DNA from: Selaginella tamariscina
Lineage: Eukaryota; Streptophyta; Lycopodiopsida; Selaginellales; Selaginellaceae
Reading direction: 5' to 3'
Assembly (NCBI GenBank): GCA_003024785.1
Contig: PUQB01000237.1
Span: 124,001 to 188,000 of the forward strand
DNA: 64,000 nucleotides
The stretch's first letter is position 1, and each line of letters starts with the position of its first letter. Shown here one piece after another: positions 1-64,000 of this stretch. The notes below the pieces were generated by a model that was not told the origin of the DNA, searched no databases, and saw only the letters and a list, made by a program, of their open reading frames with translations. The translations under genes were made by a program, and so were the position numbers.

Positions 1-1804
1 TCGAGTAGGAGTTCATGCGGGAGATGGTTGAGATTGAGAGGGAACGTCTCCAAGTAGAGCGGGAAGCAGCTGCAGCAATGATATTTTGGTTGGAATGCAA
101 TTAGCTAATTAAATTAATTCCATTTCTATGCCCTAATTATCAATTAAATTAAGTTGGTGGGAATGAAATGTAATTAAATTAGTAAATTAGATTTGATTAG
201 TCTAATGTGATATTCCTAATTTAATTCTTGGTGGGCGTTGGCCCTAAGTCGAATATGGCACATTACCAATACATTTATGGTTTACATTATAGAACATCTT
301 TAGTGTTAAAGAATCTATCTAAAGAGGGCACTGCACACTATCATATAGTCCATACATTAAATGATAAATGTTATGAATGGAAAGTGAAATCATAAAATGT
401 TCATATATAATGTTATTTTTGGAGGCTAATGTGTTGTCCTCGGTGCCAAGTACATATATATCTATTATACATTCACAAGGAGCTTATGAGTGTGTGGTTT
501 TGAAAACCACACACAAAACATCTAGTGGTTGTGAAGAGACTAATCATTAGAGGCAACACAAAAGTAAAACATATTGTGTTTGGTATGTCATATTAAATGG
601 TCATTCTAATGACTTTTTGAATGGTTTATGATATAGGCAACATTCCATCGTGTGATTTTTGAGATGAGTATATGTAAATTCAAGTGTGGTTTCTTCCAAA
701 AAATCACATAGAGAAACTATAGAGAAACCGTATAGTGTGTGGGTTTCTTGCAAAAACTCACACACAAACATTTGATAGAGTGAAATACCATGAAAACACA
801 AACATACACATGGTATTTAAGCTTAAATAGAGAAGTTATTTGTATAACATATTAGTTTAGTTCATAAATGAAAGTAAATATCAAATTATTATATACTGAA
901 TGTATCACCTCAATAGCTTTTTTATGATTTATTTTCTTTAAATGCAAGGGTTTCAATGCGTTAAAACCATTTTCCTCAAGTAATTATCCTTTGGAATCTA
1001 GTAAGTAAATAAACACACAGATGCATATATGTATATATATCTGTGTGTGTGGGTGTTTGTTTTGCCTACCAAATAAGGAAACAAGAATAGCACCCATGAT
1101 TTGCATAGACACATTCCTATAACCACTGATAATGCATTTGTAAACCAAAAAAACTAAAATTATGTATATGATACACAATCATATATATATATATATAGAC
1201 ACACACACACACACATCGTGTGTGTGTGTGTGTGTTAAAAAAAACCTAATGCCTTTGATATCCTTCATTAGATTTGATAAAACATGTTTAGCAAAATAAA
1301 CTTGTAAATGGAAACTCCACATTGAAATGCTATACTAATATATATATAATATTTATAACATTTTATATGTAATATCAATATATGCATATCTTCTACACTC
1401 TTCATATATATATATTATAGATGTATTTAGGTGTGTACATGCAAAATTGTGTCCATATATGTGAATCTATATGTCATCCACATACATAGACACATACATT
1501 TTGTCATGTATGCATGTATATGACATGTACGTGTATACTCACTAGGCCATGACCAACAACTTCTTTATGTAAGTTAGAATTTGCAAGTAGATTTCGACCT
1601 CTAGCTAAAGCACATTGCAATAAGGGCATATTTATATAAATTATAATATATATACATATTCTGAATATAAACTTAATTTATGAATAATTTCTAGTTTCAA
1701 TTACACATATATTTAAATTATGTATGTACTTATGGATATATTTATATATAAGCAAGTATATACATAAAACTCTCCAATTAGTCAACGATATTGACCATAT
1801 AATA
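1..1804. other. AT-rich intergenic DNA, no gene seen
   Basis: No reading frame with recognisable protein content on either strand. The stretch holds simple AT-rich sequence, small hairpins (a GTGTGGTTTTGAAAACCACAC-like inverted repeat near 490-515) and a (CA)n-(TG)n inverted microsatellite at 1199-1235. Confidence 0.6.
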
Positions 1805-3364
1805 TTATAGTTTTTATTATGATTCCTCTTTACTTTGGATGTTTCACTGTTGTTATCTATTGAACTATGTTGATAAGCCCTTAGAAGAAATAAGCCCATA
1901 TAGTGCACTTAGATATTTAATGATGGTTTGGCCGGGTATTATTAGGTATTTGCAAAAAACTCTGGTCGAAGCTAGCACTTCTATTTAAAAAATTCTTACT
2001 TTGATTTTTGTGTCCTAGTTGGCATGTTGGTCTAGGGTTGCCCTAACCCCACACCCTAAACCTTAGGTTAGGGTTTAGGGGTTAATAAGTCATTAATTTA
2101 ATTCACCAAGTATATTCCCTTTGGGAATGAGATTCCGTGCCAATCCACTTTGTAAACTAGAAAACAAGGGGGGAGGGAGGGTTTTGTCACATTTATTAAG
2201 TAATACATGGAGAAAAGTTCCTAAGTTCATGACTAAGTTTGTTACTCTTTACCAGTGCAAGCCTTTATTGTGCCACCCTAACTTCTAGACAATAGGGTAC
2301 GACCCACCTTCGAGGTAGCCTACCTTTAACATTGGCAAATCCATGCTTGAGAGGTCTTATCAAACTGCATGTTCCAAGAGTCAAAGGTTGAGGCTTGTCT
2401 CCAACCTCTTCCTCCATGTCAATCTAAGACTAACACCCACAGCTAAATAAGGCACATTTGTGCCTTTGTCTAACTGTGGGTGTGGGACCTTGGTTAGTAA
2501 GTAAGGGATCGCAGAGGGGTTCTAGAGTTGGCATTGGAAGTACAATTCTTAAATCTAAGGGGCTATGGCCACATTTGGGAAACAATGTGAAGATGTGACA
2601 CTAGGCCAGATGGCACACATTACACACCTAAGACACACTTTTTGGGGTTGTCTTATGGGGTTAACGCCTAAGGGTTGGATACTCTAATAAGCAGGCGTGT
2701 TTGTGTCCTCATTAGGGTGCTAAGCCTTGAGGGGAGGTTGGGTCTCGTAATTAGGTGTTCTAATTGCTATGGGTGTTCTCCTTGCGATCCATGGATTGAA
2801 CAACTTAAGCTCATTAGTAAGATCCCTTTCGTGAGGCACTTGTGGGGTTGTGAACTTAGCGTTATACAAATCTAGTCTTGGGGAGTTTGTTTAACATAAC
2901 ACTCATGTTCGCCTATGGTGCACACTCATGTCCTTACTAAGTATTAACCCTATGTAACTACTCAAACCCTTAGTGGTTAGTCATGGTTCATGGCACCCCT
3001 TGTCACCCTAACGGGGTTGTACTCCCTGATGAGGGTGATTCCTCAAGGGTAAGTCACGATGCCTTGGCTCTGTCATGGGGTATGTGCAAGGCATGTCTCC
3101 TCGATGGGGTTGGGGCATGAGTTATTCTAGGTCTTTGGGATAGGATCCTAAGGTCTATTTGGGTTATCCTCTAAGGTTCGAAGGATAGTCATTCTAAGGG
3201 ATTTAGGGTGGGACCTTAAGTCTTGTACTTACTTGGGCATTTGAGTCAAGCTCTAAGGGTTGTCTTGGAAGACTTGGTGTTGCTCACATAAGAAATTAAT
3301 GCCAAAAGGCCACTTGGCGGCTACGTGTTACCACGTGTGAACCCTCCAAGTTCAAACTCTAACA
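1805..3364 (+). repeat. Solo or isolated long LTR-like repeat (copy A)
   Basis: Related to several copies between 32.3 and 38.8 kb. Shared landmarks are an ATAGTTTTTATTATGA start, a GTGCACTTAGATATTTA block, a CCCTAACCC/GGGTTTAGGGG block, a purine G-run followed by TTTTGTCAC (near 2168), and the end CCACTTGGCGGCTACGTG...AACTCTAACA. It has a TG..CA-style terminus. No internal coding region is attached, so it looks like a solo LTR. No protein is encoded. Confidence 0.6.
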
Positions 3365-4998
3365 TAAATAACTAAGTTCTCTATAGCCAACTCCTATCTC
3401 ACTAGTTAATGTATTCTACATATATATAATATGTGTTTGTGTATGTAGAGAGAGAGTGAGAGATAAATTTGGTCAAGACCGATATATTGGAAGAGTTCAT
3501 CCATAAAACTTTGACAAAACCTCATCATCTCCAGAATGTTTATATTATTATACATATTGTATATGTGTATCTATCTATCTATCTATCTATATAATACCTC
3601 TCCTCTTATCTTCATCTTGGATAGAAGTCACTTCCTCCTTCAGCACCACCAAAGCTAAATGTGGTCGTGCTATCATGTTAGGACTTCAGGTTGTGATGTC
3701 TTATGTTGAGGAGGCTGTGATGTCCAAGGCCATGGTTGTCCGAGGCCCAATCTCCTATTGCATAGGAGAGGTTTGCTTATTGGCATCTGGAGGCACCAGA
3801 ATGTTGGGGTAGAATGGAGGTGCAACAACAACATGAAGACCTACCCAAACCCTACGATCGAGTCACATGGTAAGTGGGATGTTTGTTAAACAAAGTTAAT
3901 AACAATATTCATTTGCAAAATGATTTTCCTATGAAATTAAGGCATTGGGGCTAAAGTACTCTCTCTCTACTTGTGAAAAACTTGAAATTTGATGCAAGTA
4001 GTTTACTAAAACATTTTGGCTTTTATAATAAGTATATTTTATGTTGCTTAATAACAGCTTTAACTTTAGTATTAGACAAATATGTAATATATATTATAAT
4101 ATCTATAAAAATATTGTAAGTTTGGTGAATTAGTAATTAAAAACTAAAAACTGCATGATTCAAAAAGCTTTAATATATTTGGTTTAAGCACTTAGTATAT
4201 AAAGAGTGTACACTAGCTAAATGGACTAAATGTATATATTAGTATGTACACACATCCATGTTACAATGAATACTAACATATTTGTAATGACTATCCTATT
4301 TATATTATATTGCAATACACACACACACACACACATATGTGTGTGTGTGTGTGTGTGTGTCATTTTGGCATGCCTATATCACAATGCATAAACACACCTT
4401 TTTTGCATATAAAAGGTTATAAAATTAAGTACAAATATGGATATACAATACATAAATGTATACATATGTAAGTACATATATTGCTCTATAGCATATTAGT
4501 ATATTAGTAGGTGCTACGTACACATAACTAAGTATATGTGTGTTAAACAATGGTGCAATAGTCCCTTTAATAAGTTGAGATTGTAAAATTGCTATCACTG
4601 TTCATTATGGGATTTACATAGTCATAAATTGATTTATAATAATAATTAATTGTTAAGAATTCTATGTTTCACATATGTGCACATATATACATATGTTTCA
4701 CATATGTGTACATATATACATGCATCTCTACTTGTCTACGAAAGTAAAATACATATAATATATTAACCATTATATGAATGAATTTATGTATGTAAATAGA
4801 ATATACAATGTACCATGGAGTGATATATGAGGTGTTGTGTTCAAGTCTTCAACGTCATCATAATGCCATTGTGATATGGTTCGATTATTATCGCAAGTTG
4901 TTTTGGGCTCAAGTCTTTGACAATCATAAGGCCAAAAGTAGTTATTATTTGGTAAAAAGTGACACCTCATTATGGCCTTCCATGGTAATAAATTTTTG
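3365..4998. other. AT-rich intergenic DNA with microsatellites
   Basis: No gene seen. Contains a (CTAT)n run at about 3571-3590 and a (CA)n-AT-(GT)n inverted microsatellite at about 4316-4360. It also has tandem copies of a TTTCACATATGTG-type motif near 4667-4730. Confidence 0.5.
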
Positions 4999-6835
4999 TC
5001 ACAAAATAGATTTGAGTTTAATTCCTATGTAATTCACTTTTATAACATATTAGTTGACTGAGGTGGTTAACATTACCTTTCCCAATCGATAATAATGTTT
5101 TAAGCCACAAAATAGATTTGAGTTTGCAATTCACTTTTGTAATATATTTATGATTAAGATGGTTAACATTATCTTCAGGTAATTGTCGATTGAAGGTGGT
5201 TAGCATTATTCTCCGAAGTAATTATGCTGATTAGGTGGTTAGCATTACTCTCCTAGGTAGCACAAGTGGTGAAAGAATATTTTGCCACAAAATAGATCTA
5301 AGTTTAACTCCTATGTAATCGCTTTTATACATATTATGTCTTGAGGAGTTAACATTACCTCTCATAACATTATAAAATAGATATGAGTTTAACTCTCATG
5401 CAATGCACTTTTGTAACATATTATGTCGACTAAGGTGGTTAACATTACTCTTTAGTCGCACTAGTGATAAAATAATTTTTTGTCACAAAATAAATTTGAG
5501 TTCAATTCCTAAGTAATTCAATTTTGTAACATATTATATCAACTCAAACTATAAGGCCACTTTTCATTAGTGGGTGGTTATTTGCATTAATTAATTAAAT
5601 TATAATTAATTATTTATTTTACCATTGATTTATTTTGTTGGTTATTTAAAATTTATAATCTATGTGGTGTTCACATGGCTTTCTCAGTGGTAGTTAAATA
5701 ACCAAGCAATTTTACCCAGTTAAATGGTCACCATATAAACATAAAGTGGGTTAAAAAAGTTTAATCCATTATCCAAAATATAATACTTAGAGGAGCAAGA
5801 ATTTATGGAGGCTCTCTCACATCCTCATGTAAATAGTATGGAATTCCATACACCTCACAAATTTATAAACACAAATTTATATACATAAAAATTATATCTA
5901 TGTACATCGTATACACACTTTTAAATAAGAAATGTAGATATACAAACATATATGTATGGTTTCTTATTCATCTTGAATGGAAGTAATTATGTGTGTGTGA
6001 GAGAGAGATATTATGCATATTTTACAATGCAAATATAATATATTTTACTTAATTTAAATGGTTGAGGAATAATATGGCCATGGTCTCTATAACTTCACCA
6101 AGATATAAGATGTTTTCTGCACAAAGGTATCTAGAAGCATTTATATCTTCATATACAAGAATATATGCTTTTGTACATAGCGCATGTATATACATGTATA
6201 ATATGCATATAATCACATATATGTATATGTAACTACTTTCATTCATGTGATACTTAGGAATTAATTCTATGTTTTCATATAATATGTTATGTTTAAAATG
6301 TGTGCACAATTTTAATTCAATTAACTAGTAAATTAAAATGCAATGTAATTATTAATTTAAATTACCAAGACACACGAATGAAAAGTGGGCCTAAGGCAAG
6401 TATTGTCGATTGAGGGAGTTTATGCCAAACTCTTTAGTTGGTGTTGACTAAGACATAATAAGGACAAATTTGTTGCCAACTAGTTGAGAGTTTGCCAACA
6501 CTATCAATTAACACCTAACAAAAGATTAAAAACTCTCTACCACCTTAGTCAGTATAATATGCTACAAAAATAAATTACATGGGAATTAAATTTTAATTTA
6601 TTTTGTGGTAAGAAAATTATTTTACCACTAGTGTTGACTGGAAGAGGTAATGATAACCTTTTCAGTTGGCATAATATGTCATAAAAGTGAATTATATGAG
6701 AATTGAATTTAAATTTATTTTGTGACTAAATATTGTTCTATCACTAGTGCTAAACTGGGAGAGGTAATGCTAACCACCTTAGTTAGCATAATATATTATA
6801 AAAGTGCATTCCTAGACAAGGGCATTGACTTACAA
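4999..6835. repeat. Foldback-like element: inverted arrays of about 115-bp subrepeats
   Basis: About five degenerate direct repeats lie at 4999-5550. Each begins CACAAAATAGATTTGAGTTT, passes through a TAACATATTATGTTGACT block and ends in GGTGGTTAACATTAC. The same unit occurs in reverse complement at about 6540-6830 (two to three copies, with TAATGCTAACCACCTTAGTT). Roughly 1 kb of unrelated AT-rich sequence separates the arms. Arms built of subrepeats in opposite orientation are the layout of foldback transposons. No coding sequence was found inside. Confidence 0.45.
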
Positions 6836-8276
6836 ACATAGGTGGAGAAGCTAGCAATGTTAAAGTTTTTTAAAAATATATAAACATTAAACATTCACAT
6901 TTTGAAGACTTGGTTGGCCTAATGGATTAAGTATGGTGAAAATTGTGATCTAACATAGAAGGTTCCACCATAAAGAACATAAAGGTGGTTCATGTAAGAG
7001 CGAAGAGGGCACAACTTATAAGCTGTCCTTATTAAAAGTTAAACTTTGTAAATGCCATCTTGTAAAGTGTCAAAATGAAGGCAACACTAGAGGGAGGAAT
7101 TCAAATTCTTGCTTATTGATAAAATTCATTAAAAACCTCAACTGAAAAGTTTATGTCACCAGTTACCATTATCAATTTAACAAGAAGGAACACATAATAA
7201 ATTTTAAGTTTGCTTCATTAATTAATGTTCACGTTCATATTGTGTGTAGAACATTTACTTGAGCAGACATCATTAACGAGCTCTATTCACATAAGCATAA
7301 CATCCATTATCTAGAACAAGAAATTTTAAACTTAAGAAGTAAAAAATTCTGATTTCAAGACATGAAAGAAAGAGAGGTAAACAAATTGAGCAATTAAAAA
7401 AATTAGAAAGTCAAATCAAGTAATGTGTTTGGGCCTTACATGAAAGGGAGGGACTCTATGTAGCCACTTGATAAAGGATCCTCAGCGTGTTCATAAGAAT
7501 CCTTTAAACGTGGGTTGTTTATGTTCTTAAGGTGTAACATGTTAAGAAAGGACTTAAATATAAAAAAAAGTAAAAGTTCTATATAAAGTAAATTTCATGT
7601 TAGAGAGAGGTGAACAAACACCAATATGCCCAATTGTTACACTCAAGGATAGAACTTTGTTAACATCAAGAGGAACAAGGTCAACATGAGTGCATTATGA
7701 CAATGGCCATTCAACGAGAACCCCCTATAAGAAGTCAAATGAACAAAAGAACAATTATATTATAAAAAATATTCCAAGAACATATTACTAATATGGAAGT
7801 GGTACAACATGAAAGATAACAAACTTTGATTGTTTGGCAAATGAGAAAGGTTACCATCACAACATTTTCATCTTATACTTGTGCATGTTTTTATAAAACA
7901 AAAATCTAAAGCCCATGTTTGCACATGTACTTCGACTGAATCGGTATATCACTATTCTATTTATTGGTTGTGTGAAGAACAATAAACCTTTAATTATTAA
8001 ATCCTAGACAAGTTAATAGGTAAGTGTTAAATTTTAATACATGTACTGCATTGAACATGTCTTCTTCTTGTTGCATATGTGTGAACGACAAGATTCAATT
8101 CAATTAGTAGATTGAAACATGTCTAAGTTTAGTCCGGCAAATATAAGCTGGGTCAGCAAATTTACATTAGTTAATATTAGTTTTCATGGAAAATTCTTAA
8201 TATATGCTCAGATTATTAAAAATACTTTAGAATAAACCCAAATATCCTTTGAGTGAGAAGCCTCCACCCTATCATC
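6836..8276. other. AT-rich intergenic DNA
   Basis: No open frame with protein-like content and no clear repeat structure were seen on either strand. Confidence 0.5.
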
Positions 8277-8465
8277 AACGTTCCAAAAATGATGCTAACT
8301 GGGCAGGGGAACACTCCACCTCAATGCTCAAGTTCCAATAGTGATGCTGACTGGGTAGGGGAACGCTCCACCTCAACGCTCAAGTTCCAATAGTGATGCT
8401 GACTGGGTAGGGAACGCTCCACCTCAACGCTCAGTTCCAACAGTATGCTGACTGGGCAAGGACTT
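8277..8465. repeat. 52-bp minisatellite, about 3.5 units
   Basis: Tandem units of about 52 bp of the form CTCAAGTTCCAATAGTGATG followed by CTGACTGGGTAGGGGAACGC and TCCACCTCAACG. They diverge slightly, and the last unit is degraded. The array lies 3' of the Hv1 gene, about 340 bp after its stop. The 343 bases up to 8808 hold no gene that I can recognise and may be the Hv1 3' untranslated region. Confidence 0.8.
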
Positions 8466-8808
8466 AATACAAAGCGCTCCACCTCTGACATTTGCTGCAT
8501 CATTTCACAAGCACCAGCACTTTCTTCGTGAACATGTGACTTAAGTTCCTTCAAACCAACACCTGACAGATCTCTTCGCAAAGCCTCTTTCAAAGAATAA
8601 GATTTATGAACATTTGAGCATGTTTCCTTGAGGGGGGAGATTCTGATAAGAGACATATTTGTATATCCAGTCAAGCATGTATGCAATAAGATAAACCTTC
8701 CTGTTCTTGTTTCCTTCTTTCCTTTATTTCTTAAACATTCCCATGTTAAGAGTGTACCAGAAGAGTGTATAATATACATGTGTTACCGTAAACCAGACAA
8801 AACAAGAG

Positions 8809-9914
8809 TTAATTGTGTCCATTGACCACGTTAAGCCGCGACTCAAGCTGGAGAATCCTCTCGTCCTTGAGACTGCACTCACGCTTGTAATGCTCCTCCG
8901 CATGTTCCAGCCTCTCCTTCATATCCTCGATCTCATTCTCCCATGCCTCGTCCGTGACCTCGAATATACCATGTGCCACTCTCACTATTCGCCACAAGTT
9001 GAGTATGAATAAGAAGACCTGCCGTGTCTGCCTCAAAGAACACCTCGAGAACGAATGCACTTGTCACCACAAACAGATCCAGTATGTATCCTGCGTGCTT
9101 GAAGAAACCCACTCCAAATGCAATCATCAGCGCTGAAAGCACATGAAGCAAGTTTAACTATCTAGTGCGTGCGTGTGCTTGTGTGTAGTTGCTTATGGAC
9201 CTGTATGTAGAGGACTACCTTTCTAACAATCTCAGCTACTGTATATAAACATATTCAATGTACATTCTCTATGTATTCATACACACACACGTTTTGCTTA
9301 CATGGACTTAAGGTTATGGCACCTACACATTCATTTACACGTCTCTCTCTCCATAAACGCACACGTATCTATACACGTACAGGAGGTGAGTTTTAATAAT
9401 GCATTGTCCTAAAGAAATAACTGAAACATGTGAGAGTACCTAGAACGTTGAGTAGCAAAATGCAGAGGATTGCCACACTGATCCAATGAAGAAACTCCCA
9501 CGACTTGCGCGGAGTGCTAAACCCACTTGAATCACACCGACACGCACTTACTGCCTGCGAGCACTCGCGCAGATCCGCAGACGTGTTGTGAATAGTGAGC
9601 AGAAGATCAATGGCGGTCGCAAGAAGATCTAGTAGCAGCAACCCGACGATCAGTATGTGCACAGGCGTGGACTCAAGCACACTTCCGAGCTTCTCCCTCC
9701 ATGTAGGTCCGAATTCTCTGCATTCCTGTTGCTCTTCTTCATCACCTGTTCGACCTTTTCTGGACTTCTGCCTCCACTTACGGGCGACCTTCCTCGCCTT
9801 GAGTAGTGAAGAAATTCTTCCTATAGACTCCCTGATCTGCTCCATTTCGTTGCCATATCCTTCCTCTTGCAAGAGCTTCTCGCTCGCCATAGCCTCCCCT
9901 GTTTTAGGGTTCAT
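8809..9914 (-). CDS. HV1: Voltage-gated proton channel (Hv1), frame interrupted
   Basis: Four-helix voltage-sensor channel that conducts protons across a membrane. Two exons: 9440-9914 and 8809-9132 (intron 9133-9439, GT-AG). S1 is ILIVGLLLLDLLATAIDLLL with the selectivity-filter aspartate position filled. S2 starts LHWISVAILC. S3 is GYILDLFVVTSAFVLEV. S4 is LNLWRIVRVAHGI, and a coiled coil rich in E, K and R follows to the stop. The S2-S3 part aligns without gaps to human Hv1. Two charge positions differ: the S2 glutamate (human E153) is N and the first S4 arginine (R205) is N. One extra base near 9007 separates S3 from S4; skipping it gives the GLLI-ILNLWR order expected of the family, about 265 residues. 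ATG 9914 was chosen; 9890 is an alternative. Identity is secure, function uncertain because of the frame break. Confidence 0.85.
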
Positions 9915-10514
9915 CACAAGAGTCAAAAGGAATATGCGAATCTCCTCTGTAGCGTTCACGTGGGTTACCCTCGTGGTAGAATCCGGGCTGCAATTTTCAT
10001 CCCACGTGGCGAAATCCTACTTTGCATGACATATGTCGTGGGTTCGATCCCGATTCTGACACGACCCAGAAGAATATTCTTCCGGGCTCTTATATTGGAC
10101 GGCTACGATTCGCGGATTCTACGGCGCAGATTCTTCCTCGAGTGAGAATGAGGAACTGTGTAAGCTTGATTGGTGTGTAGGAAACGGGCAACAGAGAGCA
10201 GTGATGGGCTCTCTGTGAGAGCTCTTCTTGGAACTCGAGATTTCTACATCGCAGCGCAGTATGCCCCTTGTAATTCGCCAAGAGGTATACACTGTGTTGT
10301 TCCTTCTTAGCTGAAAATTTCTTCATCTTTATCACTATCCCAGAGGAGTTCGATGAAGAATTACTTAGTTTTAGTTAAGTAGCTTGGTTACTGCTTAAGT
10401 ATTCATTACACTTCGGTACAGCATAGTTTTTTCTTAATAGTTGTAGAAACATCCTAGTACAGCACAGTGTTGTGTAAGTATTGGAGTACACCATAGTGAA
10501 CGATTAGATGTGAA
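9915..10514. promoter_or_regulatory. Shared upstream region of divergent Hv1 and cryptochrome genes
   Basis: About 600 bp between two divergent starts, so it should hold both promoters. It includes a palindrome GAAGAATATTCTTC at 10069-10082, near a CCGGGCT block that resembles the Mutator-like terminal repeat at 45.8 kb. At 10380-10500 there are several GTACAGCATAGT/GTACACCATAGT-type repeats. No clear TATA box was identified. Confidence 0.35.
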
Positions 10515-13073
10515 ATGGAGGAAACTACAATAGTATGGCTTAGAAGAAACTTAAGACTTGACGACAATCAAGCACTAGTTGCAGCTGCGAAACTCGGCAA
10601 AGTGGTACCAGTGTTCATTTGGTGTCCTGAGGTAACACGCACACGCACGCACACACACACACACACACACAATATTATTTGTTTATAGGAAGAAGGAGAG
10701 TTTCAGCCTGGTAGAGTATCGAGATGGTGGCTGAAGGAGAGCTTAGTTCACTTAAGCTTGGGGCTGTCTCGTCTTGGTGCTCCACTTATAGTTAGAAGAG
10801 CTTCAGATGCTCTTCATACTCTTTTAGAGATTGTTCAAGTTACATCTGCCACACGTGTTTTCTTCAATCACTTATATGGTAAGCCTAACACACATACGCA
10901 CAAGACGCACACTTATGTGTAAGTGCAGATCCTGTGTCTTTGGTACGGGATCACAGGGTGAAGCAAGGGTTATCGGAGAGAGGGATCTTTGTACAGAGTT
11001 TTAAGGGAGACTTACTCTATGAACCTTGGGAGATTTATGACGAGCAAGGAAGAGCTTTTACCACATTCTCTTCCTTTTGGGAAAAATGCCTGGATATGCC
11101 TTCTGAGCCTGAGCCTCCCCTCCTGCCTCCAAGGCGCTTAGTACCATTTCCAGGTGTGTGTGTGTGTGTGTCCTACATCAGAGGTTCATTAAACTTAAAG
11201 TGTTACATTGCGAGAGAGAGAGAGAGAGTTCTTTCTCTATTATACTCAAAAGTGTTTAAATAGGCAATATACCAATTCCTCTCTAGACGATCTTGGCCTG
11301 GAAAACGTGCTGGAAAAGAGTAGCAATGCGCTTTTAGCGAGGAACTGGTCTCCTGGTTGGCCAAACGCCGACAAAGCACTTGAGACATTCGTGTCTGGTC
11401 CCCTTTGCAATTATGCAATCAACCGTCAGAAGGCCGACAGCACGACAACTTCACTCTTGTCCCCTCATCTCCATTTTGGTGAAATTAGTGTCAGGAAGAT
11501 CTTCCACACTGTTCGTATGCAGCAACTTCATTGGGTCAGAGGTATACACATACATACGCATATACATATATGTATGTGTGTGTATTTATGGATGTCCATA
11601 TTCTAACTTCTAGTTGTGCAGATGGAGTTGAGGGTGCAGAAGAGAGTGTGAACAAGTTCCTGAGATCCCTTGGATTCAGGGAATATTCGCGTTACTTGTG
11701 CTTCAACTTCCCCTTTACTCATGAGAGATCTCTCCTTGCCAACGTTAAACACTTCCCATGGAGAGTCGATGAAGGATACTTCAAATTGTGGAGGCAGGTA
11801 CATTTTACACAGGCGTGCGTGTTGTTTTTGTGTGTGTGTGGTGTATACAGGCAGAGAGAGACATATGTATACTCCTAGAGGACATGAGAACTGCATTCAA
11901 ATAGAGCGTTGGTGAGTGTTACATATAAAAAACATTACTCTCTCTCTCTCTCTCTATAGTGTCGAGCGAGTTCATTATACACAATCGTATTTATAGTGTG
12001 TCTGTATATGTATGTCTATTGAGTCTTTATATATTTATGACAGGGACGAACTGGGTATCCGCTAGTAGATGCAGGAATGAGGGAGCTATGGGCAACAGGG
12101 TGGTTGCATTGTCGGATTCGTGTGGTGGTATCCAGCTTCTTTGTAAAGTTTCTCCAGCTTCCATGGAGGTAAAACTATTTGTGTGTGTGGTGTGTGGTGT
12201 GTGTGTGTGTGTTCACATGTGTGTATGTAGGTGGGGAATGAAGTATTTTTGGGATACTCTACTGGATGCGGATCTGGAGAATGACATATTGGGATGGCAA
12301 TACATCTCTGGCAGTTTGCCTGATGGCCATGAACTTGACCGCTTTGAAGACCCTGAGGTAAACCACCCACATACGTATCTTTGTACACATATACACATTT
12401 GTATACATACGTCTTTTCGGTCTCAACTTAAATGAGTTAAACCTTGATGATAGAAGGAAGGATATAAGCTGGATCCAGAGGGTGAATACGTTCGAAAGTG
12501 GCTTCCAGAACTAACCAGAGTTCCCACGGTGTGGATACACCATCCATGGGACGCACCTTCCAGCATTTTACGTGCTGCTGGCGTCGAACTCGGATCTAAT
12601 TATCCACGACCCATCGTAGAGGTAATCCAATACACATATAATACTGTCATATATATATGTATGTGTGTGTGTGTGTGTGTAGAGAGACAGTTGGTAATAT
12701 GTAACTTCATTATGTATAATTACAAGCGTTAATGTGTTTAATTAGCAGATTGCAGCAGCTAGAGAGAGGCAGAGACAAGCTCTAGCGATGATGTGGCAAC
12801 TGGACGCTGATGCAAAACTGCAGAATGGTGTTGAGAGGAGGACACAATGGAGGTGTCGGGGACTGGGGGACCGATGCACCAGAAGATGGACGTACACAGA
12901 GTATACATAGTTCGAAATGATAATAATAATAACAAGAGGCAGCAAGCAAATACAGCCAGTTGCAGTTTTTATGACCAGAGGGTGCCGTCTTTTCAACACC
13001 ACAGGTTACACGAAGATCCACCTGGTGCAGTTGTAATGCAGGTGGATTCTAAGGAGGCAATGTCAATTCAGGT

Positions 13074-13112
<39 letters not shown>

Positions 13113-13348
13113 ACAGATTTGTTAAGCATCTCAGCTGGTATTGATGTTGTGGCAATGTAATAAGCTCTCTTTCTCTCTCTCCTTCTCTCTCTCTCTCTCA
13201 CACACACACAGATGTCAGCTGGTATTGGCAATCTAATAAGCTCCCTCCTCTCACGCACACACACACACACACGCACGCACACACAGACACACACGCACGC
13301 ACGCACGCACGCACAGACACACAGATTTGTTAAGCATCAATCTAATAA

Positions 13349-13381
<33 letters not shown>

Positions 13382-13822
13382 ACGCATGTCAGCTGGTATT
13401 GATGTTGTGGCAATCTAATAAGCTCTCTCTTTCCCACCGTCCCTCCCTCATATGATAGTCTTAGAGTATATATCTACCACACACGCACGCACGCACGCAC
13501 GCACAGACATATTTGAAGCATTAACTAATCAGAAATAATTATAGGAATCATCCTCTTCGTCTTCAGCAAATACAACGAAGGTGAAGGACGAAGATATTGC
13601 TGCTCGATATGTACACACGAGGCACGAGACGGATAACCGAGTTCCCGAAGTCAGGTGTGGTCTTGAGCTCCAACAACTAAAGGTAAACTAACCAATATTT
13701 AAAATCTAAGATTGATATAATTTTCAATATTTAAAATTTAATAAATAGTATTTATATATCAGATTGAAGAGGAGAGCAAACAAAGTACGTGGGTGAAACG
13801 ACATCTTAAGAGGAAACTGTGA
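10515..13822 (+). CDS. CRY: Plant-type cryptochrome (blue-light photoreceptor)
   Basis: FAD-binding blue-light receptor. Exons: 10515-10631, 10689-10878, 10929-11153, 11287-11541, 11622-11797, 12044-12168, 12231-12357, 12454-12621, 12749-13071, 13545-13682, 13763-13822; about 634 residues. The photolyase-like N-terminus starts METTIVWLRRNLRLDDN-like, with GRVSRWWLKESL following. The FAD-pocket core has TGYPLVDAGMRELWATGW, WRWGMKYFWDTLLDADLEND and WIHHPWDAPSSILRAAGVE. The C-terminal tail contains YDQRVPSF, the DQXVP element of the plant cryptochrome DAS domain, then an acidic/serine stretch. Phases join cleanly except in exon 9, which lacks one base between about 12830 and 12905. Without it the frame stops at 12908, before DQRVP. 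Most introns are 50-250 bp and made largely of CA/GT microsatellites. Convergent with ATPD. CRY1 versus CRY2 type cannot be decided. Confidence 0.92.
13072..13544 (+). repeat. Composite microsatellite intron in the cryptochrome tail
   Basis: This intron is built almost wholly from (CT)n and (CA)n tracts alternating with about four copies of a unit related to CAGCTGGTATTGATGTTGTG plus GCAATCTAATAAG, and GATTTGTTAAGCATC boxes. It separates the DQXVP exon from the serine-rich exon. It is a tandem composite repeat and is likely to vary in length between individuals. Confidence 0.75.
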
Positions 13823-13929
13823 TCACAATGGTTTTGTTTTTGTTTCCTTAAATATAATCAATGTTAATTATTGATATATATCATTAATTAATGAATAGAA
13901 TACACACAAGGAAGACCAAGAAAACTGTG

Positions 13930-14700
13930 TCAAACAGCAGCAGCGACCTTACTGTCCATGTTGGCCAATTCCGCTGCAATCTTATCAAGCTGAGATTTCA
14001 CAGTCAAATCAATCTCCAGCGAGGCACCCGGCCCGTACCTCACCTTAAACCCCGCAATCACAGACTTATCAAGCACATTCTTGATCTTCACATTCTTTGC
14101 GCCGGTCAGGCTCTGTATCTTCTTCGCAATCTCAGTCAGCTGCTTATCCTCCACCTTGACCGCCGACGTCACCACCGCAATCTCGGTATCAGTCATCCTG
14201 TAGTAGTTCCTCTCGAACGCCTCCAATACATTCTTTACAATTCCCATCCTCTTCTTGTCCACTAGCACGCACAGAAAGTTTGCAGTGTACGTCTGCAGCT
14301 TCTCCTCCTTGGCAATGGATCTTATCAGCTCCTTCTTCTTCTCCGGATCAAGCACCGGATTCACAAAGAACTTGGCAATCTTCTCGTTCTCAAAGTACCT
14401 GCCCAGCTTCTCCGTGTCGCTGTAAATCTGTTCCACTACATCCTTCTCCTTTGCCAGCATGGCGAGTGCCGATGCGTAATTCTCCTCCACGCCCATCCTA
14501 ACGATCCCTCTGGGAGCACCACGATCACCACCACCACCGACCCTTGGAACCTTGAGCAGCAGCACATTACCGCTCCGAAGGCACAAGCTATGATGTCTAC
14601 GAGGCTTAACACATACACGCGCTGTGGGCCTCACGGTAGAGGAATTCACAACAATGGCAGCTGGAGATTGGGCAGCAATTGCTCGCTGAAGACTCTCCAT
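13930..14700 (-). CDS. ATPD: Chloroplast ATP synthase delta subunit
   Basis: OSCP/delta subunit of the chloroplast F1Fo ATP synthase, part of the peripheral stalk that holds F1 to the stator. Single exon of 256 residues, the usual size for nuclear ATPD. Residues 1 to about 70 form an Arg/Ser-rich chloroplast transit peptide. The mature part begins near GVEENYASALAMLAKEKDVV, and the C-terminal family signature is VIAGFKVRYGPGASLEIDL followed by a terminal helix. No frame break. Transcribed toward the cryptochrome gene; the two stop codons are 107 bp apart. Start is the first ATG of the open frame. Confidence 0.95.
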   Translation of the reverse strand: MESLQRAIAAQSPAAIVVNSSTVRPTARVCVKPRRHHSLCLRSGNVLLLKVPRVGGGGDRGAPRGIVRMGVEENYASALAMLAKEKDVVEQIYSDTEKLGRYFENEKIAKFFVNPVLDPEKKKELIRSIAKEEKLQTYTANFLCVLVDKKRMGIVKNVLEAFERNYYRMTDTEIAVVTSAVKVEDKQLTEIAKKIQSLTGAKNVKIKNVLDKSVIAGFKVRYGPGASLEIDLTVKSQLDKIAAELANMDSKVAAAV

Positions 14701-15056
14701 TTTGAATTAATAAAGAGAAACGTATAGTACCTTATACTATCCGCTCCTTGTGGATGTGTTATAGACGGACCAGATGATTAATAAATAGGCCACTGAGAAA
14801 CGGACTCGTGTCACTCTATCATGACGAATATTCTTCTCACCTGTAGACTAGCATCATGAACTTACACTTTGTATAATGGGGTATAGGGCTCTACCAGAAA
14901 GTGTGTTGAAGCTGGTGCTGGGGGAGGATTGTGCTCCTTGTAATCCTGCTCCGTCTTGCTGTGTCTGCTACATTTTGATCAATAATAAGTAATTAAGTGA
15001 TTAAATAAATAAAAAAGAAAGAAATGACATAAGATATGAAGTGATGTTTTCTTTCT
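14701..15056. other. Short intergenic region (ATPD 5' / PRMT4 3')
   Basis: Lies upstream of ATPD and downstream of PRMT4, both on the minus strand. It should hold the ATPD promoter and the PRMT4 3' untranslated region. No other gene was seen. Confidence 0.4.
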
Positions 15057-18000
15057 TTAATCATCCACCTGTTGGTCTTGGGCCCAGGAATATGCAGGAA
15101 CTTGCGACATTCTGTAATATGGCTCCTTGAGATCGAACTTGCCGGAAGAGCTCTGCATTATACCGCCCTGGGCAGCTCCTGCTCCCCATGAAGCAGCTGC
15201 AAACAACAATGTTCATATATATATGTACAAGCGTATGTGATAACAAGTGAAAAGCAGCGAAACATTACCGGACTAACAACTATATATTCGTTATACTCTC
15301 CTCGTAATGTATACATACGAATACAGATATACATACATGTATATAGGTCATATATATATATATATATGTATGTATGTATATGTTGGTCAAGAGAGAAAAC
15401 TGCAAACAGACGCAGACAAAACATATAAATCACGGATGCTTATTAAAAAAATCATGAGCTAATGGAGCTAATTGTTAGATATGAAATAAAAAACTAATCA
15501 GTATATACTTACTTGACATGGTAAGGTCGATGGTGTAGCTTTGAGCACTGTGTGCAGACAAGTGCAAGCGAGCTGTGATGTTTTGTCCGGCCATTACGTA
15601 CAGAGGCTGAGATAACACCAACCTAAGCTGGTACCAGTGCGTTGTGGGTGCCCCTGGTGCCGTGGTCAACCATCTTGGCACCGTGCTGTAAATAAGTTAG
15701 CATGTTAAATGTCTTACATTCTTCAAGTCTATAGAGATTGTGAATTTTACACACACACACACACGCCCGTCTACGTCTACCTCTACCTCTACCTCTACCT
15801 CTAAGAATGCATTTAACTTACTTATGTTGTTCCATAACAACATGGATATACATTAAATATTACACACACATAGACACATCAATATCATTAATTACGGTCA
15901 ATCGGGCTTCAGAAAATCGTCGTCATAATACACCCACACACAACAGAACAAGTTATATATAGAGTTTGTTTATATCAGAGCAGTTTTCAGTAATATTAAA
16001 ACTTTAATTTAATAGGAGGTTGTTTTCTTAAAAACTCACCTTCCATTGAAAAGAACATCGAACCAGCATGCAAGGCCATGAATTCTCGCAGCAGCCGTTG
16101 CAGTGAAAGTTAATGGGATAACAATTTCATAGAGATCTTCCTCCTACATCATCATCATTATACAATTTTGTGGGTTTATTTCTATTGACTTCATATAACT
16201 ATGATATATATTGTATGTATATCAAACATGATATACGTTGAAAAAGTGAAGCATTACTATACCTTCATTTTCGTTAAGTCAAGTGTATGTTGAGCGGGAG
16301 GTGCAACGAGGACCCGTGGATCGAATGCATCAACTACGGGCTGCAAAGGCCAGCAGTTAGTACTCTATTCGTGCGTAACACACAACCACACACGATGGAA
16401 TATACATATAGTGCGCTAGACACACCCACGAAAGGACACCAAATTTATTCTTCTCTATATTACATCATTATTTATATATACTGTATGTATATATGTATGT
16501 ATGTATAACATGAGTTATTAAACAGCTACGAACCTGAGAGAAATATCCTTGAAATGCTGCATTATGAAGAGGAGTCAAATCAACACCGTAATAGCTCCGT
16601 TGCTGCCAAAAGAGAGCCTGCAACGAGAACCCTTAGCAGCCCCTCTCTCACACACACGCACACTTGCACCTTATTGGCAACTTCTACGTATAGGTACTCA
16701 TCGCTGAAAGGAGCCATGTGAATTCTACAAAGAAATGCAAATATAAGTTCAAAAGTCGCAACATTTGATTAGTTTCTCACCTCCCAAGACCAGGAAACAT
16801 TTTACCTCCTGGAACGAGAAACCGGTCCCTTGCAATTATATATGATTCAAGCATTCTCTCATTCACAAGCAATGTACCTAAGAAAATGACAAAATAAATA
16901 AGCAATCTCTCTCTCTCGTGGGTGGGACTTACCCATCGGCTCAGAAATGAGAACATCGGCCTTCTCTGGAAGCTCAACATCTTCAACTTTTCCGTGCACT
17001 ACCTGAAATTATGTAGATACTGAGCCCACTAAACTAGATAGTATTAATGTCATACGCACTACTTAAAGACTGCCTATACATTAAACATGGTAGCACTTAC
17101 TGTTATCCGTTGAGCCAATGCAGAATTTCCAGAAATCAGTTTACGTGCATACTCTGCCATTGACGAAGCCTCCACTGCATATACATGCCGTGCTCCAGCC
17201 TGAAAAGAAGTAGTTGAACATTCTTTCATATAGATGTGTTGTACACATAACATAAAACCTCAATATATCATATACAATTGTGATAACTCAAGTCTTCTTA
17301 CTTGAGCTGCAAATAGGGATAGTATGCCACTCCCAGCACCAACGTCGACAACAACACGGCCAAGAAAGTCTGCACGATTTTCAATCACAGCCGCGTAGTA
17401 TGTGCCTACAGAAGATATACAATAAATTAGTATGTCTATAGAAAGAAAGAGACTCACCTGTTCTCACGTAGTCTTGTAACATATTCTGTTGATGTAAGAG
17501 CTGTCCATAATAATGAAAATACATCTTTGCAGACGAAGCTTCAATCTTCTTGTCAAATTTGTTAAATTCCTTTGTATTTTCTATAGATCCATTGGGAAGT
17601 TTAGCATCTGCAAAAGCCAACAAAAGCATTCAGTCCCAATAGAATAAATTAAAAGTAAGTTAACCTTTATCCCAGTTATGAACTGCATTGTAAAACGATG
17701 TGCTTGTTTCTTCTGACTTAAATTCAGCAGTAAATGTTCTAGGATATACAGCCTGCAGCTAGTTTAATCAATAAATAAAAAAAAGTTGTATAGTAAGTCA
17801 TACCTTTTCTGCTCCATTGACCATACTTGTATTTACAACCCAGAGCTGTATAGCAGGCTCTATCTTAAAAATCTGCAACAAAGCACTCATGGATGGTCTC
17901 TGTGTCTATATATGTAAACATATACATATACACTCAATCTAAATCACATACACACGTGTTGTGGATAAATTTTATACTTAGTCATAAAACACCCGCATGG

Positions 18001-18360
18001 TGTGTTATGTGCCTGCGTGTGTATATACGTAAACAGATACACATATACCCAACATAAATCCCATACAGTGTCCATGTATGTATGTACATAGATACACATA
18101 TACATAGTCATATAAACGATATATGCAACATATATATAGTATACAGTAAATAGATGCATATATATGCATGGATTAATACAGCGTACCTCACAACTCTGAA
18201 GATAAAATTGCTCGTGTAAGGAGTTCTGGCTATGCGATGCGGCTTGAAACTCAACGAAAGGACCTCGTTGATCTTTGCATAGTCTGGCAGTGGCGTAGAT
18301 CTCTCCGGATGCATTACCCGATACGAAGCGGATTTTAATATCGGCAAAGAACTGCTGCAT
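15057..18360 (-). CDS. PRMT4: Protein arginine methyltransferase 4 (CARM1-type)
   Basis: Type I arginine methyltransferase that makes asymmetric dimethylarginine, chiefly on histone H3 and RNA-associated proteins. Fourteen exons join in frame to 494 residues: 18187-18360, 17804-17872, 17665-17752, 17458-17607, 17302-17405, 17101-17199, 16933-17002, 16781-16877, 16670-16724, 16534-16617, 16263-16340, 16040-16143, 15513-15685, 15057-15196. An N-terminal PH-like part precedes the SAM site [20 protein letters not shown]. The double-E loop reads [15 protein letters not shown], and the THW loop is in [30 protein letters not shown] is the family's substrate-site helix. Introns are short and rich in CA/TA repeats. 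The last residues ([13 protein letters not shown]) form the variable tail. No frame break. Confidence 0.95.
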
Positions 18361-18928
18361 TGTGTATATTACAACCTCACCCTTGGATCGCTAGTGCATC
18401 ATCGGCGCCGCCTTCAAGAATCTATAATCTGTTTAGTCCGATTGATCGGACTGCTGCAGTGGAAATCGCGTAGCGCCTTGACGAGCGCTGTAAGAATCCG
18501 ATTATAGAACCTGAAGCCGGAACGATGAATCATAGATTTCTAAACTGCTGCATTGAGGATTGAGTAGCGCCTTCCACGCGCTCTAAGAATCGGACTGTCG
18601 GACTTGAATCCGCGAAACTCCCGAGGCGCCGCTTCCTGCGCAGAAACCCTAGAGCCGCAGCTAGAACCCTAAACAAGGGTTTATCAAACTTAACTGCACA
18701 TTAACACAGAAGCCCGCTTTTTTGAAACCACCACTGTCATAAACACGCACTTATCGTACGCACACGTGTTGGCTATGGGATATACCTTGAAGATGCCTTT
18801 TTGACTAGATTGAGCGCTGTAAGCGGAGAAACGTGTGCCGCAATCGGGGCTTTGCATTTGGTATATAAGCAACTGTTTAATTAAATCGTTTCACAGGTTT
18901 AGTGGTCTTAATTATCTAATTAATCAAG
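18361..18928. promoter_or_regulatory. Divergent promoter region of PRMT4 and the 8-Cys gene
   Basis: Separates the PRMT4 start (-) from the 8-cysteine gene start (+). A good plus-strand TATA box, TATATAA, lies at 18862-18868, 61 bp before the ATG at 18929. The PRMT4 side has two diverged direct copies of a CTGCTGCA...GTAGCGCCTT...GCGCTSTAAGAATC block (about 18452-18505 and 18545-18597), probably in its 5' leader. Confidence 0.5.
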
Positions 18929-19243
18929 ATGGCGTTTTCTAAGTTTTTGATTGCTACCGTGTTGGTGTTTCTCTTCACTGCAATGGACGTCCGTTCCCAG
19001 GTTGTGATCCAGCCCGGGGGAACCGGCGGTAACGGCGGTGCTGGCGTGTGCAACTTCCGGTACATGCTTACCAAGTACAACGGATGCCAGCGGTACGTGT
19101 TGACGGGCAATGGTAAGAACATCCAGAACGAATGCTGCTCTCCGATGGCGCAGGTTGCTCGCGAGTGTGGAGCGTGTACCGCAATGATGCGTCCCTTTAC
19201 GAACAGCCTCCTCGGCCTGTGCAATGTCACCCCTTGCAATTGA
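18929..19243 (+). CDS. Small secreted 8-cysteine protein (prolamin/LTP-like superfamily)
   Basis: 104 residues from a single exon. A clear signal peptide (MAFSKFLIATVLVFLFTAM, cut probably before QVVIQPG) is followed by a Gly-rich linker and a domain with eight cysteines. Their order is C..C..CC..CxxC..C..C. That resembles the eight-cysteine module of plant lipid-transfer proteins, 2S albumins and hydrophobic-seed proteins. The canonical LTP has CxC where this has CGAC, so a specific family is not claimed. Likely secreted. A TATA box stands 61 bp upstream. The 3' untranslated region (19244 onward) was copied in the MATE duplication and reappears at 21691. Confidence 0.7.
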   Translation: MAFSKFLIATVLVFLFTAMDVRSQVVIQPGGTGGNGGAGVCNFRYMLTKYNGCQRYVLTGNGKNIQNECCSPMAQVARECGACTAMMRPFTNSLLGLCNVTPCN

Positions 19244-19459
19244 TCGACATCTGTTGTTATTTAAACCTTGGAAATGAAAGAGCTGGTTTTTTATTTTGGT
19301 TTATTATCTGTGTCACGTCTCTATTAATTTCTATACAACTGTAGACTGTACTATACATAAATTATATAGCTACCATTGAATGCGACTCCATAATATTGCA
19401 TTTATTTACCTTCCTTTTTGTTTTTTTTCTTTTTTGTTAGTTTGTAGATTTTTTTCACC

Positions 19460-21481
19460 ATGGAGAATGAAAGCTTGAGTAAGCGAGTGAGAATCGAGGC
19501 GAGAAAGCAGATATATCTCGCATTACCGATGGTAGGGGTGAATCTAATGCAGTATTCACTTCAGCTTTCCTCAGTTATGTTGGTGGGTCGATTGGGAGAA
19601 CTTGAACTGTCTAGCTCCTCCATCGCTACCTCCTTCTGTAATGTCACCGGATTCAGCTTGTTGGTAAGTGTGTGTGCGCGTGCGTGTGTAATAATACAAT
19701 TGGAATTTTATGTTTACCAAGCTTGGACTGGCAAGTGCACTTGAGACACTGTGTGGACAATCCTACGGAGCAAAACAGTACCACCTGTTGGGGATTCTAT
19801 TGCAGAGAGCAATATTTATAAATCTCATAACTGCAATACCTGTATTGATACTGTGGCTCAACATGGAGAATGTACTCCTCTTCTTCGCTCAGGCTCCCAA
19901 CATTTCGTAAGTTTTTGTATCTCTGTGTTTTGTTAATCATATATAACTCCCTCCTTTAATTTAATATATGCATTTAAAAAATATAAATTAAAAAGACCTT
20001 CAGGGTTAATGCATTTCATTTGTATACATGATTTGTTATATATAATTTTTTTTTAAATACACAATCTTTCCTGTAATTAACACTAATAAGAAGAGGGGCT
20101 GGATTGAAAGCGTTGCTTGTTTTGTTTGTTAGGAGAAACGCAGGTGCTTATACTCAGTGGTTGATTCCGGGAATGTTCGCATATGCATTTCTGCAACCAC
20201 TTATACGGTTCTTACTCACACAGAGCAGAGTTCTTCCTATGTTTTTCAGCTCGGGTTTAACACTGATTATACACATAGTTATGTGCTGGACTTTTATATA
20301 TAAGTTTGGAATGGGAATCACAGGAGCTGCATTATCAGTTAGTATATCCAACTGGTTAAACGTGGTTTTCTTAATTGTGGTGATTATTACTAATCCCAGC
20401 TTAAGAATGTGCTGGCCTGGCTTCTCTACAGAAGCTTTTAAGGATATCAAACAGTATATAAGGCTGGCTATTCCTTCTTTTTAATGGTTTGGTACGTGTG
20501 TGTGTGTCCGCGCGCGTGTGTAACATGTTTTATACAGTTTTGAGTGGTGGGCATTTGAAACACTTGTTCTGTTTTCTGGAGTCTTGCCAAATCCGGAACT
20601 AGAAGCCTCCGTTTTCTCCATTCTGTAAGCTTATAGATAATTAACATGACTGATTTACAAAGTACTTTACACAGTTTAAACACGGCTAGTGTGCTCTTCA
20701 TGGTTCCATATGGTGTGGGTGCTGCAGCAAGGTGAGTGACTAACACATTCTTATATATATACTCTCCACACACACTTGATGCACGCATGTGTGTGTATGA
20801 CAGTACTCGAGTTGCGAATGAGCTGGGGGCTGGAAACGCAGATTCTGCGAGGTTTGCCTCGATTATTTCAACAGGTCTTGCCATTGTGAATGCAGTTATT
20901 TTCTCAACAACAGTTTTATTGACTCGCAAGTACCTTGGCTTGGCTTTTACTGGTGAAAAGGAAGTCATTGAGCGTGTGGCAAAGTTAGCTCCTTTCTTAG
21001 GTGCCTCTTCATTCATGGATGCACTTCAAGCTGCTATATCAGGTATATATATGTATGTATATGTCATGTGTGTAAGCATATGTAATGGATATATAGGCGT
21101 TGCAAGGGGCTGTGGCTGGCAAGGTGTTGCTGCTGTGGTAAACCTGGCGGCTTACTATGCTGTTGGACTGCCATTGGCTTATATCCTCGCTTTTGTTGTT
21201 GGTCTCAAGGGGAAGGTAAGATATGAGAGAGAGAGAGAGAGGGATGTATGTAGCTCTATAGCATTTGTTTTATAGGGGCTGTTGATCGGCAACGTTTGTG
21301 CAGTCTCTACCCAAGTAGCATGTTTTCTGGTGATAACAGCATTGACAAACTGGAGAAAACAGGTAAAATAACGATGTATTTAATAGTTATGTATATTAAC
21401 TACATCATTATCTTATGATTACAGGCTGAAGCAGCACTCGATCGCATGAAAAAATCAGCTTCCACTCCTTTGTTATCCTGA
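19460..21481 (+). CDS. MATE efflux transporter, copy A (frame interrupted)
   Basis: Multidrug and toxic compound extrusion (DTX) carrier, an H+-coupled exporter with 12 membrane helices. Nine exons: 19460-19663, 19722-19906, 20133-20491, 20538-20624, 20675-20731, 20804-21042, 21097-21215, 21276-21362, 21425-21481. Family motifs are [20 protein letters not shown] (helix 1), [29 protein letters not shown] and [11 protein letters not shown]. Exon 3 has one base fewer than its twin in copy B: a T-run near 20480 gives a stop (20482-20484) just before MVxFEWW. The rest of the frame downstream is open and conserved. Either a young pseudogene or a consensus error. Substrate unknown. Confidence 0.88.
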
Positions 21482-21557
21482 AATTTGGAATATATATATA
21501 TATATATATATATTTTACCATAGAGATCTCAAACACACACGGTAGAGTATAACTTGT

Positions 21558-21688
21558 TCATTTTCTTTTTCTAATTCCTTTCGCAATCGTGTACTTTGTC
21601 AACGTGGAGAGCTCGTCATGGTTTTCAGCAGCAGCATGCAAGTTAGACAGTAACAAATAAGGAGCAAACCCAAGCTCTTCATCAATTG
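21558..21688 (-). pseudogene. Relic of the PPR gene 3' end
   Basis: The minus strand encodes about 42 residues ending in APYLLLSNLHAAA...NHDELSTL and a GIRKRK stop. This closely matches the C-terminus of the PPR protein at 23857-25692 with several substitutions. It sits between the two MATE genes and abuts a copy of the 8-Cys gene 3' UTR at 21691. It is a duplication by-product, not a gene. Confidence 0.85.
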
Positions 21689-21875
21689 TTCGCCATCTGT
21701 TGTTTTTAATCCTATGAAATGAAAGAGCTGGTTTTTAATTTATTTCTGTCCCTATAAAACTACAGTCTTATGTACAATAATACTCTAGTAAATAATAATT
21801 TTTAATATCACGGGCGTATAGTATATATTTATTTCTTTTTTGTTGGTTTGTAGATTTTTTCAACGGAGGAAAACC

Positions 21876-23789
21876 ATGGAGAACGAGGAAGAATTAAGCT
21901 TGAGTAAGCGAGTGAGAATCGAGGCGAGAAAGCAGATAAACCTCGCATTACCGATGGTAGGGGTGAATCTAATGCAGTATTCACTTCAGCTATCCTCAGT
22001 CATGTTGGTGGGTCGATTGGGAGAACTTGAACTGTCTAGCTCCTCTATCGCTACCTCCTTATGTAATGTCACCGGGTTCAGCTTCCTGGTAAACCTCTAT
22101 GTGTATGTGTGTGTGTCTGTGTGCGTGCTTGTGTAATAATACAATTGGAATTTATGTTTACCAAGCTTGGACTGGCAAGTGCTCTTGATACACTATGTGG
22201 ACAATCTTATGGAGCAAAACAGTATCACCAGTTGGGGATTCTAATGCAGAGAGCAATATTTATTAGTCTTATAACTGCAATACCTGTGTTAATACTGTGG
22301 CTCAACATGGAGAGTGTACTCCTCTTCTTCGCTCAGGCTCCGGACATTTCGTAAGTTGTGTATCTCTGTGCTTTGTTAATTATTATATATTGTTTTGTTA
22401 GGAGGAAAGCAGGTGCTTATACGCAATGGTTGATTCCGGGAATGTTCGCATATGCATTTCTGCAGCCACTTATACGGTTCTTACTCACACAGAGTATAGT
22501 TCTTCCTATGTTTTTCAGCTCGGGTTTAACACTGATTATACACATAGTTATGTGCTGGACTTTTATATATAAGTTTGGAATGGGAATCACAGGAGCTGCG
22601 CTATCAGTTAGTATATCCAACTGGTTAAACGTGGTTTTGTTAATTGTGGTGATTATTACTAATCCCAGCTTAAGAATGTGCTGGCCTGGCTTCTCTTCGG
22701 AGGCTTTCAAGGATATCAAACAGTTTATATGGCTGGCTATTCCGTCTTCTTTAATGGTTTGGTATGTTTGCGTGTGCGTGTGTGTGTGTGTAACATGTTA
22801 AAATACAGTTTTGAGTGGTGGGCATTTGAAGCACTTGTTCTCTTATCTGGAGTCTTGCCAAATCCACAACTAGAAGCCTCCGTTTTCTCCATTCTGTAAG
22901 CTTATACATAATTAAAATGACTGATTTACAAAGTACTTTAACACAGTTTAAACACGGCTGCTGTGCTTTTCATGGCTCCGTATGGTGTGGGTGCTGCAGC
23001 AAGGTGCGCATATGTATATATACTCTCCACGACACACACACACACTTGATGCACGCGTGTGTGTGTGTATGACAGTACTCGAGTTGCAAATGAGCTGGGG
23101 GCTGGAAACGCAGATTCTGCGAGGTTTGCCTCGATTATTTCAACAGGTCTTGTCATTGCAAATGGAGTTATTTTCTCAACAACAGTTTTATTGACTCGCA
23201 AGTACCTTGGCTTGGCTTTTACTGGTGAAAAGGAAGTCATTGAGCGTGTGGCAAAGTTAGCTCCTTTCTTAGGTGCCTCTTCATTCATGGATGCAATTCA
23301 AGCTGCTATATCAGGTATATATATATATATATATGTCATGTGTATGTATGTATGTCTATAATATGTGTGTGTGTAAACATATGTAATGGATATATAGGCG
23401 TTGCAAGGGGCTGTGGTTGGCAAGGTGTTGCTGCTGTGGTAAACCTGGCGGCTTACTATGCTGTTGGACTGCCATTAGCTTATATCCTGGCTTTTGTTGT
23501 TGGTCTCAAGGGGAAGGTAAGATAGCACACCCAGACACACACACACACACATATATAGAGAGAGAGAGAGTAGCATCTATTTTATAGGGGCTGTTGATCG
23601 GCAACCTTTGTGCCGTGTCTACCCAAGTAGCATGTTTTCTGGTGATAACAGCATTGACAAACTGGAGAAAACAGGTACAATAATATTTAGTATACATAAT
23701 TGAATATAATTATCATCATCGTATGATTACAGGCTGAAGCAGCACTCGACCGCATTAAAATCTCGGCTTCCACTCCTTTGTTATCCTGA
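21876..23789 (+). CDS. MATE efflux transporter, copy B (intact)
   Basis: Paralogue of the preceding gene with nine exons: 21876-22088, 22166-22350, 22402-22761, 22809-22895, 22947-23003, 23076-23314, 23398-23516, 23588-23674, 23733-23789. These join in frame to 467 residues, the typical MATE length. The N-terminus has three extra acidic residues ([20 protein letters not shown]). Motifs include the [20 protein letters not shown] loop, [20 protein letters not shown] in the second half, and [15 protein letters not shown] before the C-terminus. It is probably an H+-coupled exporter of the plasma membrane or tonoplast; the substrate cannot be read from sequence. As the only intact copy, it is probably the functional one if the copy A break is real. 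Confidence 0.92.
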
Positions 23790-23856
23790 AATTTCAATAT
23801 ATATATCTTTTAGCGTAGATATCTCAAACACAAACACACTGTAGAGTATAACTTGT

Positions 23857-25692
23857 TCATTTTCTTTTTCTAATTCCTTTCGCAACCATGAACTTTCTCA
23901 ACGTGGAGAGCTCGTCGTGGTTCCTAGCTGCAGCATGTAAGTTCGACAGTAATAAGTACGGGGCAACCCCAACCTCTTCGTCAAGATCGAGAAACCTCCC
24001 AGACACACGTTTCCCCCTCTGCACATCCCCATGTATCTCGCAACCCCCCAGCACAGCAGTAAACTCGACAGCGTTCGGCTCGTAAGGCATCTCCTCGACA
24101 AGTTCCTCGGCATCAGTTAGCCTTCCAGCCCGTCCCAATAGATCCAACATACACGAGTAGTGATCCTTTGTAGGCATCCCACCGTAGTCGGTGTATATCG
24201 AATGGAAATGCTTTCTTCCATCCTCTACAAGCCCAGCATGACTACATGTAGATATCATGCATATGAAAGTCACTAGATCAGGTACCTTCCCATCCACGTT
24301 CAGTAGTCTGTAGAGCTCAAAGACTTCCCTACCATGCCCCTTCTGTGCGTAACACGCGATCATCGCATTCCAGGTTGCGATCGGCCTGTCGTGTATACCC
24401 TCGAAGATCTCTCTCGCTTCTGCTAGCTTCCCACACTTCCCATACATGTTCAGTAGTGCCGTTCTCACCACGACGTCTTCGGAGAGTTCCGGGTAATGAA
24501 CGATGCTGGAGTGGACGATCCTTCCCTGACTGAGGTCCGTCAAGTTGGCAACTGCATCAAGCACACTGACACATGAGACTTTGTCAATCTCCAGCCCTTC
24601 CAGATCCATCTCCCTGAACATGTATGTCGCATGCCTGTAGTCCGCATTCTGCACGCAGGCGGCCATCATGGCGTTCCACGACACCACTGATCCTCCTGGC
24701 ATCGAAAGAAACACGTCCCTGGCTTCCTGGAGCTCACCGTTTGTGCCGCACGCCACTATCATGCTTGTCCAGCATACGGCGTCCCGTTTCGGGGCGGTAT
24801 GGAATAGGGACCTGGCTTCGTCCAGAAGGCCGTTCTCCGAGTATGCGGTAATCATCGCCGTCTGCAAAACAACGTCCCAGTTGGCAACAGGAACTGCATC
24901 AAATGCAGACTTGGCATCTCTTACGAGCCCGAACTTGCCATACATGTTCACCAGCGCAGTCGCGACTACCACGTTCCTGTGGAGGCTCTCCGTGGCAGCC
25001 CTCGAATGTAGAGTCTTGCCTAACTGGAGTGCAGACACGCTAGTGCACGCCTCGATGCACGTTACAAATGTTATCCGGTCCGGTTCGACATCCATCCTCT
25101 GGAAGAGGTGTAACGCTTCAGAGGCCCTGTCCGCTTGTACGTAGGCAGTGATGAGTGTGTTCCATGAAACCACGTCTCTCTTTGGCATGTCGTCGAAAAC
25201 AGACTTGGCTTCAGTGATATACCCACACTGGGCATATGCGGTAGCCACAATGTTCCACGAGTATGTGTTCTTTCTGATCGAGGGCATTCTCTCGAACATG
25301 TACCTGACATCTTCAAGGCTGCCATTGTGAGCGTATGCAAGCATGACGAGATGCCAGGAGACAGAGTTCGGCTCGGGGATGGACTCGAACACCGAACGTG
25401 CAGATGTTGGGCATCTGCAGTTCCCATACATTTGCACTAGGAGGTTGGAGATGAATATATCGCGGTCGTACCCAAAGTTGAAGACGTGGTAGTGGATTCT
25501 CCTGCCTTGTTGTATGGAGCCACTGGTGCCGCACTCACGGATGTAACATGCAAATGCCGGTTTGTCTGCCTGCAGCTCGCGTCTGTCGAGGTAGTCGAGG
25601 AATGTGAGGAGCGTGAGGTTTGTGTGCACCTGTTTTTGTAGTGATGTCAAGTGTCTCCTTGCTTGTGCTTGAAGACTTGTCCCATATCTCAT
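23857..25692 (-). CDS. PLS-class pentatricopeptide repeat protein
   Basis: Intronless gene of 611 residues. PPR proteins bind organellar RNA one base per repeat, and PLS-class members usually guide C-to-U editing. Many repeats are visible, for example DVVSWNTLITAYVQADRAS, NVVVATALVNMYGKFG and PIATWNAMIACYAQKGHG. The C-terminal part (HYSCMLDLLGRAGRLTDAEE then APYLLLSNLHAAARNHDELS) is an E1-type tail. The protein stops at GIRKRK, with no E+ or DYW cytidine deaminase domain, so editing would need a partner in trans. The Arg-containing N-terminus is compatible with organelle targeting. Convergent with MATE-B (stop codons 67 bp apart). Confidence 0.93.
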   Translation of the reverse strand: MRYGTSLQAQARRHLTSLQKQVHTNLTLLTFLDYLDRRELQADKPAFACYIRECGTSGSIQQGRRIHYHVFNFGYDRDIFISNLLVQMYGNCRCPTSARSVFESIPEPNSVSWHLVMLAYAHNGSLEDVRYMFERMPSIRKNTYSWNIVATAYAQCGYITEAKSVFDDMPKRDVVSWNTLITAYVQADRASEALHLFQRMDVEPDRITFVTCIEACTSVSALQLGKTLHSRAATESLHRNVVVATALVNMYGKFGLVRDAKSAFDAVPVANWDVVLQTAMITAYSENGLLDEARSLFHTAPKRDAVCWTSMIVACGTNGELQEARDVFLSMPGGSVVSWNAMMAACVQNADYRHATYMFREMDLEGLEIDKVSCVSVLDAVANLTDLSQGRIVHSSIVHYPELSEDVVVRTALLNMYGKCGKLAEAREIFEGIHDRPIATWNAMIACYAQKGHGREVFELYRLLNVDGKVPDLVTFICMISTCSHAGLVEDGRKHFHSIYTDYGGMPTKDHYSCMLDLLGRAGRLTDAEELVEEMPYEPNAVEFTAVLGGCEIHGDVQRGKRVSGRFLDLDEEVGVAPYLLLSNLHAAARNHDELSTLRKFMVAKGIRKRK

Positions 25693-26473
25693 CAGAAATC
25701 GACCATCACATTTGTTTTGATTGTTACGTAACCCTAATTTTAACCTTCACATAAATTAAATTAAAAAACCTAAGAACTCTTAGCGAGAAAAGTAATTTTA
25801 AAGTGATATCTTTTATATAAATGTAGTAAATATTTAATAAACTTATATATATATATACACTTTATTATTTTTAATAAATTAATAATTATATATTACGTTT
25901 AAAAATAGGTTTATATAAGTTAAATAAGTTGTTAGGTTTGGGCTTATTTAAACAATTTAATTTAAAAGAGTATTGTTATCATATGAACCCTTAAAATTTA
26001 TTAAATTACATATATATTATAAAGTCTGAATATGCTCTAAATTATGCTCCGTCATTTGAATATATATATATACATATATATATCTGAGTACATAAGTTAT
26101 ATGTCTTTTACCTTTAACAAAGTAAAAAAAAGGCTAGAATATTCGAATAATATTCTATGTTTAAAATATATTTATATTTTATTTCAGTTATAAATTTAAT
26201 TAAAATAATTTTAATAATAGAAAAATTAAAATATTTTTATTAAGTTGGAGTGATTGAAGAATGGGAAAAATTACAACCCAAAATTTTAAATTTATTATAT
26301 ATACACATACCCCTTACATATATATACTGTTGTTTAATGTATATATATACAGTATATATCCCTTACATAATCTTATATTTTTATAGTTAAAACAGCATAT
26401 TCCTCGCATATCTGATTCTCACATATATATGCTCTGTTTTAGGAATCAACATAGAATAGGGTTCTTGAAAGAA
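25693..26473. other. AT-rich upstream region of PPR and HDC1
   Basis: Very AT-rich, no gene. Probably contains both divergent promoters. A CTCTGTTTTAG splice-acceptor-like site just before 26444 suggests a leader intron for HDC1. Confidence 0.4.
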
Positions 26474-29471
26474 ATGGATGCAGGTGACAGGAATACGTAC
26501 AGCAACAGATTGCCGAGCGTTTCAGATGTGAAGAAAGAAGAATCATGGAATGCAGCAGGGGGCGAGCCACTGGAGAGGAAAAAGAGCGGACGCGGCGCCC
26601 CATTGAATCCGACTCCGGGTCCGAGTCTGGGTCCGATATCGTCTTCCGATCTCGTCTGGGGCGCGAAATATCCTCTGGAGCCGGACAAGTTGAGGATCAA
26701 TAACAATCTGGACGACGGCCACAAGCATTCGGCTATGGCGTCTTCGTCTCGGGGCTTGAATCCGCAAGAAGAGAAGCCGGAAGAATGTAAAAGCGAGATT
26801 TTGCAAAAGAGCGGGGAGCAGGTGAAGACGGAGAGGCCTTACAAGAGAGATCGCGAGGGGAATCTCAAGATTTCTTCGGATGATCACAAGATGGAAGATG
26901 TGAAGTCGGAAGCTGCGGAAGATGTGAAGATGGAGCCGGAAGAAAGTCCTGAAGATGCAGATAAGGATAAAGATGCAGTTGTTGTTCAGCAGCGGAAGAG
27001 GATGTCTCGTCATAGAGTTGGGTCTCAACAGACTGCTCCAAAAGAGGCTCGATCTTCCAGATTCCGGAAAGAGCGAGAAGGGTACATACTCATATATTTG
27101 ATCATGCATTTCAAAATACACAAGTTTCTATACAATAAACATACGCAATATACATTTGTTCAATATTCACATTTGTAATAGTGTCATAATAAAACATTAT
27201 TTTTTCTTTTTGTTCAGACCGTTTGTTCAGTACAAAGTTGGGGAACGCCTTCCGGAGCTTTCTAAGATTTATGCAGAGAATGGATCAAAAGAAGGAACCA
27301 CTTTGGAAGTGCGTATCACTGCTGATCTAGCTACAACATCGAACAGACAGGTTCGTGTTTGTTATAACTGTTGTATTACACACACGTATAGATATGCATA
27401 TGTAGATGTAGATAGATAGATAGATAGATATCTGCCTACACACATACTGCTTAATATGGTTCAAGCATTTTATATATTACGTCATATACTGTTTTCCAGG
27501 TTCGTGGTAGCCAGCTCTGGGGAACAGATATTTATACAGAAGATTCCGATCTTGTTGCTGGTAATTTGGTTAAACACAGTCTATATTACATCAGCTAGTT
27601 TAAATATCAGTTATACCTGGTGCTTATCTATGGTTTTATATCAAGTGAGGCTGTTTTTCCAGTATTTAATGCTTTCTTTCTGTATGTAGTTCTCATGCAC
27701 ACAGGCTACTACTGTCCTACTGCGACCCCTCCGTGCATAACCGAAATCCGTGCAACAATTCGTGTTCTTCCTCCACAGACAAGTAAGCTCTTTTAATTTA
27801 TCCTTGAGAGTACAGTTCAATATACTCACACTGTGAGATAGGCTACACATCCACGTTAAGGAACAGCGTGAGATCACGTGCCTGGGGAGCAGCAACGGGA
27901 TGTAGTTACAGCATTGAGAAATGCCGAATTGTGAAGGTATATGATTTATATATGTATCTATGCGAATGTAGTTAATATATATGTTCTATACTATATTGTA
28001 CAGATGTATAATTGCTTGTGTTTACAGGCAAATAATCAGGGAATAGTAGACTTGGAGCCTTGTTTAAACAGAATGTCTGCGGTGGCTCCTACACTTGCTC
28101 CTGCTGCAATGGAACGCACAATGACAACAAGATCTGCTTCATCCGTAAGCTTTTTCCATTTTATATTAATAGCAATGTGCTGGTCTAATGTATATGTGAA
28201 TCTTGTGTGTAGAATGCACATCGCCAGCAGAGGTTTGCGCAGGAAGTGACTATACAGTATAACTTGTGCAACGAGCCTTGGTAAGTACTCTCTCTCTCCC
28301 TCCCTCCCTCCCTCTACACGCACGCACACACAACGAGATGATATCAAATAATAATAACTAAAACCTGTTGTTGCAGGATGAAATACCAGATGAGCATTGT
28401 TGCAGATCGGGGTCTGAAAAGGTCTCAGTTCACCTCCGCTCGGCTAAAGAGAGGAGATGTCTTGTATTTGGAAACGCACAGGCGTAGGTAAGTCTACTAA
28501 CTAAACCTTAACTTATATTTTAATAATCCGTAATTTGTCAATATATACATTAACTACTAAAACGGAATATATCATTAGGATATAACAATACGAGTATAAG
28601 GCCGTATTTTGAGAAATCACTGTGTATGGTTCTTTTACTTGTATGCATGTGTGTCACGTAAACATGTATAGACATCCATATTGCTAAGGTATCGTTTATA
28701 TACTTATGCATAAATTAATAATTTTAAGAATTTATTAATGCCTTGATGTAAACTATTATAGTTGATTAATACGGATTTTGTTTGCAGGTACGAGCTTTCT
28801 TACGACGGCGAGAAAGCATCATCAAATGGAACAGTGGCTACATCATCTGCAGCACAGGCTTCAGATAGAAAGGGTTTAATCGACAAAGAAAAGGATAAGC
28901 ACAACGGTCACTGTGATAAGAATGGACATTCTGGAGAATACTCCGAGCACTACAAATGGTCACTGTGCGTTAGTCCTCTTCCACTTGCTACAGTTCGCTC
29001 CAAGGGTGTTCCTCTTCCTCCGGATTGCATCGAGGTAACAATTACTGTATACAATACTATTTATAATTTATATAGGAAGATAATCTATCATAAGAATAAA
29101 ATATTTAATATAAAATTTCAGAGTTAGACATACACAACACACACACCCTTTACGGTTTTGCGAACATATGCACGTTATTTGAATTTAAACAAATGCCTCC
29201 ACAATAAATTAGTAATCTTTATTTTATTGAGTATAACGTGTAGTAACATTTAAGTATATACCAATCTAAGAATTCTACACGAACTTCTAAAGTATTTATT
29301 TAGGAGAGAGAATGAGAGAAAGATGTCATATATGATTGATAGGTGGTTGAGGAAAGTTTGGAGTGGGAAGAGGTGCAATGGTCCCCAACGAGTGTGTGGG
29401 TACGCGGGAAGGAGTATGTACTCGCGAGAGCACAGTTTCTCTCTCCTCGTGCTGATGTATTGACTTTATAA
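26474..29471 (+). CDS. HDC1: HDC1 / Rxt3-family histone deacetylase complex subunit
   Basis: Scaffold subunit of Sin3/Rpd3-type histone deacetylase complexes. Exons: 26474-27081, 27218-27350, 27500-27560, 27690-27782, 27842-27936, 28028-28144, 28213-28280, 28377-28487, 28788-29034, 29343-29471; together 553 residues in frame. The N-terminal 200 residues are low-complexity, rich in K, E, D and S. The conserved Rxt3 core has GSQLWGTDIYTEDSDLVAVL, STLRNSVRSRAWGAATGCSY, VTIQYNLCNEPWMKYQMSIV and RLKRGDVLYLETHRRRYELS. The end reads VQWSPTSVWVRGKEY. It is shorter than Arabidopsis HDC1 because of its short N-terminus. ATG 26474 was chosen because an upstream in-frame ATG (26429) lies before a likely leader-intron acceptor. 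Confidence 0.9.
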
Positions 29472-30756
29472 ATGGATAGGTAATTTGCTTTAACCTTTCA
29501 TACTGTGTTTGGTAAGCCACATTCAATCTGTTGTTATACATTTCTTTGTTCACATACATACACACACATATATATATATATATATCTGTGTGTGTGTGTG
29601 TGTTCACTGTCGAGACACGAGACAATGCTCTATTTATCTCTCTATATGTGTGTGTGTGCCTGTGTTGTGTAAGTCTTTATTTATAATATACTTGTAAGAT
29701 TAACATTTTGTATTTATAAACGTACATTCTCTATATGTAATGATTTGATTTTGATTACTTACAGTGCAAATACTATGTATTTTTCAATTATGATGTTTAT
29801 GTATTCTTTTATACACGTATGGAGATATTTATTTAATTTAAAAACAAGATCGAAGAGTTAGATTTTTGAAGTAAATTTTTCTAGCAACTTCTATTATTCT
29901 TTTATAGCCCTAACAGTTTTAAGATGATATAAATAAAGTTTCTATTCTGACATAGTCTCGTTATATACTAAAAATATTACTATAATAGATTGTAAAATAA
30001 TTTAACAATCAATATTATAGTAAGATAATGATACTATCATTTTTCAGTTCTTTATGTAACATAAACAATGAAACAAGTTAGATTAGGTCATGTTCAAATT
30101 AATTAACGAACTTAGGAATCATTTTTACTTTAAAGAAGGGAAGGCTTTGCATAAGCCATTAAATTGAACTAAGTAAGGGTAAGGACTAGTGCGAAACGAC
30201 TGATGACTTAAGTTTTAACTTAAGTTAACTTTAGATTGCCAATTTAAGAAGTCTTAAGACTTAAAAAAGAAGGAAACTCATTTAAGATGAAGAAATGATA
30301 TTTAACTATGGCACTTATACCAAATGTAAGTTAAAAAGTTGAAGGTCCAAAAAATCATGTAGAAAATGCATTCATAAAATAACTTATTAAGAAAGAATCA
30401 GAGGTAGGAAGTCCACAAACATTTATGGAAAGGTTTGTAGAAAATTCGTAGTAATAGGAAATCATGTAAGGAAGAAAGTCTTATGGTGATAAGATGAGAA
30501 CGATTATAGATGGACTGACATGGCACATGGATATGAAAGTGAATAGGCAAAAGTCTCCACACATGAATTTTCATGCTTGTTTCTTATGTATTCATTTTAG
30601 CAATGCAAGACAGGTTATATAAAATCTTATGTATACGATATACTATGAGCATAATCTATCCAGTGAGTAATTTAACATGGTTGTAACCAAAGTAAATTCG
30701 TGTCATTAACTTTAGAGATTAGTCAAGAATTCTAAGTGTTAAGTAAAGTATATAAG
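29472..30756. other. Intergenic DNA downstream of HDC1
   Basis: No gene. Contains CA/TA/GT microsatellites at about 29550-29660, then AT-rich unique-looking sequence. Confidence 0.5.
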
Positions 30757-31635
30757 TGTAGGAATTATATTATCACGACACTTTCGTGAGAGAAACCCTA
30801 AAGTCCATGCTAACGTGGCAACCTATGTGCCACATGTCAGATGTGAGCTCCACTAAGATATAGTTCTTTCCCGCCTCTCCTTGTTCAACTGTATCTACTA
30901 ATTTGTTATTTAGGGCTCAACTACTATAACTTCATTAGGAACAACATCTTTAAAGGACATACTGGTTGACGATGGTTTGACCACTGTTAAATTGCCAGAC
31001 AGCATGAACGAGCGACAGGACGGAGCAGTCAAGTGGGGAAGGTATAGCAAGTACTAACCGACAATGATAGTTGTCAGCAGTGCTTAACCCAAGCATAGAT
31101 CCATCAACTATCAAGATACTCGGGACAACACGCGTGAGGGAGGCGCATAAATGCTATAGGTAGGACACTGTCATAGGGCGGTAGACCAGTGAGAGAGTGC
31201 CACCTAAAACTAGGTGGTTGACCCACTATATAAGTAGGAAGGCTAGTAGTGGGTCGGAGTCCTTCTAGTCAGTCTTCTTCTTTGTATCTTGTTCCACCTT
31301 CTCTAAGGCCACACTATATCTAGACAGGTAGTATATGGATTAGATTCCTTTTGTCCCCCATCTCTCCCAATTACTCTCCTCTTGCTTTGCTCCCAATCCA
31401 ATGCAATACCAACAAGGGGGCAATAGCACTATGCATAGTGGAACTCCTACCCACCTATACACGAGCCTCGTGGCATTTGGATAGAGGCCATCACAACACT
31501 TATCAGTGCTCCCAAGGTAAAGGTCGGCTCACCGATGTGGACCTGCAAGACAGGACGCTGGTAACAGTGTCTTGGTGACCACCAAGGCTTTGTAAGTCAC
31601 CCCACATCTGGCTTGCAGAGTCCCCAACAACCACA
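30757..31635 (+). repeat. Possible solo LTR of a second retroelement
   Basis: Starts TGTAGGAATT and ends near CAACAACCACA. It contains a TATA-like CACTATATAAGTAGGAAG at about 31222-31239 with transcript-like pyrimidine sequence after it, and paired CACGTGGCA-like stretches. No second copy is in the window, so the ends are guesses and the identification is weak. Confidence 0.3.
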
Positions 31636-32329
31636 TATTTAGTGAACTTTTGCATCATTTAATCAATTAAGAATTTTTGTTTTCTCTTTAGATAATTGAA
31701 CAAAGCAACATATTTCTAGGTTGATATTTTATAAGGGGAGGTAAAAGTTACAATATAATCAAAGCAATTCTCATAAAGCTCTTAAACTAGTTTTAAAGTG
31801 AGTAGCTATTGAAAAGAACCTGCATCTACAAAGAAAGAGAGCAATGTAAGAAGAATGGAGCAGTATATATGACTCCTACAAGTAAGTTCATGAGGCTTTA
31901 AGGAGTACTTGAAGCTCACACTAGCTAACAAAAAAGCTCTTGGTTACGTTTGGACAAGATCATTTGAAAGCTTAAAGTAGAGTTTTTGGATGCAAGGTTG
32001 GAATAGAGTACTCTTTGTCATTGACTTTGAAAACCAAGAAGTGCAAATAATAATTTTAATGTGTAACTTCTAATAAATTGGTATTCAGATGATGCTATTG
32101 ATCTTTAAGGATTTATAGATGTAGATGCAACTAATACCTCACTCTCTTGAACAAACAAGAGTGCATCAAAACTACCATGCACCAAGATCCACTATTAAAA
32201 AGGCTTAGATGGGATTGCTACTAAACTACTTAAGATTGAAGAAAAATGTAGCAAAGAGCAATAAAAGAACAAAGAAACAAAAGTTTAGAGGTTTAAACAT
32301 GAGCATGTAGTTGAGATTAAATGTCAAAG
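31636..32329. other. Intergenic DNA
   Basis: No gene or clear repeat was recognised. Confidence 0.4.
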
Positions 32330-33224
32330 TCTTTACCTGGTGCCACGAGTGTGGCTCACTAGATGCCAACTTTAGAAACCCTCATTGGAAGCCCACAAAT
32401 CTAGTAAAATAACCCAGCATTCAAGAACTCACATCCTCAGTTGTCTAAATACACGGATAGTTCTCACCTTCGTGAGTTAGGTCATGTGACTAGTTATGCT
32501 GCAAGTGCTATCCCTAGCTTGGCGTGGATGAGGAGGCCAGAACAAGCCCTCAACCAATAGTCTTGCAGAACATGAAATCATGGAACACCTTCTAAGTTTT
32601 CAAATGGGTTATCAAGCTTAAGGAATTAGTTAACTCCTTAGACGCAATATACTCGATCATGAGGTGTGAATCTCACCAATAATAAGGCTTGGGCAACCCT
32701 TAGGGTGTGACATACCTCTACTGATTGAAAGTTGAGGCGGCACAATATGGGTTGTGCCTTGATGACATAAGCTTAAACTTTCACTGATAGGAGAATAACG
32801 AGCTCTCTTTAAACTCACAAACTTTCACTACATATACTTTACCTATTTCCATGAAAGAGCCCCCCCCCCCCTCCCCATTTGTGTGAGTTGGTTGGCACAG
32901 AATGCCAACCAATGTTAGTGAGTTTATTAACCTACCCTATACCTGACTCCATGGAGGTTAGGGCGTAGGGTTAAGGGGATGTCCTTCACCATCACTTGAC
33001 ACACCCACAAACCTTGTATCATAGTTAAAAATAATAAGGAGAGAGTTATGAATGGTAAGTTCCACATTCACCTAGAGTTTCTCAAGGTATTTAGTGACAA
33101 ACCGGCCAAACCACCCCTAAAGACTTAAGTTCATTAAGTGGGGCTATTTTTCACTATATCCAGGTTCAACATGAAATATAGTATATAACAATAGTGAACT
33201 TCCAAAGTAAAAAAATAAAGTCAT
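32330..33224 (-). repeat. Inverted, partial long-LTR copy
   Basis: The reverse complement shows the same landmarks as the plus-strand LTR copies: TTACTTTGGAAGTTCACTAT, a CTTAATGAACTTAAG block, GAAACTCTAGGTGAATG. The left limit is uncertain. A C-run of about ten bases near 32861 is the complement of the family's G-run. Confidence 0.45.
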
Positions 33225-34142
33225 TGTCATAATTTTTACTATGACTCAAGCCTTTACTTTGGGTTTTACTATTGTTACTTATCGGCTTGTGTGACGAACC
33301 CTAGATGTAGTAGGAAACATGCCTGCTTAGTGCACTTGGGTATTTGGTGATGATCCAACCGGGTGACATTAAGTATTTGCATGAAACTCTAGGCAAAGCT
33401 AAAACTTACCTTCTAGAAAATTCACCCTCAATTTGACGTTCCAGTTAGGTTTTTCCTCAGGGTTAGGGACACCCCTAGGGTTTCCCTAACCCCGCACCTT
33501 AATACCCCCCTAGGGGTTAGGTTTAGGGTTAGGTTACGCATCTCATTTTCATTAAGGACTAGCATTTTTGTGCCAGCCCACTTACTCATTTAGGAAAATG
33601 AGGGGGGCTCTATCACATAAATAAGCTAGAGTATATGTAATGAGAGTTCTTGGGCTCAAAAGAGAGCTCTTTATTCTCCTACTTATGCAAGGTAAGCTTG
33701 TGTTGTCAAAGTGCAACCCTTTGTTGTGCTACCCTAACTTTCATATGATAGGAGTACGTCCCACCTTTGGGTTAGCCTACCCTTAACATTAACAGGATTA
33801 TGCCTTTGTGATTATGTACGTTACTTCCAAGGAGTTAGTCAAATTCCTTGATCCAAAAACCTGTTCACAAGCTTAAAGGCATTGCTCGAGTTTACGTTCT
33901 GCAGAATTAGTGGTTGAGGCCTTGCTCCAGCCGCCTCAACCACACCAAGCTAAGAACAATACATGTAACTCATCTAGCTTGCATATCTTGATTCACAAGG
34001 TGAGTCTCATTCATGGACTTAGTCAGCTTGGGGTTTAAGTTCCTAGGGGATGGGTTCTTAATATGGGTTACTTTACTAGATTTTGTGGGGTTTCAAGGGT
34101 TGACATCAAGCTGCCTATGTGGCACCAAATAAAACTCTAACA
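33225..34142 (+). repeat. Long-LTR copy B (internally deleted)
   Basis: Begins TGTCATAATTTTTACTATGA and ends AAACTCTAACA, with the CCCTAACCC block and purine run. It is about 0.8 kb shorter than the full copy at 35752. The start is a short inverted repeat (TCATAGT...ACTATGA). The AT-rich stretch 34143-34705 that follows holds repeated ATATCCTGTATCC-like words and no gene. Confidence 0.55.
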
Positions 34143-34705
34143 CTCATAGTAAAATAAAAACTATGACACTTCCTTTGCCTGTTAAGCCATGACCCAAGAA
34201 TGATAAGAACAAGGAGGCTTAACTTCAAAAGCAAGGCAAGAACAAGGAACAAGACAAGAACAAAGAACAGAATAAGAATGATCATATAATGACTTGTACA
34301 ACAATTAGGTCGGAGCTTTTATACTCACAACTCCAAGAGCTAATCTAGGCATAAGCTAAAAATAATACTCTAGGAGCTAATCTAGGCATGAGCTAAAAAT
34401 AATGTTCCTTATCCTTTAGGTATATCCTGTAACCATATCTTGTAAACATATCATGTATCCCATATCCTATATCTTGTATCCTGTAGGTCGTATCCTGTAT
34501 TCTATATTGGGTCGTGACACTGCCATTAAAAATGTCAACAACGTCTAAATCCAAGACTAAATAATGTTTAAAAAAAAATAATCAAAACTATCATATCATT
34601 CTATGTGGAGTTAGTCAAAAGTTCACAATCTACATTACTAATGTGCTCATAATGCTATGCCAAGTACTTTAAAAGCATCATTCACATAAAGACATGCAAA
34701 AATCT

Positions 34706-37646
34706 TTTCATAGTTTTTTTATTATGACTCCTCTTTACTTTGAACATTGATTATTGTTCCTCCCAAATTATGTTGATAAGCCCTAGGTGTAGAAGAAACA
34801 GGCTCACTTAGTGCACTTGGGTATTTAGTGATGGTTCAGTCGGATGTTGTTAGGTATTTGTAAAAAACTCTGGGCAAAGCTAGCACTTCCATTTATAAAA
34901 CTTTTACCTTGATTTTCCGTGCCCCTTTGATTAATTTCGATGAGTTCGACATGTCAGATATGGGTAGAAACACCCCTAGAGTTGCCCTAAACCCCTTGGG
35001 CATGGAATCTTATTTGACAGGTTTTTTTTACCCATTTCCTAAGGTTCATAGGGATTCTAGAGTTAACATTTATGAGCCACGTTCGTGACACCTTGTGTAA
35101 CTCTCAAATTTAAGGGGTTATGGCGTGATATCCCACATCTTGGAAAACAGTGTTAATGAAGATGTGATATTGCTAGATGTCACATGGCACAACACTCAAG
35201 GCACACTCTTCAAGCTTGTCTCATGAGCTCAATGCCAAAAGGTTGGATACTCTAGCAAGCAGGCATGCTTGTGCTCACATTAAGGTGTAAGCCTTGAGCA
35301 TTTGCTCAAGGGAGGTTAGATCTCCTACTGGATGTGCTATTGGCACACTCAACTAAAGAGGGGGTTCTTCTCCTTGGGATCCAAGGGTTGAGCGGCCTAA
35401 ACTCATTAGCAAGAGCCCAATCATAAGACATTCACAAGGTTGCGTACTTAGGATTATTTAAACTTAGCTTTGGGGAGTTTACTTACCAGAACACTCATGT
35501 CCACCTATGACACACACTCATGTCCTCACTAAGTATTAGCCCTAGGACTAAGGTATGACTTGACCACTCAAACCCTTAGGGGTTAATCATGGGTTAAGGT
35601 ACCCCTTGTCATCCTAAAGGGGTTGTACTCCCAAACAAGGGTGATTCCTTAAGGGATAAGTGACAATGCCTTAGCTTTGTCACGGGTATGTGTGGAATAC
35701 ATCTCCTTTGTGAGGTTAGGACATGAGCCTGTTTAAGTCTCCTAAGGCATGTGTCATAGTTTTTACTATGATTCAACCCTTTACTTTGGAGGTTGATTGT
35801 TGTTACCTACTATATTATGTTGACAGACCCTAAATGTAGTGAGAAACAACCTTGCTTAATGCACTTAAGTGTTTAGGGGTAGTCTAGCTGGCTGTCCTTA
35901 GATATTGCGAGAAACTCTAAGCAAAAATAGCACTTACCTTTTAGAAAACCCACCCTTGATTTTGACATCCCAATTAGGCTGATTGGTTAACGCAAATGAG
36001 TTCGATGTATTAAGTAGGGTTAGGAACACCCCTAGGTTTGCCCTAACCCACACCCTAAAACCCCCACCCCCTTGGGTAGAGTTTAGGGGTTAAGTTTATG
36101 CTCATCTCGTTAACTAAATAAAGGGCTAACTAATTCCATGCCAGCCCACTTACACATATAGGAAAAGAAGGAAAAGGGGGGGGGGAGGAGGCTCTGTCAC
36201 ATAAATAAGGAAGAGTATGTAGAAGTGAGAGTTCCTGGGTTCATGATTAAGTCCTTTACTCTTCTCCCGATGCAAACTCAAGCTTGTGTCATTAAGGCAC
36301 AACCTTCTATTGTGCCGCCTCAACTTCTAAACAATAAGGGTACGTCCCACCTTTTGGTTAGCCTACCCTTAACATTAGCAAATCCATACCTAGGAGGTCT
36401 TGTTGGACTGCATGTTCCAAGAGTCAGAGGTTGAGGCTTGTCTCTAGCCTCCTCCTCCTCCACGTTAAGCTAAGAGCAACACTCATAGCTAAGCAAGGCA
36501 CGTTCATGCCTTGTCCAACTATGGTCATGGGTTCTTAGTCGACAAGGTTTCCTTATTGAGTTCCTGAGGGATAACAGAAAGGTTCTAGAATTGGACATTG
36601 AGAGCCACATTCGTGGCACTTGGTGCAACTTGAATCCAAGGGGCTATGGCATGATAGCCCATATCTGGGAAACAATGTCACTCTTCATGTGACATTAAGC
36701 TAGATAGACAACCTTTTTGGGGTTGTCTTTTGGGGTTAACACCAAGGGGTTCAATATTCTAGTAAGCAGGCGTACTTGTGCTCACATCAGGGTGCTAAAC
36801 CTTGGGCATTGGCTCAAGGGAGGTTGGGTCTCGTAACTAGGTGTGCTAATTGCACACTTAACTATGGGGTGTTCTTCTTAGGATCCAAGGGTTGAACAAC
36901 CTAAGCTCATTAGTAGAAGCGGCACTTGTGGGGTTGTGTACTTAGGGTTATCCAAAACTAGTCTTGGGGAGTTTACTTAGCAAAACACTTGTGTTCGCCA
37001 CGCTTGTGTCCTCACTAAGTACTAGCCCTAGAACTAAGGTATAACTTGACCACTCAAACCCTTAAGGGTTAGTCGTGATTCAGGGCATCCTTTGACACCC
37101 TAACAAGGTTGTACCCCCCAATGAGGGTGATTCTCAAGGGGTAAGTTATGATGCCTTGGCTCTGTCATGGGGGTATGTGCAAGGCATGTCTCCTTAATGG
37201 GTTGGGGCATGAATCTATCTAGATCTTTTGGGACAGGATCCTAAGGTCTACTCTGATTATCCTTTAAGGTTCAGAGGATAATCATTCTAAGGGACTTAGG
37301 GTGGGACCCTAAGTCTTGTGCCTACTTAGGCATCTGAGTTAGGCTCTAGGGTTGTCTTAAAAGACTTGGCGTTGCTCACAGGTAATTGACACCAGAAGGT
37401 CACTTGGCGATCATGTGTTGCCACGTGTTAACCCTTCGAGTTAAAACTCTAACAGTAGGAACTTAAAGTCTATTTAGGTTATCCTATGGGATTAGAGGAT
37501 AATCATTCTAGGGGAGGATTTAAGTGTCTATTTGGATATCTAAGTCATGAAAGACTTAGTGTTACTCACATAGGGTGCTAACGCCGAATGGCCACTTGGC
37601 AACCATGTGTTACCACTTGTTAATCCTTTGGGTTAAAACTCTAACA
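34706..37646 (+). repeat. Long-LTR copy C, split by nested copy D
   Basis: The first part (34706-35751) and the last part (37455-37646) together make one LTR ending AACTCTAACA. Full copy D sits in between. Immediately after copy C, TGGTATCGAAGCC at 37649-37661 resembles the plant initiator-tRNA(Met) primer-binding site, so copy C looks like a 5' LTR. Confidence 0.6.
35752..37454 (+). mobile_element. Nested full-length 1.7-kb LTR (copy D)
   Basis: Runs from TGTCATAGTTTTTACTATGA to AACTCTAACA, 1703 bp, with no internal domain; a solo LTR inserted inside copy C. It carries a purine run of ten Gs near 36175. Clear 5-bp target duplications were not found (GCATG left, GTAGG right), so the exact ends may be off by a few bases. 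Confidence 0.55.
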
Positions 37647-37648
37647 AT

Positions 37649-37661
37649 TGGTATCGAAGCC
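37649..37661 (+). other. Primer-binding-site-like sequence after LTR copy C
   Basis: TGGTATCGAAGCC lies two bases after the LTR end and is close to the TGGTATCAGAGCC primer-binding site used by many plant LTR elements. It marks LTR copy C as a 5' LTR whose internal domain has been lost. Confidence 0.5.
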
Positions 37662-37679
37662 TATTCTCTATGGTCAATT

Positions 37680-38827
37680 TTTGATGTTCTAGTTAGGTTG
37701 ATTGGTTAATGCAGATGAGTTTGGCATGTTAAGTAGGGTTAGGAACACCCCTAGGGTTGACCTAACCCTAGGGTTGCTCTAACCCACGCCCTAAAACCCC
37801 CAACCCCTTGGGTAGGGTTTAGGGGTAGGAGTAAGGGTGAGTTATAGGCTCATATTGTTAATTTATCTAAGGGGCTGAAATTCTATGCTAGCCCACTTAC
37901 ACATACAGGAAAAGAGGGGGGGGGGGGGGGGGGGGTTGTCACATAAATAAGGTAGAGTATGAGTAGGAGAGCTCTTGGGTTCATGATTGAGTTTGTTGCT
38001 CTTCTACCGGTGCAAGCTTCAGCTTGTGTCGTTAAGGTACAACCCTTTGTTGTGCCACCCTAACTTCCAGATGACTGGGGTACATCCCACCTTCAGGGTT
38101 GCTCACCCTTAACGTTGGTGAATTCATGCCTAAAAAGGTCTTGTCGGAATGCACGTTCCAAGAGGTAAACCTCAGGCATTCGCTCAAGGGAGGTTAGGTC
38201 TCGTAACTAGGTGTGATTTGGCACACCTGGCTAGGGGGTGTTCTCCTTAGGATCCAAGGGTTGAACAACCTAAGCTCATTAGTAGAAGCCCTATCATGAA
38301 ATGCTCGCAAGGTCATGTACTTAGGGTTATCCAAACCTAGCCTTAGGGAGTTTGCTTAGCAAAAATTCGTGTCTGCCTATGGTGCACACTCATGTCCTCA
38401 TTAAGTACTAGCCCTAGGTCTAGGGACTCAAACCCTTAGGGGTTAGTCGTGGTACAGGGTACCCCTTGTCGCCCTAAAGGGGTTGTACTCCCGGATGAGG
38501 GTGATTCCTCAAGGGGTAAGTGACAATGCTTAGCTCTGTCACGGGGGCATGTGTGAGACACATCTCTTTTGTGGGGTTAGGGGCATGAGCCTGTCTAGGT
38601 CTACTGGATAGGAACTTAAAGTCTACTCGGGATATCCTCTAGGGTTCAGGGGATGGTCATTCTGGACTTAGGGTGGGACTCTAAGTCTTTTGTTTAACTA
38701 AGCATTTGAATCAGACTCTTGGGGTCATCTTGGAAGAGTTAATGTGCTCACATAGGGAATTAACGCTGAAAGGCCACTTGGCAGCCACGTGTTACCACGT
38801 GTTAGTCCTCCGGTTAAAACTCTAACA
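37680..38827 (+). repeat. Long-LTR copy E, 5' truncated
   Basis: Joins the family sequence at about TTTTTGATGTTCTAGTTAGG and ends AACTCTAACA. It lacks the first about 200 bp. It contains an exceptional uninterrupted G-run of about 20 bases near 37916-37935, at the same place where the other copies have shorter G-runs. Confidence 0.6.
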
Positions 38828-41800
38828 ATAACTCTTTAAAGAACACCTACTTGGTAAGCGGGTGTGGATTATGGACTCTAATATCGAAGGTAGCAATTGA
38901 AGGCAACTTCCAAATTGCATGCTAAGTTACTTTACCTTATGGTTATCCAAGTTACTTTATTTTATGTTTGTGCTAGTTTTACCAAACACTTTCACAAGAC
39001 ATGGCGAGTTAGTTTGTTTTGACTTAGTCTTGTGAAGTTGAATCATGTGATATGCTAAGTTTACACATTATTGAATTTTTTTATTTTTTTTTTCTTTAAG
39101 GTGTTTCAATTTGGGATAACACATGATTTGAGAATGTGACGGTGTTTATTAAGTTTTGGCTTAGGTCAAGATTCAATATCAATTTCAACAATAGTGTTCA
39201 AATAGGGAAAGACTTATGTTCAAATGTGCATCTTTAACTTCAGAAAAAAAGAACATATTTAAACATAAGAATGAATACTACAATTTGATAAAAAGTGCAA
39301 AATGTGTTGTCACTATAGTGCATGTTTTCGAAAGTAGCTCAAGAAATAAGCTATGGTGCTAGACCTATGATACGACAAAAGTCGGGTATTAACATATGAA
39401 AAATACATTAAACAATTGATTTAAAAATCCAATGTAATCAAAGTATTATTCGATGCTCGATGCGAGATATAAATAACATTACGTGAAAGTTCAAGTCACT
39501 TAATTTGAACAAGAAGCCTTAATAAGTGATACTCTATTTGTAAGTTAGCTAGCTTGGCTAACTTGATTATGGAATTGTCTCATATCAGATATTAAGAAGA
39601 AAATAAAATAATAAATTATGGTAATAGAGGGATTTAATATTACATTCCTATTGGTGTAATTTTGGGGTAGATGACATGACCTACCGAAAACATAAATGTT
39701 AAAAACATATGTCTACATTTTCATTTTATTAAGTATTGAAGGACTGCATAGTGAAGGCATTTGACGCACACTTGTGCATTTTTCATTATTAACTTTTTAA
39801 GCTTGAAATATATAATGTTGTTTACACTATAAAGATAAGCTTTGAACAAGGTGATTATTTGATTAACAAGAGCATTAGCTAAAATTCTCCACTCTGCTTA
39901 TCAATTGGAGGTTTAAGTACATGTATCTCCTTAAAAAGTCGGTATCCAATAGGATTTAAAAGTTGATGTTGATTTTTGAGATCAAATTCATGTTGAAGTT
40001 GAATACAGTTATTAAAAAGTCAATTTCTTGACTTTGTATCATGTCGCAAATGTGGACACTTAAATAACATACAAAGTATGTACCTTTAATCCTTTAGAAT
40101 ATTAAAAAGTAAGACTTTTCTTGACTCAAGGTTTGATGGTGTTCTTTTAATTTGATTCAATATTCATGAAGGTGCAAAGAAGAGTTGCTAAATTAACTTA
40201 AGAAGATGGTTTCTTTTCTTGATAATCGAATACAAAGTTCCTAGTGTATGATTCAGTATTCAGTTTGAGAATATAAGGTTTCCCTCATTTGTTGAGATAT
40301 TAATATTTTAAATTTTAAAAATATTTGTGATAGTCTTTATACTTGACAAAGTATGATATAATATTTATGGAATATTGAGATTGGAGCGCTCAGTATTGAG
40401 ACTTGATTATGATCACATGAGATAATCATAATTATGAAATAAAAAAATTCAAAAGGAGGGATTTGACTCTAATACTTTAATAAGGTAGTACTTTAGCATT
40501 ATAACTTGAAATGCTGTTTTTAAAAATATTTGAAAATTGAAAAAGAATTTCTCAATACATTGATTAGGAGCAATGTAGTACTTTGTGGGATTATTAAGTG
40601 TTTAGAATGACTGATGTATCATAGTTCATTATACTGAATTAAATATTTTACTCATATTTGGGAAATTTAATTAAATGAGGTATAACTAAAATGTGAAGTT
40701 AATATAACACTTTGATGTCATGATAACATTATGTAAAGATTAATATCTTATTAAATCAGTTAAATGAACCAAACATTAATTTATGATTCCTCTTAATTTC
40801 TGAACGATTACTCATAATACTAAAAGTAACATTATGTTTTATTTGTTTGGTTCGTATTAATTAAGTCCAAAATGTTCATATTATAGTTCTTGCATTTTAA
40901 TAAATTAATACAATTATAAAGTAATATCCATTAATGTAATAACTTGTGACTAAATTTATAATTTGAATGTTAAGTAATTATTCTTAGTTTGAGAATATCA
41001 ATATTAAAATTACAAGTGCTTATGGAATAAGAATTAATTTAAAAAATGCTTGTTAAAACACTAATTATTCGAATTAATAGGTCAACCTTAAAGATGTCCC
41101 TAACCATACTTAATATCAACACCCACAATCCCATTATATTAAAATATAATAAGGGGAGGGTTATAGATGGTAGTTCCATCTTTACTTAGAGTTTCTCAAG
41201 ATATTTAAAGATATCCGGCCAAATCACATTTAAAAATCTAAATTTATTAAGTGGGACTATTTTTTTATTACTTCTAGGCCCAACACAAAGTATAATAAGT
41301 AACAGCAATCCAGAAAGTAGAGTTATAGTAAAAAAAAATTATGACGTTGAATGTTTAAAGAAAAAAGTAAAAATAACTTAAATACACATTACAACTTTAT
41401 CAAAGGCCTGCTAAAGGGAGCTATGAAACTTCTTTACCGTTAATTAGCTAGTATAGATAAGTTTTGTAAAGTAGTGGTTTTTATTCTTGTTTTTATACAT
41501 GGATAAACAATACATTTTCCTTGGGTTTGCAATAGTACTTTTGATAGCTCTCATATTGTATTGTATAGAATAACAACAAGAAAGAAGCATCAATGTGCAA
41601 GATTGAAGTGGCAAAGAAGGTATGAACATTAATAGAAGAAGTGTCTACTTGAGTTTGAGGAGGAAGGAAGTGTAGATTTGGTTCTACTATATGCATGTGT
41701 GAGTAGAGATAGTGACATTGATCACATCTGGTGGGTGAAGTTACAAAGCATTTGTTGGTACATAAACTTCTTGCTGGATACCTTTGATGATAAGAGATAA

Positions 41801-42120
41801 AAACAATTTTTCATAATGTCCAAGCAATGTTTTGGAGCAGAAGAAGACTACAAATAGAGAGTATGTACCATATCATCTTTGTGTGGTGTATTGCTTGTAC
41901 AAGTTGCTTAAAGAAGTCAATATATTTAGAGCTATATGAGAATGAAGAGAGTACAACACTATACGTCGTTAGAAGCACTTGCAAAGTAATTATTAAAGTG
42001 TTTGGATACTCACTTTGCTGGGGAGGCATTTTAGAAAGTGAATGAGGACTTTAATGAACATTGTATACTCCCAAATGTACACATTTTTAGATTTTGCAAC
42101 CAGTTCAAATATGGTGTATA
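38828..42120. other. AT-rich repeat-derived DNA without genes
   Basis: No protein-like frame. A partial inverted copy of the long LTR is recognisable at about 41080-41345 on the minus strand (AAACTCTAAGTAAAGATGG and AATAGTCCCACTTAATAAAT in reverse complement). The rest may be the decayed interior of the same elements. Confidence 0.4.
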
Positions 42121-42400
42121 TTATAGTTTTTATTATGACTGTACTTCGCAACTTGGAAGGTTGATCATTATTACATATTGTACTCCGTTATAGTTTTTAT
42201 TATGACTGTACTTCGCAACTTGGAAGGTCGATCATTATTACATATTGTACTCCGTTATGGACTTTTGAATGTAGTGAAAAGCATTCTTACTTAGTGCACT
42301 TATGTCTTTATGTAAGAAACTCAAAGTGAATGTGAAACTTACCATTCAAAACTCTTTCCTTTTTATTTAGTTAAAACCAAGGTTCATAGACGTGTCAAGT
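42121..42400 (+). repeat. LTR 5'-end fragment with a 67-bp tandem duplication
   Basis: TTATAGTTTTTATTATGACT through CATATTGTACTCCG occurs twice in a row (42121-42187 and 42188-42254) with one difference. The long-LTR landmark TTAGTGCACTTATG follows. The fragment abuts the broken CNGC gene. Confidence 0.6.
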
Positions 42401-42429
42401 GAGTATGGCAGCGTTAGGTTATATTGGGT

Positions 42430-42894
42430 AAACGTAGGGATTGCCGCGGATTAACAAAAACAGCAATGAGGCAACACACGGCAAAGACTTGATTCCACCT
42501 TGGTACCCAGGCCTCCACTTGACTAGGTCTAAGAACGCAGATTTGGCTTCACTCAGGAAGCTGCTTTTCACTCGAGTGTCATTTCCACACGTATACTTAT
42601 TCGCATTCACTTACCCACTTCTGGTTCTGCGCCTGCGTAGTCAATGTACGCGGGGCAAGTGGTGCAAAACGGATCATCGCACCTCCCAAGTGGACCGGCC
42701 GGACTTGAGCAAGTGCTCGTGCCTGCCGCCGAAGGCAGCTGCTCCACCCTCCTGTTCGAAATCCTCCTTCTCGTCGCCATCATCCGCAGCCACTTCCATT
42801 CACAGTGGGATCGTAGTATGGCTGCAGCTCGATCACTCCATTCCAGTACGAAGATCGAGGTGCTGTCCACCCTCGCGGGGAAGGCTGCGGGCAT
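42430..42894 (-). pseudogene. 5' fragment of a cyclic-nucleotide-gated channel (CNGC19/20-like)
   Basis: Minus-strand pieces read GPLGRCDDPFCTTCPAYIDY, the CxxPxCTTCP box found in the N-terminus of plant CNGC19/20-type channels. After a likely intron (donor GTAAGTG at about 42615), WNQVFAVCCLIAVFVNP follows, matching the start of the first membrane helix. The acidic N-terminal part is spread over three frames, so at least two single-base breaks exist. Homology ends within the first helix, where a long-LTR fragment begins at 42400, and no later channel exon was found in the window. Probably a truncated gene. Confidence 0.6.
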
Positions 42895-43444
42895 GGCTAG
42901 AAGGCCCTATCACGCGCGCTTTTGTGCAGCGTGGATTAGGGTTTATTTAAGGGCTATGGCGACCGTTGAATTCCAGTTTGTTGCTGGGCATTTCCAGAGG
43001 CAACTCAGCTGAGTTTTTATATAGTTTGTGTGCATGGCATTGAGTGGGATCTCTATAAAAACTTGTCGCAATTAGTTCAATCCTCTGAACAATCATCCAA
43101 GTGCCTGCTGCTTCCACACTGGTCATATCTGAATTCCATTATGTATGAGTGTATAGGTAAAACAAGGAGGAAGTTCGAGAGCGTATACAAGGGCGGCACC
43201 ATGAACACTTCTGGTGGTGGCGAGATATCCCATGCTGTTGCAACCTGATCCAGCGCACTTGGGCTGTCAATCTTCTCCACTCCACATCTATCTTATAATG
43301 ACGCTTGAAGAACGGAAAGACTGATTGATAGCAACACTTGTCAGTAAATCTTTTACTTCCTCGCTCACACAGTAAGGAAGGTTGAACTGAACGTTACACT
43401 CAGACATAGTTATAGTTACAAGCAATTTACGAGTTTAAAGTCCT
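42895..43444. other. Intergenic DNA
   Basis: No recognised gene. It may include the CNGC fragment's upstream region and the 3' flank of the J-ferredoxin gene. Confidence 0.4.
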
Positions 43445-45015
43445 TTACGACTGGGATTTGAACAATGTCAGCAACAAGCCCACTGTAGCACAAACCACGG
43501 ACGATATAAGGTACCATGCAAAAGCTGCCAGTAAAGTTTGCACGGCACCGGAAGTTGTTGAGAGCTGCAACAGAACTTGTCTCAAATCTTCACTTGTACT
43601 GTACATTACCATTGAATGGAGGCTCTCTGCTTTCATGCTTGCATGTCCCGTGTAAATCCCAGCAACTAACGAAGTTGCAAGTGGAACTGTTCTCATTACC
43701 AAAACCTTCACCTGGTTGTTGGATGGAGAACCATTTATTCTTAACATAGCATCCGAGTTAATCTTCGTATTCACTTGGTGATGTTCAACAACGTTACGAC
43801 TAGATGAATCTACTTGTGCAATAGGTGGTTCTGGTTCCCAGTAATCATCGTCACAAGCTTGTTCCTGAGATGAGAATCTTTGTTGGAGACTGCTTCGTAT
43901 AAGGCCCTCATTTTACTCTCAGCAATAGCGTGCTTGTGTAAATTCGGTCTGTGTACCAGTTCAGTGGAACAATCTTTGAGCTTGCGGGATGTTGCCCTTC
44001 TCCAGTTCCTGAGTGACTCCTCCCAATGAGTATTCCCACCATTTTCCTGCCCTTGCTTGTACAGCGTCTGCAGCTGCTCTTCTATATGTTTGTGCAGGAC
44101 TTTTCTGAAAGACACAGTTTAATAAGAGGATTCCAGCCAGATGAACTGCTCACCTTTTGAGATAGGAACTCTGCATTCTTGCTGAGAAACTTGTCTGCCT
44201 TAGTGAACACATCGATTACACGCTCCCCACCACTATAGCTTGCATCTGTGTTGGCTGCACGGCGAGGCTGTTTGGACATGAGGTACTCTAGAGCAGGAAG
44301 CTTGCTTCGTTCTACCCACCTGTAGGCATGTCTCAGTGAGGCTCCAACACGCACACGCACACGCACGCATTCTGAGCCTTACGAGATGCAGTCTACAGGA
44401 CATGCCCGAATAGCATCCTCAATAATTGGCTCAGGATCTCCCCATTGTGAAACTGCCCGGGCACGACCAAATTTCTTCTCAATAGCAAAGGTGTTTGAGG
44501 CAATCAGAGCACATTTTAGACAACCGATGCACCGGACTTCATCCACAAAAACAGCTTTTTCTTCACACGCTGGTCCCAGCCATCTCGAATAAAGAGGCTG
44601 TCCTGTAAATCCTTCGTATTGCATCCACTCTGCACGCAGCTGGAAAACAACACATATAGTATACCGTATATCACAATGACTATACTTACTGCATCATACG
44701 AAGAGCGCTTGGACGGATTTGAGAGGATGGAATATGCGTCATTGAGCAAGATTGACATGTCGTGTCCAACTTGACCTGCAATATCGGGATGGCACCTCTT
44801 CTGGAGCCATCTATACGCCTTCTTTATCTCAGTTCGATGAGCCGTGTGTTCGACTCCCAGAAGATAATACAGTCGTACCCATAAAATTGGTTGCTTTTCT
44901 CAATGCTTTGTGCTCTACAAGTGATTCTAGTAATGCGTTGATGATGTCCTCTAAACGCGGTTTGAGTACCTCGCCTTAAATCCCACTGGATTCCTGTGAA
45001 TGTTGTTGCTGCCAT
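43445..45015 (-). CDS. Chloroplast J-domain/ferredoxin-like protein (DJC76/77-type), frame breaks
   Basis: Chloroplast DnaJ-like protein with a bacterial-type 4Fe-4S ferredoxin domain. Exon 1 is 44690-45015 with a transit-like start MAATTFTGIQWDLRRG. The J-domain reads LYYLLGVEHTAHRTEIKKAY and RCHPDIAG (HPD present). Exon 2, 44383-44639, has FVDEVRCIGCLKCALIASN then AIRACPVDCIS, giving the CxxCxxC...CP pattern. Exon 3 is 44154-44319. The last exon contains YRRAAADAVQARAGKWWEY, an amphipathic middle, DDYWEPEPP and a hydrophobic C-terminal segment (TLLAAFAWYLISSVVCATVG). Three single-base breaks are needed: near 44870, 44055 and 43845. The domain order matches the plant family closely, so the identity is firm; whether the gene is alive is not. 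Confidence 0.75.
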
Positions 45016-45811
45016 AGCCGATAATATTGTGAATGAGATACGTGTAAAAGCACGTAATACTTTGAATACGTCATCTCTCGTTATCAAGAGCCATCTCAGC
45101 CTTGTCCGCGGCCTAGTACTGGCTGCGCCTAGTATAGCTGCCGTATATATCATACTGTATATGTGATTATCTATCAATGGGACGATAAAAGTCCATAAAT
45201 AAGATTTGGTTACCGGATTAGCAGTGTCATGCTCCGAGATTTTAGTCGTTCAATGCTCAAAAGGAGAACCGCAGCTTCCTTAAGATTCATTCATGACTTT
45301 TATCTACTCTTTCAACTTAGTTCCATTTTTGGTTGGATGGCTCCAACTACAACTCTACCCAAGGAGTCCAAAATTTCTTCATGTTGTTAGTGCCAGCTTC
45401 AACACCCACATTAGTAATCACATTTATGAAGATTATATCACAAATTATAATTGCTTCAACAAATTTTAAACTCCATTATTCAAATTATCAGACTCTAATA
45501 AGGCATGTTGTATTTGGTAGTGCTTTTTTATTCCATTCTAGCACAGTCACCATATGTCATCCCACCGTATGAGATATAAAAGTGCTGTCATCTTTAAGTC
45601 GTTTAACATTTGGAACAAAAAAATAACAAAACATTGCATGTGATTGAGCAGAATAGGTGGGAGTCTTAACAATTGCGTTGACCTCCCTCCTAAACGATAA
45701 CGAAGTGTAAATATTCTTTATCTCCTGAGGTGTTCTCGTTCAAGTTGGTTGCAACTTCCCTTAGTCCGCAGTCCGCACCTGGATAGGCTGATTTATTAAA
45801 CGTTATTTATG
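45016..45811. other. Upstream region of the J-ferredoxin gene
   Basis: No gene seen. It ends in the 10-bp target-site duplication GTTATTTATG (45802-45811) of the adjacent transposon. Confidence 0.5.
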
Positions 45812-45907
45812 AGTCCCGACAAAAAGAGGGCTTCCGGGCTTCCGGGCTTGGACCCAGAATATTCTAAAGAATCTACCAGAATATTCTTAGAATATTCCTA
45901 AATATTC
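45812..45907 (+). repeat. Left terminal repeat region with GAATATTC cluster
   Basis: Contains CAAAAAGAGGGCTTCCGGGC (45820-45839), the inverted match of the right end. GAATATTC follows at 45857, 45879 and 45890, with an AATATTC near 45901. GAAnnTTC is the core of heat-shock elements, but the spacing here is not the canonical two bases. Confidence 0.7.
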
Positions 45908-46019
45908 TTAGAATTTAGGATTTTGGCTCAGTCGGTAATTAACAACAAAAAAATATTTAAATCATAGCCATGTTTATACTGTATTATTAAAGTTTTATTT
46001 CAACACCAAAGAGTACAAT

Positions 46020-49000
46020 TCAACACTTATCACTTCTTTTACGATTGAGCAATGCTGCAATTCGTGAACCACCAGTCCTACTTGATGTCACTATTGCTTG
46101 GGTTGGGATTTCCTTTGGCTGGATGTTCTCTTTAATCCTGTTCATAACAATTCTCCCGAGCTCAGGGTTTCTTCTCAATCCCAACAATGTTTCTCCCCAG
46201 CTTGATCTGCAAGCATTGAGGACCTCGTACCACTGTCTATATCCCAGATAAGATCACCTGGCCGGGTGAGTTGTTCCTATCACGAGCTGCATCAATCGAG
46301 TGCTCTTCGGTTGGTAGTCCATCCTGCATGTGAAGATAATGGTAAATACTTAAATTGTTGAAATGAAATGCCTACCATGGTTCTTGGAACCGCTCAGGAT
46401 TATCAACAAGAATTGTTGATGACAAACGCAGCGGATTATCGCGCAATCCTCTAGATGCATCTTGGAAGACAAGAAGGAGCAGGATGCTCTCCTGTTAAAA
46501 CATCAAAAATCATTAATGAACTTCATGAATAAAGAAAAAAGTACCTTCATCTTGTTGCGGTAGCCCCAACCACGCCCTCTGTAGATGTAGTACGTTGCAG
46601 CAAGTTGAAGGTCCACCACACTTGCAGCTCGGACAACTTGATCCCAGGTGTTTGCTGCAGCAAACACAACCAACCAACCATTTGCAGCCATATGCATACC
46701 TGCAAACTGGAGTGCTTCATCGAACTTCACTGGATCAAGGTAGAGGTATGGCGTATCACTCGTTGTATTTCCTGGCAAGGTCCCATTTGGAAGGTCGAAG
46801 ATCACCAAGTTGAAACCATATTCTCCCGCAATATGCTGGTAGCGAGTCTGGCTGTCAGCTGTATGGTACCTGGCCACCTGTGTCTGAACTTTTCTATAAG
46901 GAACCAGTCTAGCGTCAGGAACCTCCTCTTCCTTCTCATCCGTGAGCACGGCCTGTTGCATCTCCTCGATGTCATCAATCGCCAAGAAATTATCACCTCG
47001 AGTTGTAGCAAGTGAAGGGACGAATGTGACCAAGTCATCCTTGATGTCCATGGTTCCCTGCGATGGTAGCACTTCAGATAAATTGAAGAAGGCAGCTGGA
47101 TCGCGAGTAGTGGAGGTGCCAGCTACTGTATCTGAGGTCTTCTTTGACTGCTGCACAGGCTGACGCCGCTTTGCCTTGGCCTTTGTCTTCTTAATGAAGT
47201 CGACCTCTGCCGGATCCCATGAGATGCATGGGAGATCTTTTGAGTGTTCATTGTAGAGATCCTTCTCCCATGTTGGTGGTTGCCCAGGTGGATAATCAAG
47301 CCAGAACGGTACGTTACACGCTCGAACTCTGTCAGGCCAGATCTTGTCTTCGACCACATGTGTGGTGCTTCCATGTAATCTGACCAGAATACCATAGTCT
47401 GTGTGTGAGGCACCTTTCTCGCTGCGACATACCTGTAATGAACATATAGTAGTGTCAGAATGTAACAATGTCAAGAAGATCATCCTTACCTCCAAATCAT
47501 CCTTCTTGCTGTCTCTTCGTGTTCGAGGAACTCTTTCGGCTCTATGGAGTAAGTGAACTTCACACACTCATGGAATGGCTGGAACATCACGTTCTTGCAT
47601 TTTACCCGCACTTCATCGCTACCAAGTCGTGAAATCTGTAACCGGCCTGTCCACTCGCCATCCTCGATGAGTCCCGTGAGAATCTGTACTGCCTCCTCTC
47701 TGATGCCCGCCAATACAAATCGATAGTAAACCACCTTATCCACTCCTTATCCTGAACACCCGGCAATCCAAGTGTCTCTTGCTCTCTCTTCAGATCGAGA
47801 CGTACCAGTTTATTGAAGTACATGATTCTCGTCTCGTTTGGAATTCTCGCCCTTGAAAGCGCGTACAGCTTTTCCAACCCCATCCATCTGCATTGTTTCC
47901 ATGTGATTTGGGTCACCTTGTCGAACCACTCTTCACCCAATGCAGGATCGATGATGGCTAAGATCTTCATCATGCGCTTGTCATGCTTAAAATGTAGACC
48001 TGTTTGTTGCTCCTGGTATTTGTTGGCCTTTTGGATGCCCTTGCAGCCTTCTCAAGATCATCCTCAATCTCACTCTGTAATTCACAGACGTAATCAACTA
48101 AGTAATATAAGTGTGAGACGTGGTACCTCAAAAAAAATCTTTGCACAGATCAAATTCGGAAGTGGATGCCAAGCTTGTTGTCCAGTGCGCTTTCCTTCCA
48201 CTTTCTTATGTCATCTCGTTCCTTGTCACTGAGCCTGGCCAAGATCTTCGCTGTGCCCTCCTCACTGGTGCAACATGTCTTCACAGATAGCAGAAGATGT
48301 GGCAGTGTGGTTTGCACTGCCGTTGCGGAGGAACTGCATATTTGAAAATCTCGAAGTTAGTTAATCCTATGATCTAGAGGTCACTATGTTTACCTATTAA
48401 TTTGCTGAAACATTGTCACAAGCTGAAGATTATCCATGACCCCAGCACGGATGAAGCCTGAACGCACTCTCACTGCCCACTGATTCTTATCTTCCGTGTC
48501 TTCTATGTACAGCTTCTGAAGCACCTTTAGCCTGTGATTACCATCCCAACAGATGAACTTCTTCATCGAAAGCATTGGTGCCCATTGCCGGAACATGTCA
48601 GACTGAAGCTCCTTGCCATACATCGCTTCATCGCTTCTCAATGCTGCCAGATCTGCATCTGTCATGGGGTCCCCAACTTGAAGGATGAACTGAGTGGTGT
48701 TGCGCAAATAACCAACTGCCTTCTTGAAACTCCTAGTCAAAGATTCCAGATCCGCTGGATTGACTCTCCGCACCTGTCATTTCCCAGAATTCGGCAAATA
48801 GGGACATCCGGTGCCTCTCCATATTCTCGGATTGTGATCTTCGCGAGAAGACGCACTGCACTCTCCGAATGCATGCTGGCTGCAATGTTGTAAACTTCCT
48901 CATTATCTGGCACTTCTGCTTTCCCCTTCTTCTTCTTCTTAGCAGCCTCTGAATCTCCAGCAGCTTTGCGTGTCTCTTCTTGTTCTTGGGTTCATCCTCT

Positions 49001-49331
49001 CGTCACTCGACAAAGTCACTGCGCATGAGGCTTGTGTGCCTTCTGTCTGCTCCTGTGTCTCCTGTGGTAAGACATCATCCTCAACTTCTTCAACAAAGTC
49101 TGATTGTTCTTGTTGGGGTTGAACTACATCCTCTTGCTCTCCTGACCAGTCCTGCTGGCTTGCCTGTTCAACTGGAGCATCACTTGAAGGTCCTTGTTCC
49201 TGAACCACAGCCAGCTTCCTACTTCCTCTCCCACGACCCCGACGCCCTCTCTGAATTGCAGCTCTAGCTTCTGCTTCTCTCTCAGTAGGCTCCTTCATCT
49301 TCTTTTCTTGTAAACGTTGTGAAGAGCGCAT
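46020..49331 (-). CDS. ParB/Srx-like plus methyltransferase-like protein of the transposon
   Basis: Six exons by GT-AG signals: 48394-49331, 48127-48333, 47490-48074, 46545-47432, 46376-46491, 46020-46323; roughly 1,010 residues. The N-terminus has an AT-hook-like RGRRGRGRGSRK tract and an acidic Q/E-rich linker. Then comes a ParB/sulfiredoxin-fold domain: DVPICRILGNDR, VNPADLESLTRSF and KKFICWDGNHRLKVLQKL (about 48529-48549). An unrecognised middle follows. Exon 4 has a Rossmann methyltransferase-like segment, GFNLVIFDLPNGTL, then FDEALQFAGMHMAANGWLVV. The usual amino-methylase motif [DNS]PP[YWF] is replaced by DLPN, so catalysis is doubtful. At least four single-base breaks exist (near 47740, 48775, 48985 and in the last exon, 46020-46323); those near 47740 and 48775 are G-run losses. 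Domain calls are by eye; the fusion resembles prokaryotic and phage ParB-methylase proteins. Confidence 0.6.
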
Positions 49332-49417
49332 CTACAAAAGCAATAAGGTTTAACAAAAAACTGTAATAAATGTTCAAAGATGTTTAATAAAAATAAAAAA
49401 AACATACTAGCCCTCAC

Positions 49418-49736
49418 AGTCGGCGTGCCGACTGAGAGAGTAGTTGCGTAAGTCCCAGTCGGCATGCCGACTGGGCCTGGCATCAAAGGGAGGCCAGTCG
49501 GCATGCCGACTGGGACTGGCAACAAAGGGAGGCCCAGTCTGGGACTGGGAACGAAGCGAGGCCCAGTCAAAATGCTAGGTGGGACTAGAACAGAACAGTC
49601 AACCCTAGTCAAAATGCTGACTGGGGCTGGAACAGTCAACCCCGGTCAAAATGTTGACTGGATCTGGAACAGTCCACCCCAGTCGGCCTGCCGACTGGGA
49701 CGGACAACGAAGTCAGTCCGAGTCGGCAGGCCGACT
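49418..49736. promoter_or_regulatory. Array of 16-bp palindromes in the divergent promoter
   Basis: Palindromes of the form AGTCGGCATGCCGACT at 49457-49472 and 49496-49511 are perfect. Variants are AGTCGGCGTGCCGACT (49418), AGTCGGCCTGCCGACT (49681) and AGTCGGCAGGCCGACT (49721). Degenerate half-copies (AGTCAAAATGCTGACTG type) fill the gap, about every 35-45 bp. The half-site GTCGGCAT recurs near the right end (53795-53802) and CAGTCGG near the left end (45929-45935). The array lies just upstream of both divergent transposon genes; a binding site for an element protein is an inference. Confidence 0.6.
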
Positions 49737-50204
49737 CGGATTTCTTGCAACTGTGAAGAGATGTAAAAAGATGAACAGATCATGAAGAGATCATGAGCAG
49801 ATCATGAAGAAATCAGAAAACTCACCCCCTCAATGGAAGCCTATTGTGATTAATCCCTGGAGCCACACTTGCTCCACGCTATGCCCCCAAATGAGCCCTG
49901 CTCCACGAAAACCTAGCCGCCCTAGCTGCCCTAGCCGCCCGCTAAATCAATTAAAAACCAACCTAATTTCTGTAAAATATTGCATGCATGATCGCCACTT
50001 GTACATAGTAAAACTTTTTAATTTACAAAAAACCTACCCAGACGCAGTAAATTAATTTCACTCTTCTACCCAGACGCACGCAATTAATATTATTTTTAAT
50101 ATTTGTCAATGAAATGATTGCCTCACGACTAAAAACACATTAACCATCGTGTGTAATATGTTCATTGTCTTTGAATTTTAACTTTTTTTGTTCCATTTTT
50201 GCTA

Positions 50205-53200
50205 CATGGCAAGAATCAGCTACAATGGTGTTGACAAGGACTTCCCTGCAGATGAAGATGGTATTGCATTTGTCTTTGAAACAGATCTCAGGTCTGCATT
50301 TGACATTCCACCTTGGCAATCTTTTAAAGTGCTGCATTTATGTCTGTTGTTGGTGGAGATGCTGCGAATGTTGAGGTAGAACCAGAAGGGGCAAGAGCTA
50401 GCAGTTTTGTGTATTACACACTTCTTCCTTCCAAAGGACCACTATTCCGGTTGGAGACAACAGATCGGGACAATTCTATGGTAACAATACTTCGCAATAG
50501 TCAGAGATGTAGGATTGGGAAGCAACTGGTGGTCTCGTCATCGATTCAGCAAGTTGCTGAGGTCCCAGAAGATTGCAACGGAAATGTGATTTACGAGTTG
50601 CCAGCACACGAAACAATGAAGGACAAGTACAAAGGGATGAATAGGAAGGATGGGTGTGATTACTGGACTCAACGCTGCACAACACATTGGAATGTTCCAG
50701 CTCGTGTTAGTCGCAGTTCATGTATTGGCCACATGAAATGCGTAAAGGAAACATGTCCGTTCATCAGCTTAAGTAAGAAAGCAAATGACTGCCAATTTAA
50801 GGGCACCATTGATAAAGTCCAGTTATCTTCAGATGGTAGAGTGCTTGAATGAAGTGTGTGCATTGCAACAATGAGCCCCTTCTAGTGCAGACATGCTCCG
50901 TTGTTGCATATTACATAATTCCAGATGATATCACATGCACGAGGCTTTTCATCCATCTTGGAGAACATCAACATCCACGTAGACCACCCGAATCCATGGT
51001 CTCTAAAGACAGAGCTAAGGAGACAATCAACAAAGCAGTCGCTGCAACCCCAAGAACTAATCAACGTGTCATAGAGTTTCAAGCAGCACGCAATATAATT
51101 TTGGAAAAACTGGTAACAGATTCTGGAGATGTATCATACGACAAGGTTCTGTCAGATCTACTACCACTCACAAATCACCGCCGGTAAGCAAAAAATTATT
51201 ATTTCCTTTTGGAGATGCTTAACCTTTCCACTGTAGAACAAGAGAATGGATATCTCAGGCTAGAACAAGAGACACTCGTTTCAAAGAAGGTTACGAAGGA
51301 CTTTGCAGTTAAAGAAGAAGCTATCAATCCCATTCATACATGTTATCCACATACCTGGAATGGACCTCCACGGAGCTGAAGAGCAGCCTTTAATCTTCAA
51401 AATGACAGTTGCCGGCCCAGGATCCGGAATAAACTACATTAGAAGGTGTCAATCTGGAGGTGATCTCGAACAGCATGGGTGGTGCTAGACCACACATATC
51501 ATACAATGGATCATAGAGATGTATTCCCAGTGTACACCAATCATCAATAAGTATTAACATATCTATGTTTTAAAATACTTACTAATATAATGCACTTATG
51601 TTTGTGTAGTTTAAGGTCGATGGTGACACTTGCTTATGGTGACATGATCAGGGAGGATAGTGTGGCGGTGATTAAATTTTTGAACACTATGCTTCAAGTG
51701 TGCAGCAAGCAAGGACTTCATAATGTGAACTTTGCGAGGTTCATGTCAGATGAGTCAGGTGCAATTTGGTTAGCATTGCGTTCAAGTTTTAACAATGGGT
51801 CAAAGATGAAAAGAAGAGGGAGGAGCACATGAACCTTGCACGCTCATGGCCTGCAGCACTAACCAACCAAGATAAGTTGGAACGACGAGTAATGTTGGAG
51901 TCATTTTGGGAAGGCAGGTCCAGTAACGTTAGCGCTTGCAAACATGGCTGTCATGGTGGGCAAGACATGAAGATCATATTTCCATGACAGAGATAATTGA
52001 CTTGACAGAAGATGTGTTGCGAATGTGCCTACCACTAACAACTCCGAAGTTGTTCATGCAAGAGCACGAAGAGCAAGCTGACGAAGCGTGTTCCTTTGTT
52101 GGAGGCAACAATGTTAGATTTAACAGATGCTGTTTTCCAAAGTGCAAAGGTCAAGGCATCATTTGAAGGGAATATTCAGGCACAGGTCCTTCCATGGAAA
52201 CTCTTCTGAAACGTGCACAGTAGAAACTTTCAGCGGGAAAATCAGTGTCTCCAACAACTTTTGCAAATCTTGTTAGTGATGAAGAGCATCTTGCAAGTCC
52301 AAAGTTTGCCTCTACAACAAATGTTCGTGTTCGAACCGTTCGTCAACCGTCAACTAGGGACCATGGGATTGATGCGCTTCGTACACATAGACATGACACA
52401 CAATATGCAGAACAAGTCATCCCAAATGCACGCAGGAAAAAACTCAAGTTTCAAGATGTCAATGTCACTGAAGAGAGACGTTGATGACTCAGTGGGCCAT
52501 CAGACGCATTGGGGAGGCAAGTTAGGTGAAATGTCTAGGTCTCACTCAGGACGGTAACAGCAAGTGTGGCAGACCCATAGGAATATCCACATCGTGTACC
52601 GGCACCAGGATTTCACGGTAGACGGCAATATACAAATGCATTTGGGAACATTGAGTTCACTCATCAGATGTTATGGTTCTGCCCACGCGATTCTTTTGCT
52701 TCAGATGACCATATGCAGATTCCTCCTGAGAGTATTCCAGAAGTTCCAGAGGTTTGGCCAGTTCAAAAAGGAACAAATTTGAATGCAAATGAGGTTGAAG
52801 CTCTTCTGAAAGCAGGATTCAAGTTGGAGGGATTTGAAGAAATGGTAGACGACAGTAGTAGCCGAATGGATCGAACACCATCACCACCAAGAGGAGAGGG
52901 AGCACATAGAGTACCAACATACCATGGACGGAGTGTGCGAACACCAACAAGAATGTCCAAGGAACATGAGAAACATTACAACTAGGCAAAGATTTTTCAA
53001 GGTCGGATCAACAACGTGGAGGTGGTTCAAAGAGGGAAGATGAGGCCTTCATTGTCTCTGCAGGCATGCAATCTGCTAAGGTAACAATTTCTACTATTCC
53101 GTCATGCACTTGTGCAACTTTTCAGAAAGCCAAGAACTGGAGCCCCTGCCAACACATGTATTTTGTGTACACTCATGTCTTGGATTGGACCCAACGATTA

Positions 53201-53738
53201 CTTACTTCTTACAGAGGCAGACCCTTGCTAAGGTAACAATTTCTACTGTTCCGTCATGCACTTGTGCAACTTTTCAGAAAGCCAAGAACTGGAGCCCCTG
53301 CCAACACATGTATTTTGTGTACACTCGGACCCAACGATTACTTACTTCTTACAGAGGCAGACCCTTGCTAAGGTAACAATTTCTACTGTTCCGTCATGCA
53401 CTTGTGCAACTTTTCAGAAAGCCAAGAACTGGAGCCCCTGCCAACACATGTATTTTGTGTACACTCATGTTCTTGGATTGGACCCAACGATTACTTACTT
53501 CTTACAGAGGCAGACCCTTGCTAAGGTAACAATTTCTACTGTTCCGTCATGCACTTGTGCAACTTTTCAGAAAGCCAAGAACTGGAGCCCCTGCCAACAC
53601 ATGTATTTTGTGTACACTCATGTTCTTGGATTGGACCCAACGATTACTTACTTCTTACAGAGGCAGACCCTTACTCCAGCAGAAGTGCATCGGTTATTGG
53701 TTGATTGCAAGCGCAATGTCGAACCTGCGACCTTTTAA
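50205..53738 (+). CDS. Mutator-like transposase with C-terminal SWIM fingers (frames broken)
   Basis: DDE-type transposase expected to cut and join the element. The frame is interrupted several times (for example near 50325, 50850, 51310 and 52170), so it is described in pieces. The N-terminal part has a Cys/His region ending IHLGEHQHPRRPP, like the WRKY-GCM/FLYWCH-type fingers of these transposases. After a 53-bp intron (51184-51236), VVLDHTYHTMDHRDVFPVYT supplies the first catalytic Asp (51488-51490). FMSDESGAIWLALRSSF supplies the second (51749-51751). The third acidic residue was not fixed. The C-terminus carries CTCATFQKAKNWSPCQH, a CxC...CxH SWIM finger, present four times, and ends CKRNVEPATF. 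Assignment rests on these motifs plus the 10-bp target duplication. Confidence 0.65.
53079..53675 (+). repeat. Four tandem SWIM-finger units (about 153 bp each)
   Basis: Units start AAGGTAACAATTTCTACT at 53079, 53230, 53370 and 53523 and are nearly identical. Full units are 153 bp (51 codons), so units 3 and 4 read through in frame. Unit 2 lacks 13 bp and unit 1 lacks about 2 bp, which shifts the frame. Each unit encodes one CxC...CxH finger. Confidence 0.9.
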
Positions 53739-53820
53739 GTCCAGTTGGTTATAGTAAAGTCTAATCGGCAAATATTAGCGTTTTTCACTTGTTGGTCGGC
53801 ATTTTATATTGAAAGTTAAA

Positions 53821-53936
53821 GATAATCTACTTGGCAGAATATTCTAGAATATTCCCATTTATTTGACAGAATATTCTTGGATATTCGGGAATATGAGAAA
53901 AGCCCGTTGTACGAAGCCCGGTTTTTGCTAATCCTT
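53821..53936 (-). repeat. Right terminal repeat region
   Basis: In reverse complement it reads GCAAAAACCGGGCTTCGTAC then AACGGGCTT, then GAATATTC repeats, matching the left end. It is followed directly by the GTTATTTATG target duplication. Confidence 0.7.
53837..53854. promoter_or_regulatory. Perfect four-unit heat-shock-element-like site
   Basis: GAATATTCTAGAATATTC fits GAAnnTTCnnGAAnnTTC exactly, the alternating pattern bound by heat-shock factor trimers. It lies about 80-100 bp inside the right end of the transposon. The match may be chance in AT-rich DNA. Confidence 0.4.
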
Positions 53937-54136
53937 GTTATTTATGCTCCGCTGGTAAGAATGTTAACTTGGTTTACCAAAAGACATTAATAATGTTGTA
54001 TCTATAAATTGTACCGATGTTTTGTTAGATATTGATTATATATATAAACACACATACATACGTATCACAATTTCATTATATATATTATAAACTCGTATGT
54101 ATGAAAGTATATATTACAAATTAAAAAGAAGATACA

Positions 54137-57096
54137 TCAATGGCTACTATTCATTTGCCAAGATTTCGAGTGATGGCTTTTGCTATAATCTAGTCTTCCT
54201 TGACTAATCTCCAACACCATAGCTAATGCTTCTTGAATATTTGGACGGCCACTTGGATTCGGAAGAGTGCATAACAAACCAACTTGAATCAATAACCTCA
54301 GAATCCTAAACTCATTATAAATCTCTAGATTTTGTGAAATCCACACCCGAAGACTACTTTCACTCTGCCGAAACAACTCATTTGTTGGAGACTTCTCACT
54401 GCCCAAAACAAGCAGCAACATACCAAAGCTGTACACATCACCCATGGTAGACATATGTAGTGCACTTGCATACTCTGAAAAATGTATGTAAGTTGCCAGG
54501 TTCACACGCAAGCAAGTGGAAACGTACCTGGTGGAGCATATCCAATGGTGCCTCTAAACCCACTGACTGAAACAAGATTGTCCTTCCCAGATACAAGTTT
54601 CGACAGCCCAAAATCACCTAGGTGTGCTGTAAAATCTGAGTCAAGAAGTACATTTTCAGGCTTCAGATCACCATGAACTACTGGAGTGTCGAAGTGATTA
54701 TGCAGGTAATGTACCCCTTGTGCAATGTCTATTGCGATCTTCAACTTAATGTCGACGCCTAGTGCATTCCTGCCGTTTAGATAGCTAGCAAGAGACCCGC
54801 TAGACATAAACTCCATAACCAAAGCTATGAGTTTGTCACTGCAGCAGTATCCCACCACTTTTGTGATGTTTCGATGTCGTAAACTAGCCAACGTTTTGAC
54901 CTCAGTTAGGAAGCTCTCTTTTTGAGCTATGTCTTGTAGAACTTTTACAGCAACTTGCTTATCTTTCCATTTGCCTCTATACACCTTGCCATATCCGCCC
55001 TTTCCAACTAGTGTGGCATCGCTGAAGCTTTCTGTCATATCCGACAACTCGTCAAAGCTGAATGGAGATAGACCATCAATCCCGGCGGATCTTACTGCAT
55101 TCCTTTGCGTGCGCCGAAGGTGTACTCCGTAAGCACATATACATAATGCTGCACATATCAAGATGCTTGTCGTTACTGATACCGGCACCAGCCACTTGAC
55201 CATCTTCTTCTTCTTATTCTGAGGATTCGTCAATGGCGGAGAGGAACAATTCCCGGTGAGAATAGATCCACATAACAACTGGTTCCCTTGAAAAGAAGAG
55301 CTATTGAGCTTTGAGAATGACCCGTTCATTGGTACTGGTCCTTCCAACTGATTGTAAGATAGGTTGACAAACTTGAGGTTGTCTAAAGTGGTCAACTCAT
55401 CTGGAATCCTCCCAGTCAGTGCGTTGATTGAAAGGTCGAGCGACTCAAGGGAGTGGAGCTGAATGAGTGCCGACGGAATCGTTCCGGTTAACATATTGTT
55501 GGAAAGGTTGAGTTGCATCACACCTTTGCAGCCGCCCAAGGCAGCAGGAATCTCACCTGACAAGTTATTAGAGGACAGAGAGATGTTCACTACCTTGTCA
55601 AAGTTACCGATCCAGAGCGGGATCGTGCCTTGGAGATCGTTGTCTGAGATATCAAAGACGAAGACAAGGCCTGCCCAGACTTGCTAGCGAGGACGGTAGC
55701 GTGCCGTTGAGCTTGTTGTGTGAGAGATCCAGATACTGGAGACGACTGAGACTCCCTAGGCCAGATGGAATCTGACCATGCAAGCGATTTACTCCCAAGT
55801 CGAGTTTACTAAGGCTCTGTATCTGCCCTAGCTCATGAGGAATGTACCCCTCGAGCATGTTGTTGCTCAGTGCAAGAATCCCAAGACTCTTGCAGTGGAC
55901 GAGCGATGTAGGGATGTTTCCGGACAGCTTGTTGAAGCTGAAAACCAATCGCTCGATCGCTGGAAGCGAACCCAGTGAGACAGGAATTCTGCCTTCAAGC
56001 TGGTTGGAATGCAACATGAGCTGAGATAGAGAAGACGCGTTACCGACAGTTGACGGAATGTTACCGCTCAACTTATTGGAGTAGAGGTAAATATACTTGA
56101 GCTTCTGCAGGTTCCCAATCTCTGGAGGAACTGAACCCTCGAGTGAGTTGTCATTGAGTAGCAGACGTATCAAGGACGAGCAGTTCCCAACCGAGGGAGG
56201 AATAGGCCCTGTAAGCGAGTTTCCTGCAAAGTCCAGGATTGTGTAGAGCTGACTTTGGATGCCTATTCCACTAGGTATAACTCCTTGGAAATGGTTCGAA
56301 CTGAGGGAGAGCTCCTGTAAGTTGGTGCAGTTAGCCAGCCATGAAGGGACGTGCCCTCCAATCTGATTGAGGTAAACGTAGAAATAGAGAAGGTTTACGG
56401 GAAGCTGAGGAACCTCCTGCGGTAACTCCCCGTTAAGGAGTTCCATGAAAGCTCAAAGTCTCGCATTTTGGAGCAGTTCCATATGGAGATTGGGATCGGA
56501 CCGCCTAAGCTGTTCTTGAAGAGGTACAAGAGTGAGAGATTCTCCATTCTGTGGAAAATATCTGGAATCTTCCCAGTGAGTGAGTTGGAATGAAGGGACA
56601 AAGCTTGGAGGCCAGAGCAGTTTGCAAGAGACGGTGGAATTGGACCGCTCAGATTGCTTGCCTGTATTGCGAGACCACGCAACTTAGTCAGCCTGTGGAA
56701 CATATCTGGGACTGGACCGCTGAGAGGATTCGGACCGAGTGCGAGTTGCTCTAGTAATGTGCAGTTTCCGAGCTCATGCGGGATATTTCCGATGAAATCG
56801 TTTGACTGGAGGTCCAGATAGTCTAAATATTCAAGCTTGCCTAGCATAGGTGAGATTGTACCGGTTAAGTTTTGCTCGTGGAGATCAATAGTTTGGATTC
56901 TGTTGCGATGCTTTGGATGACATGTGATTCCTGTCCAGTTGCAGAATGGAGTGTTATTTGTCCAAGTCTGAAGAACATTACTCGGATCTTGTGTGATTGA
57001 GCTTCTAAATGCTAGCAGAACATCTAAATCACTCTGTGCGTAAGTGCAGTAAGTGCACAAGATGAAGATGAAGATGAATTTGAATCCCATAAGCAC
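54137..57096 (-). CDS. LRR receptor-like kinase, FLS2/EFR-like, non-RD
   Basis: Plasma-membrane receptor kinase. Signal peptide MGFKFIFIFILCTYCTYAQS, LRRNT-type start (DLDVLLAFRSSITQDPSNVL, NTPFCNWTGITC), about 20 plant-type LRRs, then the membrane helix WLVPVSVTTSILICAALCIC. Kinase domain: GKGGYGKVYRG (ATP loop), VAVKVL, HGDLKPENVLLD (Gly replaces Arg before the catalytic Asp: non-RD, typical of immune receptors), DFGLSKL and GDVYSFGMLLL. A 53-bp intron (54475-54527) splits APPEY. Two single-base breaks, near 56425 (a G-run one base short) and 55665 (a G-run one base long), divide the LRR domain; otherwise the sequence is well conserved. Ligand unknown. ATG 57096 chosen; a second in-frame Met follows at the third codon. 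Confidence 0.88.
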
Positions 57097-57257
57097 TTGT
57101 CAAGTTGTAGCGTACAAAGGGCTGAACGAGCTGTGTGAAAAGGAAGCGCAGCTATTTTTGTACAGAGGAGATATTATAAAAGATATTATCTTTGATTTCA
57201 AAACCGTGTTGTAAACAACAGTGGCCAATTGTCATTGACAATTTGTCAAGCTCATTG

Positions 57258-57462
57258 TGAAAGAGCAGATATATAAAATGAAATGTCAGATACTATTCAA
57301 TTACAAAAACCTTGCTTATATACAGGAGACCTCCTGCCACGTGGCACACATGCAACACGTGGCGCTGACACATGGGGCCAGATCACCACCCATGTGTCAC
57401 TACGCATGTGTGTATATACACATGCGTATATACGGTATGTTACTAATATATAGTATCTTACA
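57258..57462 (-). repeat. Probable 3' LTR of the gypsy element
   Basis: On the minus strand it begins TGTAAGATACTATATATTAG right after a polypurine tract (AGAGGGGAGGATAA, 57463-57476). It contains a TATA-like TGTATATAAGCA near 57318, and I place its end at TTTCACA. The far end is uncertain because no second LTR is present. Confidence 0.5.
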
Positions 57463-60400
57463 TTATCCTCCCCTCTGCGGCTGTGTAGATGGTGATGGAT
57501 CTGATGGTCCTGGATCCGTGTGAGTGGGCCATCTAAGGTATGACCAAATGTACGAGTCTCGAACGACAAACCGTTTCATTCGAACCACGTGAACTATCTC
57601 AACCTCATGAGATCCCACCAACTGTACTTGATATACCTGAGGACCAACCTTTCGGAGTACTCGGTAGGGACCAAGCCACTTATGTAATAAACCAGTTGCA
57701 AGCCCAGGTGCAGTCAGCTTGGGAAAACGTACCAGGACTAAGTCACCGTCAGCAAAATCTGGTGGAATTTGATGTCGTGCATTGTAAGAAGATTGCTGCT
57801 GCATTTGAGCTCGACCAAGATGTTCAGCAGACTCTGCACGCAGAAGAGGCAAAACAGCATCCAAATGTCGAGCCCACATCTTTGCATCCTCGGCACGTGG
57901 CAGATTCGATGATAACCCCAATTCACTAGGCAACTTAGGATCATATCCATACAATGCCTTGAATGGAGAGATACCAATCGAACTCTGAATGCCTGTTACA
58001 TAAGCAAATCTCAAACATCGCAAATACCAATCCCAGTCCGTGTGATTGAAGTTCACATACTTCGAGATCATACCCTTGAAGGTCCGATTCAATCGCTCCA
58101 CCAAACCATCAGTTTGTGGATGATACGGAGAGGCAAATGAATGTTTTACCCCTAACCTCTCACACAACACTCGGAATACCTCTGCAATGAAAGCGGGGCC
58201 ATTGTCTGATAACATCCGCTCTGGACAAGAATGCTGCAAAACCACATTATCGAACAGAAAAAAGCTGTTGACATGGCAGTTGCATCCGGAAGAGCACCAA
58301 CCTCCACCCATCGAGTTAAATAATCATACAACAATGATGTACTGGTTACCTTGAGAAGAACGTGGAAAAGGTCCCATTAAATCCACTGCAATTAACTCAA
58401 AAGGGCGAGAGACATTGATGGATTCCAACACCCCATGGCCCGAGTCGTAGAGGAATTCCGAGTTTGACAAGTGGGACAGCTTTGAATATACCTGATCACA
58501 TCACCACGCATGCTGGCCAATAAAATGATCGCGCAGCTTCTCCAACACTCGTTGGTGACCAAGATGACCTCCAACAATAGGTGAATCATGATATGCTCGA
58601 AGAAGGTGTGGAACATATGTAGAGGGTACAGCCAAACGCCATCTGTCCTCTGGATTTGTCCCAATAAAATACAATAAACCATCCTGAAGTCGAAACTGAG
58701 CATGATATTGTCGAAACCGAGGTTCGGAAGACGGATTGCAAACGCATCGCGTAATTGCCTCGTCCATGGTTCATGTTTTTGAGCATCCTGCCACTGTTCC
58801 AAGGATGGTAAGTCGGCATCGAATACCTGAGGGGCTTGTATCAAACCGAATGCTGCAGCTACTGCATGAGCAGGCAAAGTGGAATCGGAGAGGGGTGCTC
58901 GAGAAAGTGCATCCGCATCCACCATTGTTCGCCCAGGCCTGTGCACCACCTTAAAGTTATATACCTGGAGACGTAATGCCCATCTGGCTACGCGACCCAC
59001 TAAATTCTTCCGTTTTAATAAGGAAGTGACAGCAGCATGATCACACTCCAAAAGTGTTTCACTCCCATGTAAGTAGGCATGAAGTCGTTCAAAACCCCAA
59101 ACAGCAGCAAGGCATTCTTTTTCAGTAGTGGAATAATTCCGCTCAGCCGGCGTGAGTACTCGACTAATGTAAGCCACCGGGTGTCGAATTGAAGAATCCA
59201 CAGCATCAGTTTGCATCAATACACCACCAATACCAACATCTGAGGCATCTACTCGTAAAATGAACGGACGAGTAAAATCTGGGTATTGAAGCAATGGTGG
59301 AGTTGTCAGGAACTCTTTTAACTGGTCAAATGCCTGCTGACACCTGCGAGTCCACCTGAAAGATACCTGTGGACGAACTAACTCCCGAAGAGGGGCAGTT
59401 CGATCAGTGAGATGATCGATGAATCGACCCAAGTACTGCACCGTGCCCAAGAAACGCTGGACTTCCTGTACTGTACGGGACGAGGGAACTCTCGAACAGC
59501 TCGCAACTTCATTGGATCCACCTGTAAACCCTCTCGAGATATACGGTAACCCAAGTAAGTGGTGTCGGTCGAACCAAACACACACTTTTCAAGTTTCAAC
59601 TTCAGGCCAACTTCTCGAAATCGATCAAGAACGCGCCGTACATCACGAATGTGATCCTCCCAAGAACCAGACCCATGAATGAGCACATCGTCGATAAAAT
59701 CGGCAGTGATATCAGGCATATCGGAAAGAAGCTCATCCATCATGCGTTGAAAGGTGGCAGGAGCTGAAGTCAATCCAAAAGGCATGACCAAAAACTCGTA
59801 AAGACCAAATGGTGTCCGGAAGGCCGTTTTTGGAATATCCTCCTCAGCCATAGGAACCTGCCAATATCCTGATGCCAAATCCAACTTAGTAAACCATCGA
59901 CTCTGACCCAAACGATCTAATAGATCGGCAGAGTTCGGAAGTGGATAGACATCTTTGATGGTAACATCGTTAAGAGGTCGGTAATCCACACAAAATCGGA
60001 GAGATCCATCAGGCTTGGGAACCAAATGAGGTTCACATGCCCATGGACTCCGTGACGGACGACACACTCGTTTACCAATCATATCAGTAACAGCTGTTCG
60101 CATGGCTGATAACTCCTTTGGTGACCTGCGTCGAACCGGGACTTTGAAAGGCTTTGCATTGCCGGTGGGTATACAGTGTCGAGTCTTCACACGTGCACCT
60201 TGGGACAGATCAAATTTGAACAAACTTGCATACTGTTTCTTAAGTTGTTCGATGCAGTGTGCTCGACACTCAGGTGACGGATCCGGCATTTGAACCTGTT
60301 GAGATGAACACCACCCCAAGACCGGAATCAAAGGAGCTGTATGCGTGATACAAACAGCAACAAACTTCTCTGGACGTAAAGGAACAGACTGCAAAGACAC

Positions 60401-60724
60401 AGACTCCAAGCGTAATACAGGAGGAGAGAGTGAAAAATCACATGTACCTTTCGACTGCTTTAACCAATCACATCCCAGAATGATGTCAAAGACCTGGGAA
60501 GGGACAACCCTAAGAGACCCAGAGGGAAACTTACAGTTGGCACCCATAACCAGCGTAGTCGAAGTGGTGTACTGTGATACTGCACGAGACTGCCCATTAC
60601 CATATAAAATGTGCAAGACCTTATCTGCTCGTCTCAAGGGTAATGAGCACCAATGTGCCAGAGAAGTATGCAAGTTGTAACTAAAATGGGCATGGCTATA
60701 GTCCCATTTCCTAATAATTAGCAT
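57463..60724 (-). mobile_element. Ty3/gypsy retrotransposon polyprotein, 5' truncated
   Basis: Order on the minus strand is protease remnant, reverse transcriptase, RNase H, integrase, which is the Ty3/gypsy arrangement. Visible motifs: VPKPDGSLRFCVDYRPLND, FGLTSAPATFQRMMDE and FIDDVLIHG in reverse transcriptase; FILRVDASDVGIGGVL and VHRPGRTMVDADALSR in RNase H; a HHCC integrase finger (SPIVGGHLGHQ ... SCPTCQTRN) and SDNGPAFIAEVF with HPQTDGLVERLNRT in the integrase core. Three frames are needed because of small indels. No gag or 5' LTR was found; the coding sequence stops near 60724 at AT-rich DNA. It is a decayed copy inserted upstream of the LRR kinase. Confidence 0.9.
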
Positions 60725-61176
60725 TTTAGCTATTTAATTAGCATTTTCTAATATTAAAGGAATATTCTTTAGAATATATGTTTGAAAAAGAATATTCTTT
60801 AGAATATTCTATTTTGTATTTTACCCTTTAATAAATTATAGCATTCATTGAACAAAAATTAATAACATTATAAATAGAAGGTATTAAATTATATAATATA
60901 TTGCCTAATATAACAATTAAGGAAGAGCATAAGAGTACATTATATAAATATTGATGTTGTTATTAAAATATTAATATTTAAATATAACATTATTAATTAA
61001 AAATTTGTAGTAGTAATAATATATATATAAAATCCTATAATAATATAGTCAATCTTCCATATCATTTTTTAAATTTATATAGTTAAGTATACAATTTGGT
61101 ACTATTATTAAAGAGTTTATAATAATTATGAATATTAAATATATGATATTTTATAATTTTGTAATTGCTTTAAGCT
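60725..61176. other. AT-rich spacer with GAATATTCT palindromes
   Basis: No gene. 60757-60812 has AGAATATTCT-type palindromes like those in the Mutator-like terminal repeats (GAATATTCTTTAGAATATTC). It may be a fragment of a related element end. Confidence 0.35.
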
Positions 61177-64000
61177 TCAGAAAAACATACATTCCCTTGC
61201 AGTTTTGTTAATCGTGACTTTATCAACGCTTCTTGACATCCACCCATATCGAATGGATTTAACATTTATAAAACATGCTGGGTCTTTTTGATTGGGAGAC
61301 CATGTTTTCTCTAGGCATCCATTATATCTTTCGCTCTCCTTCTCGTGTCGCCTTTTTTGTGGTTTGAACCATGCAACCTTAACAATACTATTTTTTGTGA
61401 TTACTTCAGGTGTGTCGATAATTTGACCCATCCAAATAGGCTGATTATATGACGCATCTGGAGTAATGAGAACCATCATTAGTTTTTGAAGATCCTTGCA
61501 GCAATCAAAGTATGCTTTAGGTTTTTGGTTCCTTTGTCCAACAAAGTGTGGGGTTTGCACTTCCACATCACTACTGGCTTCTATGTCGTCTATGCTCAGT
61601 GATGTCATTTCAATCTCCTCTCGCCACCTTGTTTTAGGCCAGAAAGGGTGTTGCAATTCTGTACTTGTGACAGTAGGCCCTTCCAACTCTCGAACAACAG
61701 TCTCCCAATAGTTGACCACATGCTTATATAGTTCTGAGTAACCAGTTGCCTTATCAGAATTCTTTGGCATCGATTTTTGAACCCATGCCACATATTTTTT
61801 GATGCCATCAATAATAACCTCTTGTTCCTTGAGCTGGGCACTCAATGGAATAGGGTCTGGTTGTCCTTCTGGGAGAAGTGGCTTTCCATCCTCTCCACTT
61901 TTGAAGAGCATTAAGCCCTCTTTCGGTAACCACTCCTGCTCTGATGGCCGTAACTTGTACTGCATAATAGGTATACCATCTCGTATGGAGAAAAAGAATT
62001 GTAGCGGCACAAGGTGACCAACTAAAGAATCACTCCCTTCTTTTATATACTCCTTGAGAAATTTTTTGAAGTCTGGCACCTCAGTCACAAGCAAAGCACA
62101 ACTTTTTTTGGAGATGCAATTTTCAAAAAGATTCATCATATGCGGTAAGGTAAGTGCACTTGTCCTTTTTGTAGAGTTGGAGACCTTGCTGAAGAACGCA
62201 TCAATATCTTCATGAGTGTGACCAACCATAAGGAAACTGAGCGTGATTGTTTCAAACACACCTTTGGCAACAAGCATTGACAAGTATGCTAGCACATATC
62301 TAGAAAATAAAAGTAAGTATGAGCTTGAGAAACCCTTAAGTAAAATGATTTACCTATTTTTGTTTCGCCTGCACAATTATCCATCTGTAAAAGCAAATGA
62401 CGAGGAAGCTTATTTGATGTTGAGGACACATGTACACTATTTGAGCTAGATCCCTCCACTGAACCTGAACTCTCAACAGGGCCATCTGTTTTTTGTGCAG
62501 GTTGTGACAATGCCTCTCATATTCCCAAGTAGCCTCAAGTGCAGACGTGTTCATGAGAGCATTATGTAAAGGTTGAAGGTGTTGTTTCTTCACTTTGAGA
62601 TCACTGATAGGACTTGTCTGTGAGTGGGCTTCAAGGTTTCTGAAACACATGGCTAACGACCCAATAGTGAAATTGGAGTCGCTAGACCAATGTGGAAGTG
62701 AAAAGTGTCCATATGACTCACAACCGTGTCCATGTGTTAGCACACCTGTCAATGAAATCGGAAGTTTCATGACATTTCCAAGGCACTTTGGTGTTGCAAA
62801 GAGCTTTGGAATGCTGGTCTTTGAATGATCCATCTTGTCATGGATCAAGCACAGGTACTCTGATGGGCGTGACACAGAAAGCATGCGGTGTGCATAGTAC
62901 TGAGACCGGCAAGTTTGTTGTGCAATCATGTGGGCCTCCATCTTCCTTTGAATGGTAGTGATCTCCACCAAGGTTTTTGCACAAGCCTCTGCAGCCTTCA
63001 ATGATGTACAAGTGTCACACTTAGAAAAGCTAGAGTGTTTTGCAATCTCCACATCCTTAAAATGAGTATTCCATATGTTGTTGAAGGTACCAGTGCAGAT
63101 TGCTTGGAGCCCCATCAAACTGAGGCACTTGTTCACATGTTCACACAGTTTCAATTGAGTGTAGATTGAAGGTAAAACCTTGAGATTTTCCCTGACCCCT
63201 GCATTTGTGGTTCGGCATTTGTGAGGCATCCTGTCTGCATTTGCTTCCACAAAAGCCTTGAGTATCTCTATGGCTGCCATGATGTGAGAGCGGGTTTTGA
63301 CCAAGCCAGTGTTCCCATGAACTGAGGTTCGCGCTCCATCTAGCCACTCATCCCTCCGACGGTAGAACGTGGTCTTTGGGATCCCGTATATACTGTACCA
63401 AGCTTTGAAGCAGATGGCCACCTTATTAAATACCATGGATGTACTCTGATAACCTGTGTCCGAGGCCATTCCATCAATACACCCAGTTAGTGCAGCATAT
63501 ACAAACTCATGCCTTTGCTTTTGGGTGAGCATACGAAAGACATGTCTACATTGGGTAATTTCATTCCGGTCTGCCATCTGACAACACTTCTTCTTGCAAC
63601 AGTCAATCGTGGAAATGCTCGTAACACTTTCGGAAGATGTAGGATCCATCTTTACCCTCTTGCTGAAACTTGCAGGGGAAGATCTACAACCCATGAATCG
63701 CCTTTTTCTTACAATAGGACCAATGCAAGGAACCTCTTCAAATATGAGTTGTTCTTCCGGGTTGTTATTATTGAAATCCAACCCAGAATATGTTGAACCA
63801 TCTTGCCGTCTTAATTCAGATGTTCGCCACCTCACGAGGGATCCAGGATACAATGTGCCATTAGGTGAAACCTCTGTCACAACTACACCCACGAAGTCGG
63901 ACCCTAGTTTCTCTTCTGACACTGCTTCCATTGGATTTATAGCTGTGATGATGCCTCTTCCGACTTCAATCTCACGAAGAAAGAGAATCACCTCATCCAT
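61177..64000 (-). CDS. DDE-type transposase-like protein (HTHEDID family), partial
   Basis: Reads from the right window edge to a stop at 61177; the true start may lie outside. The N-terminal part has a VGVVVTEVSPNGTLYPGSLV region, a Cys cluster (DCCKKKCC), then an IPKTTFYRRRDEWL putative DNA-binding part. A SKCDTC finger and IHDKMDHSKTSIP follow (likely first acidic residue). LLLQMDNCAGETK (second) precedes a 54-bp intron (62300-62353), and VAKGVFETITLSFLMVGHTHEDIDAFFS comes after it. I recognise the DNCAGE...GHTHEDID signature from a widespread family of eukaryotic transposon proteins (DUF7869-like), probably RNase-H-fold. Two single-base breaks occur, near 62520 and in an A-run at the intron junction (62354). 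No terminal repeats were identified. About 900 residues. Confidence 0.65.

Follow-up and report, generated by a model that had tools for sequence, protein, structure and literature searches.

A Mutator-type transposon of Selaginella tamariscina with a ParB/Srx-like, methyltransferase-like accessory gene and a candidate palindromic target array

Some Mutator-like elements (MULEs) carry accessory genes besides the transposase gene, MURB being one. Methyltransferase domains are also found on eukaryotic mobile elements, for instance in some DIRS1-like retrotransposons, which are retroelements with a tyrosine recombinase. The available part of PMC13317346 lists VANC and ULP1 among the accessory genes of MULEs. 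VANC, encoded by Arabidopsis MULEs, is described as binding non-coding tandem repeats within its own VANDAL family, and its targets are said to diverge rapidly (accessible sections of PMC10398659 and PMC13317346). In Ectocarpus, Sola1-1_Ec32 bears an opposite-strand gene for an 1104-aa ParB and N4/N6 methyltransferase protein; similar proteins are cited there for green (Iyer 2011) and red (Petroll 2025) algal transposons, and self-written marks are offered as a suggestion only (excerpts of PMC12477816). The bacterial ParB-methylase Bce_0392 is described, in the portion of PMC5512222 at hand, as a non-specific nicking enzyme. A literature search for plant MULEs or other transposons with a ParB-methyltransferase returned only the Ectocarpus paper as being to the point. 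The novelty originally claimed for the locus studied here is therefore narrowed: no plant MULE case was found in that search, but algal transposon ParB-methyltransferases had already been described.

The locus lies in a 64,000-nt window (the whole stretch of DNA analyzed) of Selaginella tamariscina contig PUQB01000237.1, where a Mutator-type transposon of ∼8 kb occupies positions 45811–53936. The target-site duplication GTTATTTAT flanks it at 45802–45810 and 53937–53945. The left end (45811–45935) starts with GAGTCCCGACAAAAAG and has a short degenerate TIR followed by palindromic GAATATTC units, and the right end (53745–53936) has GAATATTC units and a degenerate TIR finishing in AATCCTT; both inner limits are approximate. 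The + strand of the window has GTTATTTATG at just two places, 45802 and 53937, and a perfect 10-bp duplication had been predicted. This length was ruled out by sister copies, which start with GAGTCCC: only 9 bp are duplicated, the tenth base being the element's own first G (45811), which the flank happens to match. Of 20 sister loci fetched, three (L015, L017 and L018) were left out for want of one end in the stretch. Exact duplications of 9–11 bp, with small end shifts allowed, were seen in 11 of the other 17, and none was found in six (one with N at its left end). The TIR is degenerate enough that 1.9% of 2,000 random pairs align equally well over 40 nt. TIRs are absent from some MULEs, according to the part of PMC6446971 available. 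Chance is excluded by the ∼150 or more genomic matches together with the duplications. The duplication, a SWIM zinc finger and the sister copies agree with the original prediction of a Mutator-like element at this place.

The transposase is encoded on the + strand by exon A (50206–51183; N-terminal part with clustered Cys/His), exon B (51237–51550; first Asp, VVLDHTYR, in sister copies) and exon C (51610–53738; second Asp in MSDES, CLFH, Glu in TTNNSE of sister copies, and the SWIM zinc finger). The window's own copy is damaged, with the SWIM segment repeated about four times (53035–53660), and ∼45 bp of exon B are inverted. Two transposases on public contigs of 4.0 and 2.4 kb, P0001 and P0002, are 34% and 30% identical to it, respectively, and share the second Asp, C-x2-H, the Glu and the SWIM region. 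The full Asp/Asp/Glu set and CxFH align with P0001, which also has the first Asp; P0002 is without the part bearing this residue. The Pfam MULE model gave no match up to E 10 for any of the three proteins. Against a cut-off of 19.6 bits, the SWIM model scored 31.1 in the window's repeated segment, 22.8 in P0001 and 17.7 in P0002; a sister copy gave 19.8 for an 81-aa piece and 15.1 for the whole of exon C.

The accessory gene runs on the minus strand in six exons, for a protein of ∼1,010 aa, and is frameshifted in the window copy (exons 1–4 and 6). Exon limits rest on splice sites read from the window sequence and compared with sister copies. Exon 1 (48394–49331) contains the start codon, a charged low-complexity N-terminus, the ParB/Srx-like region and a CWDGNHRL box; its frameshifts lie near 48990 and 48780, and it is open over 320 aa in many sister copies. 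Exon 2 (48127–48333) is one base short in the window copy, and exon 3 (47490–48074) encodes a middle part in which no Pfam domain was found. Exon 4 (46545–47432) accounts for the methyltransferase domain's first half and contains the catalytic-site motif DLPN. The frame changes near its start in the window copy, and the window's own reading there was rejected, as sister copies give a different frame. Exon 5 (46376–46491) and exon 6 (46020–46323), the latter with SAM-binding motif I, complete the gene. None of 18 copies (17 sister copies plus the window's) is open through all six exons; the assembly may contribute false indels. Copies of the burst give a pN/pS of 0.83 over accessory exons 1–3 (exons 4–6 lie outside this total) and of 0.76 over the transposase, with L021, L026, L015, L017 and L018 left out. 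These values suggest little selection since insertion.

The Rossmann DNA-methyltransferase part anticipated by the original prediction is supported. Read from sister copies in which they are open, the exons specify a permuted N6/N4 DNA methyltransferase domain, and PF01555 matches over the SAM-motif part with E 3.8e-9 and 37.3 bits (cut-off 26.7). The protein also matches phrog_67 in PHROGs (4.4e-12). Profile comparison with five phage methylases, whose alignment was built with the query included and the query row then removed, scored 103; the highest score among 60 shuffles was 19.6. By alignment with these methylases, the catalytic motif precedes the SAM motif in beta order. In NCBIfam, a corrinoid-protein methyltransferase ranked first and CcrM came after it, both far under their cut-offs, and the broken window exons gave nothing reliable in Pfam, PHROGs, NCBIfam or PDB searches. 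The catalytic tetrad departs from [DNS]PP[YFW], reading DLPN instead of DPPY in both of the element families described here. DLPN is present in 15 of 16 aligned copies, the window's included, and the remaining copy has an indel; SAM motif I is DIGSGTG in 12 of the 16 and DIDSGTR in the window copy. Because DLPN lacks the aromatic residue, catalysis may be lost or changed, and we class the protein as methyltransferase-like rather than as a canonical enzyme. The altered motif leaves the proposed role in marking DNA a hypothesis.

The ParB part of the prediction fared less well. This region carries a DGNHR box, which reads CWDGNHRL in both families, and no Pfam match was obtained for the region. 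Compared with 20 ParB proteins, the whole region scored 21.1 (best of 60 shuffles, 19.1), and 34.1 (best shuffle, 17.7) once a 43-residue insert was removed, a choice made after the first comparisons had failed. Against eight fusion proteins, the scores were 19.5 for the whole region (best shuffle, 18.7) and 24.7 with the insert removed (18.8). Five true ParB controls scored 38–90, all above the accessory region. Comparison with YbdM-like proteins alone, or with a four-sequence ParB profile, gave no support, and single-sequence AlphaFold2 prediction for 128 aa of the window's ParB stretch yielded an unusable model (pLDDT 36). On these sequence comparisons, the N-terminal region is weakly linked to ParB/Srx.

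Does the accessory gene belong to the element? The 300.7-Mb genome contains at least 150 matches to the ParB exon (151 counted, 150 listed), most of them 97–98% identical. Among the matches listed, 108 of 150 ParB exons have an opposite-strand transposase within 5 kb and 107 of 150 transposases have an opposite-strand ParB exon within that distance; no same-strand pair was seen. Forty-three transposases were unpaired, and 20 of them were sampled: one site fell beyond its contig, one was all N, and each of the 18 readable ones had the accessory exon. In all 17 sister copies with both ends, the minus-strand gene lies between them. One of the sister copies, L028, has lost accessory exons 5 and 6. 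These data support the prediction that the gene is part of the element, and linkage to the transposase rules out a host gene that merely adjoins it. Two of the outcomes named in advance as refuting, a copy without the gene and the gene alone, were encountered at none of the loci inspected.

A second family in the same genome keeps the accessory gene, at a distance where synonymous sites are saturated. Over six chosen segments, with poorly aligned parts left out, pS is 0.84 and pN 0.23 between families. DLPN and DIGSGTG are present at 4/4 second-family loci, and WDGNHRL at 3/3 that have the exon. The accessory protein is thus under constraint between families, as judged from these alignments. 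Searches of a protein collection with the protein gave no matches (one search was probably swamped by low-complexity words), viral contig and genome contig collections gave none, and phage tblastn with the ParB exon found none.

Between the divergent genes of the window element, at 49415–49739, lies a palindrome array with five AGTCGGCNNGCCGACT cores (49418, 49457, 49496, 49681 and 49721). The half-site AGTCGGC forms 22-bp palindromes in this family, upstream of the accessory gene, and AGTCGGC arrays occupy that position in the second family as well. The core is present in 18/18 elements and absent from 36.9 kb of element flanks and from the 55.9 kb of window outside the element. Genome-wide there are 1,285 of the 22-bp sites and none of a reversed control. 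AGTCGGC ranks first of all 7-mers in the between-gene region of the first family, and joint second in the upstream region of the second. The array is a candidate target site.

We favor a model, to which we give about an even chance, of a two-gene MULE whose accessory protein recognizes the palindromic array, modifies or occupies it, controls both genes and counters silencing. In this model, the family's genes for a DDE/SWIM transposase and for a ParB/Srx-like–methyltransferase accessory protein are transcribed in divergent directions. The latter, probably as a dimer, would bind the array in the shared promoter and modify or occupy it, expression of both genes would be controlled through the array, and element DNA would be kept open against host silencing, as by VANC but with a prokaryote-type enzyme. 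Gene and sites together may thus be a self-marking or anti-silencing kit. The bolder version, that a transposon of a land plant carries a sequence-specific 6mA/4mC system of its own, with a dedicated palindromic array conserved over deep divergence, and marks its promoter against silencing, is tentative and somewhat unlikely. The protein might instead keep the SAM fold without methyl transfer, as a catalytically dead, sequence-specific anti-silencing or regulatory DNA-binding protein. The near-invariance of DLPN in both families would fit such loss, as would the Tyr or Phe found at the fourth place in all five aligned phage methylases; yet one of these has DIPY, so the second place does vary, and the two families share DIGSGTG together with the residues around it, as continued use of SAM would predict. 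We regard this reading as unlikely.

Another view treats the array as a promoter or enhancer for the transposase or a host transcription factor, with the accessory protein acting elsewhere, on RNA, protein or general DNA or as a nicking nuclease. An array between two divergent start codons is in a usual promoter position, and the activity described for Bce_0392 (PMC5512222, in part) offers a precedent for nicking via the ParB-like part; transposase sites, however, are expected at the ends, which bear GAATATTC and not AGTCGGC, and we consider this view quite unlikely. Least probable by far, and rejected here, is a Pack-MULE-like passenger, with a gene of host or bacterial origin captured by the element but of no use to it. 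Near-neutral decay of exons 1–3 within the burst and the failure to find a fully open copy among those checked are in line with it, but the same gene persists under protein constraint in an anciently diverged family, the genes are linked wherever checked, and no relative appeared in the protein collection.

The favored model bears on the possibility that mobile elements of eukaryotes set epigenetic marks themselves. For this question the genome, that of a land plant and fairly small, offers ∼150 or more young copies, another, diverged family and a specific candidate site of 22 bp. The element also adds a bacterial-type methyltransferase(-like) gene to the accessory genes of MULEs. DIRS1-like elements resemble it in bearing a methyltransferase domain but differ in architecture. 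Phage fusions (e.g. L044 and L045) and Bce_0392 have the same order, a ParB domain and then a methyltransferase, but the two phage proteins are 412–429 aa with DPPY, whereas the Selaginella protein is ∼1,010 aa long, has DLPN and an extended middle part, and comes from a gene with introns. VANDAL elements are, similarly, MULEs with a second gene, and the Selaginella repeats also lie outside genes and vary in number; the available text names no methyltransferase domain for VANC, and its targets are said to diverge rapidly, whereas the Selaginella half-site is kept between two diverged families. As far as the accessible description of Sola1-1_Ec32 goes, the architecture matches: an opposite-strand accessory gene for ∼1,100 aa, predicted to be ParB-like plus N4C/N6A methyltransferase, inside a DNA transposon. 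The comparison is by description alone, and that element is a 21.5-kb brown-algal Sola1, whereas ours is an ∼8-kb land-plant MULE with DLPN and a palindrome array. Since the algal cases came first, what is new in Selaginella is the land plant, the MULE and the candidate cis-site.

Comparison of the window with sister copies placed the Mutator-like element (MULE) at 45811–53936, with the transposase on the plus strand and an accessory gene on the minus strand. The original prediction had given the element a 10-bp target duplication. The two copies of GTTATTTATG are real, but the duplication is 9 bp long and its tenth base coincidental, because sister copies begin GAGTCCC. Twenty sister loci, picked for having the ParB-like exon, were fetched from the assembly (300.7 Mb in 1,391 contigs), and the transposase part was matched in all of them. 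Three lacked one end in the fetched stretch, leaving 17 for end analysis; exact duplications of 9–11 bp were found in 11 of these and none in the other six. Palindromic GAATATTC units, spaced 10–22 bp, lie close to both ends (45857–45890 and 53837–53869) in all four copies printed, the window among them, and are possible candidate sites for the transposase.

No Pfam MULE model matched the transposase, and relatives on public contigs were 34% and 30% identical to it. The second Asp, C-x2-H and Glu are common to the transposase and the relatives P0001 and P0002, and the first Asp to the transposase and P0001. Three sequences scored high enough for a SWIM finger to reach its cut-off: the window segment, P0001 and an 81-aa fragment from a sister copy. 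Exon C of the sister copy taken whole, and P0002, stayed under it. Together with the 9-bp duplication, these features fit a divergent MULE. Two peculiarities of the window copy were seen. At 51503–51546, ∼45 bp of exon B look reverse-complemented when compared by eye with the sister copies, as in a small local inversion; at 53035–53660, the SWIM-finger segment occurs about four times (period 140–153 bp) and only once in aligned sister copies.

To the right of the element, also on the minus strand, are a leucine-rich-repeat receptor-kinase-like gene adjoining it (54502–57099) and, farther on, retrotransposon-like polyprotein pieces (57466–60733), both named from ORF reading only. ORFs with DUF7869 (E 1e-26) at 61180–64000, minus strand, may belong to a further large mobile element that the end of the window truncates.

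Linkage of the two genes was assessed genome-wide. A 128-aa piece of the accessory gene gave at least 151 matches (best 150 candidates), most 97–98% identical, with open frames of 320 aa at many of the matches listed; a transposase piece gave at least 150 (best 150 candidates). One element may count twice, as L026 does, because each match is an exon. L026 is a 9.0-kb copy with an apparent tandem duplication of some of the accessory gene. Among the matches listed, 108 of 150 gene matches had an opposite-strand transposase match within 5 kb, 107 of 150 transposase matches paired with the gene, and no pair shared a strand. For 20 of the 43 transposases without a paired gene match, the expected gene position was inspected. 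One position fell past the contig end and one read N; exon 1 was present at all 18 readable sites, in one case as only ∼265 bp at a contig end. The places sampled yielded neither of the outcomes that would have refuted the original prediction, namely element copies without the gene or the gene alone.

As reconstructed from sister copies, the gene has six exons, five introns of 52–60 bp and a product of ∼1,010 aa. Open versions of every exon exist among the copies. A gene open throughout was found neither in 17 sister copies nor in the window, where exons 1–4 and 6 are out of frame; one copy, L028, is missing exons 5 and 6. Some frame breaks may be assembly errors in repeats. Within the young burst, pN/pS is near neutral (0.83 for accessory exons 1–3, 0.76 for the transposase).

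The C-terminal domain (METHYLTRANSFERASE), assembled from open exons for profile searches, matched PF01555 at 37.3 bits (cut-off 26.7) and phrog_67 ('DNA methyltransferase') at 4.4e-12. In NCBIfam the top match was a corrinoid-protein methyltransferase (9.3e-7), followed by CcrM (2.7e-6); neither came near its cut-off. MboIIA led the PDB matches (5.7e-4), followed by ribosomal L11 methyltransferase and DpnA (1.1e-3 each). Profile and PDB matches span the SAM-motif part. Against five phage methylases the full domain scored 103, versus 19.6 for the best of 60 shuffles, with the catalytic Asp in register. The SAM motif is DIGSGTG in 12 of 16 aligned copies; the catalytic motif is DLPN instead of DPPY in 15, and the sixteenth has an indel.

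The N-terminal region is probably ParB-like. By eye it has the ParB-protein order NP, helix, strand, DGNHR, strand, plus an insert of ∼43 residues; no Pfam model matched it. Both families' region scored 21.1 against 20 ParB/ParB-methyltransferase proteins (best of 60 column shuffles, 19.1) and, with the insert removed, 34.1 (best shuffle 17.7; probability 67%). Against eight fusion proteins it scored 19.5 (shuffles 18.7), or 24.7 (18.8) with the insert removed, which is under every control, since five true ParB proteins scored 38–90. One family's whole region alone reached 17.9 there, under its best shuffle (24.2).

The second family emerged from a genome-wide PF01555 search, which also yielded sites outside the first family. 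All four inspected (L081–L084) carry a diverged version of the gene, with 46–76% identity by segment in L081. All four have DLPN and DIGSGTG, and the three with the relevant exon have WDGNHRL. L083 is a rearranged copy in which a related transposase has the same orientation as the gene. In six well-aligned segments between families, synonymous sites are saturated (pS 0.84) and pN is 0.23; therefore the protein, both halves included, has long been under selection.

Five copies of AGTCGGCNNGCCGACT lie between the two start codons in the window; 100 window shuffles (≤2 mismatches) gave a mean of 0.06 and a maximum of 1. One unit is altered on both arms together (CCGAGTCGGC..GCCGACTCGG). Each of 18 elements examined has 1–10 cores, which are absent from 36.9 kb of their flanks. 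Genome-wide, CCCAGTCGGCNNGCCGACTGGG occurs 1,285 times and the backwards-read pattern never; on all eight contigs among the matches listed, the array lies, by eye, no more than 4 kb from a match to the gene, the transposase or PF01555. The half-site AGTCGGC occurs once in the 55.9 kb of window outside the element. In three second-family copies it occurs 11, 6 and 9 times in the 680–837 bp upstream of the gene and 1, 0 and 0 times in ∼3.2–3.3 kb downstream; it is absent from L083. That non-coding DNA has retained it across a divergence that saturated synonymous sites points to a candidate binding site.

We propose that the accessory protein, probably acting as a dimer, would bind the array and either modify it, presumably by methylation, or occupy it. 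In this way it could control the divergent promoter and counteract silencing. Given the altered catalytic motif, the main competing explanation is a binder without catalytic activity. The lack of an open copy, the near-neutral pN/pS in the young burst and the weak ParB evidence count against our preferred reading of a protein that binds and modifies or occupies the array.

Searches of open-access literature found no plant MULE carrying a ParB-methyltransferase. In the parts consulted, a MULE survey does not use the word 'methyltransferase'; its table records SET domains for one oomycete group and, for some other groups, antisense second ORFs, and the rows in those parts name no DNA methyltransferase (PMC6446971). 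The corresponding parts of a 2026 review of plant gene capture contain neither 'ParB' nor 'methyltransferase' (PMC13317346). An Ectocarpus paper describes a Sola1 transposon with an opposite-strand 1104-aa gene combining ParB and N4/N6 methyltransferase, refers to cases in green and red algae, and has already put forward self-marking as a suggestion (PMC12477816). A ParB-methyltransferase gene in a transposon is of a kind already known; the land-plant MULE variant, its DLPN motif and the conserved candidate site have apparently not been described before in the open-access literature searched.
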